DNA of 64,000 bases from Caldicellulosiruptor obsidiansis OB47 (lineage in GTDB: Bacteria; Bacillota; Thermoanaerobacteria; Caldicellulosiruptorales; Caldicellulosiruptoraceae), in contig NC_014392.1 in the NCBI RefSeq assembly GCF_000145215.1, positions 186,001 to 250,000 on the forward strand, in the 5' to 3' direction. The notes beneath the pieces were generated by a model. It was given only the letters and a program-made list of their open reading frames with translations. It was not told the DNA's origin and did not search any database. Both the position numbers and the translations under genes were made by a program. Of the stretch, positions 1 to 64,000 are shown piece after piece; the stretch's first letter is position 1, and every line of letters begins with the position of its first letter.

Positions 1-300
1 TTTAAACTGTTTAGAGCAGATGTGCTAAGAAAATGCTGTGAAAAAGTTAATGAGAATGGATTTTTGTTTGATTTGCTATTAACAGATTTGATGTTAAATG
101 CAGGATATCAAATTGAAGAAATAAATGTAAAAGTTGTAGAAAGAAAAATCAAATCTTCTGTTTCTGTCGCTGAAATAATAAAAACTACTTATAAGTTTTG
201 CAAGTATGTATTGTTTACGCGATCAAAATTACTTAGAGAATGTACAGATAAAGTTATGATAAATGATAAAAATAAAAGCGTAAAAGCATCAAGTATCTGA
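1..300 (+). CDS. Family 2 glycosyltransferase, C-terminal part (cut by window start)
   Basis: The frame is open from base 1 to a TGA at 298-300, giving 99 residues of a C-terminus. The opening FKLFRADVLRK, followed by an FLFDLLLTDLMLNAGYQIEEI stretch, resembles the end of dolichyl-phosphate-mannose-synthase-like GT2 enzymes, where an FKLFRR motif precedes an ExxLxLxAxxxGYxIxEVPV motif. The GT-A catalytic half lies upstream of the window. It heads a same-strand run of polysaccharide genes with only about 20 bases to the next gene, so it probably transfers a sugar to a lipid carrier for surface-glycan synthesis. The family call rests on short motifs. Confidence 0.6.
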   Translation, partial: FKLFRADVLRKCCEKVNENGFLFDLLLTDLMLNAGYQIEEINVKVVERKIKSSVSVAEIIKTTYKFCKYVLFTRSKLLRECTDKVMINDKNKSVKASSI

Positions 301-320
301 ACATTATAGGTGGGGATAAA

Positions 321-1457
321 GTGAACGAGCGGAAAAAAGAAATTGTATATATTGTTCTTGACTTATTCATTGCTGCCATTCCATTTTTGTACATTACCTA
401 TCTCTATAGGTTAGGGGTTGCAAATTTGGAAAGTTTGAAGGAGGTAGTATTTGCTAATTCGCTTTTGAGTACTGTTTTTTATATTTCCAACATTGTTATG
501 TTTCTCAAAATAGAATATAATGTCAGTTTTTGTACAACTTTTAAAGTAATAAGCATAATTTCATTAATTTTGGGAATTATATTGTATATCTTATATCCAT
601 CTTATGGATGGGCAATAAGTATACTTTTGTTAATAGACAGTTTTGTTATTTTTCTAAGAGGAACTATGTTGATTGAGAGAAATTACATAAAAGGGGCTTT
701 AATTAATTTTTTGTTGCACACAAGTAGGTTTGGGATATTAATATTGTTTCCTTTAAATGGACTTTTGACAAGATGGATTGTATCAAATATCGGTGGATAT
801 TTGCTGGTATTGGCAGCGTATTCATATTTGATAAAATGGATTTTGAAAGGAGAAAACAAGAATAGCTTTGCAAACATAAACATTAATGAAATTAGAGAAA
901 GAGCTTATTATTTATTTTTTGTGATGATGATTTTCGTAATTCAAAATATTGATCTATTAGCATTAAAGGGAATGAACTTTTATAACTCGCTTGTTTTAAC
1001 AAGGCCGTGGGGAACAGTTACTTATGTTGTTACAGTATCGATTGGAAATCTTGTTTTGATTAATAAAAAAACATATCCCTATTGGATTTATCTAACTGTG
1101 GCATGGGCTGGAATTTTCATTGGTTATATTTCATTGGGGGGATATATAAATTACTATCTTTTCAAAATTCCATATTCATTTAATTTGAGTATATTACCAA
1201 TTTTATTTTACCTTTTAATGGCTACAATATTATTTGTAAATTACTCAAATTACATAAAAAAGAAACAATTAATAATTGAACCATTGTGTTTATTCATATT
1301 AATTGGAAGTTTAAAAAATAAAGTTTCATTGGTGAGAGAATTAAAATTTGAGGTATTAATTTTGATTTTAATATTTTTAATAATTTTTCACGTGTTTATG
1401 ACTTTTTTATATTCAACTTATAGTAAGTGTAAAGAAAAATATAAAATAACAAGTTAA
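321..1457 (+). CDS. Multipass membrane protein, probably surface-polysaccharide related
   Basis: A 378-residue protein with roughly ten hydrophobic segments along its length and no recognisable soluble domain. The GTG start follows a GGTGGGG ribosome site. It sits between a GT2 gene and a GT4 gene in the same direction with very short gaps, which suggests a role in export or polymerisation of a surface glycan (inference from context). It lacks motifs that would let me call it a Wzx flippase or Wzy polymerase. Function unknown. Confidence 0.7.
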   Translation: MNERKKEIVYIVLDLFIAAIPFLYITYLYRLGVANLESLKEVVFANSLLSTVFYISNIVMFLKIEYNVSFCTTFKVISIISLILGIILYILYPSYGWAISILLLIDSFVIFLRGTMLIERNYIKGALINFLLHTSRFGILILFPLNGLLTRWIVSNIGGYLLVLAAYSYLIKWILKGENKNSFANININEIRERAYYLFFVMMIFVIQNIDLLALKGMNFYNSLVLTRPWGTVTYVVTVSIGNLVLINKKTYPYWIYLTVAWAGIFIGYISLGGYINYYLFKIPYSFNLSILPILFYLLMATILFVNYSNYIKKKQLIIEPLCLFILIGSLKNKVSLVRELKFEVLILILIFLIIFHVFMTFLYSTYSKCKEKYKITS

Positions 1458-1475
1458 ATATTGCGAGGGGAAGAA

Positions 1476-2555
1476 ATGAAGACTATTTTAGTGTTAACAC
1501 AAAGGGATATATATCATAAAAAAGCTGGTGGTGCAGAAAGATACTTATTTAATGTGCTAAAAGGTTTGAGTAATCATTACAAAATCACGTGTCTATGTCA
1601 AAATGATGGTACTCAGAAAGATTATGAAGTGTATGATAATATAACGTTTATTCGGTTTAAAACTAATTTAATTAGCCTAATTTTCAAAGCAATGTTCTAT
1701 TATAAAAAAAATAAGGAAAGTATTGATTTAGTAATTGACCATACAAACACGCATCAGTTTTTCACTTTTTTATACGTTGCGAAAAATAAGAGATTATTAA
1801 TAGTTCATCAGCTTGCACTTGAGATTTGGGAATATTATTTTCCAATGTGCATTGGTAAGGTGTTCAAATTGCTCGAAAAACTCCTTTGGCGTCTTTCATC
1901 TGGAATGGCAGTAACAGTTAGCCAGTCAACCAAAGGGGATCTGCAGAGGTTTGGGTTTAAAGAAGAATTTATATGGGTTATAAAAAATTCAATAAGGCAC
2001 AAGTACATTTCACTTCCACCGGCAGAGAAAGAAGACTATCTTGTTAGTATAGGAAGATTAGTCCCGTATAAAAGGTTTGAGGATGCGATTTATTTAGCAA
2101 AGAAGCTTAATAGAAGAATATATATTATAGGAGAAGGGCAAGAGAGATATAAAAGAAGATTAAAGAATTATACAAAGAAAATTAAAGCGGATGTGGTTTT
2201 CACTGGATATGTTACTGAGGAGAGAAAACAAGAAATAGTAGAGAAAGCCTATATGCACATTTTTCCGTCTATTAGAGAAGGATGGGGGCTTGTGATAAGC
2301 GAAGCTGCTAACTTAGGGACACCTTCCTTAGTATACCCTGTTCCTGGCTGCCTGGATGCAACAAATTACGGAAAAGCTGGTTTTGTGACAAAGAGGATAG
2401 GGAAGGATTATTTGTTGGAAAAGTTTCTAAGTATTGATAGGGAAGAATATGAAAGGATGAGAATTTGTGCATTTGAATTTGCTTCACAGCTAAACTATAA
2501 TAAACAATGTGAAGAGTTTCTACAGGTTATACAAAGCATAATAGAAAATACATAA
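1476..2555 (+). CDS. Family 4 glycosyltransferase (GT-B fold)
   Basis: The protein has 359 residues when started at the ATG at 1476, chosen because GCGAGGGG lies 6 bases upstream; an in-frame TTG at 1461 overlaps that site. The N-terminus has the GGAERY glycine-rich acceptor-domain motif typical of GT4. The C-terminal half has SIGRLVPYKRFEDAI, the VFTGYVTEE segment, and the nucleotide-sugar-binding EGWGLVISEAANLGTP motif (E-x7-E). Cytoplasmic retaining glycosyltransferase; donor and acceptor cannot be told. It is 15 bases from the downstream GT2 gene, so they are probably co-transcribed. Confidence 0.85.
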   Translation: MKTILVLTQRDIYHKKAGGAERYLFNVLKGLSNHYKITCLCQNDGTQKDYEVYDNITFIRFKTNLISLIFKAMFYYKKNKESIDLVIDHTNTHQFFTFLYVAKNKRLLIVHQLALEIWEYYFPMCIGKVFKLLEKLLWRLSSGMAVTVSQSTKGDLQRFGFKEEFIWVIKNSIRHKYISLPPAEKEDYLVSIGRLVPYKRFEDAIYLAKKLNRRIYIIGEGQERYKRRLKNYTKKIKADVVFTGYVTEERKQEIVEKAYMHIFPSIREGWGLVISEAANLGTPSLVYPVPGCLDATNYGKAGFVTKRIGKDYLLEKFLSIDREEYERMRICAFEFASQLNYNKQCEEFLQVIQSIIENT

Positions 2556-2570
2556 AGGGTTGGAGCAATT

Positions 2571-3656
2571 ATGAAGCTGGGAATTTTAATAACAACATAT
2601 AATGATGGAGATATTATCTTAAGATGTTTAGATTCTATCTATGACCAACTTGACAATTTAAATTTTCCAGTTTACGTTGTATGTGTTGATGATGGTTCAG
2701 ATTCACCTCTTGCATATCCTCATTTTGATATTCTAAGGACTGAGCACAGGGGAAGAAGCTACGCAAGGATTGAGGGTCTGAAAAAAATTTTGGCTGAAAA
2801 TTGCACACATTTCTTATTTTTAGATAGCGATATGGTCCTTCCACCTGGCTTTCTCAAAAAGTTGCAGACAGTGGTGGAAAATTATGACATTGATGCCTTC
2901 ATTATCCCTGAAGTGGCTTTTAGTAGTTATAACAATTTTTGGACAAAAGTTAAAGTCTTTGAGAGGAACTTATATAAAGTAAATTATTGTAAAGAGAGCG
3001 GGAATATTGAAGCAGCCAGGTTATGGAAGTTATTTTCTTTTCCGGGGTTTGTTGAGGGGTTGGAAGCATTTGAAGAGATTCAGCCAACAATATTGGGTAT
3101 TAAAAAAGGTTTAAAGATTATAAAGACCGAGGAGATTTTTATCTATCATGATGAAAAGAAGGTAACCTTACGAGATTTATTGAGGAAGAAAAATAGCTAC
3201 TTTTGTTGTATGCTTGAATCAGGCAAATGTTCAAAATGGGATATAATAAAGAGGTATTATTTCTTCCGTCCCCATCTTTACCATAAGGAAAATTTAAAAA
3301 AATACATAAGACATCCTGTTTTAACAATTGGAGTTATATTGATGTACCTTGTATTGACACTAAATTTTCTTTGGGTGAGTATATCCCAAAATTTTATTAA
3401 AAAAAGGAATGATGAAGAAATGAGAAGAAGAGAGAGGAATATTCTATATAAGATAAAAAGAAAGAAGTTTTTGACAAAAACAATTTTAGTTGCCATAATT
3501 ATAGGAAGTCTTATATTATTAGGGTGGAATACCGTTGTAAAATCAAGCAGTTGGTTTAAATCCATAATTATAGAGAACATGGACTACAACTATGGGAAAG
3601 ATTCAAATAGTATCCAGCCTTATGCACCTAAAAAAACACATCCTAAAGGAAATTGA
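2571..3656 (+). CDS. Family 2 glycosyltransferase with C-terminal membrane segments
   Basis: 361 residues from ATG 2571, preceded by GGGTTGGAG. The N-terminal GT-A domain shows ILITTYNDGDIILRCLDSI, CVDDGSD, and FLFLDSDMVLPP, which carries the metal-binding DxD (DSD). Two hydrophobic stretches follow near residues 245-265 and 300-320, with a lysine/arginine-rich linker between them, so the catalytic domain is probably tethered to the inner membrane face. It lies in the polysaccharide gene run. The acceptor is unknown. Confidence 0.85.
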   Translation: MKLGILITTYNDGDIILRCLDSIYDQLDNLNFPVYVVCVDDGSDSPLAYPHFDILRTEHRGRSYARIEGLKKILAENCTHFLFLDSDMVLPPGFLKKLQTVVENYDIDAFIIPEVAFSSYNNFWTKVKVFERNLYKVNYCKESGNIEAARLWKLFSFPGFVEGLEAFEEIQPTILGIKKGLKIIKTEEIFIYHDEKKVTLRDLLRKKNSYFCCMLESGKCSKWDIIKRYYFFRPHLYHKENLKKYIRHPVLTIGVILMYLVLTLNFLWVSISQNFIKKRNDEEMRRRERNILYKIKRKKFLTKTILVAIIIGSLILLGWNTVVKSSSWFKSIIIENMDYNYGKDSNSIQPYAPKKTHPKGN

Positions 3657-3699
3657 GCTGACATTTTTTAAAAGCAAATGAACGAGGGATAAGGATAAA

Positions 3700-6600
3700 A
3701 TGAAACAAGAAGAGGTATTTCAAAGGCAAAGGAAGTTAGCAAAGGCTATTTCATTGCTTGCTGTAATAGCAATCATCCTGATAGATACAAAGAATATTTG
3801 GTTGAATAATGGCTTTATTATCTTCAGTGATCTTGACTTTAGTGGAATTAACGACAAAAGGTATATTGAAAGAATATGGGGGGTATTCAATCGACATTTT
3901 TCTTCAACTAATTTCTTCAATTTATCTCGTTTGTTTTTTATAATACCTTTTTATGTATTAAATTTTCTGTTGTCATTTTTTTATAACCAGGCAATGCTTA
4001 AGTTGATAATTTTATTTTGTTTGCTAATATCTGGCATAGGTATGTTCCTATTATGTGAATATCTATTGATAAAAACTCTCAAGGGTTTTCCCGATTATGT
4101 GCATTATTTTGGATTAATAATACCGAGTGTGTATTATGCATTAAATCCATGGGTTATATTCAGAATTCAGCATATATTTCTTTTGAGTGGGTACAGTGTA
4201 TTTCCGCTTATAATAAAAGAATTTTTGAGGTTATTCGAAATAAAGATTTTTAACTTTCAAAAGGATATTGAAGAATATCAACAAAGAAGAAGAGTTACAA
4301 AAGAGCATATTATTATAGATGAGAAAATAAATCTTAGAGACTTCTTCAAAATAGTTTTGTACTCCATGATTGGTTCTGCAGCTATTCACTATTTTTTCTT
4401 CTACATCATTTTTCTTACTATACTATTTATAGGGATTATACTAAGAATATGGAAACTGAATAGGTATTCTAAAGCTATACTTTTGTTTTACACAAGAAAA
4501 TACTTTACAATGATTATTTTGATGATAGTTGGAAATCTGTATTGGTTTTTGACATATTCGATAGCGCTATTATTTGTCAATATTGAACCTCAAAATGTGA
4601 ATGTAGTTGATACACTTCAGTTATTTTCACGAAATAGTTCTGTACAGAATGTTCTATATTTAATTTCCTACTGGCTTCCATTTTTTAACTTAGAAATGTT
4701 TTTAGACAATATGTTTTGGATTGCTGGAGGAGTCTTCCTTCTCATAATTGCATACATAATATTTTATCGCTTTGGGTGGCATTTTTATGTAAGACTTTTC
4801 ACTATAGTAACAAGTTTGGTAATTTTACTTTCTTTAGGAACAAATGTTGACCCCTTAGCTGATGTATATGTTAAGGTAGTAACAAACATTCCGGTAATAG
4901 GTCATCTCTTTAGAGATCCTAACAAAATTGTAGGTATACTGGCTTGTTTTTTAGCTATAATCCTGGGTTTTGGAGTAGACAGAATAGTATTTTTCCTGTT
5001 AAATGCAGGCTTTGGCAGAAAATTTGCAGTAGCTTTTGTTTTAGTCATGTTGCTTTGTTTCTATTACTATCAAAGACCAGTTAAAATTTTCTACATCGAT
5101 AATTATTACAAGGGTGTGCCAATTCCTAAAGAATATAAAGAAATAAGCAAGTATTATACAAAAGATGGTAAAATATTGTGGATACCTACTATGGACAATA
5201 TGGTACTTTTGAATGGCATATCTGCTTATAAATGGAATGTGAACAATGAAATGCCTGGTTCAATGAAGGCGGTTGGGGATTTTCATGTATATGCTTCTTC
5301 CAAAAATACAATATTTCAACATGAAAACAATGTAGGAACAGTTTCCTATTTTTATTCTTATTTACAGCATCTATTGGATAAAGGTGGAACTGACAAAATA
5401 GGCAGATTATTAGAGCTTACAGGTTTCAATCAAGTGGCTTATCACAGAGATGTCCAAAATCAAGAAGAAAGACAAAAATTTAATCTTTTTGTTCTGGAAA
5501 AACAAAAAGGAGTTAAGCTAAGAAAGAAATTAGGGTTTATTTATCTTTACGATGTAGAGAAGAATCCAAATAACACAAAATTGGATATTTACAATACCAA
5601 AGGATTAAACCATTTTATTCAGCTCTTTGATTTTGAAAATATATTAGGAACAAAAGGATATAACATAGTCTGGTCTCAGGGGAAAAGAGAAGAGTTTGAC
5701 CTTAGAAAGGTAAACTTAGTGGTAGGCGATAGTAGATTTGATATTTTTCAACAGATTATCCCTGAGAAATATATAATTTCACTGTTTGACAAAATAAACA
5801 CAGGAAATCCGTATGTAGGCTGGGCTAAGTCAATGTGCAAAGAGTCAGACTGGTTTTGGATTCACAAAGTAAACAGTTTAAATCGTCTGCCCTGGGATTA
5901 TGATTATGGTAAGGGATTCATATTCACGTATACACCCTATACAGTGGAACTTCCTCCATATAAGTTAAATAAAAATGTTGGGGAGGTTATTCTCAACTCC
6001 AATGATATTGTGAAAACAGATTTTTTTGAAATTGACAAAGAGGAGACAAATTTTAAACTCGAGATTACAAAAGATGTAATGGGCAATAGCATCTTAGCAG
6101 CGGAAGTTGCCCCAAAAAAATTTATTGGTAATGTTTTCTGGAAAATTGCAAGGTCAAAACTTATGTCAATAAAACCTGGGTTTATAAGTCTTCGAGCAGT
6201 AGTTTCCGGTGTAAATGCTGGAAAAGTTCATTTTAAGCTCAAATTTTTCAATCAGAACATGAATGAATTAGGAGTGGTTTATGGTAGTGTTCCTGGAGAA
6301 GTAGCTGAATTTAATAAAGCACTTATAACTGCTAATGCTGTTGTACCACCTGCAACAAAGTATATGAGGGTGGAGCTTTGGTTACTTGAGGATCAAAAAA
6401 CTCCGGTATATTTTTGGATTCATGACTTTGAGTTGAGATATTTTTCGAGCATTTCATCCAATGAACTGAGAATAAAAGTTCCTTCATATATTAAAGGGGA
6501 ATACCATCTTTACGTGAGAGCTTTAGTGAATGAGAATGGTGGAAAGGTTAAAATCAATGATACCAAAATAAATTTAAAAGGTGATGAGAACCAGTTTAAA

Positions 6601-7923
6601 TGGTTGTATGTTGGTAAATATACCAGAGACACAATTATTATAAAACCAGAAGAAGGGTTTGTACTTTTGAACCTTCTTTGTGTTTTACCTGATTGGTTAC
6701 ATAAAGAAATTCAAAACATGGATTTGAAGAGTAAACAAGCAATAGTGTTGTTTAGCAATGAATTTACATTAGAAAAAGGTTATAAAATTAAAAATTTGGA
6801 AAATTATTATCTTCATCCAAACTTTGTTGACAGTCAGTTAGACATAATAACTGAAGGGATTTATACTAAGAAAATAGATATATTAAGAAATGATCACTAT
6901 AAATTATATTTTATAGGAAATATTACAAATAAAGTAGCAATAACATTGAAAAATAAAGACAATAAAGTTATGAGATTTGGATATTTGAAGTTTTTAAAAC
7001 TAATTAACAATAACTTTAATGGTATAAGATTTTATGTTTCTAACAAGCCTTATTCGTATTTTTTGAATATTGAAAAAGAAGGAAATCCAAAATGGAATTC
7101 ACAATTATACTATATTGATCTTGGTTTTCTGAAAAAGGGGCAATATATTTTGGAAATAAAGGTTGAAAATGGATTAAAATCTTTAACAGAACCTAATGAT
7201 ATCCATGTTTTACATCCAGAAGAGGTTAAGGTTAATTTAAAAGTGGATGACACTCTTTATATATTAATTTCAAATATTCTTCAAGAAGCTGTGACAACTA
7301 AGAAGAAAGAAAATAAAATTTTTAGCAGCAAGTATTCAGATATATACTCTGATAGAATTAAATACTGGCTAATTTATGGAACAAAACAAATAGAGTCAAG
7401 GAAAAATGAATTATACTATGTAGACTTTGATATTAAAACAAAAGGAATGGCAGAAGTTAGTGCTAAGATTTTATTTATGGATAAGAATAAAGTACTTTAT
7501 GATAGTCAATATATAGACATATTTAACAATAAAGGACAAAGTATATTTTCAGCCAAAAAAGATGGTTTTGTGCAGATAGTGTTTTTTGTACGTAGTAATG
7601 GTAAAGAAGATGGTATGTTTGAATTGAAACAAATTAGATTTATAGAGATAAGCGAAATGAACAAATTCTCCTCGGTAGTGATTTTACCAAGTAATATACA
7701 AAAAGGTAGCAAATTGAATATATTGAATGAAGCTTATAATCCTCTATGGGAAAACAATGGTGAAAAAGCAAAACAAGTAAATATTTTCTTAAATGGTTTT
7801 TATAATCAAAGCAACAAATATACATTTGGGCAAAAAACACAGATGGCTTATGTGTTTGGTTTATTAGTATCAATTATATATATTGCAATGAATTTGTGGT
7901 TACTATTAATAAGGAGAAAATAA
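3700..7923 (+). CDS. Very large GT-C-like membrane protein with extracellular C-terminal region
   Basis: 1407 residues. Residues 1-460 hold about eleven hydrophobic helices. The first predicted outside loop has an acidic SDLDFSG motif, as expected for the catalytic loop of GT-C glycosyltransferases that use polyprenyl-phosphate sugars. Residues 460-1370 are largely soluble and beta-rich, possibly with carbohydrate-binding modules. A single helix close to the C-terminus (around 1384-1403) is followed by RRK. Length and layout recall mycobacterial AftD-type arabinofuranosyltransferases, but that is an architectural analogy only. It ends the polysaccharide gene run, with no same-strand partner directly after it. 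Confidence 0.6.
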   Translation: MKQEEVFQRQRKLAKAISLLAVIAIILIDTKNIWLNNGFIIFSDLDFSGINDKRYIERIWGVFNRHFSSTNFFNLSRLFFIIPFYVLNFLLSFFYNQAMLKLIILFCLLISGIGMFLLCEYLLIKTLKGFPDYVHYFGLIIPSVYYALNPWVIFRIQHIFLLSGYSVFPLIIKEFLRLFEIKIFNFQKDIEEYQQRRRVTKEHIIIDEKINLRDFFKIVLYSMIGSAAIHYFFFYIIFLTILFIGIILRIWKLNRYSKAILLFYTRKYFTMIILMIVGNLYWFLTYSIALLFVNIEPQNVNVVDTLQLFSRNSSVQNVLYLISYWLPFFNLEMFLDNMFWIAGGVFLLIIAYIIFYRFGWHFYVRLFTIVTSLVILLSLGTNVDPLADVYVKVVTNIPVIGHLFRDPNKIVGILACFLAIILGFGVDRIVFFLLNAGFGRKFAVAFVLVMLLCFYYYQRPVKIFYIDNYYKGVPIPKEYKEISKYYTKDGKILWIPTMDNMVLLNGISAYKWNVNNEMPGSMKAVGDFHVYASSKNTIFQHENNVGTVSYFYSYLQHLLDKGGTDKIGRLLELTGFNQVAYHRDVQNQEERQKFNLFVLEKQKGVKLRKKLGFIYLYDVEKNPNNTKLDIYNTKGLNHFIQLFDFENILGTKGYNIVWSQGKREEFDLRKVNLVVGDSRFDIFQQIIPEKYIISLFDKINTGNPYVGWAKSMCKESDWFWIHKVNSLNRLPWDYDYGKGFIFTYTPYTVELPPYKLNKNVGEVILNSNDIVKTDFFEIDKEETNFKLEITKDVMGNSILAAEVAPKKFIGNVFWKIARSKLMSIKPGFISLRAVVSGVNAGKVHFKLKFFNQNMNELGVVYGSVPGEVAEFNKALITANAVVPPATKYMRVELWLLEDQKTPVYFWIHDFELRYFSSISSNELRIKVPSYIKGEYHLYVRALVNENGGKVKINDTKINLKGDENQFKWLYVGKYTRDTIIIKPEEGFVLLNLLCVLPDWLHKEIQNMDLKSKQAIVLFSNEFTLEKGYKIKNLENYYLHPNFVDSQLDIITEGIYTKKIDILRNDHYKLYFIGNITNKVAITLKNKDNKVMRFGYLKFLKLINNNFNGIRFYVSNKPYSYFLNIEKEGNPKWNSQLYYIDLGFLKKGQYILEIKVENGLKSLTEPNDIHVLHPEEVKVNLKVDDTLYILISNILQEAVTTKKKENKIFSSKYSDIYSDRIKYWLIYGTKQIESRKNELYYVDFDIKTKGMAEVSAKILFMDKNKVLYDSQYIDIFNNKGQSIFSAKKDGFVQIVFFVRSNGKEDGMFELKQIRFIEISEMNKFSSVVILPSNIQKGSKLNILNEAYNPLWENNGEKAKQVNIFLNGFYNQSNKYTFGQKTQMAYVFGLLVSIIYIAMNLWLLLIRRK

Positions 7924-8094
7924 ATACACTATTAAATATGCTTGTATACATGTATTAGAAAGTTAATTATTCAACAAGCTATTACGATAAAGAAAAGAGA
8001 TATGTTGCCACCAATTCTCTTCCAGATTGTAAAATAATATTAAGTATGAGCTTAATAAAACATAACATACTCAAAAGAAAAGTGATTTGTTATC

Positions 8095-8463
8095 TCAAGA
8101 GTTGTATCTGTTTATCCTTTCCTTTGTGACTATAAGAGAATTTGGGAGATGGATTTAGCAAAAGATGCTTATGAAGAAATAAAAACATATTTCAGATTTA
8201 GAGACCCTCTGCACGAAAGAGAAGAAGAAATTTTTACAAAACTGGGTTACATAGATGTTCAGCACCTTGCAAAGTGGATAAAAGCAGAGGTTTTAATGGT
8301 GACAGGATTAATAAACACAATCTGCCTACCAACTACCTAGTTTGCAGTTTACAACAAGATACAATCCAAAAAACAAATGCTCATCTACCCTGACTTTGGC
8401 CATGAGACTATATTTGGGCTAAATGATAAGATTTTTATGTATTTTATGGAGATGCTAAAATGA
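8095..8463 (+). pseudogene. Acetyl xylan esterase / cephalosporin-C deacetylase (CE7) C-terminal remnant
   Basis: One frame from about 8095 reads [19 protein letters not shown], then [23 protein letters not shown], then VLMVTGL, and beyond a TAG at 8338-8340 it continues FAVYNKI, YPDFGHE to a TGA at 8461. This matches the C-terminal third of the CE7 family, whose usual text here is GLMD-(N/T)ICPPSTQFAAYNK. The TAG therefore probably replaces a CAG glutamine codon. The catalytic aspartate of GLMD is also changed to asparagine (GLIN), while the catalytic histidine of GHE remains. The serine half is missing. Clearly non-functional, a relic of xylan/acetyl-ester metabolism. Confidence 0.85.
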
Positions 8464-8555
8464 ATCAATTTCAAAAAAGATTAAAAACAAATGGCTGGGG
8501 TGCAGCTTAAGAAAAACTTGCCTCAGTCTTTTTTGTTTTCTAAAGTAGTATTTTA

Positions 8556-8564
8556 TGGTATAAT
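8556..8564 (+). promoter_or_regulatory. Extended -10 promoter for the ABC exporter operon
   Basis: TGGTATAAT is a perfect -10 with the TGN extension, about 60 bases upstream of the ABC ATPase start. The -35 region is weak (TTTCTA at 16 bases), which fits an extended -10 promoter. Confidence 0.5.
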
Positions 8565-8626
8565 TATGACAAAATGAGGCTATAAAATGATTGTTTTGAA
8601 GCTTTTATATAAAAAGGGTGGTAGGG

Positions 8627-9409
8627 TTGAGATATATATTGTCGGTAAAAGACCTCTACATGGACTATGGGCAGGGTAATGTCCTCAATGGTATTAGCTT
8701 TGATGTAGAACCTGGCCAGATTGTGGGTTATATTGGACCAAATGGTGCGGGCAAAAGTACTACTATAAAGATATTCTTAGGAATTATTCCAAATTACACA
8801 GGCAAGGTAGAGATTTTTGGAGAGGACATTAGAAACAAGTATCTTTATAAAAAAAGGATTGGGTATGTCCCGGAAATCATAGAACTGTATGAAAGTCTTA
8901 CTGCAATTGAATACCTGAATTTTGTCGGCCAACTTTACGGTCTTTCTGAGCGGCAGATAACAAAAAGAGCTATGAGACTCATTGAAATGTTTGATCTGCA
9001 AGAAGCAATTAATTCCAGACTTTCTACATATTCTAAGGGTATGAGACAAAAGCTTGCTATTGTCGCAAGCCTTATTCACAATCCGGACCTATTGTTTTTT
9101 GATGAACCACTAACAGGTCTTGATGCTAATTCTGCAACAGTCTTCAAAGAACTTATGAAAGAGCTCAAAAATGAAGGTAAAACCATATTTTATTCTTCAC
9201 ATATTATGGAAGTGGTTGAGAGAGTGAGCGATAGAATTATCCTTTTAAGTCAAGGGACAATTGTTGCAGATGGTCCATTTGAAGAACTTGCGCAAAAGCT
9301 CAAACAAAGAAATCTCGAAGAGCTTTTCAATCAGTTGACTGGCTTTACAAATCATCAGGATATTGCAAAGGAAATTGTAAGCATTATAAAGGGGGAAAGG
9401 GATGAGTAA
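8627..9409 (+). CDS. ABC transporter ATP-binding protein (exporter type)
   Basis: 260 residues from a TTG at 8627, preferred because AAAGGGTGG lies just upstream; a GTG at 8618 overlaps that site. Walker A is GPNGAGKST, the signature is STYSKGMRQK, Walker B is LLFFDEPLTGLD, and the switch histidine is in SSHIMEVVE. The family is the CcmA/NatA-like exporter type. The stop overlaps the permease start by 8 bases, so the two are translationally coupled. It powers export of an unknown substrate, or conceivably acts in resistance. Confidence 0.9.
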   Translation: MRYILSVKDLYMDYGQGNVLNGISFDVEPGQIVGYIGPNGAGKSTTIKIFLGIIPNYTGKVEIFGEDIRNKYLYKKRIGYVPEIIELYESLTAIEYLNFVGQLYGLSERQITKRAMRLIEMFDLQEAINSRLSTYSKGMRQKLAIVASLIHNPDLLFFDEPLTGLDANSATVFKELMKELKNEGKTIFYSSHIMEVVERVSDRIILLSQGTIVADGPFEELAQKLKQRNLEELFNQLTGFTNHQDIAKEIVSIIKGERDE

Positions 9410-11084
9410 TAATAATTTTTTGGCTATAAAGATTTTAGAGATGTTCTCTGGCATGATTCGAAAATGGGGAATAAATTTTGATGTTGCAAAGACAATTCTT
9501 GTGTATAAATTCTTAATGTCAAAAAGAACTCTGCCGAGTTTTTCAAGAGCCTCTCAAATTGATAGGGTAACAAGAGTTTTTGTAGTTCTTATAGAACTAA
9601 TTTTAGGTGTCATCCCGGCTATGTTTCTGCTTATTGATGCACCAATATTTATTAAATTTTCACTTAATATAGCTGTTTTAATGTTTCTCCTTGTTAGTAC
9701 AATTATTTCTGACATTTCATGGTTTATATTGGACATAGCTGAAAAGAACATCATTTTATCAAAACCTGTAGATGATAAAACATACTCATTTGCTAAAAAT
9801 TATTTTATTGTAGTTATGATTTTTTCAAAGACAATCCGAACCTTTATTCCATCTTTGATTTTAGTTTTATTCAAATACAATGTAGCTTTTTTCATTGTGC
9901 TTGTATTAATTTATTTTCTCCTGGTAATCTTTTCTTACTGCATCTGCCACTTACTTTATGCAGGTATTTTGGTTTATTTTGATGGTGAAAAGCTAAAGGA
10001 TATAATTGTTAGTTTTCAGATAGTTTTTATGATTGTAGCAACTGCAGCTTATCAGCTTACTGGAAGAATAGTGCAGATAATCGGCAGCGTACACTTTGGA
10101 AAAGTTCAATATTTCTGGGTATATCTACTTCCTTCTTCGTGGTTTGCGGCTGTGTTTGAGGTTTTGTTTGGTAAAGGCAAGAATTTAGTATATGTTGCGT
10201 TGAGTATATTTTCGCTTATCATTACATTAGCAGTTTTGCTGCTTCAAATTTTTTACACAGGCAAGATTTTGGAAAAGAATCTTGTAAAACTCAACAGTGG
10301 GGAAGCAGAGGTAAAACCAAAAATTTACAAAGTGGGATTTTTGTCAAATCTTTTTTTGAGAAATGGTATTCAGAGAGCTTCGTATATCTTTGCAAAAGCA
10401 CAACTTAAAAGAGACAGGACATTGAAAAGCATTATTTACCCTACTATTGCAACATTTTTGGTAGTTGTTATTGCACCGGCTATTCAGTTTATTTTCAATA
10501 AGTCTGATCATCAAAAGTCTTTTAACATTCAATTTTTCTTCTTGTATTCAATGTATGCTTTCATAATAGGCGTTATCAGTACCCTGCCAGCTATTCAAAT
10601 TACAAGTAACAAGAATGCTTCATGGATTTACAATGCTATGCCCATTGAAAATCCATTTGATATAAAAAAAGGTGCATATTTAGCTTTTGTTTTCACAATT
10701 GTTGTTAGATTATTTATTTTGCTATCGTTTGGCATGTTCATATTTTTGAGAAATTCTTTGATAGACTATTTAATAATATTCTTTGTTCTCATATTTTTCT
10801 CAACTTTAATGTTTCCACTTGCAACTGCCCAAATGCCATTTTCACTCGATATCAAAGAAAGAGGAACAGGGAAAAAAGGCTCAGGTTTGACTTATTTGAT
10901 GTATATGGCAATTGGTATAGGGTTAGGATTTGTTCACGGCTTGTTGCCGAAAGAATCCAAACCTATTTTTTTGGCGGGATTAATCGTGCTTGATACAATT
11001 TTGTGGATTTTAATGTTTGAAATGTCAGGTCTTTTCAAAAGCATAGATAATTCGGTGGCTAAACAAACATACAAAAGATTATAG
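9402..11084 (+). CDS. ABC exporter permease subunit
   Basis: 560 residues with at least ten hydrophobic segments, arranged in clusters around residues 60-110, 130-240, 270-300, 350-420 and 440-550. The start overlaps the ATPase gene by 8 bases. Its size and layout fit the large single-chain permeases paired with NatA-like ATPases (putative ABC exporter family). The substrate cannot be deduced. The CPBP protease gene follows after 16 bases and may belong to the same operon. Confidence 0.8.
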   Translation: MSNNNFLAIKILEMFSGMIRKWGINFDVAKTILVYKFLMSKRTLPSFSRASQIDRVTRVFVVLIELILGVIPAMFLLIDAPIFIKFSLNIAVLMFLLVSTIISDISWFILDIAEKNIILSKPVDDKTYSFAKNYFIVVMIFSKTIRTFIPSLILVLFKYNVAFFIVLVLIYFLLVIFSYCICHLLYAGILVYFDGEKLKDIIVSFQIVFMIVATAAYQLTGRIVQIIGSVHFGKVQYFWVYLLPSSWFAAVFEVLFGKGKNLVYVALSIFSLIITLAVLLLQIFYTGKILEKNLVKLNSGEAEVKPKIYKVGFLSNLFLRNGIQRASYIFAKAQLKRDRTLKSIIYPTIATFLVVVIAPAIQFIFNKSDHQKSFNIQFFFLYSMYAFIIGVISTLPAIQITSNKNASWIYNAMPIENPFDIKKGAYLAFVFTIVVRLFILLSFGMFIFLRNSLIDYLIIFFVLIFFSTLMFPLATAQMPFSLDIKERGTGKKGSGLTYLMYMAIGIGLGFVHGLLPKESKPIFLAGLIVLDTILWILMFEMSGLFKSIDNSVAKQTYKRL

Positions 11085-11100
11085 TTTAAGGGGGCAATAT

Positions 11101-11880
11101 TTGAACATGTTAAAGGCTATGAAAGAGATTTTTAAGTATATCGGCTTATTATTTCTAAGTATGTTGATAGTTTCAGTGGTAGCATTAATTTTTACATCTA
11201 CACCACCAACTGCCCTGCTTTATATGGGGAGTGCTTTTTTGTTTATGGTGTTTGCTTTAATTTCTTTGAAAAGAAAAAAAGTAAATATCTTAGAGCTCTG
11301 TAGTTTTCATAAAATAACAATAAAGGATATTATTTTTTCGGTCTTATTAGCAATATCTTTTTTATTTGTGTATGGTGGAATTTCTGGACTTACAGGAATA
11401 GATAATTTAATTCCTGACGGAAATGATTATTACAATAAATATCAAAAAATGAAAAATAACGGAATAATTTCAATGAGCATATCAATTGCATTAGTAGCTC
11501 CATTTTTTGAAGAATTCATATTCAGAGGATTGATTTTTGGGGTAATGCAAAAAAGCAGATTAAATATTTTTGTAGCGATTGTTGTTCAAGCATTGCTGTT
11601 TGGTTTAATTCATTTAAATTTATATCAAGGTATATTTGCATTTTTCATTGGAATTTTTTTAGCACTTGCATTATATTGGACAGGTTCAATTTGGAGTTCA
11701 ATTGTGATGCATTTTACAGTTAATTCTCTTGCTGTTATTGTAATTTTGTTTTCTGATTCGGTCTATTTAAATGAAAAGGTTCCCCAAAAGGACTTCATTT
11801 TGCCTTTAATAATTGGAGTTGTTTTGATGTACATAGCAATTAAACATTTTCTTTCTATTAAAATCAGGGCCTCAAGATAA
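11101..11880 (+). CDS. CPBP-family intramembrane metalloprotease
   Basis: 259 residues with about eight membrane segments. The diagnostic motifs are present: EEFIFRGLIFG (motif 1, EExxxR), a later HLNLYQG histidine, and HFTVNS. This is the Abi/CAAX-protease fold, which in bacteria cleaves membrane substrates, sometimes for bacteriocin self-immunity. TTG at 11101 is 6 bases from AAGGGGG; an ATG at 11107 is the alternative. Its position after an ABC exporter suggests peptide processing or immunity (inference). Confidence 0.85.
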   Translation: MNMLKAMKEIFKYIGLLFLSMLIVSVVALIFTSTPPTALLYMGSAFLFMVFALISLKRKKVNILELCSFHKITIKDIIFSVLLAISFLFVYGGISGLTGIDNLIPDGNDYYNKYQKMKNNGIISMSISIALVAPFFEEFIFRGLIFGVMQKSRLNIFVAIVVQALLFGLIHLNLYQGIFAFFIGIFLALALYWTGSIWSSIVMHFTVNSLAVIVILFSDSVYLNEKVPQKDFILPLIIGVVLMYIAIKHFLSIKIRASR

Positions 11881-11905
11881 TTTAAGGTGGAAATAAGATA
11901 TACTT

Positions 11906-12241
11906 TTAATAAAATAAATGCTGCAATAAACGTCCAATTAGAGAGTTTTTTTCGAAATCCAAAGGGGGAATATGAGGAAAGAAAAATATCATTCGGATTA
12001 TCCAAACAAAAAGAAAGAGTCTAATGATTGTTTTGAGTGCTTTATTTTTCCAGACATCAAAAATTTGTTTGGATTTTCTAACTTTGAAAATAATATATAT
12101 TACAGGATATAAAATTACTACCACGCACAACGGGTGGTAGTAAAATGCAGCCAACAAATTTCCTTTTAACACAGCTAATAAAGCTCTTGTCATACCACAG
12201 CCGGGGCAAGGAATTCCCCATATACTTCGAAATAGACACAT
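11906..12241 (-). CDS. DUF2752 family small membrane protein
   Basis: 111 residues when started at the ATG at 12241, chosen because AAGGAG sits 8 bases upstream and includes the end of the preceding gene; a longer frame back to 12307 would overlap that gene by 62 bases. The diagnostic DUF2752 motif CPGCGMTRA appears near residue 13, followed by two or three hydrophobic helices. Function unknown. The 4-base gap indicates coupled translation with the DUF4234 gene. Confidence 0.85.
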   Translation of the reverse strand: MCLFRSIWGIPCPGCGMTRALLAVLKGNLLAAFYYHPLCVVVILYPVIYIIFKVRKSKQIFDVWKNKALKTIIRLFLFVWIIRMIFFFPHIPPLDFEKNSLIGRLLQHLFY

Positions 12242-12245
12242 TTGT

Positions 12246-12650
12246 TTACTCCTTGTTTTTTGAAGTATCAGTTGTTGAAATAACTGAGTCATTTTTAGAG
12301 CTTTCAAATTCCCACACTTTATTCAGGCTTGCTTGGAGAATCATAGAGCTTATAATTCCAAGACCAAGGATGCTAAGAATAAGGTTTATAACAGCATTAT
12401 CTTCTGGAGGCAGACCAGCTTTTTGCTGACATTCAACGGCAATTTTGCTATATTTGTAAATCCAATAAAACCAATAAAGACCACATGTGATTATACAAAG
12501 TAAAAGTTCGAGGCCTGGGCTTAGAGTTTGTTTTCCCGAATATTCCTGAGTCTCCTTTGAAGTTGCATAAATCCAGTATAACCAATAAATACCTAATGTA
12601 ATGATTGAGAATATTAACAGTCCCACAACAGATCTTTTTTTACCAGGCAT
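12246..12650 (-). CDS. DUF4234-like membrane protein
   Basis: 134 residues. Two repeats of a GIYWLYWIY / GLYWFYWIYK pattern, each ending a hydrophobic helix, are typical of the DUF4234 family, and a third helix follows (INLILSILGLGIISSMIL). The start is supported by AAAAGGAGG just upstream. First gene of a two-gene unit with the DUF2752 gene. Two Spo0A-box-like sites lie upstream, suggesting stationary-phase control (inference). No biochemical role is known. Confidence 0.8.
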   Translation of the reverse strand: MPGKKRSVVGLLIFSIITLGIYWLYWIYATSKETQEYSGKQTLSPGLELLLCIITCGLYWFYWIYKYSKIAVECQQKAGLPPEDNAVINLILSILGLGIISSMILQASLNKVWEFESSKNDSVISTTDTSKNKE

Positions 12651-12689
12651 AAAACTCCTCCTTTTAATTACGTATGTACTTGTAAAAAA

Positions 12690-12733
12690 ATTATAACATT
12701 TTTTCTTGTCGAAAAATTGAAAAATATGTCGAA
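12690..12733 (-). promoter_or_regulatory. Promoter with two Spo0A-box-like sites
   Basis: On the minus strand a perfect TATAAT (plus coordinates 12690-12695) has only a weak -35. Two exact TTCGACA heptamers, the 0A-box consensus known from Bacillus, lie at 12707-12713 and 12727-12733, on the same face about 20 bases apart. They overlap and flank the -35 region, as in Spo0A-activated promoters. Inference from motif only. Confidence 0.45.
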
Positions 12734-12764
12734 CTTTAAGATTTGGTGGAGAATAAAATAAAAT

Positions 12765-12808
12765 GGAGCTGCTTTTTGAAAAAGTTTTAGCAGCTCCTTT
12801 AGTTTTTT
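12765..12808. terminator. Bidirectional terminator hairpin
   Basis: GGAGCTGC at 12765-12772 pairs with GCAGCTCC at 12790-12797. T-rich tracts flank both sides. It lies just past the stop of the minus-strand secreted-protein gene. Confidence 0.7.
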
Positions 12809-12828
12809 AAGAATTTATAAAAACTACA

Positions 12829-13998
12829 CTACATTTTTGTTCCTACCATTGGCAATCCTAATTTTTTGAGTATATTTTCTAAGTTTTTCTGCATGATTTC
12901 GAAGTCTTTTTCGGTCAACTTTGTCATATCAGCACCGTTTGATATATCAATTTTTTGAACTTTAATATTTGCATTCAGAGAATTAATAACACCTTTTATA
13001 TCAATCATTATTTTAAAATCATTAGAGTCTTTTAGATAAAAATATAGCCTTTCACCTTTTAAATTATTCTTATCATCTATCATCATTCTGTACTGAAGAG
13101 TAAAAGGTGGTATCTGCGGCTTTAACTCGTCAATAGAGTAAACAGCTTCATTAATAGTTTGAGTATAATTTTGGTTGATAAGCCCCATTACTTCATTTAC
13201 ATCTAAATCAGGGATATTTAGTTCTTCTTGACTTTGCATATTTGACTGAAGGCTTGCTTTATAATCTTCAAGTATTAGCTTTGTAAGTTGAAGTATAAAT
13301 TCTTTTGTCTTAGCATCATTAGCTGCTTTTGTTAAAATAGTCTTTAAAATTTCTATACTTGAATTTTTATTAAATTCAAAAATAATTTCATCACAGCTTT
13401 GTTTTTTCCCGTTGCTAAAGACAACATCCACCTTTTTGTCAGAAAACTTAGCAGCAGCTGTGAGTTGAGGCATCAAAACTGGAGCATAACTTGCTACTAA
13501 ATCCTGTAGCTGTTTATTAGCTTTTATATCAAACAACTTAGTATATTTTTCAACATCAATTTTGACAGGCATATTTTTGTAAGCATCACTGAGTTTTACA
13601 TACAGTGGTTTCGAATAGATTTGTGGAAAGTTATAAACAGCTAATTCTTTATTTGCATAAATAGAACCCGTTATAATTTGTTTATTATTATAATAAAAAC
13701 TTAGAGTCATATTAGCTTCTTGTTTAACAATATCTGATACAACTCTTGTTTTTATATACATTTTTTTCAAAAATTCTTCCAATATTTTATCTTCTTCCTT
13801 TGCATTCTTGCCAAGGGAAAACCTAAGATCAATTCTTATCTCTTCATCGACTGTTTTTGCATTTTGTGCCTGCAGATATGCACTTCCTGCTTTAATTAGC
13901 AGCCCAGAATTTGTTTGCGAATATGCAACACTGGAGATCACAAAGCTCAAAATAACAACAAATACAAAAAACAACTTTACTGATCTTTTTAGTTTCAA
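12829..13998 (-). CDS. Secreted protein of unknown function
   Basis: 389 residues beginning with a clear signal peptide (MKLKRS then a hydrophobic run ending SSVAYSQ). The mature part is mixed alpha/beta with no cysteines that I can use. It has a long acidic middle (around residues 255-275) and repeated references to a beta-rich N-half. No lipobox is visible. It reads like an extracytoplasmic substrate- or lipid-binding protein, but I recognise no family. Flanked by its own terminator and a 270-base spacer, so probably monocistronic. The spacer 13999-14269 holds nothing else I can identify except a hairpin. Confidence 0.7.
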   Translation of the reverse strand: MKLKRSVKLFFVFVVILSFVISSVAYSQTNSGLLIKAGSAYLQAQNAKTVDEEIRIDLRFSLGKNAKEEDKILEEFLKKMYIKTRVVSDIVKQEANMTLSFYYNNKQIITGSIYANKELAVYNFPQIYSKPLYVKLSDAYKNMPVKIDVEKYTKLFDIKANKQLQDLVASYAPVLMPQLTAAAKFSDKKVDVVFSNGKKQSCDEIIFEFNKNSSIEILKTILTKAANDAKTKEFILQLTKLILEDYKASLQSNMQSQEELNIPDLDVNEVMGLINQNYTQTINEAVYSIDELKPQIPPFTLQYRMMIDDKNNLKGERLYFYLKDSNDFKIMIDIKGVINSLNANIKVQKIDISNGADMTKLTEKDFEIMQKNLENILKKLGLPMVGTKM

Positions 13999-14206
13999 AA
14001 AAATTACCTCCTCAAGTATTCTTTGAAATTAATATATGCTAAGTATATCCAAAAAATCTTTTGCTGTCAATAATTTTTTTAAATAACAGATTAATACGAC
14101 AGAATAAAAAAATGATTTGAAATCTTTCTTACAAGAAGATGAGGTGCTCAAGATTTTAAAATGTGTTATTGGCAAATGGCGAAGTATCTGGCTCTAAAAA
14201 TTTAGA

Positions 14207-14270
14207 GGCTGCCACATGTTGCCAAAGATGCACTCTCTTCTTAAAACAAATGGCAGCCCTTTTTAATTTT
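14207..14270. terminator. Inverted repeat downstream of rubrerythrin
   Basis: GGCTGCCA (14207-14214) pairs with TGGCAGCC (14251-14258), with a T-rich tract on the plus side and a weaker one on the minus side. It immediately follows the rubrerythrin stop and is the likely end of the perR-rbr transcript. Confidence 0.5.
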
Positions 14271-14806
14271 TAATAATTCTCAGCTCTTATTTCAAAGAAC
14301 GACTGTGGATGTTTGCAGGTTGGACATACCTTTGGAGCTTCTTTGCCAACATGAACATAGCCACAGTTTCTGCACTTCCAAACAACAACATCGTCTTTTA
14401 CAAATACCTTGCCGTTTTCAACGTTTTCAAGAAGTTTTCTATATCTTTCTTCATGTTTTTCCTCAACCTTTGCGACAAACTCAAAAGCAATAGCTATCTC
14501 TTCAAATCCTTCTTCTCTTGCAACCCTTGCAAACTCTTTGTACATCTCAGACCATTCGTAATGTTCGCCTTCTGCAGCAGCTTTTAAGTTTTCTTGAGTA
14601 TTACCAATTCCGTTTAAGAACTTGAAAAATAGCTTTGCATGTTCTTTTTCATTCTCAGCTGTCTCCTCAAAGATTGCTGCAATCTGCTCATACCCTTCTT
14701 TTCTTGCCTGGGATGCAAAATAGGTGTATTTGTTTCTTGCCTGAGATTCACCAGCAAACGCCGCCCACAAGTTCTTTTCTGTCTGTGTTCCTTTCAAATC
14801 CTTCAT
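14270..14806 (-). CDS. rbr: Rubrerythrin
   Basis: 178 residues, the usual rubrerythrin length. The ferritin-like four-helix domain shows [25 protein letters not shown] and [12 protein letters not shown], which supply the di-iron glutamates and histidine. The C-terminal rubredoxin-like domain has CRNCGY and CPTCKHPQ (two CxxC). It is an NADH-linked hydrogen-peroxide reductase of strict anaerobes, acting in the cytoplasm. It follows the PerR-type gene by 23 bases on the same strand, so the pair forms a peroxide-stress operon controlled from the promoter at 15301-15331. Confidence 0.95.
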
Positions 14807-14829
14807 CTTAAAATCAACCTCCCATAAAC

Positions 14830-15252
14830 TTAAGATAGATTTTTATTTTTACAATAAGGGCATACACCCTTATAGTAGACGTAAATTTCCTCAACATCAA
14901 AGCTTGGGTCTAAGGAAGACTCAATTGAATCTTTTTCAACTAAAAAGTCATAAATCTTTCCGCATACCTTACACTGAAAATGTCCGTGAACAGATGTGTC
15001 AGCATCAAACCTTGCTATATTTTCTTCAATTGTTATCATCTGTGCAAGCCCTTTTTCAACAAAAAGGCTTAAAGTGTTGTACACCGACGTTTTAGAAAGT
15101 GTTGGAATTTCCTTTAAAAGAGTACTGTACACTTCTTCTGCCGTGGGGTGGGTTTTGTGCTTTGTCAAGTACTCATAGATTTTCAGCCTTATTAAAGATG
15201 GTTTTATTCCTTTTTTCTCAAGCTGATCTTTTAAAAGTTTTAGATCATTAAT
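14830..15252 (-). CDS. perR: PerR/Fur-family peroxide-stress repressor (apparent ATT start)
   Basis: The frame contains the Fur-family winged helix ([24 protein letters not shown]), the regulatory-metal region [11 protein letters not shown], and a C-terminal CPYCKNK, giving the structural-zinc CxxC pairs. A start at TTG 15168 would delete the first helix. The frame continues upstream as [20 protein letters not shown], the normal N-terminus, with no ATG/GTG/TTG. An ATT at 15250-15252 lies 8 bases from AGGGGG and gives 140 residues, the family norm. I therefore propose ATT initiation. It represses itself and rubrerythrin (inference). Confidence 0.85.
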
Positions 15253-15300
15253 CTTGGTCGCCCCCTGTGAACTTATTTTAGTATTGAACTAATTACAATT

Positions 15301-15331
15301 TTATTATAATTACAACTTTTAATTTTGTCAA
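15301..15331 (-). promoter_or_regulatory. Consensus promoter overlapped by a PerR box
   Basis: On the minus strand TTGACA (15326-15331), 17 bases, then TATAAT (15303-15308): a perfect sigma-A promoter. TTGTAATTATAATAA (15301-15315) covers the -10 and matches the Bacillus PerR box TTATAATNATTATAA at 12 of 14 defined positions. This implies peroxide-inducible autoregulation of perR-rbr. Confidence 0.8.
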
Positions 15332-15361
15332 TAAGAATTTTGAAAATTACTTTTTAAAAAC

Positions 15362-15399
15362 AAAAGGGCTGTTTTTGCAATCTATTTACAGCCCTTTTT
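15362..15399. terminator. Intrinsic terminator (bidirectional)
   Basis: AAAAGGGCTGT (15362-15372) pairs with ACAGCCCTTTT (15388-15398), with A- and T-runs on both flanks. It ends the minus-strand GH13 gene just 7 bases after its stop. Confidence 0.85.
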
Positions 15400-15405
15400 A
15401 CTTTC

Positions 15406-17082
15406 TCATATTTTATATACCCTCGATTCACATGGTTTTAAAACAATTTTTTGTTGAATATCATCTTCAACCTCATAATTGCTGATTAAAAGCTCAGGCT
15501 TATTAAAGAATATTTCTTTTGGTGCGCAAAATTCCACTTCTTCTTCCGAAAAGTTCATAACAACAAGAAGTTTTTCATTTCCATAGCTTCTTGTATAGGC
15601 AAAGATTTTTTCATCATTTTCATAAAGCATCTGAATATCACCATATACAACTGCCGGATGTGTTTTTCTTAGCTGGATAAGTTTTTTGTAGTAGTAAAAG
15701 ATAGAATCTTTGTCAGCAAGAGCTTTCTTTACATTTATTTCTTTGTAATTTGGATTTACCTTTATCCACGGCTTTCCTGTTGTAAACCCCGCGTTTTCTG
15801 AGTCGTCCCATTGCATTGGAGTTCTTGCATGGTCTCTGCTTCTTTTGTTCAGGATTTCTAAAATGCTATCATCTGATATGCCTTTTTCCTTCATTTCACG
15901 GTAAAAGTTAAGTGTTTCAATGTCTCTGAACTCATCAATACTTTTAAACTTGCAGTTTGTCATGCCAATCTCTTCGCCTTGGTAGATATAAGGAGTTCCC
16001 TGCCATGTGTGAAGCAAAGTCGCCAAAAGCTTAGCAGACTCAACCCTGTATTCTTTATCATTGCCAAAACGTGAGACCATCCTTGGCTGGTCATGGTTGT
16101 TAAGGTAAAGCGAATTCCAGCCCTTGTCTTTCAATGCCAAATACCACTTGTACATTATTTTTTTCAAATCAGTTAATTTCCAGCATTTTACATTCCATTT
16201 GCTGCCTTCACAGTCCATGTCCATATGTTCAAAATGAAAGAGCATATTAAGCTCATTTCTGTCATACTCCACATACAGCTTTGCAATCTCAGGAGTTACA
16301 AATGGAGTCTCACCTACTGTCATGATGTCGTATTTGCTCAGGACTTCTCTGTTCATCTCCTGAAGGTATTCATGAACGCGCGGACCATTTGCATAGTATT
16401 TGAAACCAACAAGTCCTCCTTTTTTTTCTCCTTCTCTATCGTCTGGTAGTCCTTCCACCTTGGAGATAAGATTTATCACATCCATTCTAAAACCGTCTAT
16501 ACCCTTGTCAAGCCACCACTTCATCATTTTATAAACTTCCTGACGGACCTGAGGATTGTCCCAGTTCAGGTCTGGTTGCTTTGTTGCAAAAAGATGTAGG
16601 TAGTACTCTCCAGTCTGTGAGTCATACTCCCACGCAGGGCCACCAAAAAAGGATGTCCAGTTGTTAGGAGGTTTACCGTTTTTCCCCGGTCGCCAGAAAT
16701 AAAAGTTTCTGTAAGGACTGTCTTTTGATTTTCTTGACTCCAAAAACCATTTGTGCTCGTCAGATGTATGGTTTACAACAAGGTCCATTACAATTTTAAT
16801 TCCTCTTTTGTGGGCTTCATTCAATAATCTATCAAAATCTTCCATTGTACCAAACTCATCCATGATGTCATAGTAATCGCTGATGTCATAACCATTGTCT
16901 GCGTTTGGAGATTTGTAAATAGGGTTGAGCCAGATAACGTCTACTCCAAGCTCTTGTAGATAATCAAGTTTTTCTATTATTCCTGGCAAATCTCCAATTC
17001 CATCACCGTTTGAGTCATAAAAGCTTCGAGGATAGATTTGATATACAACAGCTTCCTTCCACCACTTTTTGTGCAAGTCCAT
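15406..17082 (-). CDS. GH13 oligo-1,6-glucosidase / alpha-glucosidase
   Basis: 558 residues from the ATG at 17082, chosen for its AAAGGAG site; the open frame extends 29 codons further but without a ribosome site. The GH13 conserved regions are present: MDLVVNHTS, GFRMDVINL (nucleophile Asp201), VGETP (acid/base Glu258) and LNNHDQPR (Asp331). The valine after the nucleophile (DVIN) is the residue that known enzymes of this subfamily use for alpha-1,6 specificity, so isomalto-oligosaccharides are likely substrates. No signal peptide, so it acts in the cytoplasm on imported oligosaccharides. Confidence 0.92.
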   Translation of the reverse strand: MDLHKKWWKEAVVYQIYPRSFYDSNGDGIGDLPGIIEKLDYLQELGVDVIWLNPIYKSPNADNGYDISDYYDIMDEFGTMEDFDRLLNEAHKRGIKIVMDLVVNHTSDEHKWFLESRKSKDSPYRNFYFWRPGKNGKPPNNWTSFFGGPAWEYDSQTGEYYLHLFATKQPDLNWDNPQVRQEVYKMMKWWLDKGIDGFRMDVINLISKVEGLPDDREGEKKGGLVGFKYYANGPRVHEYLQEMNREVLSKYDIMTVGETPFVTPEIAKLYVEYDRNELNMLFHFEHMDMDCEGSKWNVKCWKLTDLKKIMYKWYLALKDKGWNSLYLNNHDQPRMVSRFGNDKEYRVESAKLLATLLHTWQGTPYIYQGEEIGMTNCKFKSIDEFRDIETLNFYREMKEKGISDDSILEILNKRSRDHARTPMQWDDSENAGFTTGKPWIKVNPNYKEINVKKALADKDSIFYYYKKLIQLRKTHPAVVYGDIQMLYENDEKIFAYTRSYGNEKLLVVMNFSEEEVEFCAPKEIFFNKPELLISNYEVEDDIQQKIVLKPCESRVYKI

Positions 17083-17214
17083 CACTTCTCCTTTCAATAA
17101 AATATAGCATATAAATAGTATAACATAAATTTTACAAAAACAGTAGGAATTACTTGCTATACAAAACATTATCAGGACAAAAGATACTAAACTATTCTTT
17201 TGAGGAAAAATAAT

Positions 17215-17841
17215 TTATTTTTTTATCTCATGTTGTCTATCAGTGAGCGAAATATAAAAAGAAGATAGTTTTTCCTTGTTTTTATATATCATTATAATTA
17301 GGTTTAAAAACCACAAAGTCAGAAGATAGACCGAAAAGCTATTCAAATAAAGATATGCTCCCACAATTGTAAAACCGAGTACTACCATAAAAGCATCCTC
17401 TTGTGTTGTGGTAGGGCCACCATGCTTTAGCTTTTTTGCTATTAAAAACAGCAGGGCAAGTACTACCGCATAGAAGAGAGAAACCCTAAAACGAGTTGTA
17501 GCACTCCACACTCCAAATGTAGTAGCAATTGCTTTTCCGCCTCTAAATCTTAAAAAAGGCGAGAATGCATGACCCAAGATTGGTGCAATTGCGCCAGCAA
17601 TTATATACGATTTTGGAAGGTAACCTTTCTCAACAAAGTATACAAGAGGAAAATAACCTTTTAAAAAGTCTAAAGCAACACCTAAAATTCCGATTTTAAA
17701 ACCGACTGCTTGTATCAAATTAAATGCACCGGGATTTCCATCTCCGACAGCTGTTATATCCTTTTTGAATAACTTTCCAAGCCAGTAAGAGAACATAAGA
17801 GATCCGCAGAAAAACTCTAAAAGTACAATAAAAACAAGCAT
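17215..17841 (-). CDS. plsY: PlsY-type glycerol-3-phosphate acyltransferase
   Basis: 208 residues with about five membrane helices. PlsY family motifs are present: GSLMFSYWLGK, a GDGNPGAFN motif, and GHAFSPFLRFRGGKAIATTFG. The enzyme transfers acyl from acyl-phosphate to glycerol-3-phosphate in the membrane. It starts only one base after the stop of the glycosyltransferase gene, so the two are co-translated. This pairing, and the slightly divergent motif 1, raise the possibility that it is a PlsY paralogue that acylates a glycolipid rather than the housekeeping enzyme. Confidence 0.85.
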   Translation of the reverse strand: MLVFIVLLEFFCGSLMFSYWLGKLFKKDITAVGDGNPGAFNLIQAVGFKIGILGVALDFLKGYFPLVYFVEKGYLPKSYIIAGAIAPILGHAFSPFLRFRGGKAIATTFGVWSATTRFRVSLFYAVVLALLFLIAKKLKHGGPTTTQEDAFMVVLGFTIVGAYLYLNSFSVYLLTLWFLNLIIMIYKNKEKLSSFYISLTDRQHEIKK

Positions 17842-17842
17842 T

Positions 17843-18937
17843 CTACTTACCCCCTACTTCTATTTGTCTTCCTTTCCACCATACACTTCCTGTAAATTTG
17901 AGCTGGTAAAATGAGTATAAAACCATGAACAGAAAAAAAGCTGTAGATACAAAATGGAAAAGAGGCATCACAATTCCAAAATTTCCTATGTATCTTTGAA
18001 GGTAGAGTATCTGGACAAAATAAAGTAGATATGCTAACAAAAATATTTTCAGCAAAGGATGGCGAATAAAAAACAAAAAAGGTGTCAAAAATCCTGATAA
18101 AGTAAGTCCTAAAACCCACAGAGCAATTAGGAGTATAGTCTTTCTTTGTAGAAGCTGCATTGAAAGCGCTGCACTTTTTGCAATGCCATGAATCTGGCTT
18201 TTTATACCATTTGGATACATTCTGAAAAAGACTTTGTCAATACCAAGATAATTTTCTATATTGATGTTGAAGCTGCTCAAGCGTTTGCCGAGACTCAAAT
18301 CATCTGTCACTTTGCTGCAGATGCTTTTGTGCCCACCTATCTTTTGATAATCCTCACGAAAAAGTGCAATGCATGAACCATAAAGTCCTTTTTGTTTGCT
18401 TTTTCTTTCATATGGCGATGTAAAAGCAAAAACACCAAGTATGTTGACAATCATGCACAGCTTTTCGTAAAACTTTTCAGTTTTGTGATATGGAATTACA
18501 GAGATTGCTCCTTTGGATTTAAAAAGTGCTTTTGTGAGCTTTTCAATGCCATCTTCAGAGAGCCGAACATCAGCATCTAAAAAAATAAGAATCTGTCCTG
18601 ATGAGTGCAAATACCCGTTCCACAAAGCCCAGTTTTTTCCTGTCCAGCCGACCGGGATTGGTGGATTGTCAATTACCTTTACGTCAAAACTTTTTGCAAT
18701 CTCCTTTGTTTTGTCTTCTGAAAAGTCGTTTACAACTATTACTTCATAGGGCTTTAAAGATTGTCTTTTGAGCGACTCAAGTAAGAAAGGAAGGTTCTTT
18801 TCTTCATTTCGAGCAGGGATGATAACTGAGACTTTCACATCGGGCATTTCAGTAGTTTCTTCTTGATCTAAGGAGATTTTTGCAAAGAGGATAAAACCTA
18901 CTGCCCAGCATATCAAAAGTAAAAATAAAAAGGTCAT
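17843..18937 (-). CDS. Membrane GT2 glycosyltransferase (HpnB/CrtQ-like)
   Basis: 364 residues. An N-terminal helix is followed by a GT-A domain with VSVIIPARNEEKNLP, VVNDFSEDKT, IFLDADVRL (metal-binding DAD) and KVTDDLSLGKRL (catalytic-base region). Three C-terminal helices follow. The arrangement matches glycosyltransferases that act on membrane lipids such as hopanoids or carotenoid acids. Together with the coupled PlsY-type acyltransferase, it suggests a two-step route to an acylated glycolipid (inference). AGGAGC lies upstream of the ATG. Confidence 0.82.
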   Translation of the reverse strand: MTFLFLLLICWAVGFILFAKISLDQEETTEMPDVKVSVIIPARNEEKNLPFLLESLKRQSLKPYEVIVVNDFSEDKTKEIAKSFDVKVIDNPPIPVGWTGKNWALWNGYLHSSGQILIFLDADVRLSEDGIEKLTKALFKSKGAISVIPYHKTEKFYEKLCMIVNILGVFAFTSPYERKSKQKGLYGSCIALFREDYQKIGGHKSICSKVTDDLSLGKRLSSFNINIENYLGIDKVFFRMYPNGIKSQIHGIAKSAALSMQLLQRKTILLIALWVLGLTLSGFLTPFLFFIRHPLLKIFLLAYLLYFVQILYLQRYIGNFGIVMPLFHFVSTAFFLFMVLYSFYQLKFTGSVWWKGRQIEVGGK

Positions 18938-18985
18938 TTTATTCCAGCTCCTTTTTAACTTTTTTGTTGTTCTATACTTACTTTC

Positions 18986-19009
18986 ATTATATCATATCAT
19001 ATCATATAC
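18986..19009 (-). repeat. Pentanucleotide repeat beside a -10 element
   Basis: On the minus strand GATAT is repeated three times and runs directly into TATAAT (plus 18986-18991), upstream of the glycosyltransferase-plsY operon. The repeat would lie in the promoter spacer. Confidence 0.45.
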
Positions 19010-19062
19010 TGTTGTTTGATTTGAAATAAAAAAGATAATTTTACTTGACGAACGAAATAGTA

Positions 19063-19091
19063 TTTCAATTTACTAAAAAATATGTTATAAT
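19063..19091 (+). promoter_or_regulatory. Promoter of the TM1266-hydG operon
   Basis: TTTCAA (19063-19068), a 17-base spacer, and a perfect TATAAT (19086-19091). It would start transcription near 19098 and give a leader of about 160 bases that contains the attenuator-like structure. Confidence 0.6.
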
Positions 19092-19111
19092 ATTAACAAA
19101 CTAAACATTTG

Positions 19112-19240
19112 CTCCTGACTTAGAGGGCAAAATGGCCTGATAAGGAGGGGATTGGATTGGAAACTGCAAAAATAAGGTTTGTATCCACCTCTTTTGACTA
19201 AATAAGGTTAAGAAGTCAGGAGAGGTGGATTTATTTTTTT
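19112..19240 (+). promoter_or_regulatory. Attenuator-like leader RNA before TM1266-hydG
   Basis: A strong intrinsic terminator is formed by ATCCACCTCT (19183-19192) with AGAGGTGGAT (19221-19230), extended inside by TGACT/AGTCA and followed by TTATTTTTTT, all upstream of the first gene. CTCCTGACTT (19112-19121) is a perfect 10-base complement of AAGTCAGGAG (19213-19222), which overlaps the right side of the terminator, so the two helices exclude each other. The same 5' strand can also pair with AGGAG at 19143-19147, in a strong internal ribosome site. I do not recognise a known riboswitch class here. Confidence 0.7.
19157..19201 (+). CDS. Possible 14-codon leader peptide
   Basis: AAGGAGGGG (19142-19150) is the strongest ribosome site nearby and is followed 6 bases later by TTG, then GAA ACT GCA and onward to a TAA at 19199-19201, encoding METAKIRFVSTSFD. 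The last codons cover the left arm of the terminator, so a ribosome finishing this peptide would block terminator formation. An alternative TTG at 19152 gives LDWKLQK. Purely sequence-based; no homologue is known to me. Confidence 0.4.
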   Translation: METAKIRFVSTSFD

Positions 19241-19260
19241 AAAGAGGGAATGGTGTTTTT

Positions 19261-19506
19261 ATGGAAAGACGAATTGGCGTTATTGGGATTGTGGTTGAGA
19301 ACAGGAAAGAGGTTTCGGATAAGCTCAACAAGATTCTAAGTGACCATGGTGATATTATTGTTGGAAGGATGGGTATACCATATAAAGAAAGAGGGCTTTG
19401 TGTGATTTCGCTTATAGTTGATGGGACAACTGATGAGATTGGTGCGCTCACAGGAAAGCTTGGGTCTTTGAGTGGTGTAAAAGTAAAAAGTGCTCTTACT
19501 AAATAA
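19261..19506 (+). CDS. TM1266-type putative iron-only hydrogenase system regulator
   Basis: 81 residues with an ACT/NikR-C-like ferredoxin fold: RIGVIGIVVENR, LNKILSDHGDIIVGRMGIPY and ISLIVDGTTDEIGALTGKLG. This matches the small TM1266 family, which is found beside hydrogenase maturation genes and is presumed to be a regulator. Here it is followed by hydG after 23 bases, exactly that context. No DNA-binding domain is visible, so it might bind a ligand or act on the leader RNA (speculation). The ATG follows a GAGGG site. Confidence 0.85.
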   Translation: MERRIGVIGIVVENRKEVSDKLNKILSDHGDIIVGRMGIPYKERGLCVISLIVDGTTDEIGALTGKLGSLSGVKVKSALTK

Positions 19507-19529
19507 TAAATTTGGAGTGTGATTTTGAT

Positions 19530-20963
19530 ATGTTTAGAAAAGATGAGTGGGAAAGAGCTGAGTTTATAAATGACCAGATGGTTTATGATATCCTTGAAGA
19601 GGGGAGCAAAAATGTTGATAGAGCGGAAGAAATAATTGAAAAAGCTTTGCAGCTAAATGGACTTGAACCTCATGAGGTGGCAACACTTCTTTATATAGAG
19701 GACAAAGATCTTTTGGAAAAACTTTTTAAGGCGGCAAGGCAGGTAAAAGAGAGGATTTATGGTAAAAGAATTGTGCTTTTTGCACCTCTTTATATCAGCA
19801 ATTTTTGTGTAAATAACTGTCGATACTGTGGTTATCACAGATCGAATACGAAGATGAAAAGAAGAAAGCTTACAATGGATGAGATACGAAAAGAGGTTGA
19901 AATAATTGAATCTCTTGGGCACAAAAGAATTGCTCTTGAGCTTGGCGAAGACCCAAAAGAAGCGCCAATTGAATATGTAGTAGATAGCATAAAAACAATA
20001 TATTCGGTATATAAAGAAAAAGGAAACATAAGAAGAGTGAACGTCAACATTGCTGCAACAACCATTGAAGAATACAGAATGCTAAAAGAAGCAAAAATAG
20101 GCACATATGTACTTTTCCAGGAAACATACCACAGGCCAACCTATGAATACATGCACCCCGAAGGGCCAAAATCAGATTACGACTGGCATGCAATGGCAAT
20201 GGACAGAGCAATGCAGGCAGGAATTGACGATGTTGGGCTTGGAGTGCTCTTTGGGCTTTATGACTATAAATTTGAGGTTGTTGGGCTGATTCTGCATGCA
20301 AAGCATCTTGAGGAAAGGTTTGGAGTAGGACCACATACAATCTCTGTGCCAAGGATTAGACCTGCCGAGGGTGTTGAGGTGACAAAAGAAAGGTATCCTT
20401 ACATTGTTTCTGATGACGAGTTTAAAAAGATCGTTGCAATAATTCGGCTTGCTGTGCCCTACACTGGCATGATTTTATCTACCCGTGAAAGACCAGGTTT
20501 TAGAGAAGAAGTAATTGACCTTGGGATATCGCAAATCAGCGCTGGGTCCTGCACAGGTGTTGGTGGCTACACACTTGAATATGAAGGAAAATCCACGGGT
20601 GATTTAGATGAAGATCTTGCACAGTTTGAAGTAGAAGATAAAAGAAGTCCAGATGAAGTAATAAGGACACTTTGTGAGGCAGGTTATATTCCAAGCTACT
20701 GCACAGCATGTTATAGAAAGGGAAGAACAGGGGATTTGTTTATGCAGTATGCAAAGACAGGTGACATTCAGGACTTTTGCACACCAAATGCGCTTTTGAC
20801 TTTTATGGAGTATTTAGAGGACTATAGCTCTGAAAAGACAAAAGAGGTTGGAAGACGCTTGATATATGAGAGCTTAAATCAAATAAAAGATGAGAGAATG
20901 CGCAAAGAGACAGAAAAAAGACTTGAGATGATAAAAAGTGGAGTAAGAGATTTGTATTTCTAA
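19530..20963 (+). CDS. hydG: [FeFe]-hydrogenase maturation radical-SAM tyrosine lyase HydG
   Basis: 477 residues from the ATG at 19530; an upstream TTG at 19512 overlaps the GGAG site. The radical-SAM cluster motif is CVNNCRYC (CX3CX2C, residues 93-100). The C-terminal auxiliary-cluster motif is CTAC-X22-C, which is the HydG hallmark and separates it from ThiH. HydG cleaves tyrosine to p-cresol, CO and cyanide and builds the Fe(CO)2CN synthon of the H-cluster. hydE and hydF are not in this window. Co-transcribed with the TM1266-type gene behind the attenuator-like leader. Confidence 0.95.
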   Translation: MFRKDEWERAEFINDQMVYDILEEGSKNVDRAEEIIEKALQLNGLEPHEVATLLYIEDKDLLEKLFKAARQVKERIYGKRIVLFAPLYISNFCVNNCRYCGYHRSNTKMKRRKLTMDEIRKEVEIIESLGHKRIALELGEDPKEAPIEYVVDSIKTIYSVYKEKGNIRRVNVNIAATTIEEYRMLKEAKIGTYVLFQETYHRPTYEYMHPEGPKSDYDWHAMAMDRAMQAGIDDVGLGVLFGLYDYKFEVVGLILHAKHLEERFGVGPHTISVPRIRPAEGVEVTKERYPYIVSDDEFKKIVAIIRLAVPYTGMILSTRERPGFREEVIDLGISQISAGSCTGVGGYTLEYEGKSTGDLDEDLAQFEVEDKRSPDEVIRTLCEAGYIPSYCTACYRKGRTGDLFMQYAKTGDIQDFCTPNALLTFMEYLEDYSSEKTKEVGRRLIYESLNQIKDERMRKETEKRLEMIKSGVRDLYF

Positions 20964-20971
20964 GATCAATC

Positions 20972-21003
20972 AAAAAATGGGGCTAACGCACAGCCCCATT
21001 TTT
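20972..21003. terminator. Bidirectional terminator between hydG and cheY-like gene
   Basis: AAAAAATGGGGCT (20972-20984) pairs with AGCCCCATTTTT (20992-21003), with A- and T-runs for both convergent genes. The stop codon of the minus-strand gene lies within the hairpin. Confidence 0.85.
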
Positions 21004-21369
21004 GCTATTTTGCTCTTTTTCAATTTGTTTTATAACATGCTCAATGGCAAGTTTTGAAAATGGCTTTCTTATAAACTCAAAAGCACCACATTTTTTTACT
21101 TCTTTTTCAATGTCTGGCTGAGAGATTGCGGAGATTATGATAACATGTGTTTCTGGCAGTATATTTTTAATTATACGCGTCGCAGTAAGACCGTCAATAT
21201 CAGGCATAGTTATATCAAGAGTTATAATATCCGGCTTTAAGTCTTCTATCTCTTCTATGAGTGGCGATGCTGAAGGAAATTCGGCAACAACCTGGTGCCC
21301 AAGTGATGTGAAGATGTCTTTTAGCATGATCCTAATAAACTGGGCGTCATCTACAATACAAACCTTCAT
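20983..21369 (-). CDS. CheY-like single-domain response regulator
   Basis: 128 residues from ATG 21369, which has GAGGAG upstream; a longer frame to 21414 has none. The receiver signature is complete: IVDDAQF acidic pair, phospho-acceptor Asp52 in LDITMPDIDG, the Ser of IISAIS, and the lysine in IRKPF. No output domain, so it acts by protein contact, as CheY or Spo0F do. It stands alone, with no kinase next to it. Confidence 0.9.
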   Translation of the reverse strand: MKVCIVDDAQFIRIMLKDIFTSLGHQVVAEFPSASPLIEEIEDLKPDIITLDITMPDIDGLTATRIIKNILPETHVIIISAISQPDIEKEVKKCGAFEFIRKPFSKLAIEHVIKQIEKEQNSKNGAVR

Positions 21370-21527
21370 AACAAATCTCCTCTTTTTGAGATTGTCAGAT
21401 ATTTTCAAGGGCACTATAATATATTATAATGCTTTTGTTGAAAAAAACAACACCAATAAAATAGAATTTTTTCAGTTAAATAATAACTTTGTTATATTAT
21501 CAATTTTGCAGGCAAAGAGGTAGAAGT

Positions 21528-22250
21528 ATGCTCAGGAAGGAAAATTTAAAGATAGGCAACTACTCAATATATCAAGATACAGATTTTTTCCTGTATGGGA
21601 CAGATGCTGTTGTTTTGAGCGATTTTATACAGCTTAAGAAAAATGACATTGTGGTTGAGTTTGGTACAGGGAATCTAATAATCCCCATTTTGCTGTGGGC
21701 AAAAGGTAAAAAGTTCAAAAAACTCTATGCTTTAGAGATACAGAAAGAAGTTTGTGACCTTGCTATTTTGAATAGGAATATAAACAATCTTCAGGACAGG
21801 ATTGAAGTGATAAATGCTGATTTAAAAGACGCACTTAAGATTTTTGGCTCTGAATTTGCAAATGTAGTTTTTACAAATCCACCTTACAGAAAGGTAAGCA
21901 GCGGAACAATAAATCCAAACATCAGAAAAGCCATCGCAAGACATGAGATTATGTGCACCATTGAAGATGTTGTGAGAAGCGCAATGCAGATCTTGAAATT
22001 TGGCGGGCGTTTTTACATGGTCTACAGAAGTGACAGGCTCACAGATGCACTATATTATCTGAGACTTTACAAGTTAGAACCAAGTCTAATACGATTTGTT
22101 CACCAGAACAAGGAAAAAGAGTCTTCACTTGTGCTGATAGAGGCAAAAAAAGGAAAACAGTGTTTACTGAAAGTTGACAAGCCACTGTTTATAGATGAGA
22201 TGGAATATTACCTTGAGAGGCAAAATGGCAGCGAGGGTGAAATTATATGA
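21528..22250 (+). CDS. TrmN6-like tRNA/rRNA adenine-N6 methyltransferase
   Basis: 240 residues from ATG 21528 (AGAGGTAG upstream). Class I SAM-methyltransferase motifs: VVEFGTGNLIIP (motif I), ALEIQ (motif II) and VVFTNPPY (N6-adenine motif IV). It resembles the YabB/TrmN6 group (tRNA1(Val) A37 N6-methyltransferase), which in Firmicutes commonly sits directly before rsmI, as here with a 4-base ATGA overlap. The exact RNA target is inferred from family and context. Confidence 0.85.
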   Translation: MLRKENLKIGNYSIYQDTDFFLYGTDAVVLSDFIQLKKNDIVVEFGTGNLIIPILLWAKGKKFKKLYALEIQKEVCDLAILNRNINNLQDRIEVINADLKDALKIFGSEFANVVFTNPPYRKVSSGTINPNIRKAIARHEIMCTIEDVVRSAMQILKFGGRFYMVYRSDRLTDALYYLRLYKLEPSLIRFVHQNKEKESSLVLIEAKKGKQCLLKVDKPLFIDEMEYYLERQNGSEGEII

Positions 22251-23092
22251 GCGGGAAGTTATTTATAGTTGGAACGCCAATTGGAAATTTAGATGACATG
22301 TCGAAACGTGCTATAGACACTTTAAATTCGGTAGACTTTATTGCATGTGAGGATACACGGGTCACCATAAAGCTTTTGAACCATTTTGGGATAAAAAAGA
22401 AACTTGTTTCTTTTCATGAGTTCAGCCCAAAAGAAAAAGAAGAGAAAATTATATATGAGCTCAAAAGCGGCAAGAAGATTGCGCTTGTGTCTGATGCGGG
22501 AATGCCTCTTATTTCAGACCCTGGGTATGAGCTTGTTCGAAGGTGTATAGATGAAGGTATAGAGGTTACAGTGGTACCAGGACCTTCTGCTTTTGTATGT
22601 GCGCTGGTGTTATCTGGACAGAATACTTACAGTTTTGTGTTTGAAGGTTTTTTGCCGAAAAATAAAAGAGCCAAAAGGGAAAAGCTTGAAAGTTTAAAGT
22701 ATGAAAAACGGACCCTCATATTTTATGAAGCTCCTCACAAGCTTTTAGATACGCTTTGCCAGATGGCTGAAATTTTTGGAGAAGAAAGAGAGATAAGTAT
22801 TGTCAAAGAGATAACAAAAATGCATGAGAGTGTCATGCTAACAACTTTGGGCAATGCGGTTGAATTCTTTAAACAAAATTCACCCAAAGGAGAATATGTG
22901 CTTGTTGTAAAAGGCTATGAAGATGTTGAAGAAAAAATGCAAGATGACGTTGAGCTTATAAGAAAAAGGCTCAAGGAAAAGCTTTTGCGGGGATTTTCTA
23001 AGAAAGAGGCAGCAAAGATGGTTGCAGATGAGCTGAATTTGCCTAAAAACAAGGTATACAAAATTGTGATTGAGAACAATGAATTTAAGTGA
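22247..23092 (+). CDS. rsmI: 16S rRNA (cytidine(1402)-2'-O)-methyltransferase
   Basis: 281 residues, tetrapyrrole-methylase fold. Family motifs: VGTPIGNLDDMSKRAI, CEDTR, LVSDAGMPLISDPGYEL and VVPGPSAF. It 2'-O-methylates C1402 in the ribosomal P-site. The C-terminal GFSKKEAAKMVADELNLPKNKVYKI is the usual small helical tail. Overlaps the TrmN6-like gene and ends in a terminator. Confidence 0.95.
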   Translation: MSGKLFIVGTPIGNLDDMSKRAIDTLNSVDFIACEDTRVTIKLLNHFGIKKKLVSFHEFSPKEKEEKIIYELKSGKKIALVSDAGMPLISDPGYELVRRCIDEGIEVTVVPGPSAFVCALVLSGQNTYSFVFEGFLPKNKRAKREKLESLKYEKRTLIFYEAPHKLLDTLCQMAEIFGEEREISIVKEITKMHESVMLTTLGNAVEFFKQNSPKGEYVLVVKGYEDVEEKMQDDVELIRKRLKEKLLRGFSKKEAAKMVADELNLPKNKVYKIVIENNEFK

Positions 23093-23093
23093 A

Positions 23094-23144
23094 AAATAAT
23101 AGAGGACAGAAAGATTTTCCTGCCCTCTATTATTTTAAGTTTTT
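23094..23144 (+). terminator. Terminator after rsmI
   Basis: AAATAATAGAGG... (from 23094) pairs with CCTCTATTATTT (23124-23135), followed by TAAGTTTTTTG. The A-rich left side makes it usable from the minus strand too. Confidence 0.8.
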
Positions 23145-23165
23145 TGTTTAATTACCCTTACACAA

Positions 23166-23408
23166 TTAGCTCTTTTTAAGTTCTTCCATGCAATCTTTGC
23201 AGATGTTTTTACCTTTATAGTAGATAACATCCTTTGCATTGCCACAGAAGATGCAAGCTGGCTCGTACTTTCTGAGGATTATTTTGTCGCCATCAACGAA
23301 GATTTCAAGAGCGTCCTTTTCAGCAATGTCAAGTGTCCTTCTGAGCTCGATAGGAAGAACTATTCTGCCAAGCTCGTCAACCTTTCTTACAACACCTGTT
23401 GATTTCAT
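23166..23408 (-). CDS. AbrB-family transition-state regulator with zinc-ribbon tail
   Basis: 80 residues from ATG 23408, preceded by AAAGGAGGA. The N-terminal swapped-hairpin AbrB domain is clear: STGVVRKVDELGRIVLPIEL and LEIFVDGDKIILRKYEP. The C-terminal CIFCGNAKDV...CKDC has two CxxC, as seen in clostridial AbrB homologues. It binds AT-rich promoter DNA as a dimer/tetramer to control stationary-phase genes. A Spo0A-box in its 5' leader mirrors the classical Spo0A repression of abrB. Confidence 0.9.
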   Translation of the reverse strand: MKSTGVVRKVDELGRIVLPIELRRTLDIAEKDALEIFVDGDKIILRKYEPACIFCGNAKDVIYYKGKNICKDCMEELKKS

Positions 23409-23434
23409 TTCAAATCTTCCTCCTTTCAACAAAT

Positions 23435-23486
23435 TTCGACATTTTTTTTACACTGCTATTGTACCATAGTTGCAATTTTATGTCAA
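23435..23486 (-). promoter_or_regulatory. abrB-type gene promoter with downstream Spo0A box
   Basis: Minus strand: TTGACA (23481-23486), 17 bases, TACAAT (23458-23463). An exact TTCGACA lies at 23435-23441, downstream of the start point, the same position as the repressing 0A boxes of Bacillus abrB. Confidence 0.7.
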
Positions 23487-23689
23487 GAATTTTTTAAGAC
23501 TTTTTACAATATATTGCGTACAAGCAAACAATCGCTTCTGCAGGGTTTAAGTGAACGAATTTGTATAATGCTTTTTTTCGCTGAGTTTTTGTGATATCCA
23601 AGATAACTTATCGAAATATTTTATTCTTTTAATTGTATTTGAAGTGAATTTTAAACTGTAAATCGTAGAGGAAATTCTTGATTCAAAAA

Positions 23690-23728
23690 ATCGACAAAAT
23701 TCGACTTTCTAGGCAAGAAAATTCGACA
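23690..23728 (+). promoter_or_regulatory. Cluster of three Spo0A-box-like heptamers
   Basis: ATCGACA (23690-23696), TTCGACT (23700-23706) and TTCGACA (23722-23728) lie within 39 bases, in the 760-base gene-free stretch 23409-24168. The rest of that stretch is AT-rich and shows only the flanking promoters. Confidence 0.4.
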
Positions 23729-24048
23729 GGTTAATTTAAGAGATGGAGTTAAAAGTATAGAAGCTAAGGACTTCTTTTGATTTGTGAAGAAGAACTGCTA
23801 TTATGCACGGTAAATTGTAAAAATAATGTGCATATAAATAGCATTTAAGTTTACATATTTGAATTGAAAAACAACTATTAGCAAAAGCTTTTTTGATAAT
23901 ATGAACAAACTTTGATATTAATTTAGAATAAAAATATCAAAACTTAATAAATATTTTAAAAAGTTGTGCATACAAAAAATATTTTTAGGAGATTAGAAAA
24001 TACTAAAAAACAGTGCATTCTAATGTACAAAAAGTTATCAAATAGGTG

Positions 24049-24076
24049 TTGACTTTTTTGAATAATATTATAGAAT
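24049..24076 (+). promoter_or_regulatory. Promoter of the SLH/CBM surface-protein gene
   Basis: TTGACT (24049-24054), 16 bases, TAGAAT (24071-24076), leaving a leader of about 85 bases before the ATG with its AAAAAGGAGG site. Confidence 0.5.
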
Positions 24077-24168
24077 GATAAGTGAAATGACTTATTACTC
24101 TTTTCTATTATAAATTTCACATTTCATAAGTTAATACAAAACATTGTAAAAAAGGAGGATTAAAAGCA

Positions 24169-24738
24169 ATGAGGAAGAGACTCACCAGTATTGTGATTCT
24201 TTTGACGTTTCTTTTTGGTATTATTGTTTCCAATTTAGTTTTGAGTAATAAAGTATTTGCAGATGTTCAACCATTAGTGTATGACTTCAATCAACCAGAT
24301 TCATTGGAAGGTTGGGGAGAAGCGTGGCAAGGGTCGTTATCTGGCAGTGGGATAGGGAAAATTAAGGTGGCAGAAGGTAATTATGCATTGTCGTTACAGG
24401 TGAAGTTTGATGAAACCAATGGCTGGGACAAAAGGGATATAGGCAAGTGGTTATCTGGGCAGGAAGGCAGCGATGTTGACCTCAGTAACTATTGTAAGGT
24501 ATATTTAGATGTATATTTTGATAAGGCAAAATTTGAGAGTATGAGTGGACAGATAGGAATAAAGATAGCTGTAAACAGCTGGAACAATGGCTGGGCAGAG
24601 ATAGGTGCGCAGTATGGCATTGATAAGAATACCATTGGATTAGAGGATGTAAATGTGAGTGAGGCGGTGTATAGGAAGCTAAGTTTAAGATTTGATAGAG
24701 ACTTGTCAAGAATTTTGTGTTTCCAATTTATAACGTAA
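24169..24738 (+). pseudogene. SLH-anchored CBM27 protein, 5' fragment (IS-interrupted)
   Basis: Signal peptide (MRKRLTS then a hydrophobic run ending VFAD) and the first CBM27-like module (YDFNQPDSLEGWGEAWQGSL, then NGWDKRDIGKWL and NNGWAEIGAQYGI). At 24697 the frame runs into an IS256-family element, and the following ORF residues to 24738 are IS-derived. The matching 3' part starts at 26011. Removing 24698-26018 joins the halves in frame to a 1088-residue protein with four CBM27-like modules and three SLH repeats. As it stands, this fragment would secrete a truncated, unanchored module. Confidence 0.85.
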
Positions 24739-26010
24739 GTTGTAAAGTTGGGTTATGTTGTTAATGCATTTTCTAATGCTGGGAACTCCATTTTTCCATT
24801 TTGTACGGCGTAAGTTCTCTCGCTGTAAGTAAATATTAATTTCTAAGACACAGGCAGCTTAAAGTATCCACCTGAATTTACTCTAATCTTCTCAATCATG
24901 CTATTTACACATAAAGCGGCGTTTGTGGTATAGATATGCTTTCTTAATTCCTCAGGGTATTTCATATGTGCAAGATAAAACTCTGCTTTTTCTGATATTG
25001 CTTTAATAACTCGAGGATATTTTGCAAAGTATTCATCACAAAGTTCTTTAAATTTCAATACAGCTTCATCGAAATCAGAAGAAGAGATTTTGATTTTGTC
25101 CAAACTTTTGTTAAAAGCTGAAGCATCCTCTTTTGTCATATGTTTTCTGACATTACGTTGGAGGTGGACAAAAGCAAGCTAAAGGTCAGCAAGAGGGTAA
25201 GCAAGTTTGACAGCATCTATAATACCAGGGAAGTCATCGCTTATGACAATTAAAACTTCTTTAAGACCTCTTGTAATTAAATTGTCAAAAACTTTCATCC
25301 AATCAGCCTTATTTTCTTTGCCGAAGAAAGTGTAGATACCAAAAATATCTTTTTTACCTTCTAAGTCGATGCCGAGGACAACATAACAAGTAGCTTGTTT
25401 AACCTTAGAATTATCCTTAACTTCACAATGATAACCATCGATGATAAGAGCAAAAGCACTTGTTGGTAGTTCTCTTTGTTTGGGAAACTCAAGCTCATTT
25501 TTAAGGTCTTCTTTGATTTTTAGTATTTCATTTTCGGAATATGGAAGATTCAAAGCTTTCAAAGTTTGAACAAGGGAACGCTCAAGAATAACCATTGGCA
25601 TACTTGCGACATAAGCAGGTAAGTAGGAAAACTATCAACTCTTTTGTAGCGGGAAGAAGAGGATAGAAGGTCGGAAATTGGAAGTAGCGTGTGCGAGGGA
25701 CAGAGATTTCAAGACTGCCCACAGGTGTTGCAAGTTTTACTTCAATAAAAACCATTGCCTTTGTCATTTTCGTTTTTAGCAAGGCTACTTATCTTTCCGA
25801 CAACATAAAGCAATCGAGCAAGTTTTCTAAGAGTTGCTTTAGGGCTGGGCGATTAGGATCATCTTTGGAGCAATACATATTTAATACTTGCTTCTTTTGC
25901 CATGTTTTTAGCAGTCTCAATAATTTTGTTTTTATTCATTCTTAAATAACCCCCTTTGATGATTATTTCAATACTAATTATACAGTGGACACAATTTTAT
26001 TTTAACTCCC
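24698..26010 (-). mobile_element. IS256-family insertion sequence (1313 bp, decayed)
   Basis: Both ends abut an 8-base direct repeat ATTTGATA (24690-24697 and 26011-26018), the target-duplication size of the IS256 family. Inward-reading termini are imperfect inverted repeats sharing an AATTTTGTGT / AAATTGTGTCCA core. It carries one transposase gene on the minus strand, now broken by several frameshifts. It interrupts the CBM27/SLH gene. The intact target duplication beside a decayed transposase suggests the element landed some time ago or was trans-mobilised. Confidence 0.88.
24706..25939 (-). pseudogene. IS256-family (mutator-type) transposase, multiply frameshifted
   Basis: Starts MNKNKIIETAKNMAKEA at 25939. 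It then changes frame for the CSKDDPNRPALKQLLENLL, LATPVGSLEISVPRTRY, LVQTLKALNLPYSENEI, ALIIDGYHCEVKDNSK and ISDDFPGI segments, then MTKEDASAF and HIYTTNAA, and finally ENLRRTKWKNGVPSIRK to a TGA at 24706. The DDE aspartates (IIDGYH, SDDFPG) are recognisable, but at least four frame changes separate the pieces, so no functional enzyme can be made. All expected parts are present in order, so this is decay, not deletion. Confidence 0.85.
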
Positions 26011-28756
26011 ATTTGATATTCCTGATGAGGCAAAAAGTAAACCTAGGGGACAGCTTGTTATAGAAATTGCAGGTCAGAATTCTACCTATGATGGCTTGAT
26101 ACTTATAGATAACGTAAGGATTAAATGCATATCTCAAAATTCAGAACAAGGTGCTTCTCAAAATCCAGAACAAGAACAGACAGTTATTTCGAAAGAAGAT
26201 GTTGTATTCGATTTTGAAGATCCAGAAAAAGGCACAATGGGCTGGCAAAATGGATGGGGATCTGCTCTTGAAGGGCAGCCGCAACCACAGAGGACAGAAG
26301 ACTTAAAAATTTCTGGAAACAGCGGTTCACTGAAGATATTCCCGAATTATAAGATTGGGACTGATTGGACATGGGAAGAAGCTGCTGTGCAGGTGTGGAT
26401 ATATGGGCAGCAAGATACCAAGTTTGATCTAACTGGATATAAATATGTGGAATACGATGTCTATATTCCAGATCCTACCCAGTGGCTGGACGGAGGAAAA
26501 ATAACTATTGGTTCTGCATTTAATTCGGATTGGTTTGAAATTAAAACAGTTGGTTATATGATAGAAGACATCAAATCATATCCTATTGTAACTATAAACG
26601 GGAAAAGATATACTGTTATTCATCGTTCAGATGCTTTCAATGGGAATAATTTGGGACGGAATCATGGACAATTAGTGATAAGAATTGCTTGTCAAAATGC
26701 TATTTATAAAGGCCCAATATATTTGGACAATATTTCAATCAGACAAAATCCAACAGCCTATGTTCCACCTACAAGTGAAGGATATGATAATCCTGCATCT
26801 CAAACATCTTGCAGTACAAGCAATACAAGTAGCAGTACAATAATTTACTGGCAATGGGTTGCACCAACTGTTACTCAACAGTCTAATCAAGAAAATAACA
26901 CCAACATTGTTTTTGACTTTTCAAAACAAGATGATCTGATGGGCTTTAAAGAGCCTTGGAGTGGTGCACTGAAATCTGCAAAAAATTTGAGATGGTCAAA
27001 TGACATTTCAGAAAATGGCCTTGATGGAGCTATTAAATTAGATGCTGCTTTTGATCCTAATAATGGATGGCATGATTTTAATGTTGGTAAATGGTTAGGA
27101 CCAACTGAAGGAAGTCCAGTGGATCTCAAAAATTTCGAGCAGTTAGAATTCGATGTAATTGTTGATAAACTTCTCTTTGAAAAATCAGCAGGTGGAATTG
27201 CTATTAAAGCAGCGCTGAACGGGGACCCAGGTGGTTGGGCAGATATTGATGAGGAGTTTAATATCACAAAAGATACCACCTCTTCTTCAAAAGTTGTTTT
27301 GAGTAGCTTTAAAATTAAGGACAAGGAATATACAAAAATTCATGTTACGTTCAAACTAAAAGAGAGCTTAAAAACCAATACCAGAGGGCAACTGGTAATA
27401 CAAATAGCCGGTCAAAATTCAAATTACACTGGTCCAATTTATATTGACAATGTAATTTTAGTTGTTTCAGGCGGCAAGATTAGTACATCAACTCAGCAAA
27501 ATGAAACACAGCAAGCATCTGATCAAAAAACTGCAACTGAACAAAAGTCGACAGTTTCCAGTAGTCAACCAGTTTCGGTCAATAAAAATGATAAAGTGTT
27601 TGATTTTTCTAATAAAAACGATTTGATGGGTTTCAAAGAACCATGGAGTGGTGCTCTGAAAGCAGCAAAAAGTATAGGCTGGTCGTCAGATGTGTCTACA
27701 GATGGTAAAAACGGCGCTTTAAAATTAGATGTGAAATTTGATCCTAACAATGGTTGGCATGATACTAATATTGGTGTTTGGCTTGGAACAAAAGAAGGTG
27801 AGGTCTTTGATTTTTCACCCTATAAGGTTGTACAATTTGAGATGTATTTGCCAAAGGCATTGTTTGAAAAGGCAAGTGGAAGTTTGGCTGTTAAAGTTGC
27901 TTTAAATGGAGAACCTGGTGGTTGGGCTGATGTAGGGGAAGTATTTGGAATAGATAAGAATAAGCAAAATGATGATGTAGTTACTTTGACGACTGTTAAA
28001 GTTGGAGCAAATGAGTACGTGAAGGTTTTGGTTAATTTTACCATCAAACAAGAGCTTAGAAATAACAAACGTGGGCAAATTATTTTGCAAATAGCTGGAC
28101 AGAATTCTAACTATGAGGGACCGATTTATATAGATAATTTTAAATTGATTAGCGATAGTAAACCAAATACACAAGACACAGGTATACCGCAACCTAAAAC
28201 CCCAGTTGAATTTAAGGATATCTCTAAACACTGGGCGAAAAACGAGATTTTGTTTGTTTCATCGCTTTCAAATGTATTTAGAACTACAGAAATGTTTGAA
28301 CCAGACAAAAAGATACGACGTTCAGAGATGATTGATTGGCTTGTAAATTGTTTAGGTATAAATGGTAGTATAAGTGATGTAAGATTTAATGATGTAAGTA
28401 AGCTGAGCAAATATTATAATAGTATTGCTATTGCTTATAACAAAGGATTGATAAAAGGTGATGGGAAAGGGAATATAAAACCAAACGATGCTATGACCCG
28501 TGAACAGGTGATAGTTGTTTTAATAAGGACAATAGAATTGTTGAAAGGTAAAATTAATATTAATGAAAATAAAATTGCACAATTTCAAGATGCAAATTTG
28601 GTGTCTGAGTGGGCAAAAGAAAGCTTTGAAAAAGCATTACAAATTGGTTTGATTTCAGGGTACAGAGATAATACTATAAGGCCGCAGAATGCATGCTCAA
28701 GAGCAGAAGCGGCAGCTTTAATTTACCGGGTGTACAATTACATTTTGCAAAAATAA
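26011..28756 (+). pseudogene. SLH-anchored CBM27 protein, 3' fragment
   Basis: The frame continues from the IS edge (FDIPDEA, RGQLVIEIAGQNSTYDG); the first internal ATG is at 26096. In restored numbering, CBM27-like modules begin near residues 237, 472 and 700. The last two are close copies sharing LMGFKEPWSGALK and FDPNNGWHD. From about residue 905 three SLH repeats follow (FKDISKHWAKNEI, IAYNKGLIKGDGKGNIKPND, AGCC-type end YRDNTIRPQNACSRAEA). The intact protein would hold mannan at the S-layer. Ser/Thr/Gln-rich linkers separate the modules. It has no signal peptide in its present form. Confidence 0.85.
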
Positions 28757-28766
28757 ATAGAACCCA

Positions 28767-28800
28767 AGAGCAGGCTTTATTTAAAAGCCTGCTCTGTTCT
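28767..28800 (+). terminator. Terminator after the SLH gene
   Basis: AGAGCAGGCTT (28767-28777) pairs with AAGCCTGCTCT (28785-28795), an 11-base stem with a 7-base loop, flanked by AGAAC/GTTCT. The T-tract is weak. Confidence 0.65.
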
Positions 28801-28860
28801 ATAATAACCTAAATGTGTGCATGTTTCGACAATAAGTTAATAAAATTAATGTAAAAAATA

Positions 28861-28912
28861 TTGACAATTTTAATTTGCTATTGTAAAATTTAAATAAGCA
28901 ATGAAGCAAATT
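28861..28912 (+). promoter_or_regulatory. lacI-type gene promoter with possible operator
   Basis: TTGACA (28861-28866), 17 bases, TAAAAT (28884-28889). AATTTGCT (28872-28879) and AGCAAATT (28905-28912) form an inverted repeat straddling the -10, a plausible autoregulatory site. A TTCGACA heptamer lies upstream at 28825-28831. Confidence 0.55.
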
Positions 28913-28949
28913 AGAACTTTTAAAATCATAATTGTAGTAGGGGATAGGA

Positions 28950-29969
28950 ATGAAGAGAGTAACAATCACCGATATTGCAAGAAGTCTCAACATTTCGAGA
29001 AATACCGTGTCTAAGGTTTTGAATGGCAGCAGCACTGTTTCAGAAGAGACGACTATAAAGGTCATCAAAAAGGCAATTGAGCTGGGGTATCCCAAGATAA
29101 AGCCAGAGTTAATTGAAAAAGTAAGGTCGGCAAGAGAAAACAAAAAAGTAGCTATTTTGATAAAGGCTGCTCTTTCTGAATTCTGGATTGACATTATAAA
29201 CGGCATTTCGAACGAGCTTGGAAAGTATGGTTATAGCCTATTTTACAATTACATAAGTGATGAAGATGAAAAAAATTTGGTAATACCTTTGAACATAGCA
29301 AATCATGAGGTGGATGGGCTTATTGTGCTCAGCGTGTTTGAAGATGAGTATATGAACAGAATAAAGGAGTATAAACTTCCAACTGTCTATTATGACGCAC
29401 CTTTGAATGCTGATCTTGAAGATTTGCAGGGTGATGTCATCTTTACAGAGTGTGAGGCAAGTGTTTACAAGCTCACAAAGATTTTAATTGAAAAGGGACT
29501 CACTCCAATTGGATTTATCGGAGATACCAACTACTGCAAATCTATTTATGAAAGATGGCTTGGCTTTGAAAAGGCTCTAAAAGACAGTGGTTTGGATGTA
29601 CAAAAGGAATATTGTATAACAGAACATGTGCCTTTCAGGTACTATGTTCAGGAAGAGATTGATATGGGCTTGGAGAAAATGAAAAAGTACCCCCGTGCTT
29701 TTGTATGTGCAAATGATGACATTGCCATTTTTGCTATGAGGTACTTAAAAGAAAAGGGATACAAAATACCCCAAGATATAGCTATTGTAGGTTTTGACAA
29801 TTTAAAGAGGTCTGTGCTGGTAGACCCCCCGCTGACAACAGTTAACATAGATAAAGAAGCAGTTGGAAGAAGGCTTGCGCAAGCCATTGTAAGAAGAATA
29901 GAAAATAATACCCCCATTTTTGAGACAGTGAGATTATCAACTCAAATTATAATAAGAGGCTCGTGCTAA
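28950..29969 (+). CDS. LacI-family transcriptional regulator
   Basis: 339 residues. The N-terminal LacI helix-turn-helix with hinge helix is clear (TITDIARSLNISRNTVSKVLNGSS). The rest is a periplasmic-binding-protein-like sensor domain (VDGLIVLSVFEDEYM, PRAFVCANDDIAIFAMRYL, IAIVGFDNL, PLTTVNIDKEAVGRRLA). It lies 49 bases before the first sugar-binding protein of the mannan locus, so it probably senses a manno-oligosaccharide and controls that operon and itself (inference). Confidence 0.9.
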   Translation: MKRVTITDIARSLNISRNTVSKVLNGSSTVSEETTIKVIKKAIELGYPKIKPELIEKVRSARENKKVAILIKAALSEFWIDIINGISNELGKYGYSLFYNYISDEDEKNLVIPLNIANHEVDGLIVLSVFEDEYMNRIKEYKLPTVYYDAPLNADLEDLQGDVIFTECEASVYKLTKILIEKGLTPIGFIGDTNYCKSIYERWLGFEKALKDSGLDVQKEYCITEHVPFRYYVQEEIDMGLEKMKKYPRAFVCANDDIAIFAMRYLKEKGYKIPQDIAIVGFDNLKRSVLVDPPLTTVNIDKEAVGRRLAQAIVRRIENNTPIFETVRLSTQIIIRGSC

Positions 29970-30018
29970 GGTCAACGTCAATTGTATCCAAAAAGGCAGC
30001 AGAAAAGAGGTGTACAAA

Positions 30019-32889
30019 GTGGTTAGTCTTAATGGTAAATTTTTAACAAAAAAACAAATGTTTGCAAGGTTGTTGGTTGTATTTGTTATTCAAATTCTAT
30101 TTTTGTGGGCTGTGGCTTTTTCACAGCAGGGAAAGGTTTTGTCTCTTCAGCAGTATCTCAATAAGTATAAGGATGTACCAAAGCCAAAGCGCACTATTAT
30201 TATTCCGGCAATTAGCTTTAGTAGCTATGGAGAAACAACGGTAAAAAAGAAAATAGAACTGGCAGGTCAAAAGGATGTTCTTGCTTGGGAGAAGGAAGGC
30301 GGATATGTTGAGTGGAAGGTAGATATTCCGGAAAGCGGTCTTTATAACATGGCAATGTTATATTTACCGCTTCCGGGCAAGGGTCTTGGCATTGAGCTTT
30401 CTGTTCTGATTGACGGCGAGTTTCCGTTTGACCAGGCGCAGAAGATTACATTCCCAAGAGTTTGGAAGGACACAACAGGTATCAGGAAAGATAAAAAAGA
30501 CAATGACCTGCGCCCCAAGACAGATGAGTATCCAATCTGGCAGGAAGAAGATTTTAAGGATACAGAGGGGTTTTATAATAGAGCGTATTACTTTTACTTT
30601 GAAAAAGGTGAGCACACTATAAGACTTGTGAATATAAGAGAACCATTTGCAATAAAGTACATAAAGATTTATAACAAAGACGAAGTTCCAAACTATTCAG
30701 AGGTTTCAAAGAACTACTCAAGCTTGCCAAAAGCAAAAGATATTCTTGTCAAATTCCAGGCAGAAAAGACATATCTCAAATCAGACCCAATTTTGTATCC
30801 GATGTATGATAGAACCGACCCTGCAACAGAGCCGTTCCATGTGTCAAAAATAAGACTAAACACGCTGGGTCAGTGGAACTGGAAATATCCTGGCATGTGG
30901 GCAAGCTGGAAGTTTGAGGTACCACAAGACGGTCTTTACAAGATTGTGATAAAGGCAAGACAGAATTTCCAGAGGGGAATGTCCACGCACAGGATTTTGT
31001 ACATCGACGGCAAGATTCCTTTCAAAGAAGCCCAGGATATAGAGTTTCCGTACAGTATAAGATGGTATATGAAAGTAGTAGGCAGCAAAGATAAGCCTTA
31101 TCTTGTGTATCTCACAAAAGGTGAGCATGAACTAAAGCTTGAGGCAACACTTGGTGAGCTTTCACCCATACTTACAGAAGTTGAGGAGCTGACAGTGCAG
31201 CTTAACAACTTGTATAGAAAGATAATAATGATAACAGGCAGAGACCCTGACCTTTACAGAGACTATAACTTGGATGAGCAGATACCTGATTTGATTGACA
31301 GTTTAAATTCAATCAGAAAAGGGCTTTTAAAACAGGCTCAGGACTTTGAAAAGTACACAGGTCAAAAAGGTGGAGAAGCAGAGCTTTTGAAAAGAGTTGC
31401 AGAGCAGCTGAAAAGCATGGCGCAGGAGCCAGAAACAATTCCGGCAAGAATAAAAAATCTTAGAGATAGTTTGAGTGGTCTTTCATCCTGGCTTGTGTAC
31501 AGGAAAGAACAGCCGCTTGAGATTGACTATATACTTGTAGCATCACCGGATGCCAAGATCCCGTCGCCAACAGCTAATTTCTTTCAAAAGATTGTAAAGG
31601 AGATAAAAGCGTTTTTGTATTCGTTTGTTGAGGACTACACAAACGTGGGTGAGACTTATCAGGGTCAAAAGGTAATAAAGGTATGGGTAGGCGGTGGCCG
31701 CGACCAGGCACAGATTATTCGAGACTTGATAAACGACTCATTTACGCCAAGAACAAACATAAAAGTAAATGTGAGTTTGGTTCAAACTGGTGTAATAGAA
31801 GCTATTTTAGCTGGTAAAGGTCCTGATATTGTGCTGACAGTGTCAAGAGGCCAGCCTGTGAACTTGGCGGCAAGAGGAGCTTTGGTTGACCTTTCAAAGT
31901 TTAAGGACTTTGATGAGGTTAAAAAGAGGTTTAACCTGACAGCGCTAAAGCCTTACGAGTACAATGGAGGCTGCTTTGCGCTTCCTGTGACCCAAGACTT
32001 TTACATGATGTTTTACAGGAAGGATATATTTGATGAGCTTAACATAAAACCGCCACAGACATGGGATGAGATGTACGCAGTCATTGCAAAGCTTCAAAGA
32101 TACAACTTAGAGGTTGGCCTTCCATATCAGAGAATTGATGCCCAGGAAGCGATTGATGCAGGGCTTGGAACAAGAAATTTGTTCCCTACGCTTTTGCTTC
32201 AGCTGGGAGGAAGTTTTTACAACAAAGAAAAGACAAGATCAATGCTTGATAGCAGTCAAGCTGTTGCAGCATTTAAACAGTGGACAGATTTTTACACAAA
32301 ATATGGGCTTGAGCTCATATACGACTTTTACAACAGGTTCAGGACAGGTGAGATGCCGCTTGGAATAGCACCGTACACAACATACAATCTTTTGGCAACC
32401 GCTGCGCCGGAAATCAGAAACCAGTGGGAGATGGTGCCAATTCCAGGCATCAAAAGACCTGATGGGACAATTGACAGGTCAACTGCAGCGTCAGGTACAG
32501 CCACGATAATTTTGAGCAGGGCAAAGAACAAGCAAGCTTGCTGGGAGTTTTTGAAATGGTGGACATCTGATGAGGTTCAGACACAGTTTGGAAAAGAACT
32601 TGAGATGCTCATGGGCACTGCTGCAAGGTACAATACAGCAAATATAAATGCTTTTCAGAAACTTCCCTGGAGTAAGAAAGAGATGCAAAATTTGATGGAA
32701 CAGTGGAAATATGTAAAAGAGATTGAAGAAATTCCGGGAAGCTATTATGTGATAAGAAGCTTGGATAGTGCGTTCTCAGCAGTTATTTATGATGGTATGA
32801 ACCCGAGAGAGAGTTTGTGGAGATACACAAAGGATATAAACGACGAGCTTGAGAGAAAGAGAAAAGAACTTGCTATGTACAACAAATAA
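30019..32889 (+). CDS. ABC sugar-binding protein fused to N-terminal beta-sandwich modules
   Basis: 956 residues from GTG 30019, chosen because AAAGAGG lies 8 bases upstream; GTG 30010 overlaps that site. One hydrophobic segment (about residues 14-35) serves as signal or anchor, with no lipobox. Two related beta-rich modules follow at about 70-230 and 250-400 (GGYVEWKVDIPESGLYN and WASWKFEVPQDGLYK, each with an IDG-K/E-FPF hairpin), similar to CBM6/35-type domains. A helical linker precedes a family 1 solute-binding domain from about 540 to the end (GKGPDIVLTVSRG, QDFYMMFYRKDIFDEL). It is twice the usual length. First gene of the importer. Confidence 0.85.
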   Translation: MVSLNGKFLTKKQMFARLLVVFVIQILFLWAVAFSQQGKVLSLQQYLNKYKDVPKPKRTIIIPAISFSSYGETTVKKKIELAGQKDVLAWEKEGGYVEWKVDIPESGLYNMAMLYLPLPGKGLGIELSVLIDGEFPFDQAQKITFPRVWKDTTGIRKDKKDNDLRPKTDEYPIWQEEDFKDTEGFYNRAYYFYFEKGEHTIRLVNIREPFAIKYIKIYNKDEVPNYSEVSKNYSSLPKAKDILVKFQAEKTYLKSDPILYPMYDRTDPATEPFHVSKIRLNTLGQWNWKYPGMWASWKFEVPQDGLYKIVIKARQNFQRGMSTHRILYIDGKIPFKEAQDIEFPYSIRWYMKVVGSKDKPYLVYLTKGEHELKLEATLGELSPILTEVEELTVQLNNLYRKIIMITGRDPDLYRDYNLDEQIPDLIDSLNSIRKGLLKQAQDFEKYTGQKGGEAELLKRVAEQLKSMAQEPETIPARIKNLRDSLSGLSSWLVYRKEQPLEIDYILVASPDAKIPSPTANFFQKIVKEIKAFLYSFVEDYTNVGETYQGQKVIKVWVGGGRDQAQIIRDLINDSFTPRTNIKVNVSLVQTGVIEAILAGKGPDIVLTVSRGQPVNLAARGALVDLSKFKDFDEVKKRFNLTALKPYEYNGGCFALPVTQDFYMMFYRKDIFDELNIKPPQTWDEMYAVIAKLQRYNLEVGLPYQRIDAQEAIDAGLGTRNLFPTLLLQLGGSFYNKEKTRSMLDSSQAVAAFKQWTDFYTKYGLELIYDFYNRFRTGEMPLGIAPYTTYNLLATAAPEIRNQWEMVPIPGIKRPDGTIDRSTAASGTATIILSRAKNKQACWEFLKWWTSDEVQTQFGKELEMLMGTAARYNTANINAFQKLPWSKKEMQNLMEQWKYVKEIEEIPGSYYVIRSLDSAFSAVIYDGMNPRESLWRYTKDINDELERKRKELAMYNK

Positions 32890-32917
32890 AATTCACTTTT
32901 AAGCGAGGTATTGGGAA

Positions 32918-33811
32918 ATGGGCTTGATTGAAGATATAAAGAAAAATAAAGCAAGTTATCTCATGATAGCACCGTATATGCTTCTTTTTACTATATTTAC
33001 TTTAATACCAGTTATAAGCTCAATATTTTTAAGTTTTACAAACTACAACATGCTTCAGCCACCCAAATGGGTTGGCTGGGCAAACTACATAAGATTGTTT
33101 TTAGCAGACAAGATATTCATAAAGGTTTTAAGAAACACATTCATATTTGCTTTTTTGACAGGACCTTTAAGTTACTTTATGTCTTTTTTCTTAGCGTGGT
33201 TTATAAGCGAGTTTAATCCTAAGATAAGAGCAATTCTGACACTCATATTTTACTCACCTTCGCTTGCTGGCAATGTATTTTTCATCTGGGCATTTATATT
33301 CAGCGGAGATGCGTATGGTCTTATAAACGGCTGGCTTATGAGGCTTGGGATTTTGAAAGAGCCAATCAACTGGCTTCAAGACCCAAATTATGTTCTGTGG
33401 GTGATTATCATTGTTCAGCTTTGGCTTTCGCTTGGAGCAGGTTTTTTGGCTTTCGTTGCTGGGTTTCAAAATCTTGACAAGGAACTCTTCGAAGCTGGTG
33501 CGATAGATGGTATAAAAAATAGATTTCAAGAGCTGTTTTACATCACAATTCCACAAATGGCACCACAACTGATGTTTGGTGCTGTCATGCAGATTGGTGC
33601 GTCGTTTGGTGTTAGCACAGTTGTAATAGCCCTTGGAGGTCTTCCAACCAGACAGTACAGTGCTGACACTGTTGTGACATACCTTATTGACTATGGAACT
33701 GTCAGGTTTGAGATGGGCTATGCATCGGCAATTGCTGTTGTGCTCTTTATTGCGATGCTTATTACCAACAAAGTAATTGCAGCTATACTGAAGAGATATT
33801 CCACAGAATAA
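32918..33811 (+). CDS. ABC sugar permease (MalF/UgpA-like)
   Basis: 297 residues with six membrane helices and the cytoplasmic EAA loop FEAGAIDGIKNRFQELFYITIP that contacts the ATPase. It is a CUT1-type sugar permease, pairing with the adjacent MalG-like permease, which is interrupted by an IS. No ATPase is encoded in the locus, so a shared MsmK-type ATPase elsewhere is expected. Confidence 0.92.
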   Translation: MGLIEDIKKNKASYLMIAPYMLLFTIFTLIPVISSIFLSFTNYNMLQPPKWVGWANYIRLFLADKIFIKVLRNTFIFAFLTGPLSYFMSFFLAWFISEFNPKIRAILTLIFYSPSLAGNVFFIWAFIFSGDAYGLINGWLMRLGILKEPINWLQDPNYVLWVIIIVQLWLSLGAGFLAFVAGFQNLDKELFEAGAIDGIKNRFQELFYITIPQMAPQLMFGAVMQIGASFGVSTVVIALGGLPTRQYSADTVVTYLIDYGTVRFEMGYASAIAVVLFIAMLITNKVIAAILKRYSTE

Positions 33812-33860
33812 AAAGTTATTTTAATCATAATTTTGCGAAAGTGTAGGTGAAATATAAAAA

Positions 33861-34310
33861 ATGGCTAAGCTCAATGCACCTTCTCATAAAAAAATTAACA
33901 GAAGCGTTTATGGAAATGCAGTGATATTTGTAATTCTGTTCATCCTTGGGATGTTTACTGCTCTTCCGCTGTGGTACACGTTGGTATCAGCATTCAAACC
34001 GTTTGACGAGATATTCATATTTCCACCCAGACTCTATGTCAGAAGACCAACACTTGACAACTTTATTTTGATGTTTCAGCTTGCAACAAACATGTGGGTG
34101 CCGTTTTCAAGATATCTTTTCAATAGTTTGTTCATTTGTGTTGTAGGAACAGTTGGGCATATACTCATTGCATCGCTGGCAGCTTATCCTTTGGCTAAAC
34201 ACAGTTTTGCTGCCAAAAAAGCAATAAATGAGATAATTGTGCTTGCCCTGCTTTTCACACCGCAGGTAACATACATTCCACTTTACATTGTAATGTCAAG
34301 ACTTCACCTC
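33861..34310 (+). pseudogene. ABC sugar permease (MalG-like), 5' half, interrupted by IS110 element
   Basis: Codes for the first half of a CUT1 permease (TALPLWYTLVSAFKPFDEIF, LIASLAAYPLAK, YIPLYIVMSRLHL). At 34308 the IS110 element begins, and the ORF then runs to 34430 through IS sequence. The remainder of the gene starts at 36301. Removing 34308-36300 restores a continuous 288-residue permease, the normal length. The EAA loop is in the 3' half, so this half alone is non-functional. Confidence 0.88.
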
Positions 34311-34474
34311 TCTCAATATACCTTTGATTTTCTCAAAATATCTTTCGTTTTCTTCAAATTTCGTAGTTATAAAAATTTATTTAGTGCTTGTTATTTCTAT
34401 TATTGCTTTATTCTACCACATGAAGATTAGATTCAACCTGCTTTTTGTATTAATTTAGATATTATACCATATTG

Positions 34475-34680
34475 CGGCGGGTATCCGTCCACAATAACCA
34501 TGGTGTTTACCCTCTCATGTCTCTCAGGGTCTTTCTTACCTTGCCCTCAATTCCCTCGTCCCATCTACCATGGCGTGGATGTCGGTTATGCTCGTATGCA
34601 GGGTCTTCGCCCTTATGGTGATTGTACTCCGACTAACCCGCTCTCATTTTCCAATCGTCCTATAAAAATTCATTTAATTT
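34475..34680 (-). ncRNA. Candidate IS110 bridge/seek RNA region
   Basis: Part of the 575-base non-coding flank downstream of the transposase. This block is visibly richer in G+C than the surrounding DNA and lacks a credible ORF. It contains a bulged hairpin (CCATATTG pairing with CAATAACCATGG around 34468-34506) and further pairable segments. IS110/IS1111 elements are known to encode a guide RNA in a non-coding end; in IS1111 types it is downstream of the transposase, as here. The exact ends and strand are inferred, not seen. Confidence 0.4.
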
Positions 34681-34882
34681 AATCTAATTCTTCTTCCCTT
34701 CTATTCTTAACCTTAACATACTTTCTATGATTTGAATCCCTAATAAAAGGGGCGCTTTGCTACTCGACATGTCTTAACTCTTCTCGCAAAGCTAAGAAAC
34801 TTTTACCCCCTCAAGATGTGTATTCTGCTAATCTTTCGCTCCTACTTTAAACTAAAATTTCTTAACTTATTTTTTATTTCTT

Positions 34883-36169
34883 TTACGCTGTTGTTGCTAA
34901 AGCCTCTCTCTTTATATCGCTCAACATCTTGTTCCCATCATATTTTATCCCTTTTTTTAAAATCGCGTAAAATATCCTTATCAACTTACAGCAAAGCGCT
35001 ATCAGTGATTGCTTCTTCTTCAATGGATTGTTCTGCCGCATAGTGTAATACATATGCAACTTCTTAAATTCTTCATTCTTTGCTACTATTGTAATCATAG
35101 CCTTAAATAAACTACTTCGAAGCCTCCCACGCCCTCTTTTGCTTATACACGTCTGTCCCTTATGCTTGCCAGAACTATTCTCAACTATATTCAGTCCCGC
35201 TAATTTCTGTATCTGCTTAGCATCTTCATATCTCATTATATCCCCAACCTCAGATATAAAACCAACTGCTGTCTTTACTCCAACACCTTTTATCTCAAGC
35301 AGCTTTTCTCCATTCGGAACATCTTTCAAAAGTTTTGCCATTTCATCTTCTATTCCTTCCAGCTGCTTTCTTAAAAGCTCATATTCTTCAAGCAAATATC
35401 TCATCTCTTGCCTTGCCAGCTTCCTACCTTCTTTCTTACCTATACTCCTTTTAGCAGCTTCCACTAATTCCATAGCCCTTTTGCGACTTATCGCTCGCTT
35501 GTCTACTTTGTCACGCCAACATTCTATAATCCCTTCCACTCCCTTTTCTACTACATCACAAGGCAATGGCATCTCTTTTAAAGTCAGTAGCGCTACCTTG
35601 CCTTCCCAATCAGAAAATACTTCTAAAAACTCTGGAAAATAGATATCCAGCCAGTTGATTATTTGATTTTTTAAAACACTCAAGCGCTTTTGTAGCCTTT
35701 CATATATGTTCATCGCTACTCTCATCTCAGCATATATACCCGCGGGTATATTTGGCTCTGTATATCTTCCATCCTTCACAAGCATCGCTATTGTTTTCGG
35801 ATCCTTTATATCGCTCTTTGTTGGTGTATTATCATCGAGTTCTTTGCTCCTTTTTACGTGAAAAGGATTCACTAAAACCACTTTTATGCCATTCTCTCTT
35901 AAGTACTGCTCAAAGCACAGCCAGTAATGCCCTGTAGGCTCTATCCCTACTATCACGTTCTCTTTGCCATGGGCTTTCATTATCTTATTTGCCCAATCCA
36001 AAAATTTTCCCATACCTTCTTTTCTATTCTCAAACTCTATTCTCTTGCCAAGCTCCACTCCTCTAAAATCAAATGCTCTGCCAACATGTATCTCCTTTGC
36101 TATGTCTACTCCTACAACTAAAGTTTTCTCTGTCACTTGTAATATCTTCTCATTTTGTGTATACTTCAA
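34883..36169 (-). CDS. IS110-family transposase (DEDD / Transposase_20)
   Basis: 428 residues from a TTG at 36169, 8 bases from AAAGGAGG; the second copy at 63228 uses the same TTG. The N-terminal RuvC-like DEDD domain has VVGVDIAKEIHVG, VIVGIEPTGHYW and PTKSDIKDPKTIA. A long coiled helix follows, and then the C-terminal Transposase_20 domain with LLEIKGVGVKTAVGFISEVG and SSGKHKGQTCISKRGRGRLR, which holds the catalytic serine region. No frameshift is seen. It recombines the element through an RNA-guided mechanism in characterised relatives. Confidence 0.93.
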   Translation of the reverse strand: MKYTQNEKILQVTEKTLVVGVDIAKEIHVGRAFDFRGVELGKRIEFENRKEGMGKFLDWANKIMKAHGKENVIVGIEPTGHYWLCFEQYLRENGIKVVLVNPFHVKRSKELDDNTPTKSDIKDPKTIAMLVKDGRYTEPNIPAGIYAEMRVAMNIYERLQKRLSVLKNQIINWLDIYFPEFLEVFSDWEGKVALLTLKEMPLPCDVVEKGVEGIIECWRDKVDKRAISRKRAMELVEAAKRSIGKKEGRKLARQEMRYLLEEYELLRKQLEGIEDEMAKLLKDVPNGEKLLEIKGVGVKTAVGFISEVGDIMRYEDAKQIQKLAGLNIVENSSGKHKGQTCISKRGRGRLRSSLFKAMITIVAKNEEFKKLHMYYTMRQNNPLKKKQSLIALCCKLIRIFYAILKKGIKYDGNKMLSDIKREALATTA

Positions 36170-36174
36170 AGAGG

Positions 36175-36241
36175 GTACCTCCTTTGTTGTGTTTTGTCGT
36201 AAGTTGTACAACTTACATTCTATATTTTATCAGGAGGTACC
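36175..36241 (-). promoter_or_regulatory. Hairpin sequestering the transposase ribosome site
   Basis: GGTACCTCC (36175-36183) and GGAGGTACC (36233-36241) are perfect complements enclosing the translation start region, so the AGGAGG would be masked in RNA. Inside lies an 18-base palindrome GTAAGTTGTACAACTTAC (36199-36216). The outer arms recur in the second copy near 63174-63223, but the palindrome does not. Confidence 0.6.
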
Positions 36242-36300
36242 TTTTCTTTTCAAATCTCATTTCTCGTCATTTTCGCTCATTTTCGTTCATTACAGGAATG

Positions 36301-36720
36301 CTTATAGACACATACTGGGCACTGATTCTGCCAGCATGGCAGATGACGCTGGGGCTTTATCTTATGAAACAGTTCATGACACAGATTCCAGACTCTCTTT
36401 TGGAAGCTGGAAAGATTGATGGTGCAAACGAGCTTATGATCTGGTGGAAAGTTGTCATGCCAAACGTAAAACCTGCTTGGCTAACACTTACAATACTTTC
36501 TTTCCAGCAGTTATGGAATCAAACAGGCGGTTCTTTTATATTCAGTGAAAATTTAAAGGTCTTGCCAACACTTTTACAGCAGATTGCTGCTGGTGGTATT
36601 GCACGTGCAGGTGTTGGGGCGGCTGTTGCTCTTTTCCTCATGATTCCACCGATAATACTTTTCATAATCTCTCAGAGCAGTGTGATGGAAACAATGGTTT
36701 CAGCAGGAATTAAAGGTTGA
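36301..36720 (+). pseudogene. ABC sugar permease (MalG-like), 3' half
   Basis: Continues the split permease: IDTYWALILPAWQMTLGLYL, then the EAA loop LLEAGKIDGANELMIWWKVVMP, and the last two helices. It has no own start; an ORF beginning at 36073 is a chimera with antisense IS sequence. The frame joins exactly with 34307. Downstream genes of the operon may suffer polar effects. Confidence 0.88.
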
Positions 36721-36777
36721 AAAATAAAGAAAATAGCACAAATTTCAACAAAACATGGAAAGAAAAGGTGGTAGCAG

Positions 36778-38883
36778 GTGAGAATAAAAAAAGTAAAAAG
36801 AATAATAGGATTTGCACTAATGACCCTGCTTATGGTAGCTATTCCCGGGTATAGTTTTGCGAATATGATAGAGGTGCCGTACTATCAATACAACTATGAC
36901 ATATATAATTGGGACATACCAAGCGCAGCAGGGTATTACCCTTACGAGGTGCTCAGCGGAAAAGACCTTGGGGTTGGAAACTTTTCGTCTCCGCGTGATA
37001 TGTTTGTAGATAGCAATGACAACATTTACATATTGGATGCCGGGAACAACAGGATAGTGAAGCTGAATAAAGATTTTAAGTTTATAAGTGAAATAAACAC
37101 GTTCACGCAAAACGGTAAAGTGTTCAAGTTTTCTGACCCGAGCGGTATTTGTGTGGACAAAAACGGTGTTATATATATTGCTGACAAAGGCGCAAAATGC
37201 GTGTATGTTATAAACCAAAATGGGCAGCTTCTAAGAAAGATAACAAAACCAAAGTCTGACCTTGTTGCAGCAAACAAGGATTTTGTTCCGCTCAAAGTGG
37301 CAGTTGACAATGCAGGGGTTGTGTATGTTCTTTCGCTTGGAAGCTATGAAGGTGCGTTCATGTTCGACAGCCAGAACAACTTTCTTGGATTTTTTGGTAG
37401 CAACAAGGTTGTTTTAACACTGCAGCTTCTTATAGACAGAATATGGAAAAAGATACTCTCAAAACAGCAAAGCGCATCTATGGTGAGGTACCTTCCTACT
37501 GAGGTTACTAGTATTGACATAGGAGATGATGGGTTTATTTACACATGTTCAAACTACGCATCAGTCAGTGTGGGTGAGCTAAAAAAACTCAATTTCCTCG
37601 GCAAGAACATACTGTGGTACAAGAAAAAAGACCAGACGCGTGATTTTGGTGACCTTCCAAAGTATTACGGTAAAAGACTTGAAGATTCCTATTTTGTGGA
37701 CATAAACGTGACAAAGGATGGGTTCATAAACGCTCTTGACTATGAAAGGGGAAGAGTGTTCCAGTACGACCAGAACGCAAATCTTCTTTTCATAATGGGC
37801 GGCAAAGCTGACCAGGCAGGAACGTTTAGAGAACCTGCCGCTGTTGAGAGCATTGGAAACACCATACTTGTTTTGGACCAGCAAAAGGCAACAATAACTG
37901 TGTTTAAAGAGACGAAGTTTGGCGAGCTTGTTCACAGGGCAACAGTTCTTTACAACGATGGGAAGTACGATGATGCAAGAAAGCTGTGGGAACAGGTAAA
38001 CAAGATGGACGTAAACTTTGCACTTGCACATGTTGGGCTTGGTAAGGCACTTTTGAGGATGAACAAATACAGTGAGGCGCTTTATCATTTCAGGCTTGCA
38101 AACGACAAGGAAGGGTATTCTGAGGCAAAAGAAGTTCTAAGAAACGACTTTCTCAAGAGAAATTTTGGAGTGATTGCAACAGCGCTTGTACTTGCCATAA
38201 TTGTAATATACATACTTCAAAGAAGGCTCAAGAAGCAAAAGGGCGTTGATGAGGAGTATACAAGGAAGATAAGTAAAGAAAAGTACCCTCTGTATGTTAT
38301 GCTTCATCCTTTTAAGGGATATGAAGAACTTAAAGATGAGAAAAAAGGTTCAGTGCTTATTGCTACAATTATAGTTTTACTCTTTTTTGTAGTTTCAATT
38401 CTGCACAGGCAGTACACAGGTTTTATATTCAACCCGTACAGACAGGATAGGATTAACGTTATATCAATTTTCTCAGCGACAGTTGTGATGTTTTTCTTAT
38501 GGGTACTTTCAAACTGGTCTGTATCAACTCTCACAGAAGGTGAAGGGACATTCCAAGAGATTTGGATCTTCTCTGCATATGCTTTACTTCCATACATCAT
38601 CTGCAGGCTTTTATATGTGATTTTAAGCAATGTGCTGATAATGGAAGAAGGAATGTTCTTGGCGTTTATAAACATCATAGGCTTGATATGGCTTATAATT
38701 GGTATGCTCTGTGCTATCAAGGCTGTCCATCAGTTTAGCTTTGGCAAAACTGTGGCAACCATGGTTGCAAGTCTAATTGGTATAGTAGTGATACTATTTA
38801 TCATGATTCTGGTATTTACGCTGTTTGCACAGCTGTTTGGCTTTATCCAGAGTATTTACAACGAGCTCATACTCAGGATGTAG
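36778..38883 (+). CDS. NHL beta-propeller / TPR / Yip1-domain membrane protein
   Basis: 701 residues from GTG 36778 (AAAAGGTGGT upstream). A signal peptide is followed by NHL-type propeller blades (FSSPRDMFVDSNDNIYILDAGNNRIVK split over residues 63-90, SDPSGICVDKNGVIYIADKG). A TPR-like pair (ATVLYNDGKYDDARKLWEQV, ALLRMNKYSEALYHF) comes near residues 385-440, then one helix around 460, and a C-terminal five-helix Yip1-like domain (about 500-695). The propeller would face outside. Its place inside a sugar-importer operon suggests an accessory scaffold or sensor for polysaccharide uptake; the mechanism is unknown. Confidence 0.75.
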   Translation: MRIKKVKRIIGFALMTLLMVAIPGYSFANMIEVPYYQYNYDIYNWDIPSAAGYYPYEVLSGKDLGVGNFSSPRDMFVDSNDNIYILDAGNNRIVKLNKDFKFISEINTFTQNGKVFKFSDPSGICVDKNGVIYIADKGAKCVYVINQNGQLLRKITKPKSDLVAANKDFVPLKVAVDNAGVVYVLSLGSYEGAFMFDSQNNFLGFFGSNKVVLTLQLLIDRIWKKILSKQQSASMVRYLPTEVTSIDIGDDGFIYTCSNYASVSVGELKKLNFLGKNILWYKKKDQTRDFGDLPKYYGKRLEDSYFVDINVTKDGFINALDYERGRVFQYDQNANLLFIMGGKADQAGTFREPAAVESIGNTILVLDQQKATITVFKETKFGELVHRATVLYNDGKYDDARKLWEQVNKMDVNFALAHVGLGKALLRMNKYSEALYHFRLANDKEGYSEAKEVLRNDFLKRNFGVIATALVLAIIVIYILQRRLKKQKGVDEEYTRKISKEKYPLYVMLHPFKGYEELKDEKKGSVLIATIIVLLFFVVSILHRQYTGFIFNPYRQDRINVISIFSATVVMFFLWVLSNWSVSTLTEGEGTFQEIWIFSAYALLPYIICRLLYVILSNVLIMEEGMFLAFINIIGLIWLIIGMLCAIKAVHQFSFGKTVATMVASLIGIVVILFIMILVFTLFAQLFGFIQSIYNELILRM

Positions 38884-38910
38884 TAAAGGTCTTAAGGAGG
38901 AAAGCTTAAA

Positions 38911-41124
38911 ATGAGCTTTAACAAATTACTGAAAAAAGCAGTGTTGTTTTTGCTTGCTATGTCAATGTTGCTTGAACAGATGATGTTTTTGCAGGGGAAT
39001 ACGGCATTAGCTGATACAAACTCTTATCAGCTTGTTGCAAAAAATGGGATTTTAGAGCTATATGTCAATCCAAAGTATGGATATTTCAAGGTTGTTGATA
39101 AAAGAAGTGGCAGTGTATGGTTTTCAAATCCTGAAAAGTGGAGAGAAGACAAAATTGCGGCAGGCAACACACGCATGCAGATGGCATCCCAGCTTTCAAT
39201 AAGGTTTACCGATGTTACCTCTACAATTCAGATTGCAAATGCCTATGTCAACTCAGTCCTCAAAAAAGGACTTAAGATAAGAAGGATAAAAGATGGGTTT
39301 ATTGCGACGTATACTTTCAAGAAAGAAGGTTTCGTGATACCAGTTGCATGCACCATCAAGGATGACTATTTGAACGTGGACATTCTGGTAAACCAGATAA
39401 AAGAAACTAAAAAAGATAAATACAAGCTTGTATCAATAATGCTTTTGCCGTTTTTTGGTGCCGCGGCAATAGGAGAAAATGGTTACATGGTTGTACCGGA
39501 CGGCTGTGGTGCACTCATAAATTTCAATAACAATAAAGGCCAGGAGACATATACACAGAGGATTTATGGAGCCGACTTTGGTATTGTTCCTGACTTTCAA
39601 GGATATGTGACTCAGGCTGCAAGGCTTCCTGTGTTTGGGGTGAAAAAAGAAAATAGCGGGTTTTTGGCAGTGATAACAAAAGGTGATGGAAAGGCCATTT
39701 TAAACGCAAACACAAGTGGTAGTAAGAGCAGCTACAACAACATCTTTGCAGAGTTTATCATGAGAGAATATGACATGGTGACTTTAAAAGAAAAACAGTG
39801 GGACGAGAGGTCTTTCAACATTTTTGAAGAAAAACTACCAAATGTTGATAAGTTCTCAATTAGATACTATTTCCTTGACTCAAAAAATGTTGACTATGTG
39901 GCAATGGCTAAAAAGTACAGAGAATATTTGATAAAAGAAAGAGGATTTAAAAAAGAAGTAAGTGAAAAAAGCGTTCCTGTTTACATAGAATTTTACGGGA
40001 GCATGAAAAAACCAAAATACATCCTTGGAATTCCTGTCAACGCAACAATACCTCTTACCACTTTTGAGGATGCTCAGAAGATAGTAAAACAGGTAAAAAG
40101 CATGGGAGTTTCTGATGTTGTTGTAAAGTTTGTTGGATGGATGAAAAATGGTGTATACTACAATCTTCCTCTTCTAGCTACGCCCGAAAGGGTTCTGGGG
40201 GGGAAAAAGCAGCTTGAAAATGTGCTTGAGTATTTCCAAAGAGCCAATGTAAAGACATACCTTGACGTTGACTTTGTTCTGTTTCGAACAGGTACACTTA
40301 CGTATCTTCGAAACAAGGTTGCTACAAAATCAATGAAAAAAGTGCCTGCCCAGCTTTGGAGATATTCACCGCCAATATTTTATAAGGATGACTCTTACCC
40401 GGTTTTGTACCTAATTTCGCCGCGCTATACAAATGAGATAGTCCAAAGATTTTTAGCAAGCAGTAACATAAACTATTTTAACAACATATCTTTATCTAGC
40501 ATGAGCACCATGTTGTATTCAGATTTTGGTACAAAACCTGTTAACAGGTATCAGACAGAAGATGTGTTTTTACAGGCAATAGGCAGTCTTTCAAAGAGGT
40601 TCAGAAATATTCTTCTTACAAATCCAAACGGGTATCTTTTACAAAAGGCAAGCGAAATTGTTGATGTGCCGATATATTCAAGCAAATTCCTGATAGAAGA
40701 TGCAGAGATTCCTTTCTATCAGATGGTTATAAGAGGATATGTTCCATATTCGATGCCATCAGTGAACTTTTACACAAACGAATGGATGTGGAAATTAAAA
40801 GCTTTAGAGACTGGTTCGGCTATCAAGTTCACATGGACTGCTCGAAACGAAGATGAACTAAAAGAGACCTTACTTGAGAACCTCTACTCATCAAACTACA
40901 GGATGTGGATTGGAGACCTAAAAGAGTATTACAAGGAGCTTTACCCCACTTTGAGACTTATAAAAGACAAAGAGATAGTGGAGCATAAGATTATCAAAAA
41001 AGGTGTTGTTAAAGTTGTATATGATGGCGGGGTTGAGATTTTGCTCAACTACACCTCAAACCCGCAGAAGATAGAAAATCTTGAGGTTGCCGCGCAATCT
41101 TACCAAGTTGTTGTCAAGAGGTGA
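38911..41124 (+). CDS. DUF5696-type secreted protein
   Basis: 737 residues with a signal peptide ending NTALAD, AAGGAGG upstream. The N-terminal third is beta-rich and resembles a galactose-mutarotase-like supersandwich (NGILELYVNPKYGYFKVVDK, MVVPDGCGALINFNN). The rest looks like a TIM-barrel glycosidase-like fold (KSMGVSDVVVKFVGWMKNG, VKTYLDVDFVLF, ILLTNPNGYLL). This matches the DUF5696 family. Catalytic acids cannot be assigned. Its neighbours are importer genes and a mannanase, so an exo-acting or debranching role on mannan fragments is possible but unproven. Confidence 0.72.
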   Translation: MSFNKLLKKAVLFLLAMSMLLEQMMFLQGNTALADTNSYQLVAKNGILELYVNPKYGYFKVVDKRSGSVWFSNPEKWREDKIAAGNTRMQMASQLSIRFTDVTSTIQIANAYVNSVLKKGLKIRRIKDGFIATYTFKKEGFVIPVACTIKDDYLNVDILVNQIKETKKDKYKLVSIMLLPFFGAAAIGENGYMVVPDGCGALINFNNNKGQETYTQRIYGADFGIVPDFQGYVTQAARLPVFGVKKENSGFLAVITKGDGKAILNANTSGSKSSYNNIFAEFIMREYDMVTLKEKQWDERSFNIFEEKLPNVDKFSIRYYFLDSKNVDYVAMAKKYREYLIKERGFKKEVSEKSVPVYIEFYGSMKKPKYILGIPVNATIPLTTFEDAQKIVKQVKSMGVSDVVVKFVGWMKNGVYYNLPLLATPERVLGGKKQLENVLEYFQRANVKTYLDVDFVLFRTGTLTYLRNKVATKSMKKVPAQLWRYSPPIFYKDDSYPVLYLISPRYTNEIVQRFLASSNINYFNNISLSSMSTMLYSDFGTKPVNRYQTEDVFLQAIGSLSKRFRNILLTNPNGYLLQKASEIVDVPIYSSKFLIEDAEIPFYQMVIRGYVPYSMPSVNFYTNEWMWKLKALETGSAIKFTWTARNEDELKETLLENLYSSNYRMWIGDLKEYYKELYPTLRLIKDKEIVEHKIIKKGVVKVVYDGGVEILLNYTSNPQKIENLEVAAQSYQVVVKR

Positions 41125-41131
41125 AATATAA

Positions 41132-42049
41132 ATGAGCTTTTCAGGTGCTTTTAAAAAGGTATTTAGAAAAAGAAGACTAACTTTGAGAGAAAAAGAGGCG
41201 ATGTATGGAAGGCTTTTTATTCTCCCATGGCTTATAGGACTTCTCTACTTTTTCATAATTCCGTTTATCACTGCAGTGTACTATACATTTACCAAGATAA
41301 AGATTGGTGACAGTGGTCTTGAATTTTCATTTGTTGGGTTTGAAAATTACCTTTATGCCTTTACAAAAGACCCGAACTATATACGAACACTTACATCTTC
41401 AATAGGCAGTATGCTCTATCAAGTACCTGTTGTTGTGTTTTTCAGTATGTTTGTTGCGTATGTGTTAAGAGATGAGTTTAAAGGAAGAACATTTGCAAGA
41501 ACAATATTCTTTTTCCCGGTCATCATCGCATCGGGTGTTGTGATAACTATTTTAAAAGAAAATGTAATGGGGGATGTTAGCCAGGCAGCATCGAACACCA
41601 CACTTTTCAGGGTTGAAAACATTAGAATGATTTTAATAAACTCAGGCGTTCCAATGTGGCTGGGACAGTTTATTGTAAACACAATAAGCCAGCTTTTTGA
41701 CCTAACATGGCGATCTGGCGTACAGATACTTCTTTTGATGGCAGCACTTCACAACATTCCGAAAAGTTTTTATGAAGCAGCTGTAATTGAAGGTGCCACA
41801 GAGTGGGAGAAGTTCTGGAAGATTACTTTCCCGATGGTATCTCCAACACTTCTTGTTGCAGTCATATATTCGATCATTGACTACTTTACTGACTATGGAA
41901 ACCAGGTAATGAGAATGGTTGTCACACAGCTGAACAATGGAAGGTTTGAGTACAGCACAACAATTGCAATTGTCTATTTTGCAATAATCATGGTTATTAT
42001 CCTCATTGTGAATAGAGTAATTGGAAGAAGAGTTGTTTATCTGACATAA
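41132..42049 (+). CDS. ABC sugar permease (second importer, MalF-like)
   Basis: 305 residues, six helices. EAA loop: YEAAVIEGATEWEKFWKITFP. The gene follows the DUF5696 gene by 7 bases. It is the first permease of the second CUT1 importer in the locus and is distinct from the pair at 32918-36720. The intact second importer may compensate for the IS-broken first one. Confidence 0.92.
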   Translation: MSFSGAFKKVFRKRRLTLREKEAMYGRLFILPWLIGLLYFFIIPFITAVYYTFTKIKIGDSGLEFSFVGFENYLYAFTKDPNYIRTLTSSIGSMLYQVPVVVFFSMFVAYVLRDEFKGRTFARTIFFFPVIIASGVVITILKENVMGDVSQAASNTTLFRVENIRMILINSGVPMWLGQFIVNTISQLFDLTWRSGVQILLLMAALHNIPKSFYEAAVIEGATEWEKFWKITFPMVSPTLLVAVIYSIIDYFTDYGNQVMRMVVTQLNNGRFEYSTTIAIVYFAIIMVIILIVNRVIGRRVVYLT

Positions 42050-42111
42050 AGCCATAGAGAGGAGATACACTCAGGTTAGAAATATATTTCAAAGAAAAGA
42101 GGGTATGCAAG

Positions 42112-43125
42112 ATGGAGGTTGCAACAAAATCTAAGAGTTCAAAGGTGGCAAGGAATTTTGAACTGTCAGGTTTTGGCATGGCAATATTTAAAAAACGACT
42201 ATTTGCCTTTTTGAAAAATCTCTTTAGATACCTATTTATAATTGGCATGAGCTATGTTCTTTTGTACCCTGTTCTGTTTTTGATAAGCAACGCATTCAGA
42301 GACAAGGTAGACCTTCTTGATCCAAGCGTTGTGTGGATTCCAAAACACTTTTCAATTGAAAGTTTCAAGCTTGCAAATGAAATCTTGGGATATGTTCAAT
42401 CTATCAAAAACACTTTGATAATCCTCATACCATCTGTGATTATTCAGACCTTTATATGCATGATGGTGGGCTATGGTTTTGCAAGATTCAGGTTTAAGGA
42501 AAGAGAAATTCTATTTGGCATACTCCTTTTTACTATAATCGTTCCAATGCAGACAATAATAGTACCGCTTTATGTAAAGTTCAGACATTTTGATTTCTTC
42601 TACTTTGGTAGGCTAATTGGACTTTTTACAGGAAAACCGTTGACAGTAAACCTTCTTGATACGCCCTGGACATTTTACATTTTAAATACGTTTGGAATGG
42701 GTATTCGCTCAAGCCTTTATATATTCATATTCAGACAGTTTTTTAGAAACATGCCGACAGAGCTTGAAGAAGCTGCAAAGATAGATGGATGTGGTCCATT
42801 TTCTACATTTTTGAGGGTTATGGTTCCAAATGCAACAGGTGCTATCATTACAGTGCTTCTTTTCACTATTGTCTGGCACTGGAACGACTATTATCTTTCG
42901 GCGATGTTTTTTACAGATAACTTGCCTCTTTCTGTGATGTTAACAATCTTAAATGAAAGAATGAACCTGTTGAACAATCTTGTGAATGCAAACGACATAT
43001 ATCTTTTGAGGTCATCAGTTTTAGAAGCGGGATGTTTATTGGTAATACTGCCTTTAATAGCTATTTACATTATTGGTCAAAGATACTTTACAGAAAGTAT
43101 CGAGCGAACAGGGATTGTAGGGTAA
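42112..43125 (+). CDS. ABC sugar permease (second importer, MalG-like)
   Basis: 337 residues; a 30-residue basic N-terminal extension precedes six helices. EAA loop: LEEAAKIDGCGPFSTFLRVMVP. It partners the permease at 41132 and the binding protein at 43206. A hairpin follows its stop. Confidence 0.92.
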   Translation: MEVATKSKSSKVARNFELSGFGMAIFKKRLFAFLKNLFRYLFIIGMSYVLLYPVLFLISNAFRDKVDLLDPSVVWIPKHFSIESFKLANEILGYVQSIKNTLIILIPSVIIQTFICMMVGYGFARFRFKEREILFGILLFTIIVPMQTIIVPLYVKFRHFDFFYFGRLIGLFTGKPLTVNLLDTPWTFYILNTFGMGIRSSLYIFIFRQFFRNMPTELEEAAKIDGCGPFSTFLRVMVPNATGAIITVLLFTIVWHWNDYYLSAMFFTDNLPLSVMLTILNERMNLLNNLVNANDIYLLRSSVLEAGCLLVILPLIAIYIIGQRYFTESIERTGIVG

Positions 43126-43139
43126 TGCGTACTGGCAAC

Positions 43140-43162
43140 AATCCCTCACAATTCGAGGGATT
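43140..43162 (+). promoter_or_regulatory. Intercistronic hairpin before the binding-protein gene
   Basis: AATCCCTC (43140-43147) pairs with GAGGGATT (43155-43162) with a 7-base loop, followed by TTGC, not a long T-run. Likely protects or processes mRNA to set different levels of permease and binding protein. Confidence 0.5.
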
Positions 43163-43205
43163 TTGCAAAATAAATAAATCCAATATGAGTGGAGGAGGTA
43201 TGAGT

Positions 43206-45011
43206 ATGTTTGCATCAAAGTTATTCAAGAAGGTTTTGGCGTTTGTAGTTTCAATTTCAATGGTGTTGGGGTTGTTTGTTGTCCTAAACAAATCCCAAAA
43301 CCCAGCTCAGGCTGCGACAAAGTTAGGTGATATCTCATTTTTCAGACCAGGTTTAACTCAAGAAAGTTTCAAAAATACTAGTGATCTCTTTGCACAAGCT
43401 GTTAAAAAAGCAATTGATACTTACCAGAAGAATTATGGTGGGAAAATTAAGTTGGTGTATAGTGATTGGAACAATTGGGACACAAAGATTATAACCAGAA
43501 TGGCTGCAGGCGACCCAATTGACGTTGTATTTGGTGGGTCAGGCAACTTCCCGCGATTTTATACAAAAGGTTATCTACAACCCATCAACAACTATGTTGA
43601 TCTCAAAGCGCCATATTTGAACTTAAGAGCGATGGATCAGATTTTTAAATATGAAGGAAAATACTATTTGGCAAGCCAGTATGGTTCTAACCACTTCTGG
43701 GTTGTTCTTTACAACAAAGACCTCATGCTTGAAGAGGGCATTGACGAGAGCGAGATGCCGCTTGCACTTTATAAGAATGGAAAATGGAACTGGGATACAT
43801 TTGTTGCTCTGGCAAAGAAACTTACAACTGATACAAACGGTGATGGCAAGGTTGATAGATACGGTGTTGGTTGCTGGTATCCACAGATATTTGTATATTC
43901 CAACGGTGTGACATATGTAAATGTGGATAAAAGTGGTAATGCGAAACTCAACTTTGACGATCCAAGAGTACAAAAGGGACTTAACATTGCTCAAAAAGGT
44001 ATCAAAGAAGGCTGGATGATTACTGACTGGAACACTGCAAGTACAGGGTTAGCTCAAAGAAAGATAGCAATGTATATTGAAAGATGGTACAACTATGATG
44101 ATCAGAAGTTCAACCAAAAGGTAGAAGATGAAATTGAAGTTGCTCCGATTCCTTTGGGACCAGACAATAAGAATAAACTCTATCCATTTGAATGTGATGG
44201 ATATGGAATTTCAAAAGGTGCAAGAAATCCGAAGGGTGCTGGAAAGTTTATAAATATTTTGTTAGAAAGCATTCAGAAATACTGTGATGACCCTGGTATC
44301 AAGAGAAGACCAAAATATCTGCAGGATTTCCATACACAACTTGCAAAATACTCGTTCTATCCAGGCTCACCAGACTCTGTTTTGGGCAACCTTGTATGGG
44401 ATATAAATGGAGCTCTTTCAAACGCAGCATCAGTTTCATCGGCATTGGCGGGCTTGAAACCACAGGCACAGCAGGCTGTATCTGAAGCTAACGCAAAGCC
44501 TGAAAAACCAGTGTTCAGACCGTTCAAGCCGTTTACCATCGACTTTGAAAATGGCAAGATGGATATGTTCACAGTACTTGACACAACAAAGAAGAGCGTA
44601 AAACTTTCAATTGTGTCTGGCAAAGAGGCAATCAAAGGCAAGTCGCTCAAAGTTGCATGCGACTCTAAAAAAGACGGTGAGTGGATAGATGCTCTGTATT
44701 CAGTTCCAAGCAAAGTTAAGATTTACGGCTGGCACGATTATAAAGTAAGCTTTGATGTAAAACTCTTGAAAGCTCCGCCAAAACCAGGTGACACATACAT
44801 CTATGCTCAAATTATAAATAGCAACAAGTCTGGCTATAAGTCATATGGCTGGATAACATTCAAACTTGACAAAGCAAACACCGTTTATCATGTTGAAGGG
44901 ACAATTGCAGGAATTCCTGACAACTCAACAACAATGGGCTTGAAGATTGGCATTCACTGGGGTACTGATTTTGTAATAGACAACATCAAGGTTGAAGAGG
45001 TAATTCAGTAG
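43206..45011 (+). CDS. ABC sugar-binding protein with C-terminal carbohydrate-binding module
   Basis: 601 residues from ATG 43206, 6 bases after GGAGGAGGT; the open frame begins upstream inside the permease gene. A signal peptide ends AQAATK with no lipobox cysteine. Residues 35-430 form a family 1 solute-binding domain (MAAGDPIDVVFGGSGNFPRF, WVVLYNKDLMLEEG, TTDTNGDGKVDRYGVG). Residues 450-600 form a beta-sandwich module (IDFENGKMDMFTVL, GWHDYKVSFDVKLL, IDNIKVEEV) of CBM4/9/16-like type. Binding of large or polymer-bound oligosaccharides is likely. Retention at the cell without a lipid anchor is unexplained. Confidence 0.87.
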   Translation: MFASKLFKKVLAFVVSISMVLGLFVVLNKSQNPAQAATKLGDISFFRPGLTQESFKNTSDLFAQAVKKAIDTYQKNYGGKIKLVYSDWNNWDTKIITRMAAGDPIDVVFGGSGNFPRFYTKGYLQPINNYVDLKAPYLNLRAMDQIFKYEGKYYLASQYGSNHFWVVLYNKDLMLEEGIDESEMPLALYKNGKWNWDTFVALAKKLTTDTNGDGKVDRYGVGCWYPQIFVYSNGVTYVNVDKSGNAKLNFDDPRVQKGLNIAQKGIKEGWMITDWNTASTGLAQRKIAMYIERWYNYDDQKFNQKVEDEIEVAPIPLGPDNKNKLYPFECDGYGISKGARNPKGAGKFINILLESIQKYCDDPGIKRRPKYLQDFHTQLAKYSFYPGSPDSVLGNLVWDINGALSNAASVSSALAGLKPQAQQAVSEANAKPEKPVFRPFKPFTIDFENGKMDMFTVLDTTKKSVKLSIVSGKEAIKGKSLKVACDSKKDGEWIDALYSVPSKVKIYGWHDYKVSFDVKLLKAPPKPGDTYIYAQIINSNKSGYKSYGWITFKLDKANTVYHVEGTIAGIPDNSTTMGLKIGIHWGTDFVIDNIKVEEVIQ

Positions 45012-45023
45012 ACAGGCTTTTTT

Positions 45024-45084
45024 CCGGTGGGTGCACCGCTGAAAGTAAAAAGATCAAAAGTAGGACGGTGCGGTGTACCCCCGG
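45024..45084 (+). promoter_or_regulatory. Long intercistronic stem-loop before man26
   Basis: CCGG-T-GGGTGCACCGC (45024-45039) pairs with GCGGTGTACCC-C-CCGG (45070-45084), a stem of about 15 pairs with a 30-base loop and no T-run. It probably stabilises the upstream binding-protein message. Confidence 0.6.
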
Positions 45085-45123
45085 CTTTAAGAAAAAATAA
45101 AAAAAGGGGAGAGTGCCAGAATT

Positions 45124-47835
45124 ATGAGAAAAGGCTTAAAGATTGCATCTTTAATAGTGAGTCTTGTATTTTTACTTGGGCTTTTGCCGACAGGAATTTT
45201 TGGTGCTGTTGAGACATCTGTTCAAAGCTATGTTTTCGACTTTGAAGATGGCACCACAATGACTTTCGGTGAGGCTTGGGGAGACTCATTAAAATGTATC
45301 AAAAAGGTGTCAGTTTCTACTGATTTGCAGCGACCTGGTAACAAGTATGCGCTCAGGCTTGATGTTGAGTTCAACGAGAACAATGGATGGGACCAGGGTG
45401 ACCTTGGTGCATGGATAGGTGGTGTTGCCGAAGGGCAGTTTGACTTTACAAACTATAAATCTGTTGAGTTTGAAATGTTTGTTCCATACGACGAGTTTGC
45501 AAAAGCAAAAGGTGGCTTTGCTTACAAGGTTGTATTGAATGACGGATGGAAAGAACTTGGAAGTGAGTTTAGCATTACAGTAAATGCTGGCAAAAAGGTG
45601 AAGATAAACGGCAAGGACTATATGGTCATTCACAAGGCGTTTGCAATTCCAGATGATTTTAGAACCAAAAAGCGTGCACAGCTTGTGTTCCAGTTTGCAG
45701 GTCAAAACTGCAACTACAAAGGACCTATCTACCTTGACAATATAAGAGTAAGACCTGAGGATGCGTCAAACCTCTCAAAAGAAGACTATGGAAGTAGCGA
45801 AGAAGAGGAAATTAAGGAAGACTTTTTCACAGGGGTTACACTTGTGTATCCAGTGGAAGGCAAAAACTTTGTGTACAACTTTGAAAAAGACACAATGGGA
45901 TTTTATAAATACTCAGGTGATGGATTTGCAAAGAAAACAAAATCAATGGAATTTTCGCAAGACTTGAAGACATCAACAAATGCAGGCAGTCTCAAACTCA
46001 ATGCTAATTTCCAGGGCACTGCGTTTGAAGAAATGAACATTGCTGTAAAGCTCACAGACAAAGAAGGAAAACTTTTTGACCTTGGCAAATACTCAGCACT
46101 TGAATATACAATCTACATTCCAAATCCAGACAAAGTTGCTGGAAAAATCATGTCAGCAAGTGCTGTGGACAGTCCATGGAAGATAATCAAAGACTTTACA
46201 GCTCTCAATTTCAAAGATAAGACAACATGGAAAGAGATAAACGGAAAGACTTATGCGGTCATAAAGTGCAAGGATAATCTTTACAATGTGAAAGAAAAAG
46301 CAGGTGTATTGGTTTTGAGGATTGCAGGGTCTTATGTAAAGTATACAGGACCCATCTACATTGATAATGTAGCATTAATTGCTGGAAAGAAGGTTACACC
46401 AAAGGTGGAGAGAATATCACTTCCAAATCCAAAGACATACTATAAGGTTAAGATTGAAGCTGAGAGTGCAAGTGATGGCTGGGCGTACAGCGTTGAGAAA
46501 GAAAATGCAAAGTTTTCTGGGAAAGGCTATGTACTTTTGTTTGGGAACAACATGGGCAATACCCTTTATAACATCAAGGTTCCAAAGACAGGACATTACA
46601 TCTTCACTCTTGCGATCTCAACCCTTGGGCTTGTAAAGGATGGTAGCATTGATATCTGGATAGATGGTGATTTGAAAGGTGGAGCAAGGGTTCCAAACAT
46701 AAAGGGTAAGTTCCAGGAAGTTGTTGTCAGAAAGAAGATTTATTTAACAGAAGGCGAGCACACAATATCACTGCAAAAATCTGGCGGATACACAATTGCG
46801 GTTGACTATTTTGTGATAGAAGAGCTTGTTGCGGCAAATAAATCAAAGCTTTCAGTTTCTTCAAAGTTAGTGACGCCAAATCCACACCCCAATGCCCAAA
46901 GGCTCATGAATTATTTGGCAAGCATTTACGGTGAAAAGATTTTATCTGGTCAGCAGAGCAGTGGTGAAGGTAAAGAAGTACAGATGATCTTTGATGTAAC
47001 AAAAAGATACCCAGCTGTTAGAAGCTTTGATTTCATGGACTACTCACCAAGCAGAATGCAGCGCGGCACAAAAGGTACAGATGTTGATGAGGCAATAAAG
47101 TGGTGGAAGAGCGGCGGCATAGTTGCATTTTGCTGGCACTGGAACGCACCAACAGGTCTTATTGACCAGCCGGGCAAAGAGTGGTGGAGAGGTTTTTACA
47201 CAGAGGCTACAACGTTTGACCTCAAGAAAGCCATGGACAATCCAAATTCTGAGGAGTATAAGCTCATTTTGAGAGATATAGACGCAATTGCACAGCAGCT
47301 CAAAAAACTTCAGGCTGAAGGCGTGCCAGTTCTTTTTAGACCGCTTCACGAAGCGTCTGGTGGCTGGTTCTGGTGGGGAGCTAAAGGACCAGAGCCTTAT
47401 ATAAAGCTTTGGAAGCTCATGTTTGACAGGCTTGTAAACTATCACAAGATCAACAACCTAATATGGGTATGGAACGGTCAGGATGCGGCTTGGTATCCGG
47501 GAGATCAGTATGTTGATATAATTGCAGAAGATATATATGAGGAAAAAGCTCAGTACTCACCATATACAGAGAGGTTTGTGAAAGCTCTCAAGTACACAAA
47601 TGCAAACAAGATGATAGCACTTTCTGAGTGCGGAACTATTCCTGACCCGGCTGTGCTAAAACAAGAAGGTGTTTCGTGGCTGTGGTTTTCTGTATGGGCA
47701 GGAGGCTATGTCATGACAGGCAGCAAATACAATGATGAATGGAACGACAATCACATGCTGCGAAAGATTTACAACAGCGACTATGTAATAACAAAAGATG
47801 AGCTACCTGATATAAAGAGCATTCCACTCAAATAG
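45124..47835 (+). CDS. Secreted GH26 beta-mannanase with CBM27 and CBM35-like modules
   Basis: 903 residues. Signal peptide (RKGLKIAS to IFGAV); CBM27 module at about 33-200 (FDFEDGTTMTFGEAWGDSL, NNGWDQGDLGAWI); a second, more divergent CBM27 at about 240-420; a CBM35-like module at about 440-570 (KIEAESASDGWAYSVEKEN); a GH26 domain from about 585. Acid/base Glu743 is in RPLHEASGG and nucleophile Glu835 in LSECGT, with a substrate tryptophan run FWWGAKG. It endo-hydrolyses beta-1,4-mannan outside the cell. The layout matches Caldicellulosiruptor ManA-type enzymes. Last gene of the locus, ended by a terminator. No SLH domain of its own. Confidence 0.93.
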   Translation: MRKGLKIASLIVSLVFLLGLLPTGIFGAVETSVQSYVFDFEDGTTMTFGEAWGDSLKCIKKVSVSTDLQRPGNKYALRLDVEFNENNGWDQGDLGAWIGGVAEGQFDFTNYKSVEFEMFVPYDEFAKAKGGFAYKVVLNDGWKELGSEFSITVNAGKKVKINGKDYMVIHKAFAIPDDFRTKKRAQLVFQFAGQNCNYKGPIYLDNIRVRPEDASNLSKEDYGSSEEEEIKEDFFTGVTLVYPVEGKNFVYNFEKDTMGFYKYSGDGFAKKTKSMEFSQDLKTSTNAGSLKLNANFQGTAFEEMNIAVKLTDKEGKLFDLGKYSALEYTIYIPNPDKVAGKIMSASAVDSPWKIIKDFTALNFKDKTTWKEINGKTYAVIKCKDNLYNVKEKAGVLVLRIAGSYVKYTGPIYIDNVALIAGKKVTPKVERISLPNPKTYYKVKIEAESASDGWAYSVEKENAKFSGKGYVLLFGNNMGNTLYNIKVPKTGHYIFTLAISTLGLVKDGSIDIWIDGDLKGGARVPNIKGKFQEVVVRKKIYLTEGEHTISLQKSGGYTIAVDYFVIEELVAANKSKLSVSSKLVTPNPHPNAQRLMNYLASIYGEKILSGQQSSGEGKEVQMIFDVTKRYPAVRSFDFMDYSPSRMQRGTKGTDVDEAIKWWKSGGIVAFCWHWNAPTGLIDQPGKEWWRGFYTEATTFDLKKAMDNPNSEEYKLILRDIDAIAQQLKKLQAEGVPVLFRPLHEASGGWFWWGAKGPEPYIKLWKLMFDRLVNYHKINNLIWVWNGQDAAWYPGDQYVDIIAEDIYEEKAQYSPYTERFVKALKYTNANKMIALSECGTIPDPAVLKQEGVSWLWFSVWAGGYVMTGSKYNDEWNDNHMLRKIYNSDYVITKDELPDIKSIPLK

Positions 47836-47878
47836 ACGGATATAGGTTTTTAATATTTGAGATCGATTGTCAGCCTGT

Positions 47879-47921
47879 AAGAGGGAGGAGAAGTTCAAAA
47901 AAGACCTCCTCCCCCTTTTTT
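47879..47921 (+). terminator. Strong terminator after the mannanase gene
   Basis: GAGGGAGGAG (47881-47890) pairs with CTCCTCCCCC (47906-47915), followed by TTTTTT. Confidence 0.9.
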
Positions 47922-47957
47922 GTTCCTTGTGAGTAAAAAAATAATCAATTTTTGGTT

Positions 47958-47986
47958 TTGACATCTCAAACAATGTCAATTAAAAT
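47958..47986 (+). promoter_or_regulatory. Promoter of the M23 peptidase gene with internal inverted repeat
   Basis: TTGACA (47958-47963), 17 bases, TAAAAT (47981-47986). TTGACAT (47958-47964) and ATGTCAA (47973-47979) are exact inverted repeats between -35 and -10, a possible operator. Confidence 0.6.
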
Positions 47987-48031
47987 AAAAGTATAATGTT
48001 TTGCATATTCAACATAGTATAAATTATATAG

Positions 48032-48061
48032 AAGGGTAATTTAAATACCCTTTTATTTTTT
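48032..48061 (+). terminator. Terminator-like hairpin in the M23 gene leader
   Basis: AAGGGTA (48032-48038) pairs with TACCCTT (48046-48052) followed by TTATTTTTTG, only 6 bases before the AAGGAGG of the next gene. It could attenuate transcription, though the 7-pair stem is weak. Confidence 0.45.
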
Positions 48062-48080
48062 GTATCAAGGAGGTGTTCTT

Positions 48081-49829
48081 GTGGCAAAGAACATTTCAAA
48101 ATCTAAGTCATCTGCCACAGCCACCGTTTTGGACCAAGAGAAAGCAAGGTTTGTTTCAAAAAATACAAATGATAATGAATTCAAACAAAGTTTAAAAGAA
48201 CCCTCAAAAAAACCTGAAAAACCTCTTGTGCGGGCAGATGCAAAAAAAGAAAAGAAAAAATCAAAAGGTAAAAAAACAACTGATAGAGAGAATAATAGTT
48301 ATTTACATAGATTTTGGAGAGCTATATCTTCCAAGATAAAACCAGCGATAATTAAGAAAAGTCACGTTTTTAGAAATAAACCAGAAGGCTCTATTTTTTC
48401 TTACAAACATTTCAGAAAAAACCATCTAGGAAGTATATTAGATGAGATATTAAAGATAGTTATTGGGCTGAGGTTCATTGGCAATATAAGAAATTCGAAG
48501 GAAGGTGTGCTGAAACTAAAAATATCTGTTACTTTGGCATTTATGATTTTTATCATTTTTGCTATAAATAAAATTCCAACTACATACCAAAAAGCTTATG
48601 CGGTTTTACTAAATGGAAGCATTGTAGGATATGTAAAGGACAAAACAGAGGCTCAAAAACTTTTCAGCAGCCTGAAAAAAGAAATTTCAAGCAAGCATGG
48701 GACAGATGAGTTTGTTTTTCAAAACAGCCCTCAGCTAAAAGAGATTCCGCCCGGTCAGTACAAAAGTACAAGTTTGGATAGTATCAAAAACACCATAATA
48801 GAAAAAGGTGTTGTGCTTGTAAAAAGGTATGCACTTTTTGTAAATTCCAAGGCTTATTTGATATTTGAAAATTCTGAGATGCCTAAAAATATCTTAAACA
48901 AGTTAAAAGCTATTTACTACAAGGGTGAAGCAAGGTCTGCCAGGTTCCTGGAGAAGGTTGAGATAAAACCAATTTATGTAAAGCCAGACATGAAGGTTGT
49001 GACAGAACAGCAGGCACTCAATAAAATAATGTTTGGAAAAGATGAGGTAGTTGAGTATACTATCAAAGAAGGTGATACTCTCTGGGATTTGGCAAGAAAA
49101 TACAATATTTCTGTGGATGATATATTTGCATCAAACCCGGGACTTACAGAAAAGATAATGCCAGGGCAGAAGATAAAACTTACCCAAATGACTCCTCTTG
49201 TAAATGTTGTACTTGAAAAAGAAGTAGAGTTTGTAGATACTCTTCCCAAAGAAGTTAAAACTATAAAATCAGATAAATACTATACAACACAAACTATAGT
49301 AAAACAAGAAGGGAAAGATGGCAAAGCAAGGATAAGAGCAAAGATAGTTTATTTAAACGGTCTTGAATATGATAGACAGGTAATTTCTCAGGAGATATTA
49401 GATAAGCCTGTGGAGAGAATTGTAGTTGTTGGCACTAAAAAACCGCCGAGATATTTTGCAACAGGAAGATTTTCATACCCGACGTGGGGAGTTTTGACAT
49501 CGCGATTTGGATACAGGGGAAGAGAGTTTCATGAAGGAATAGATATAGCAGTGCCATGGGGTTCGAATGTTTATGCTGCAGATGGTGGTATTGTTGAGTT
49601 TGTAGGGTGGCTTGGTGGCTATGGTAAGCTCATTATTATAAATCACCAAAACGGCTACAAAACTTACTATGGTCATCTTAGCAGGTTTTTGGTAAGCCCA
49701 GGGCAGAAGGTTGCGAAAGGACAGCTTATTGCAAAAAGTGGTTCAACTGGTAGAAGTACAGGTCCTCATCTTCATTTTGAAGTTAGAAAAAACGGAATTC
49801 CACAAAATCCTCTGAGGTATCTCAACTGA
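48081..49829 (+). CDS. Membrane-anchored M23 metallopeptidase with LysM and G5 domains
   Basis: 582 residues from GTG 48081 (AAGGAGGTG upstream). The first 145 residues are very lysine-rich and cytoplasmic, then one membrane helix (about 155-170). LysM: YTIKEGDTLWDLARKYNISV near 335-380. G5-type domain at about 390-455 (KEVKTIKSDKYYTTQTIVK). M23 domain with HEGIDIAVPWGSNVYA, HLSRF and HLHFEVRKNG, supplying the zinc HxxxD and HxH. A peptidoglycan endopeptidase or amidase regulator at the outer membrane face. Monocistronic, with its own promoter and terminator. Confidence 0.92.
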   Translation: MAKNISKSKSSATATVLDQEKARFVSKNTNDNEFKQSLKEPSKKPEKPLVRADAKKEKKKSKGKKTTDRENNSYLHRFWRAISSKIKPAIIKKSHVFRNKPEGSIFSYKHFRKNHLGSILDEILKIVIGLRFIGNIRNSKEGVLKLKISVTLAFMIFIIFAINKIPTTYQKAYAVLLNGSIVGYVKDKTEAQKLFSSLKKEISSKHGTDEFVFQNSPQLKEIPPGQYKSTSLDSIKNTIIEKGVVLVKRYALFVNSKAYLIFENSEMPKNILNKLKAIYYKGEARSARFLEKVEIKPIYVKPDMKVVTEQQALNKIMFGKDEVVEYTIKEGDTLWDLARKYNISVDDIFASNPGLTEKIMPGQKIKLTQMTPLVNVVLEKEVEFVDTLPKEVKTIKSDKYYTTQTIVKQEGKDGKARIRAKIVYLNGLEYDRQVISQEILDKPVERIVVVGTKKPPRYFATGRFSYPTWGVLTSRFGYRGREFHEGIDIAVPWGSNVYAADGGIVEFVGWLGGYGKLIIINHQNGYKTYYGHLSRFLVSPGQKVAKGQLIAKSGSTGRSTGPHLHFEVRKNGIPQNPLRYLN

Positions 49830-49864
49830 GGGATATTCAAAATCAAAAATCAAAAATCAAGAAT

Positions 49865-49906
49865 AAAGGGGCTATCCATTTTTTATCTTTTTGAACAGCC
49901 CCTTTT
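49865..49906. terminator. Terminator between convergent M23 and queC genes
   Basis: AAAGGGGCT (49865-49873) pairs with AGCCCCTTT (49897-49905), followed by a T-rich tail; usable on both strands. Confidence 0.85.
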
Positions 49907-49912
49907 ACTTTT

Positions 49913-50578
49913 CTACCAATCAATCTCAATTTCGTATTCAATTGGGTCTTTCACCCCCGCTTTTTTGAAAGCTTCAATCCGTTCTGTACAAGTTCCACAC
50001 CTGCCACAGGCTTTTTGCCCACCCTTGTAGCATGACCATGTCAGGCTATAATCTACTCCAAGTTCAAGCCCTCTTTTAAGTATGTCTTCTTTTTTCATAT
50101 CAACATAAGGTGCTTCAAGTTCAAGACCTATATAGTCAGCAAGATATAATGCCTTTTTCATTGCTTCAACAAACTCTTTTCTGCAATCAGGGTATATGGG
50201 ATGGTCACCTGCATGCGCACCATAAAAAAGCTTTTTTGCACCAAGTGATATAGCATACGCCGCAGAGATAGAAAGTAAAACCATGTTCCTGTTTGGCACA
50301 ACTGTCTGTTTCATTGTGCTGTCGGTATAATATCCTTCTGGTACATTCCAGTCAGGCATGGTTAGTGCAGACGGAGCAAGTTCTGCAAAAAATGATATAT
50401 CTACAATCTTGTGAGGAACTAATAAAAGACTACATGTCTTTTTTGCAAACTCAAGCTCTTTTGAATGTTTTTGCCCGTACAAAAAACTTATTGCAAAAAC
50501 TTCATAGCCCTGATTTTTAACATCATAAAGAAGAGTTGTTGAATCCATTCCTCCAGATAAAACCACAACTGCTCTCAT
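49913..50578 (-). CDS. queC: 7-cyano-7-deazaguanine synthase QueC
   Basis: 221 residues, typical for QueC. The PP-loop ATPase motif is VVLSGGMDSTTLL. Further family motifs are YGQKHSKEL, VPNRNMVLLS and GAHAGDHPIYPDCR, and the zinc site is C-x7-C-x2-C-x2-C (CYKGGQKACGRCGTC). It makes preQ0 from 7-carboxy-7-deazaguanine with ATP and ammonia for queuosine. Its partner queE exists here only as a truncated remnant 2 kb away. It precedes no other queuosine gene in the window. Confidence 0.95.
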   Translation of the reverse strand: MRAVVVLSGGMDSTTLLYDVKNQGYEVFAISFLYGQKHSKELEFAKKTCSLLLVPHKIVDISFFAELAPSALTMPDWNVPEGYYTDSTMKQTVVPNRNMVLLSISAAYAISLGAKKLFYGAHAGDHPIYPDCRKEFVEAMKKALYLADYIGLELEAPYVDMKKEDILKRGLELGVDYSLTWSCYKGGQKACGRCGTCTERIEAFKKAGVKDPIEYEIEIDW

Positions 50579-50591
50579 TTTTTTAAGCTTT

Positions 50592-50969
50592 TCACTCCTT
50601 TACTGCGATGACATCAACTTCAATCAATGCACCTGGAAGAAGCTTTGCCTCAACAGTTGTTCTTGCAGGAAAATTCTGCGTAAAGATTGTGGAGTAAACT
50701 TCATTGAACTTTGCAAAATCTTCAAGTGTGGCCAAATATACGTTCACTTTGACAACATCTTCAAAAGAAAACCCGGCTTCTTTTAAAATAGCTTCAATAT
50801 TCTTAAAAACAAGCTGTGTTTGAGCTTTTATATCCTCACCTTCTATTTTTCCAGACATTGGGTTTACGGCAAGCTGTCCTGAGACAAAAAGGAAATTTCC
50901 TGCTTGTACAGCATGTGAATATGGACCTACTGGCTTTGGAGCATCATTTGAAACAATACATTTTTTCAT
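50592..50969 (-). CDS. ridA: RidA-family enamine/imine deaminase
   Basis: 125 residues. Family motifs: APKPVGPYSHAV, FVSGQLAVNP, KNIEAILKEAGFSFEDVVKVNVYL, and the PARTTVEAKLLPGALIEVDVIA signature, including the active-site arginine. It hydrolyses reactive enamines formed by pyridoxal enzymes. 13 bases upstream of queC, so co-transcription is likely. GGAGAG precedes the ATG. Confidence 0.95.
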   Translation of the reverse strand: MKKCIVSNDAPKPVGPYSHAVQAGNFLFVSGQLAVNPMSGKIEGEDIKAQTQLVFKNIEAILKEAGFSFEDVVKVNVYLATLEDFAKFNEVYSTIFTQNFPARTTVEAKLLPGALIEVDVIAVKE

Positions 50970-50996
50970 TTTAAAATCACTCTCCTACAAAAAAGT

Positions 50997-51398
50997 TTAT
51001 TCAAGCTTGTTGCCACAATAAGGACAGTACAAAAAAGTCTTTGAAACTCTTCTCTGACAGTTTGGACAAAAATCAGACCTTTCATCCTCAAATCCATATG
51101 AAGGTTCAAATTTTCTGAAAAGTTCAACATCGGCAAGAGTAATTGGAGTGTCAATTCCATGTTCTAAGTCGTGAGCAAGTTTTTGGTTTGTAATTATATA
51201 AATCCTGTTACAACAGCTTGTTTGCAAAAAATACCTAACATTCCACCTGAAAAGTGGAATAAAGAAAAAATGAAAATAGTTATAAACTTTAAGCAAAGTA
51301 TGGTTTCCTTTTCTTGAACAAAAAGGACAAATTGTCACATCTATTTGCCGTATAGCTTTTGCCTTCTCTTCGATACCAAAAATACCTATAAAAAACAT
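50997..51398 (-). CDS. Zinc-ribbon protein of unknown function
   Basis: 133 residues. An N-terminal CPFC pair and a hydrophobic HFFFIPLFRWNVRYF segment, then a C-terminal double zinc ribbon FCPNCQRR-x-SKTFLYCPYCGNKLE. It resembles the zinc-ribbon 15 type family often found near housekeeping genes. It reads in the same direction as ridA, 27 bases apart. No function can be assigned. Confidence 0.75.
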   Translation of the reverse strand: MFFIGIFGIEEKAKAIRQIDVTICPFCSRKGNHTLLKVYNYFHFFFIPLFRWNVRYFLQTSCCNRIYIITNQKLAHDLEHGIDTPITLADVELFRKFEPSYGFEDERSDFCPNCQRRVSKTFLYCPYCGNKLE

Positions 51399-51539
51399 TA
51401 TTAGTATATTCAGCTCCTCAAAAATTATTATTCTTTTTGTATTTTATCATTTTAAGTTTTGATTTTAAAGATTTGTGATATAATTTTATTGCGGTTTGAA
51501 AAGTGCGTATTAAGATTTGTGAGGAGGGTGAATGCAGAG

Positions 51540-51734
51540 GTGAAGGTAATATTTGTGGGTAAAAATAAAGAACTTGAAGTAAAAGGACCAAAGACTGTTG
51601 TAAATCTTGCTAAAGAGCTAAATATAACTTTAGAGGCAAACGTGTTTATCAGGAATGGCGAGATAGTTGCACCTGATGATATTTTAAATGATGAAGACAC
51701 AATTGAGGTTATCTCAGCTGTTTCAGGTGGTTAG
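51540..51734 (+). CDS. ttuB: TtuB-type sulfur-carrier protein (ThiS/MoaD fold)
   Basis: 64 residues from GTG 51540, which follows GAGGAGGG; the open frame extends 27 codons further without a suitable start. Beta-grasp pattern KVIFVGKNKELEV, KTVVNLAKELNI, VFIRNGEIV and the essential C-terminal SAVSGG di-glycine, which becomes a thiocarboxylate. The next gene is ttuA, so it is the sulfur donor for 2-thio-ribothymidine 54 in tRNA. ThiS is the alternative call, but no thiamin gene is near. Confidence 0.88.
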   Translation: MKVIFVGKNKELEVKGPKTVVNLAKELNITLEANVFIRNGEIVAPDDILNDEDTIEVISAVSGG

Positions 51735-51762
51735 AAAGTTTTGAAAGGAGTTGAAAAAGACT

Positions 51763-52674
51763 TTGAAGTGTGTCAGATGTAAAGGAAAAGGCATAATTTA
51801 TCTCAAGCGACACAACGCAGCTTTTTGTCAGGATTGTTTTTTATATTACTACAAAAATCAGGTAAAGAAAAATATAAAAAGGCACAAGATGTTTGACAAA
51901 AAGGATAAGATTTTGGTGGTCATCTCCGGTGGAAAGGACAGCATGGCTCTGTGGCACATATTGGCAAGCGAAGAGTACAATGTCACAGGGATGTATATAA
52001 ACCTTGGAATAGGTGAGTATTCGGATAAATCACAGCAGGTTGTGGAAAGCTTTGCGCAAAAAAATAATCTTGAAGTTATTATAAAAGACATTAAAAAAGA
52101 ATATGGGCTTGACATTTACAAGCTTTCAAAGCTTTTGAAAAGAAGCACGTGTTCAGTTTGCGGTTCAATAAAAAGGTACCTTTTTAACAAAGTGGCGTAC
52201 GATGGCGGGTTTTCAGCTGTTGCAACAGGTCACAATCTTGACGATGAAGCTGCAACGCTTTTGGGAAATGTTCTTTCGTGGGAAGAAGGATATCTGGCAA
52301 GACAGTCACCTGTGCTTGATTCTACTCATCCAAAGCTTGTAAAAAAAGTAAAACCGCTCTATACTCTCACAGAGCGTGAAAACCTTTTTTATGTTCTTAT
52401 AAACAAGATAGAATTTTTGCATGATGAATGTCCTCATGCTGTTGGTGCAAGGTCAATTATGTACAAAGAGGTTTTAAACAGGCTTGAAGAGGAAAGTCCG
52501 GGAACAAAGCAACGTTTTATAACAAGCTTTCTTGAAAAAGGAAGGAAACATTTTCAGGATGTCTATGAAAAGGTTGAACTAAAAGAGTGCAGCATCTGCG
52601 GTCAGGTTACAACAACAGATGTCTGTTCATTTTGCAGGTTTGTAAGACTGTCAAACCAGAATACAGAACACTAA
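51763..52674 (+). CDS. ttuA: tRNA-5-methyluridine(54) 2-sulfurtransferase TtuA
   Basis: 303 residues from TTG 51763, chosen because characterised TtuA proteins begin MKCxxC; a TTG at 51751 abuts the AAAGGAG directly. N-terminal zinc finger KCVRCKG...FCQDC, PP-loop VISGGKDSMALW, the cluster cysteines in STCSVCGSIKRY, SAVATGHNLDDEAATLLGN, and C-terminal zinc finger CSICGQ...CSFCR. It thiolates U54 of tRNA to stabilise it at high temperature. 28 bases after ttuB, forming an operon. Strong sign of a thermophile. Confidence 0.92.
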   Translation: MKCVRCKGKGIIYLKRHNAAFCQDCFLYYYKNQVKKNIKRHKMFDKKDKILVVISGGKDSMALWHILASEEYNVTGMYINLGIGEYSDKSQQVVESFAQKNNLEVIIKDIKKEYGLDIYKLSKLLKRSTCSVCGSIKRYLFNKVAYDGGFSAVATGHNLDDEAATLLGNVLSWEEGYLARQSPVLDSTHPKLVKKVKPLYTLTERENLFYVLINKIEFLHDECPHAVGARSIMYKEVLNRLEEESPGTKQRFITSFLEKGRKHFQDVYEKVELKECSICGQVTTTDVCSFCRFVRLSNQNTEH

Positions 52675-52738
52675 AAGGGTTGCCGAAACTGATGAATTCC
52701 AAAGCATATAAAAACTTCTTGGCAACCCTTTGATTTTT
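52674..52738. terminator. Terminator after ttuA
   Basis: AAAGGGTTGCC (52674-52684) pairs with GGCAACCCTTT (52721-52731), followed by GATTTTT. Confidence 0.8.
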
Positions 52739-52897
52739 CACACCCCTCTGCTATTTTCTGACCAGATTATCTTATGAAGCTGAAGCTGGACCCTTGCATC
52801 AAAAAGCCCATTTTCAAGCAAAAACTTTACAATCTCCGCTGGTTCTATTTTACCAAACACTGGACTAAAAAAGATATTACATTTTGGTTTGAATTGT
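52738..52897 (-). pseudogene. queE: queE (7-carboxy-7-deazaguanine synthase) C-terminal remnant
   Basis: The minus-strand frame reads FKPKCNIFFSPVFGKI, EPAEIVKFLLENGLF, VQLQLHKIIWSENSRGV to a TGA at 52738. This is the C-terminal end of QueE, whose family ends in SPVHG...QxQLHKxIW...GV. A stop lies just upstream at about 52898 and the radical-SAM body is missing. What replaces it is unrelated AT-rich DNA leading to the accessory genes, so the truncation marks a rearrangement boundary. Stretch 52898-53029 otherwise holds only the leader of the next gene. Confidence 0.8.
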
Positions 52898-53029
52898 TAG
52901 CACGAAAATAGTATTATGATATCAACACTAAAATTAGGTTAACTTTATTTTCATCAATGGTAGTACTTTTTTTTAAGCATGGATATTTTATGATAAAATA
53001 AAAATCTACTGAGAGGAGATGTACCTTAA

Positions 53030-53467
53030 ATGAAAACTTTTAGAATAAAAGAATGTAAAGAAAAAAGTCTCTTTATTCTTAATCTTGAGCCTGGCGATTT
53101 GCTCTTAGAAAGTATTAAAAAATTTGTTCAAGAGAACTTTATAAAGCATGGATGTGTAATAAGTGGGATAGGCACTTTGAAAAAGTTACGATATCATAGA
53201 GTTTTAAATACAAATTATGTACCTGAGAATGAATATCTGACGATTGAGGGGGCTATTGAATTAAGTGCCTTGCAAGGTCTGATAATAAATTATGAGCCGC
53301 ACCTCCATTTTGTAGCTTCTGATTTAGAAAAAACTTATAGTGGACATTTAGAAGATGGATGTGAAGTGCTATACTTAAGTGAAATTTTATTACTTCCTTT
53401 AGAGGATATTAAATTGAAGAGGATTCCTGATAAAAGGAATGTTACTTATATTACTTTAGAGGAATAA
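53030..53467 (+). CDS. PPC-domain (DUF296) protein
   Basis: 145 residues matching the plant-and-prokaryote-conserved domain: a FILNLEPGDLLLESIKKFV start, SGIGTLKKL, and the PHLHFVASDLEKTYSGHL metal-binding-like motif (family consensus PHxHxxxxxxxGxxxGGHL). A single domain without an AT-hook. Small PPC proteins form trimers of unknown function. It directly precedes an RraA-like gene, which suggests a shared pathway. GAGAGGAG lies before the ATG. Confidence 0.8.
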   Translation: MKTFRIKECKEKSLFILNLEPGDLLLESIKKFVQENFIKHGCVISGIGTLKKLRYHRVLNTNYVPENEYLTIEGAIELSALQGLIINYEPHLHFVASDLEKTYSGHLEDGCEVLYLSEILLLPLEDIKLKRIPDKRNVTYITLEE

Positions 53468-53535
53468 AAAATAAATATTACTAGTAAATGGAAATTTAAC
53501 ACTATAAATTAATCAAAAAAGGAGGTATTAAACTC

Positions 53536-54231
53536 ATGTTTAGCCAAAGTGAAAATCAAGAGTTAATTGAGATGTTTAGTCAACTAAGAGTTGCTGATGT
53601 CAGAGATGGGTTGGATGCAATATTGTTGCATCACTACTGTAGTCTTCCATCCACAATTAGACCTCTCTTTAGAACTAAGGCAGTTGGAATTGCAAAGACT
53701 GTAAGATATATTCCTTATAGAGGTGAAATTCCCAAGTTGAGTCCCGAAGAATATTCAGAATGGTGTGGGTATTATTATCAGAAAATTTGTCCATATCCAT
53801 GGATGAGCGAGATACAAAAAGGTGATTTTATTGTCATTGATCAAAGTGAGATAGATGCTGGTTTAATGGGTTCAAACAATTCATTAGAAGGTTATGCGAA
53901 AGGAGCAGTAGGATATTTAACAAATGGTGGGCCACGAGATACCGATGAACTTATTATTCAAAAAATTCCTTTTTGGTCCAAGTTTGTGTCACAAAAAACT
54001 GTAATAGGTAGACTCCAATTTGATGCAATGAATGTTCCTGTTAATATTGAAGGAGTTTTAATAAAACCGGGAGATATTATTGTAGCTGATGGGGATGGTG
54101 TTGTAGTAGTGCCACGTGAAAGAGCCGCTGAAGTATATGAATTTGCTAAAAAAGAACTAGATGCTGATAAAGCTTCGAGAAGAAAATTATACGATATGCT
54201 TGAATGGGAGTATGATGATACTGTAAAATAA
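53536..54231 (+). CDS. RraA-like / HMG-aldolase family protein
   Basis: 231 residues. Family motifs: VADVRDGLDA, GDFIVIDQSEIDAGLMGSN, AKGAVGYLTNGGPRDTDEL (the G-G-x-R-D substrate site) and PGDIIVADGDGVVVVPRERA. Members are either divalent-metal aldolases/decarboxylases (HMG/CHA aldolase) or RNase E regulator RraA. The RDxD motif and a catabolic setting favour an aldolase-like enzyme (inference). It has a normal N-terminus and AAAGGAGG. The gap 54232-54376 shows nothing recognisable. Confidence 0.82.
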   Translation: MFSQSENQELIEMFSQLRVADVRDGLDAILLHHYCSLPSTIRPLFRTKAVGIAKTVRYIPYRGEIPKLSPEEYSEWCGYYYQKICPYPWMSEIQKGDFIVIDQSEIDAGLMGSNNSLEGYAKGAVGYLTNGGPRDTDELIIQKIPFWSKFVSQKTVIGRLQFDAMNVPVNIEGVLIKPGDIIVADGDGVVVVPRERAAEVYEFAKKELDADKASRRKLYDMLEWEYDDTVK

Positions 54232-54376
54232 CTCATTTAGGAACAAAATAATCAATAGAACTTTATTCCATCTCTTGTTTCCTGAATTTTTATAGGTGTA
54301 CCCATGTAAGGTTTAAAAAATTTTATAAAATATGTTTTTTTGTAAAATTAAATGCAATGAGGTAAAAAATATTGAA

Positions 54377-54448
54377 GCCATAGCTTCCTCCTGTGTGTGA
54401 TATTAGTTGTAAAGACAATACAATACACAGGAGGGTGAAAGCTATGGC
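54377..54448 (+). repeat. Long inverted repeat at the IS30 transposase start
   Basis: GCCATAGCTT-CCTCCTGTGT (54377-54396) is nearly complementary to ACACAGGAGG-GTGA-AAGCTATGGC (54425-54448). In RNA this would bury the AGGAGG and ATG of the transposase fragment, a usual translational brake of insertion sequences. Confidence 0.6.
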
Positions 54449-54860
54449 CTATAATGATAATACCACAAAAAGAAAGAGATTTAAACATCTAAGCCATGAA
54501 GAAAGAGGAGCGATAGAGAAACTATTAAAAGCAGGACATGAAATAAGAGAAATAGCAAAACTATTAAATGGAAATACAAGCACAATTTCAAGAGAAGTAA
54601 AACGTGGGACAACACAGCAGAAAAAGAACAGACCTGAGCACATTTGAAAAAGGAAGATTTTAAGCGAATTTAGTTCTGAGGGGTATTATACACATCCATA
54701 TTTAGCGTACAATAGGTGAACAAATGAGCGTATGAATGAGTTGATAAGAAGATTTATACTTAAAGGGAAAGAAATAAGCAAGATATCGAAAGAAGGGCTA
54801 AGAAGGATAAGGGATTGGTAGGAGGATATTTAACTACGAAAGCAGTGGGGAGAAGTTTTT
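54444..54860 (+). pseudogene. IS30-family transposase remnant
   Basis: ATG 54444 opens MAYNDNT, then an IS30 N-terminal helix-turn-helix (FKHLSHEERGAIEKLLKAG, IAKLLNGNTSTISREVKRG), ending in a stop at 54647. Further down another frame reads NERMNELIRRFILKGKEIS and SKEGLRRIRDW, then GYLTTKAVG, the C-terminal IS30 motifs. The middle with the DDE catalytic core has been deleted. Non-functional. Confidence 0.8.
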
Positions 54861-54964
54861 AATGGAGATAAAGGGAATATGTGAAATAGAGATGTTAGAA
54901 AAGCTATTAATAGAGGTGTAGAGTGTATTATCTAAAAAGGAGAATATACAACATAAAATGAAAG

Positions 54965-54991
54965 TTCCAGCTTCCCGCAGGGAAGCTGGAA
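54965..54991. repeat. Perfect 12-bp stem, 3-base loop hairpin
   Basis: TTCCAGCTTCCC-GCA-GGGAAGCTGGAA. It lies between the IS30 remnant and the AraC gene stop, without a T-run, so it could be an IS end, a small repeat or a weak terminator. The stretch 54861-55084 has nothing else recognisable. Confidence 0.55.
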
Positions 54992-55084
54992 TATACTGGC
55001 AACTAATATCATACACAGTTGTTATTATAGTCAAGTTTTTATTTCCAGTTCCTTTTAAAAAAGTGTTGCATTTGATATTGCAAT

Positions 55085-57466
55085 TTAGATTTTTTGATTT
55101 TCATTTGAAATAATTCTAAATTTAGCAGGCGAAATTCCAACACGTTTTTTAAATGCGTTAATAAAGTTAGTAGGATAATTATATCCAACGTGTTGGGATA
55201 TTTCGCTTATTGAGAGAGTAGAATTTATAAGTAAATACTTAGCCTTTTCAATTCTTAAATTGATTATATAATCACTTAGCTTTTGACCGGTCATTTCTTT
55301 AAAAAATAGAGAAAGATATTGTGGTGTTACTTTAAACTCATCTGCTATGGAAACTAATGAAAGATTGGGGTCTGAGTAATTTTTATTTATATACTCTATT
55401 ATTTTTTCAATTGAAACTCTTCTGTTTAAGGAAAGATTATTTTTTTCAACATATTGAGCTAATTGAGCAAACATTTGTTTTATTTTATAAAAGAAGTCTT
55501 GAATTGTTTCATTATTAATATGCGAAATTACTGTTTTTTCCAAATAGTTTATTAAATCTTCGGATGGTGTATAATTAATTAATCTACATGCATTTTCGAA
55601 AATAACAACCAGTTGTATGCACAAAACTTTCGCTTCTATTGTTGTAATTTCACTTTTTTTGATATTCCTCTCATATATTAATTCAAGAAGATTTTCAACC
55701 AGGAACTTATTTCCTTCAAATATTGCATTATAGATCTTATTTTCAATCTCTGGGGGGACGTATACGTTTTTTCTTCGATAATATTGGTTAGGAAGATTTT
55801 CAAAGGCATTAACTTTTAGATTACCAGAGATAAATTTGTAATTTAGAGCAGTTTCTGCTTCATAATAACAATCCGAGATAGATTCTATTCCTGTTTTTAT
55901 TGAACTCAATCCTACAGTTATGTAGAGACAAAAGTTTTGTTCTAAGAAAGATTTTGCATGTTCTAAATTTTTTATAATATCTGTTATATTTAGATTGTTA
56001 CTTCCTATATTCAAAACTATAGCTAATATATTGGCTGAAAGAATAACGTTAAAACATTTACTATTATCAGTTGACAAAACTTCATCAAAAACATTAAATA
56101 CTATAACTCTTAAGAGATCATGTTTTAGTGACAATTCTTCTGATATTTTATTGATATTACATATCTCTATTAATATCACACAGAAGGTATCTGAAATAAA
56201 ATTAATTTGATATTTTTCATATTCTTCTTTATTCAATAATAAAATATTACCTTTTAAAAGATTTTCTATAAAAGAATTTTGAACTATTGGTAACATGCTT
56301 GTTAATTGTTGTTTAAGCTTTTCTTCTTCTCTCAGTAATATTTGTGCTATTTCTTTTAGCATAATAGATTCCTTTTTGTTAAAACTGTGGCTGCAATTTT
56401 CTGGACATGTTTTTGAATTTGTATGGATGTTGATTTTCTTAAAAAGTATTTTTTTTATTTCGTCAACTGGATGATAGCTTTTTTGGCTCAATATAATTAT
56501 GAGCGGTACACCAACTAAAGTGGAGATTAAGAAGAAAAGAATAAAATAAACCCTAAAGTAGGATAATGAACTAAAAAAGCTAGAAGAAGGTATAAAAACT
56601 ATATACTTCCACGCATTTTGATCGATTGTGTAAAAGCATTTCCAGTTTTTTTTCTTATAATTAATTTCTGAAATTACGTTAATATTGTCTTCTTTAAAGT
56701 TTAATTTAGAAACAGTTAGAAAAAGTTCTGAATTGGGAGCATAGCTTACTAATATTTCTCCTTTAGGGTTTAATATAAAAATGTTACTTTCTTTATACAG
56801 AGAAATATCTTTAAGATATTCTGCTAATTTATCTTTATCTATCAAGATAAAAAGTTTGGCATTAGCGCCATCAAATTGCCAGTTATCTAGGGAATGAAGA
56901 TACACTATGCAATCCTTCCTATTATTTCCAATATACTTATTAAGATTAAATGTAATTGGAGGAGAAAAATAATTATAATTAGAGCTAGAAAGTAATTTAA
57001 GCCATTCTCTTTGATTGATACTAATCGGAGTAACAAAATATCTAAAAAACAATTCAGCAGACTCAAAAAAAGCAGGAGAAATGATGATGTTATCTTTTGG
57101 TATATAAACACCTATTTCGGTTATAAACGGATTTGTATAATATAATTTGAGCGTATTACAAAAATCTCGAATTTCAAATATTATTTCATTTTTGTTTGTC
57201 AAGGGATCGGAGTTTAAGAATAATGAGAGATAAAAAGGATTTCTATTAATTGATTGTTGAATCAAATCAAGTGGTTTTACGATTTCATCATAAACTCTGA
57301 GAGGGAGATGATTTAATAATGATGTTGTATAACGGTTCAAATTTTTTACAGAAATTTTGTAAGTAATAAAGTATGTATACAATCCTATAAGGAAAATAAG
57401 AGCGAAAATCGCTAAGTACGATAATACAATTCTTAAATAAATATCTTTCTGGAAGAATTTATTCAT
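55085..57466 (-). CDS. Membrane-bound AraC-family regulator
   Basis: 793 residues. Helix 1 near 13-33, an extracellular sensor (about 35-290, probably Cache-like), helix 2 near 297-318, then a long cytoplasmic linker and a C-terminal AraC DNA-binding domain with two helix-turn-helices (LSLVSIADEFKVTPQYLSLF, ISEISQHVGYNYPTNFINAF, followed by GISPAKFR). This type senses extracellular or transported sugars and activates neighbouring importers. Divergent from the binding-protein gene at 57697, with 230 bases between, so it likely controls that importer and the GH2 gene. Confidence 0.88.
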   Translation of the reverse strand: MNKFFQKDIYLRIVLSYLAIFALIFLIGLYTYFITYKISVKNLNRYTTSLLNHLPLRVYDEIVKPLDLIQQSINRNPFYLSLFLNSDPLTNKNEIIFEIRDFCNTLKLYYTNPFITEIGVYIPKDNIIISPAFFESAELFFRYFVTPISINQREWLKLLSSSNYNYFSPPITFNLNKYIGNNRKDCIVYLHSLDNWQFDGANAKLFILIDKDKLAEYLKDISLYKESNIFILNPKGEILVSYAPNSELFLTVSKLNFKEDNINVISEINYKKKNWKCFYTIDQNAWKYIVFIPSSSFFSSLSYFRVYFILFFLISTLVGVPLIIILSQKSYHPVDEIKKILFKKINIHTNSKTCPENCSHSFNKKESIMLKEIAQILLREEEKLKQQLTSMLPIVQNSFIENLLKGNILLLNKEEYEKYQINFISDTFCVILIEICNINKISEELSLKHDLLRVIVFNVFDEVLSTDNSKCFNVILSANILAIVLNIGSNNLNITDIIKNLEHAKSFLEQNFCLYITVGLSSIKTGIESISDCYYEAETALNYKFISGNLKVNAFENLPNQYYRRKNVYVPPEIENKIYNAIFEGNKFLVENLLELIYERNIKKSEITTIEAKVLCIQLVVIFENACRLINYTPSEDLINYLEKTVISHINNETIQDFFYKIKQMFAQLAQYVEKNNLSLNRRVSIEKIIEYINKNYSDPNLSLVSIADEFKVTPQYLSLFFKEMTGQKLSDYIINLRIEKAKYLLINSTLSISEISQHVGYNYPTNFINAFKKRVGISPAKFRIISNENQKI

Positions 57467-57632
57467 AAATTGTGTCCTCCCTTTTGTTTCTATTAATTAT
57501 AATACTGCTTCTCATCAGGTACTGCAATATTAAAAAGAGAAAAATTAAATATTCATAATTATTACGAAAATTTAATAAGTAAATATTTGGTACGAAGTTG
57601 TGGTCTAAATATTGGAGCTTAATTCTTCATTA

Positions 57633-57662
57633 TTGACAGGATGTAGTGGGAAGCAATAAAGT
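57633..57662 (+). promoter_or_regulatory. Possible promoter of the second-island importer operon
   Basis: TTGACA (57633-57638), 18 bases, TAAAGT (57657-57662), with a short leader to AAAGGAG and ATG 57697. A weak -10 suits an activator-dependent promoter. Confidence 0.4.
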
Positions 57663-57696
57663 TTAAAATGAAAATAAAAAAAGGAGTGATGGTTCA

Positions 57697-59289
57697 ATGA
57701 GAAAAAAGAGATTGGCTTTAAAATGTGTTGTATCTTTGGTGACCGTATGCTTTTTTCTTTTAACAATTTTACCTAATTTAATATCTGTAAACGCAGCTTC
57801 GAGTAGCAAACCAACATTAACTTACTGGTGTAATCTAAGTGGTAGAATTGGAGCTCATTACCAAAACTATGCTCAGTTACCTCTGTATCAAATAATAATG
57901 AAAAAGTTTAATGTCAATCTTAAATTTATACATCCACCCGTAGGTGGGGAAAGTGAGCAATTTAATCTACTTATAGCGACGAGGCAGTTACCAGATATGA
58001 TAGAGTACTCATGGGAAGGATATCCTGGAGGAGTTCAAAAAGCTATTGAAGATAAAATAATAATAAGACTCAATCCTTATTTAGACCGATATGCTCCAAA
58101 TCTAAAAAAATTTTTAGATTCAAGGCCGGATATAAAAAAGATGATGACAACAGACGATGGAACTGTATATAATTTTCCCTTTATCCGTAGCGATAAAACA
58201 ATTTGTATTTTTTACGGTCCGATGATAAGAAAAGACTGGTTGAAAAAACTTAATCTTCAAACACCAGAAACTATTGATGATTGGTACAAAATGTTAGTAA
58301 CATTTAAAAATAGGAAAAATGAACTACCAGGCGTAAAAACGCCATTTTATCCATTTAGCATATTAGCGTATGGCTCTAATAATGGAAATCCTCGTCGTAC
58401 TTTCGATTATTGTGGTTTCTTATGTGGAGCATGGGGATTTAAAACAGATTTTTATGTAGAAAATGGAAAAGTTAAATTTGGAGCTTTACATCCTAATTTT
58501 AAAGACTTTGTTGCTTTACTACAGAAGTGGTGGAAAGAAGGATTAATAGATCCTGATATAGTAACAACAAATAACTCAGGGATAGAAGCAAAGGTTTTGA
58601 ACAATCAAATTGCTTCTTTTCTTGGGCTCATCGGTGGAAACATGGGGACGTTCTTGTCAAACAAGAAAGGTACTGACTTTGATTTAGTAGGTGTTCCATA
58701 CCCTGTTCTCAAGAAAGGGCAAACGCCAGAGTTTAGCCAAATGGATTTTTTATATAAGAAGTACGGAACGGCAATTACTACAGCATGCAAAAATATTCCT
58801 CTGGCAATGAAAATATTGGACTGGGCTTACAGCAAAGAGGGATATATGGCATACAACTTTGGTATACTTAATAAAACATATGTTATTAAAGACGGAAAGC
58901 CTTATTATACAGATTTAATTCTCAAAGACCCATTAGGACCTGTTTCTGCAATATCTAAATATACACGATCTCAGGTTGATGGTCCTTTTATTGGGGCAAA
59001 AGAATTTGCAGAGCAAACTCGTCTTCCACAACAAGTAGAAGCTGCAGAAAATTACGCAAAATCTAAAAATGATAAATGGCTTCCACCAGTTTCGTTAACG
59101 AAAGAGGAAGCACAAAAGTTAAGTAACATCATGAATACAATTGATACCTATTACGATGAAGCATTTTCAAAATTAATTACAGGGAAGTCTAATAACATAG
59201 AAGGTCTAGTAAAAACACTAAAGAAAATGCGCATTGAAGAAGCTATAAAAATATACCAAACAGCTTATAACAGGTATATAAAGAGGTAA
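57697..59289 (+). CDS. Extracellular solute-binding protein (family 1, LplA/YtcQ-like)
   Basis: 530 residues. Signal peptide (MRKKRLALK to VNAASS), no lipobox cysteine at the cleavage region. Solute-binding motifs: LLIATRQLPDMIEYSW, GPMIRKDWLKKLNL, PETIDDWYKMLVTFK and AMKILDWAYSKEGYMAYNFG. The length and motifs match the large CUT1 binding proteins paired with LplB/YtcP permeases, which take up plant-glycan oligosaccharides. Regulated by the divergent AraC protein (inference). Confidence 0.88.
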   Translation: MRKKRLALKCVVSLVTVCFFLLTILPNLISVNAASSSKPTLTYWCNLSGRIGAHYQNYAQLPLYQIIMKKFNVNLKFIHPPVGGESEQFNLLIATRQLPDMIEYSWEGYPGGVQKAIEDKIIIRLNPYLDRYAPNLKKFLDSRPDIKKMMTTDDGTVYNFPFIRSDKTICIFYGPMIRKDWLKKLNLQTPETIDDWYKMLVTFKNRKNELPGVKTPFYPFSILAYGSNNGNPRRTFDYCGFLCGAWGFKTDFYVENGKVKFGALHPNFKDFVALLQKWWKEGLIDPDIVTTNNSGIEAKVLNNQIASFLGLIGGNMGTFLSNKKGTDFDLVGVPYPVLKKGQTPEFSQMDFLYKKYGTAITTACKNIPLAMKILDWAYSKEGYMAYNFGILNKTYVIKDGKPYYTDLILKDPLGPVSAISKYTRSQVDGPFIGAKEFAEQTRLPQQVEAAENYAKSKNDKWLPPVSLTKEEAQKLSNIMNTIDTYYDEAFSKLITGKSNNIEGLVKTLKKMRIEEAIKIYQTAYNRYIKR

Positions 59290-59298
59290 AATAGATAT

Positions 59299-59333
59299 AC
59301 CACAGGTTATCCCTAAAAAGGATGACCTGTGGT
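59299..59333 (+). promoter_or_regulatory. Intercistronic hairpin after the binding-protein gene
   Basis: ACCACAGGTTATCC (59299-59312) pairs with GGATGACCTGTGGT (59320-59333), one mismatch, 7-base loop, no T-run. Likely stabilises the binding-protein message relative to the permease genes. Confidence 0.65.
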
Positions 59334-59385
59334 GTGATAATAATATCTCTTTTTTATTAGTGTAATTTTAGAGGAGGAACAAAGT

Positions 59386-60330
59386 ATGAGTATATTTAAA
59401 GGGATAATGACAAATATTTATGACATAGTAAAAGATCTTAAACGCAATAAAAGTCTTTATTTTATGATTTTACCTATTCTTCTTTATTATTTTATATTTC
59501 ATTATATACCCATGTATGGTTTGCAAATAGCTTTTAAAGATTTTTCACCAGCAAAAGGTATAAGCGGCAGCCCATGGGTAGGCCTGGAAAAATTTAAAGA
59601 GTTTTTTGTATATGACAGTTACTATGTTTGGAGAATTATTCGCAATACCATTTTAATAAATGTATATGACATTATTTTTGGTTTTCCTGCTCCAATAATT
59701 TTCGCGTTATTGTTAAATGAAATAAAAAATAATTTTTACAAAAGAACTCTTCAAACAATTAGTTATATGCCTCATTTTATATCAACTGTTGTTATAGTAG
59801 GCATTATCTTAGATTTCTTTTCGCGAGATGGATTAATAAATTATATTTTGAAATCGTTAGGCATAATTCCAGAACCAATTGCATTCATGACAGAGCCAGG
59901 ATGGTTCAGACCTCTGTATGTTGGTTCAGGTATATGGCAACACCTTGGGTGGGGTTCAATAATATATTTAGCAGCTATTTCTAATATTGATCCTCAGCTA
60001 TACGAGGCAGCTATCATAGATGGTGCTGGTAGATTCAAACAGGCTTTATATATTACTTTACCAGGAATCATGCCTACAATTATTATAATGTTCATTTTGA
60101 GAGTAGGAAGTATTATGAATGTTGGATTTGAAAAAGTATTCTTGATGTACAATCCTCTTGTTTATGAAACTGCCGATGTTATTTCTACATATGTTTATCG
60201 AAAAGGACTTTTAGAAATGGATTATGGATATGGTACAGCCGTAGGTCTTTTCAATTCACTTGTAAACTTTCTGTTTGTTGTTTTAACAAATTATATTAGC
60301 AAGAAGTTTACTGAAACTTCATTATGGTAA
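59386..60330 (+). CDS. ABC permease (LplB-like)
   Basis: 314 residues, six helices. Family motifs: FHYIPMYGLQIAFKDFSPAKG near the N-terminus and the EAA loop YEAAIIDGAGRFKQALYITLPG. It belongs to the polysaccharide-type permease group. Partner of the next gene; GAGGAGG precedes the ATG. Confidence 0.93.
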   Translation: MSIFKGIMTNIYDIVKDLKRNKSLYFMILPILLYYFIFHYIPMYGLQIAFKDFSPAKGISGSPWVGLEKFKEFFVYDSYYVWRIIRNTILINVYDIIFGFPAPIIFALLLNEIKNNFYKRTLQTISYMPHFISTVVIVGIILDFFSRDGLINYILKSLGIIPEPIAFMTEPGWFRPLYVGSGIWQHLGWGSIIYLAAISNIDPQLYEAAIIDGAGRFKQALYITLPGIMPTIIIMFILRVGSIMNVGFEKVFLMYNPLVYETADVISTYVYRKGLLEMDYGYGTAVGLFNSLVNFLFVVLTNYISKKFTETSLW

Positions 60331-60356
60331 TAGTTAGAATGGAGGCGAAAATATAG

Positions 60357-61238
60357 ATGAAAAAAAGAAGCATAGGTGAAGTATTATTTGATACAATAAA
60401 TTATATATTTTTGGGTCTTATATGTTTTACTATGTTATATCCAATGGTTTATGTGATATTTGCTTCTCTCAGTGATCCATTAAAACTTATGGCATATAGA
60501 GGGCCACTTCTAAAACCAATAGATTTTACAATTAAAGCTTATAAACTTCTTTTGAATTATCCTATGATTTGGATAGGTTATAGAAACACCATTATATATG
60601 TTGTACTGGGAACCACTCTTAATATTTTTCTAACAACTATGGGAGGATATGTACTTTCTAGAAAATATTTAAAATTAAAAAATTTAATAATGTTTTTTAT
60701 TGTTTTTACGATGTATTTTAGTGGAGGAATGATACCCACTTATGTTGTGGTACAGTCTCTGGGTATGATTGATACTATATGGGCTATGATAATACCTGGA
60801 GCAATTTCTACTATGAACTTAATTATTATGCGGACAGGTTTTCTATCTGTTCCCGACAGTTTGGAAGAATCTGCAAGAATGGATGGAGCCGGTGATTGGA
60901 CTATACTTTTTAGAATTATGATACCACTTGCTATGCCGACAATCGCCGTAATGATACTTTTTTATGCGGTAGGACATTGGAATGCTTTTTTTAATGCGAT
61001 ATTATATTTAAGAAGAAGAGAATTGTATCCACTCCAGCTTGTTTTAAGGGAAATTTTGATTATGGGTGATACAACGTATATGGAGACAGGAGTTTCTGAT
61101 GCAGATGATAGATTAGCTTTAACAAGGCTTATAAAGTATGCTGCTATAGTAGTTTCCACAGTACCAATATTGTGCATTTATCCATTTTTGCAGAAATACT
61201 TCGTAAAAGGTGTTATGATTGGGGCTATTAAAGAATAG
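60357..61238 (+). CDS. ABC permease (YtcP-like)
   Basis: 293 residues, six helices. Motifs LYPMVYVIFASLSDPLKL, FSGGMIPTYVVVQSLGM, the EAA loop LEESARMDGAGDWTILFRIMIP and GHWNAFFNAILYL are typical of the CUT1 YtcP group. Ends 50 bases before the GH2 gene. No ATPase in the island. Confidence 0.93.
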   Translation: MKKRSIGEVLFDTINYIFLGLICFTMLYPMVYVIFASLSDPLKLMAYRGPLLKPIDFTIKAYKLLLNYPMIWIGYRNTIIYVVLGTTLNIFLTTMGGYVLSRKYLKLKNLIMFFIVFTMYFSGGMIPTYVVVQSLGMIDTIWAMIIPGAISTMNLIIMRTGFLSVPDSLEESARMDGAGDWTILFRIMIPLAMPTIAVMILFYAVGHWNAFFNAILYLRRRELYPLQLVLREILIMGDTTYMETGVSDADDRLALTRLIKYAAIVVSTVPILCIYPFLQKYFVKGVMIGAIKE

Positions 61239-61288
61239 AAAATTATTATTTTAAACTTAATAGTACAACAGGGAAGAAGGGAAGAATT

Positions 61289-62989
61289 ATGATTAGGTTG
61301 TTTACACAACATAAGGTAAGAAAGCAAAAAGAATTAGAGGGACTGTGGGATTTTACAATTTTAAGCGATAATGAGAATATATTTCAAAAAAAATTTACCC
61401 ATAAAATGTGGGTACCAGGTTGTTGGGAAACACATCCTGAATTTTCTAAGTTCAGAGGAAAAGCTTTGTACAAAACTACAATTGAATGTGATCGCAAGAC
61501 CAATTTAAGATTTGTTTTCAAGGGTGTAAGTCATACTGCTGAAGTTTTTTTTGATAATTTTAAGATTACACAACATTACAATGCTTATACTCCCTTCGAT
61601 GCAATAGTAAAAAGTGTAGAAAAAGGTAAACATGAACTTCTTGTAATGGTTGACAATTCGTTTTCAGAAGATTCAGCTCTTCATATTCCTAATGATTATT
61701 TTACCTACGGTGGTATAATTCGGCCAATTGTAATGGAGGAAATTAATGATATTTTTATTAAAAGACTAGAATTTTCACCTGCTTTAATTGATGATAATAC
61801 TTGGACTGCAGAGATATCAGTTTATGTGAGAAACATTTCAGACAAAGCAGCTAATGTAAAAATAGATGGTAACTTAGATAATTGGCATCTTGATTTTGGT
61901 GTATGGTGTGTTAGAGAAGAACAGGAACTTAAAATATCAAAAAAGTTTACATTTGATGGTATTAGAGCTTGGAGTTCTGAAAATCCTCAACTTTATTTGT
62001 TGAATATACGACTGTGGAAAGATGATAGTAATGAATGTATAGATGATTTAATTGAGCGGGTAGGATTTAGAGAAATAAAAGTAAGTTCAAGTAAAATTTA
62101 TATCAATGGTAAACCAGTATTCTTCAAAGGATTTAATCGACATGAAGATCATCCTGATTATGGATGTGCAATTCCGTTCCAAATGATGGTGAAAGACATA
62201 GAACTCATAAAACAGAGTGGTGCAAATATGATCAGAACAAGCCATTATCCTAACGATGAAAGATTTTTAGATCTTTGTGATGAGTATGGAATTTACGTTT
62301 GGGAAGAAAATCATGCGAGAGGATTAACCTTACAGCAGATGCAAAATCCAAATTTTGATATTCAATGTGAAAATTGTAATCGCGAGATGGTTTTGAATCA
62401 TTATAATCATCCATCGATTGTTATTTGGGGTATTTTGAATGAATGTGCAAGTCATACTCCAGAAGGAAGAGAAAAATATAAAAAACAGATTGAGCAAATT
62501 AGAAAAATGGACAAAACGAGACCAATAACATTTGCGAGTTGCATGCATTTTTCTGATTTATGTCTTGATCTCGTTGATATTATATCTATGAATATATATT
62601 CAGGATGGTATGAAGACAGGGATGCTAATGAATTTTTTGATAAGTTATATTGTTGGATCCAACAAGCAGGTGGAGCAGGAAAACCAATTATTATTAGCGA
62701 ATTTGGTGCAGAAGGACTTTATGGGTTTAGGGATCCGTTTGCAAGAGTCAAGTGGTCAGAAGAAAGACAGGCTGACATATTGGAAGACAATCTCAAAGTA
62801 TATTTAAACAGAGAAGAAATATCTGGAGCCTTAATTTGGCAATTTTGTGATTGCAAGGTAACCGAAGAAGGAAAAGTTTTCTTAGGACGAGCACGAACAA
62901 AAAATAATAAAGGTGTATTTGATGAATATCGCCGTCCAAAACTCGCTTATGACATTGTAAAAAAATTTTTTATGTACAAAAATGGTTAA
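61289..62989 (+). CDS. GH2 glycosidase (beta-glucuronidase/beta-galactosidase type)
   Basis: 566 residues. N-terminal sugar-binding jelly roll (LEGLWDFTIL, WVPGCWE, AEVFFDNFKI), an immunoglobulin-like domain (about 170-265), and a TIM barrel from about 270 (FFKGFNRHEDHPDYG, GANMIRTSHYP). The acid/base is Glu385 in WGILNECASH and the nucleophile is Glu471 in IISEFGAEG. The length is near that of GusA-like enzymes, shorter than LacZ. No signal peptide, so it acts on imported oligosaccharides. The exact sugar specificity cannot be read from the sequence. Last gene of the importer operon; 62990-63115 has no feature. Confidence 0.9.
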   Translation: MIRLFTQHKVRKQKELEGLWDFTILSDNENIFQKKFTHKMWVPGCWETHPEFSKFRGKALYKTTIECDRKTNLRFVFKGVSHTAEVFFDNFKITQHYNAYTPFDAIVKSVEKGKHELLVMVDNSFSEDSALHIPNDYFTYGGIIRPIVMEEINDIFIKRLEFSPALIDDNTWTAEISVYVRNISDKAANVKIDGNLDNWHLDFGVWCVREEQELKISKKFTFDGIRAWSSENPQLYLLNIRLWKDDSNECIDDLIERVGFREIKVSSSKIYINGKPVFFKGFNRHEDHPDYGCAIPFQMMVKDIELIKQSGANMIRTSHYPNDERFLDLCDEYGIYVWEENHARGLTLQQMQNPNFDIQCENCNREMVLNHYNHPSIVIWGILNECASHTPEGREKYKKQIEQIRKMDKTRPITFASCMHFSDLCLDLVDIISMNIYSGWYEDRDANEFFDKLYCWIQQAGGAGKPIIISEFGAEGLYGFRDPFARVKWSEERQADILEDNLKVYLNREEISGALIWQFCDCKVTEEGKVFLGRARTKNNKGVFDEYRRPKLAYDIVKKFFMYKNG

Positions 62990-63115
62990 ACTAAAGTAAA
63001 ATTTTGTCCTAACCTGAAAGTTGTTGGGTAAAAGGTATGATTATTGTAAGTAAAAATTCTACATGAGAAATTAAAAATAACCCACTTGTGATATAATAGC
63101 GAAAAACAACACAAG

Positions 63116-63417
63116 CATTCCTGTAATGAACGAAAATGAGTGAAAATGAAAGAAAATGAGATTTGAAAGGAAAAGGTACCTCCTGATAAAATATAAGAAA
63201 TAATCACAAAAAGGAGGTACCTACCTTTTGAAGTATATACAAAATGAGAAGATATTACAAGTGACAGAGAAAACTTTAGTTGTAGGAATAGACATAGCAA
63301 AGAAAAGGCATGTTGGCAGAGCATTTGATTTTAGAGGAGTGGAGCTTGGCAAGAGAATAGAGTTTGAGAATAGAAAAGAAGGTATGGAAAAATTTTTGGA
63401 TTGGGCAAATAAGATAA
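63116..63417 (+). mobile_element. Truncated second copy of the IS110 element
   Basis: From CATTCCTGTAATGAACG onward this matches the reverse complement of the right end of the element at 34308-36300, through the ribosome-site hairpin and the first 63 codons of the transposase, up to 63417. The junction base pair AG|CATTCC agrees with the CT core seen in copy one. It is inverted relative to that copy. The rest was removed or displaced by an IS256-family element. Confidence 0.88.
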
Positions 63418-63446
63418 GTATTTGTCAAGAGTTGGGGGTATTCTGA
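63228..63446 (+). pseudogene. IS110 transposase N-terminal fragment
   Basis: TTG 63228 starts MKYIQNEKILQVTEKTLVVG-IDIAKKRHVG, near-identical to the full transposase, through FLDWANKI. After 63417 the frame enters foreign sequence (SICQELGVF) and stops. Only the first part of the RuvC-like domain remains. Non-functional. Confidence 0.88.
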
Positions 63447-64000
63447 ATGCCCCTTTTTTAGTTTTATCGAACATACATTTAATAGGGTGTTTAAATAATT
63501 TTGGGGTCTGTAAATAATTTTGTGTATTTAAGATAAACCGTCCTTCTTGGTAAGTAATCATTCAGAATTTAATTGCCAACTTTCTATTTTTTAGTATTAC
63601 CATTTTGATATTTTTATGCGTAAATTTTTAACTTCATGAAGAAAATTTAATACTGGGTTATAATATTCACTTTTTTTATTTGTTTTTTAACTGCTTCTAT
63701 AGAAGCGTTTAAAAAACACGAATTGACGATTGCCATCTACTTTATATATTATTTCAAACGCTCAGGATACATTATCAAAAGCTGGTTCAATATTATTCCC
63801 AGTTTCTGTATCTTTGCGTCCACTTTCTTACAACATTTTTTGTCGCAAGATAAAACATCTTTTCTAATGCTGTATTGTTTGGAAATACTGATTTTGTCTT
63901 TGCCACTTTCCTAAACTGTCTGTGAATTCCTTCTATGATGTTTGTGGTATAAATTATCTTTCTTATTTCTCTTGTCTTTAAATCATTCAATCGACCTTGC
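63418..64000 (-). mobile_element. IS256-family element, right part (continues past the window)
   Basis: Begins with GTATTTGTCAAGAG, which resembles the GACTTGTCAAGAA end of the other IS256-type element, inside the IS110 remnant. About 330 bases without a gene include a GGGG/CCCC short hairpin followed by TTTTTT near 63437-63462. A transposase C-terminus then follows on the minus strand. The far end and target duplication lie outside. Confidence 0.65.
63749..64000 (-). pseudogene. IS256-family transposase C-terminus, frameshifted
   Basis: The minus strand reads IYTTNIIEGIHRQFRKVAKT, then SVFPNNTALEKMFYLATKN and WTQRYRNWE in one frame, the C-terminal signature of classical IS256 transposases. 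The frame then shifts by one base to IILNQLLIMYPERLK and a stop at 63749. The 5' part is beyond the window. It is a different subgroup from the element at 24698. Confidence 0.82.

Follow-up and report, generated by a model that had tools for sequence, protein, structure and literature searches.

A conserved RNA hairpin in the leaders of TM1266 and hydrogenase maturation genes, with TM1266 as its candidate regulator

The window analysed here is a 64,000-nucleotide stretch of Caldicellulosiruptor obsidiansis OB47 (contig NC_014392.1, positions 186,001 to 250,000). It carries a TM1266 family gene followed by hydG, and between their promoter and the first start codon lies a leader with the features listed below.

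19083-19098, plus strand: Rex-type operator TGTTATAATATTAACA, overlapping the -10 box TATAAT (19086-19091); identified by sequence, conserved in 12 genomes, with an orthologous site in C. bescii
19112-19121, plus strand: alternative (antiterminator) helix, 5' strand, overlapping P1 and P2 of the hairpin
19113-19150, plus strand: conserved RNA hairpin (candidate aptamer or protein-binding motif), from models R1 and R2, covariation and homologues before hyd genes
19113-19116 with 19147-19150, plus strand: P1, UCCU:GGGG
19117-19118 with 19145-19146, plus strand: GA/GA loop between P1 and P2
19119-19122 with 19141-19144, plus strand: P2
19123-19124 with 19139-19140, plus strand: GA/GA loop between P2 and P3
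19125-19128 with 19135-19138, plus strand: P3, with the apical loop at 19129-19134
19183-19199, plus strand: terminator 5' arm, its core TCCACCTCTTTTG invariant in 12 genomes
19213-19222, plus strand: alternative helix, 3' strand, within the terminator 3' arm
19214-19240, plus strand: terminator 3' arm (19214-19230) and T-run to 19240, from sequence and folding
19261-19506, plus strand: TM1266 family gene, 81 aa, NikR-C-like domain, proposed RNA-binding autoregulator (PF21699, NikR_C, TIGR03959, 2NZC homologue)
19530-20963, plus strand: hydG, H-cluster maturase, the putatively regulated gene (TIGR03955, 656.9 bits; Pfam Radical_SAM and BATS)

The TM1266 product is matched over its full length by PF21699 (2.7e-34) and, like NikR, by NikR_C (6e-8). 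Unlike NikR it has no ribbon-helix-helix DNA-binding domain, and a domain search found no further domain in it. The structure of the T. maritima TM1266 homologue has been solved (2NZC). Basic residues at R4, R36, K/R42, K/R44, K/R66 and K/R76 are kept in 89-100% of 141 sequences, which is compatible with nucleic-acid binding, although not proof of it. The window genome also has a second, weaker TM1266/NikR_C-like gene (G000:C1:1063659-1063877, minus strand, 33 bits), and a second copy of this kind is found in most genomes of the class.

In C. bescii, the Rex site 181 bp before the Athe_0168 ATG was chosen for EMSA and reported to be bound by Rex in vitro (PMC6391272). The Athe_0168 unit is described as two genes, "CopG family regulator, HydG", its expression changes by only about -0.2 log2 in a rex deletion, and the authors call the regulon of the CopG-annotated protein unknown (PMC6391272). 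As Rex binds the promoter yet its deletion barely matters, the leader would be a second layer of control.

Twelve genomes of the genus have the TM1266-hydG leader. Promoter, 5' element and terminator are nearly letter-identical among them while the intervening sequence drifts, and TCCTGACTT and GTCAGGAGAGGTGG are unchanged in 12/12. The leader folds at -46 kcal/mol, with a z-score of -4.8 against dinucleotide shuffles (0/200 as good). A reading of this DNA made earlier from its letters (the sequence-only reading) had placed a strong terminator at 19183-19240, before the first gene, and this is confirmed: 19183-19199 and 19214-19230 form 17 pairs followed by a T-run, upstream of the TM1266 start codon at 19261. 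The exact complementarity that it had noticed between CTCCTGACTT (19112-19121) and AAGTCAGGAG (19213-19222) likewise holds, with zero mismatches, and in this leader the duplex of the 5' strand with the terminator 3' arm has p = 0.01 in a per-leader shuffle. Its further claim, that the two helices cannot coexist, is right for the upper half of the terminator, but the first 8 bp (19183-19190/19223-19230) are compatible with the 10-nt pairing. The clash becomes complete because the hairpin 3' strand and linker sequence are also able to pair with the terminator 5' arm.

The 5' strand had also been thought to pair with AGGAG. That motif is present at 19143-19147, but a better pairing joins UCCU (19113-19116) to GGGG (19147-19150), flanked by GA loops. 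The predicted hairpin, 19113-19150, reads UCCU GA CUUA GA GGGC (N6) GCCU GA UAAG GA GGGG, with three 4-bp helices and two 2x2 GA/RA internal loops between them. As CCUGA-N4-RAGGG stands on both strands, the structure has pseudo-two-fold symmetry. The hairpin is, as predicted, two half-sites CCUGA-(P2)-RAGGG, each made of a helix, a tandem G.A-type internal loop and a helix, and both half-site consensus strings recur in an alignment of 81 matches.

The genus model R1 reached close relatives only, and we therefore built a wider structural model. R1 did match directly before TM1266 in another family of the same class (G014 at E 3e-8, G013 at E 0.004), and the same motif, often in two copies, was seen in the leaders of about 100 TM1266 genes of the phylum. 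An exhaustive enumeration with a structural descriptor gave a match in 22/110 TM1266 leaders, where shuffled sets averaged 0.4, and model R2, trained on 19 of these 22 leaders, found about 50 further copies in leaders. On 80 named loci, R2 made 51 matches; 49 have the same orientation as TM1266, and most lie no more than 500 nt upstream of it. The matching loci include Syntrophomonas, Caldicoprobacter, Desulfosporosinus, Halanaerobium and Caloranaerobacter within the phylum and Syntrophus, Solidesulfovibrio and Desulfonauticus beyond it, with weaker candidates in Lentisphaerae and Atribacteria MAGs. The predicted motif family is thus present in many Clostridia and some other phyla, often as tandem copies. 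No similar DNA was found in a phage collection.

Covariation was seen in 8 of 11 pairs in alignment A3 (19 sequences), with a score of 0.673 against 0.229 when shuffled and 0.19 when partners were slid by one column. In alignment A5 (81 matches) the score was 0.572 against 0.189 shuffled. Since both sets had been chosen with the structure in mind, we ran a selection-free test in which the search pattern held only the conserved loop and flanking letters and left the P2 bases free. Among its 51 distinct matches, P2 was fully paired in 33, in 16 different combinations, against 5.1 expected from permuting the partners (maximum 12 in 2000 permutations), and the mean number of paired P2 positions was 3.49 of 4 against 1.94 permuted (maximum 2.45). 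Compensatory changes of this kind are what a structured cis-regulatory RNA should have. The sequence-only reading had looked to homologous leaders for support, and there the strands are conserved and the paired helices covary. Variant leaders either have a first loop with AA in place of GA at its 5' side or are of a Thermoanaerobacter type without terminator (L177, L179, L258-L261, L263).

We scanned 399 genomes with R2 and examined 28 loci. Twenty lie before TM1266, hydG, hydE(-hydG) or aspA-hydF; of the remaining 8, one is at a contig edge by a hydrogenase-like ORF, two precede an ECF-transporter S gene, and five have no hyd genes downstream, four of these five being in genomes without TM1266. 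Placement upstream of functionally related genes is therefore consistent. The leader had been described as an element of the TM1266-hydG operon, and it is present there, but it is not specific to that operon, and we rejected the idea of a motif confined to TM1266 leaders. At some loci the motif is at hydG while TM1266 sits in another operon or is divergent (L212, L220, L224, L227, L228, L230), and at others separate copies precede TM1266 and hydG (L188, L189, L199).

Gene arrangement varies in further ways. An additional copy between TM1266 and hydG (L092:1765-1798, L093:1768-1800, L171:861-894) would give one operon two control points. A tandem motif with a terminator stands ahead of an aspA-hydF operon at L222:2563-2656 (minus strand). 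In the window genome hydF adjoins an aspA-like gene (L360), and neither hydE nor hydF-aspA has a motif there. TM1266 is often linked to hyd genes without a detectable motif, and no recognisable motif lies directly upstream of TM1266 in Athalassotoga and Mesoaciditoga (L319, L323) or in Clostridium drakei and C. carboxidivorans (L329, L339).

A terminator (at most -10 kcal/mol, within 150 nt downstream of the motif) follows the motif in 50 of 53 cases, against 7.3 of 53 with shuffled downstream sequence. When the antiterminator was tested by shuffling leader by leader, the combined p-values were 0.009 and 0.002, the effect in any one leader being modest. The strands are G-rich, which explains the weak per-leader significance and makes swapping terminators among leaders the better control. 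In that test the hairpin 3' strand preferred the 5' arm of its own terminator over those of other leaders (p = 4e-4) and the hairpin 5' strand preferred its own 3' arm (p = 2e-4), while the two other orientations of strand and arm, used as mismatched controls, gave p = 0.14 and 0.15. The pairing of 5' strand with 3' arm thus appears to be a general feature, with a nested partner. These leaders have the parts of a transcription attenuator, a terminator between motif and gene and a mutually exclusive antiterminator made from the motif strands, and we think it very likely that the window leader belongs to a conserved family of cis-regulatory RNAs working by attenuation. The control by premature termination proposed from the sequence is to that extent supported; its suggestion of a riboswitch is not established.

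With no ligand, the terminator state is about 9 kcal/mol more stable in the full-length fold; the choice must therefore be made during transcription and read-through must be kinetic. Folded step by step, the window leader forms the hairpin at transcript ends up to 19217 and the antiterminator at 19222; from 19227 onward the hairpin stands together with the terminator. Thermoanaerobacter-type leaders have no terminator, and there hydG has its ribosome-binding site in the hairpin 3' strand (such Shine-Dalgarno, or SD, variants are L230, L258 and L263). By either design, stabilising the hairpin should turn expression OFF.

RNA structure, conservation, gene context, terminators, alternative pairings and the co-occurrence of the motif with TM1266 were all computed here. 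Among the 399 genomes, HydG is found in 213 and TM1266 in 206. At 20 hydG loci from genomes without TM1266, R2 made no match (0/20) at E <= 1 in 82 kb, whereas at 20 hydG loci from genomes with TM1266, chosen so that TM1266 was placed elsewhere or had little motif, the motif was found in 13, all in sense and just upstream of hydG (Fisher p = 6e-6). At the level of genomes, the motif is present in 0/32 without TM1266 and 53/206 with it (p = 1.6e-4). A check for missed TM1266 genes found none above the curated cut-off in 37 genomes (0/37). Contrasts within families (f7, f38, f70, f43) agree, although they control only partly for phylogeny, short of a full tree-based test, and some matches in f38 and f43 are weak (15.5 and 20.8 bits). 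The motif at hyd genes is apparently restricted to genomes with TM1266. An element that occurs only with the regulator gene in the genome points to a protein-controlled leader rather than a riboswitch, although co-occurrence is no proof of contact. Matches in five genomes without TM1266 (G264, G275, G320, G357, G145) were set aside, as their count is at chance level and no hyd genes lie downstream where examined.

That TM1266 binds the RNA, which way control runs and whether an effector takes part are inferred from comparison. TM1266, a NikR-C-like domain of ACT type and probably a dimer or tetramer, would bind and stabilise the hairpin, possibly in response to an iron- or H-cluster-related effector. 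The stabilised hairpin would withhold its strands from the terminator arms, so that the terminator forms and TM1266-hydG (elsewhere hydE, hydG or aspA-hydF) is turned off; with no bound factor, the hairpin strands would pair with the terminator arms and RNA polymerase would read through. Where the hairpin holds the hydG ribosome-binding site, binding would block translation instead. On the available genomic data it is reasonable to regard TM1266 as probably an RNA-binding regulator of the hyd leader hairpin, and the proposal as a whole, that TM1266 binds the hairpin and represses the H-cluster maturation genes by attenuation, as the reading we would favour with some reserve. We would give roughly even chances to a broader view in which TM1266 is the first of a new class of RNA-binding regulators: a NikR-C/ACT-like domain, devoid of a DNA-binding part, that as a dimer reads the pseudo-symmetric hairpin through its pair of tandem G.A loops, responds to iron or H-cluster status and provides feedback at the RNA level on an organometallic cofactor pathway in several phyla.

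The proposed arrangement may be compared with two known systems. PyrR is a small regulator encoded by the first gene of the pyr operon, whose leader contains an RNA site and an antiterminator/terminator, and its binding favours termination. TM1266 is likewise the first gene of its operon, behind a leader with its proposed RNA site. PyrR, however, is a phosphoribosyltransferase whereas TM1266 is a NikR-C-like domain; the PyrR RNA (RF00515) has no match in the window and reaches only 17.8 bits at L202 against a gathering threshold of 54; and the TM1266 motif, unlike the pyr site, is also found at unlinked hydG, hydE and aspA-hydF. RAT hairpins, the targets of LicT/SacY dimers, are imperfect, pseudo-symmetric hairpins of about 30-40 nt with two similar internal loops, and the hyd hairpin resembles them in being imperfect and pseudo-symmetric with two such loops. 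Unlike RAT, which overlaps its terminator and causes antitermination when bound, the hairpin of the window leader ends 32 nt upstream of the terminator, and no PTS-type protein is at hand.

It is possible, though in our view rather unlikely, that the hairpin is instead a riboswitch aptamer for a small molecule of H-cluster synthesis (for example Fe(II), the iron-CO-CN synthon, or tyrosine or SAM derivatives), TM1266 co-occurring because it serves the same regulatory strategy without touching the RNA. The near-invariant loop bases and variable helices would suit an aptamer, tandem copies abound, a trait shared with cooperative riboswitches, and terminator and SD outputs behind a conserved hairpin with an exclusive antiterminator are typical of the class. 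In two genomes of one genus (G073, L201:1501-1533; G280, L213:1501-1533) the motif serves as ribosome-binding site for the gene of an ECF-transporter substrate-specific component (PF12822), downstream of trpS; this placement of a transporter component under the motif fits a metabolite sensor equally, and the component's substrate could hint at the effector. Against an aptamer, the motif is missing at hydG in 20/20 genomes that lack TM1266 despite the same chemistry, its distribution follows a protein, no known class in Rfam 15 matches it, and a hairpin of 38 nt that has neither junction nor pseudoknot is small as metabolite aptamers go.

The sign of control could also be the reverse, a factor on the hairpin promoting read-through or translation, since the direction is deduced solely from the mutually exclusive pairings. 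We consider this improbable, as SD-type leaders hold the ribosome-binding site in the hairpin 3' strand and terminator-type leaders need both hairpin strands for the antiterminator. Still less probable is a passenger role for TM1266, with the hairpin used by a different protein that binds RNA or by some general sensor of translation or of polymerase speed: tandem G.A loops are targets of various proteins and TM1266 is linked to the RNA by co-occurrence, but the motif correlates with TM1266, which is co-transcribed behind it at most loci. An ordinary constitutive terminator with chance complementarity and no switch, which the terminator state being the most stable full-length fold would allow, can hardly be reconciled with the conservation across phyla, the compensatory changes and the permutation tests.

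For years TM1266 has carried the annotation "putative regulator" of iron-only hydrogenases, with neither a known target nor a DNA-binding part, and a motif that follows TM1266 provides a concrete and easily tested target. If true, the proposal explains the tuning of [FeFe]-hydrogenase maturation after transcription start and adds an RNA family, perhaps also a new RNA-binding fold; biohydrogen strains, Caldicellulosiruptor among them, would gain a control point in the motif. Within the scope of Rfam 15 and the open-access literature, the hairpin family at hyd genes is previously undescribed. No paper in that literature joins hydG with an RNA motif, and the main text of the large RNA-discovery surveys consulted does not mention hydrogenase genes. 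Rfam 15 at the gathering threshold gave no match in the window, which agrees with the absence of any known riboswitch consensus in the sequence-only reading. Relaxed scans of three leaders gave sub-threshold, non-recurring matches only, and across 20 related loci only TPP and TwoAYGGAY were matched, neither on the motif. The TwoAYGGAY match (L098:1841-1906; 46 bits, E 3e-4) lies downstream of a TM1266 gene.
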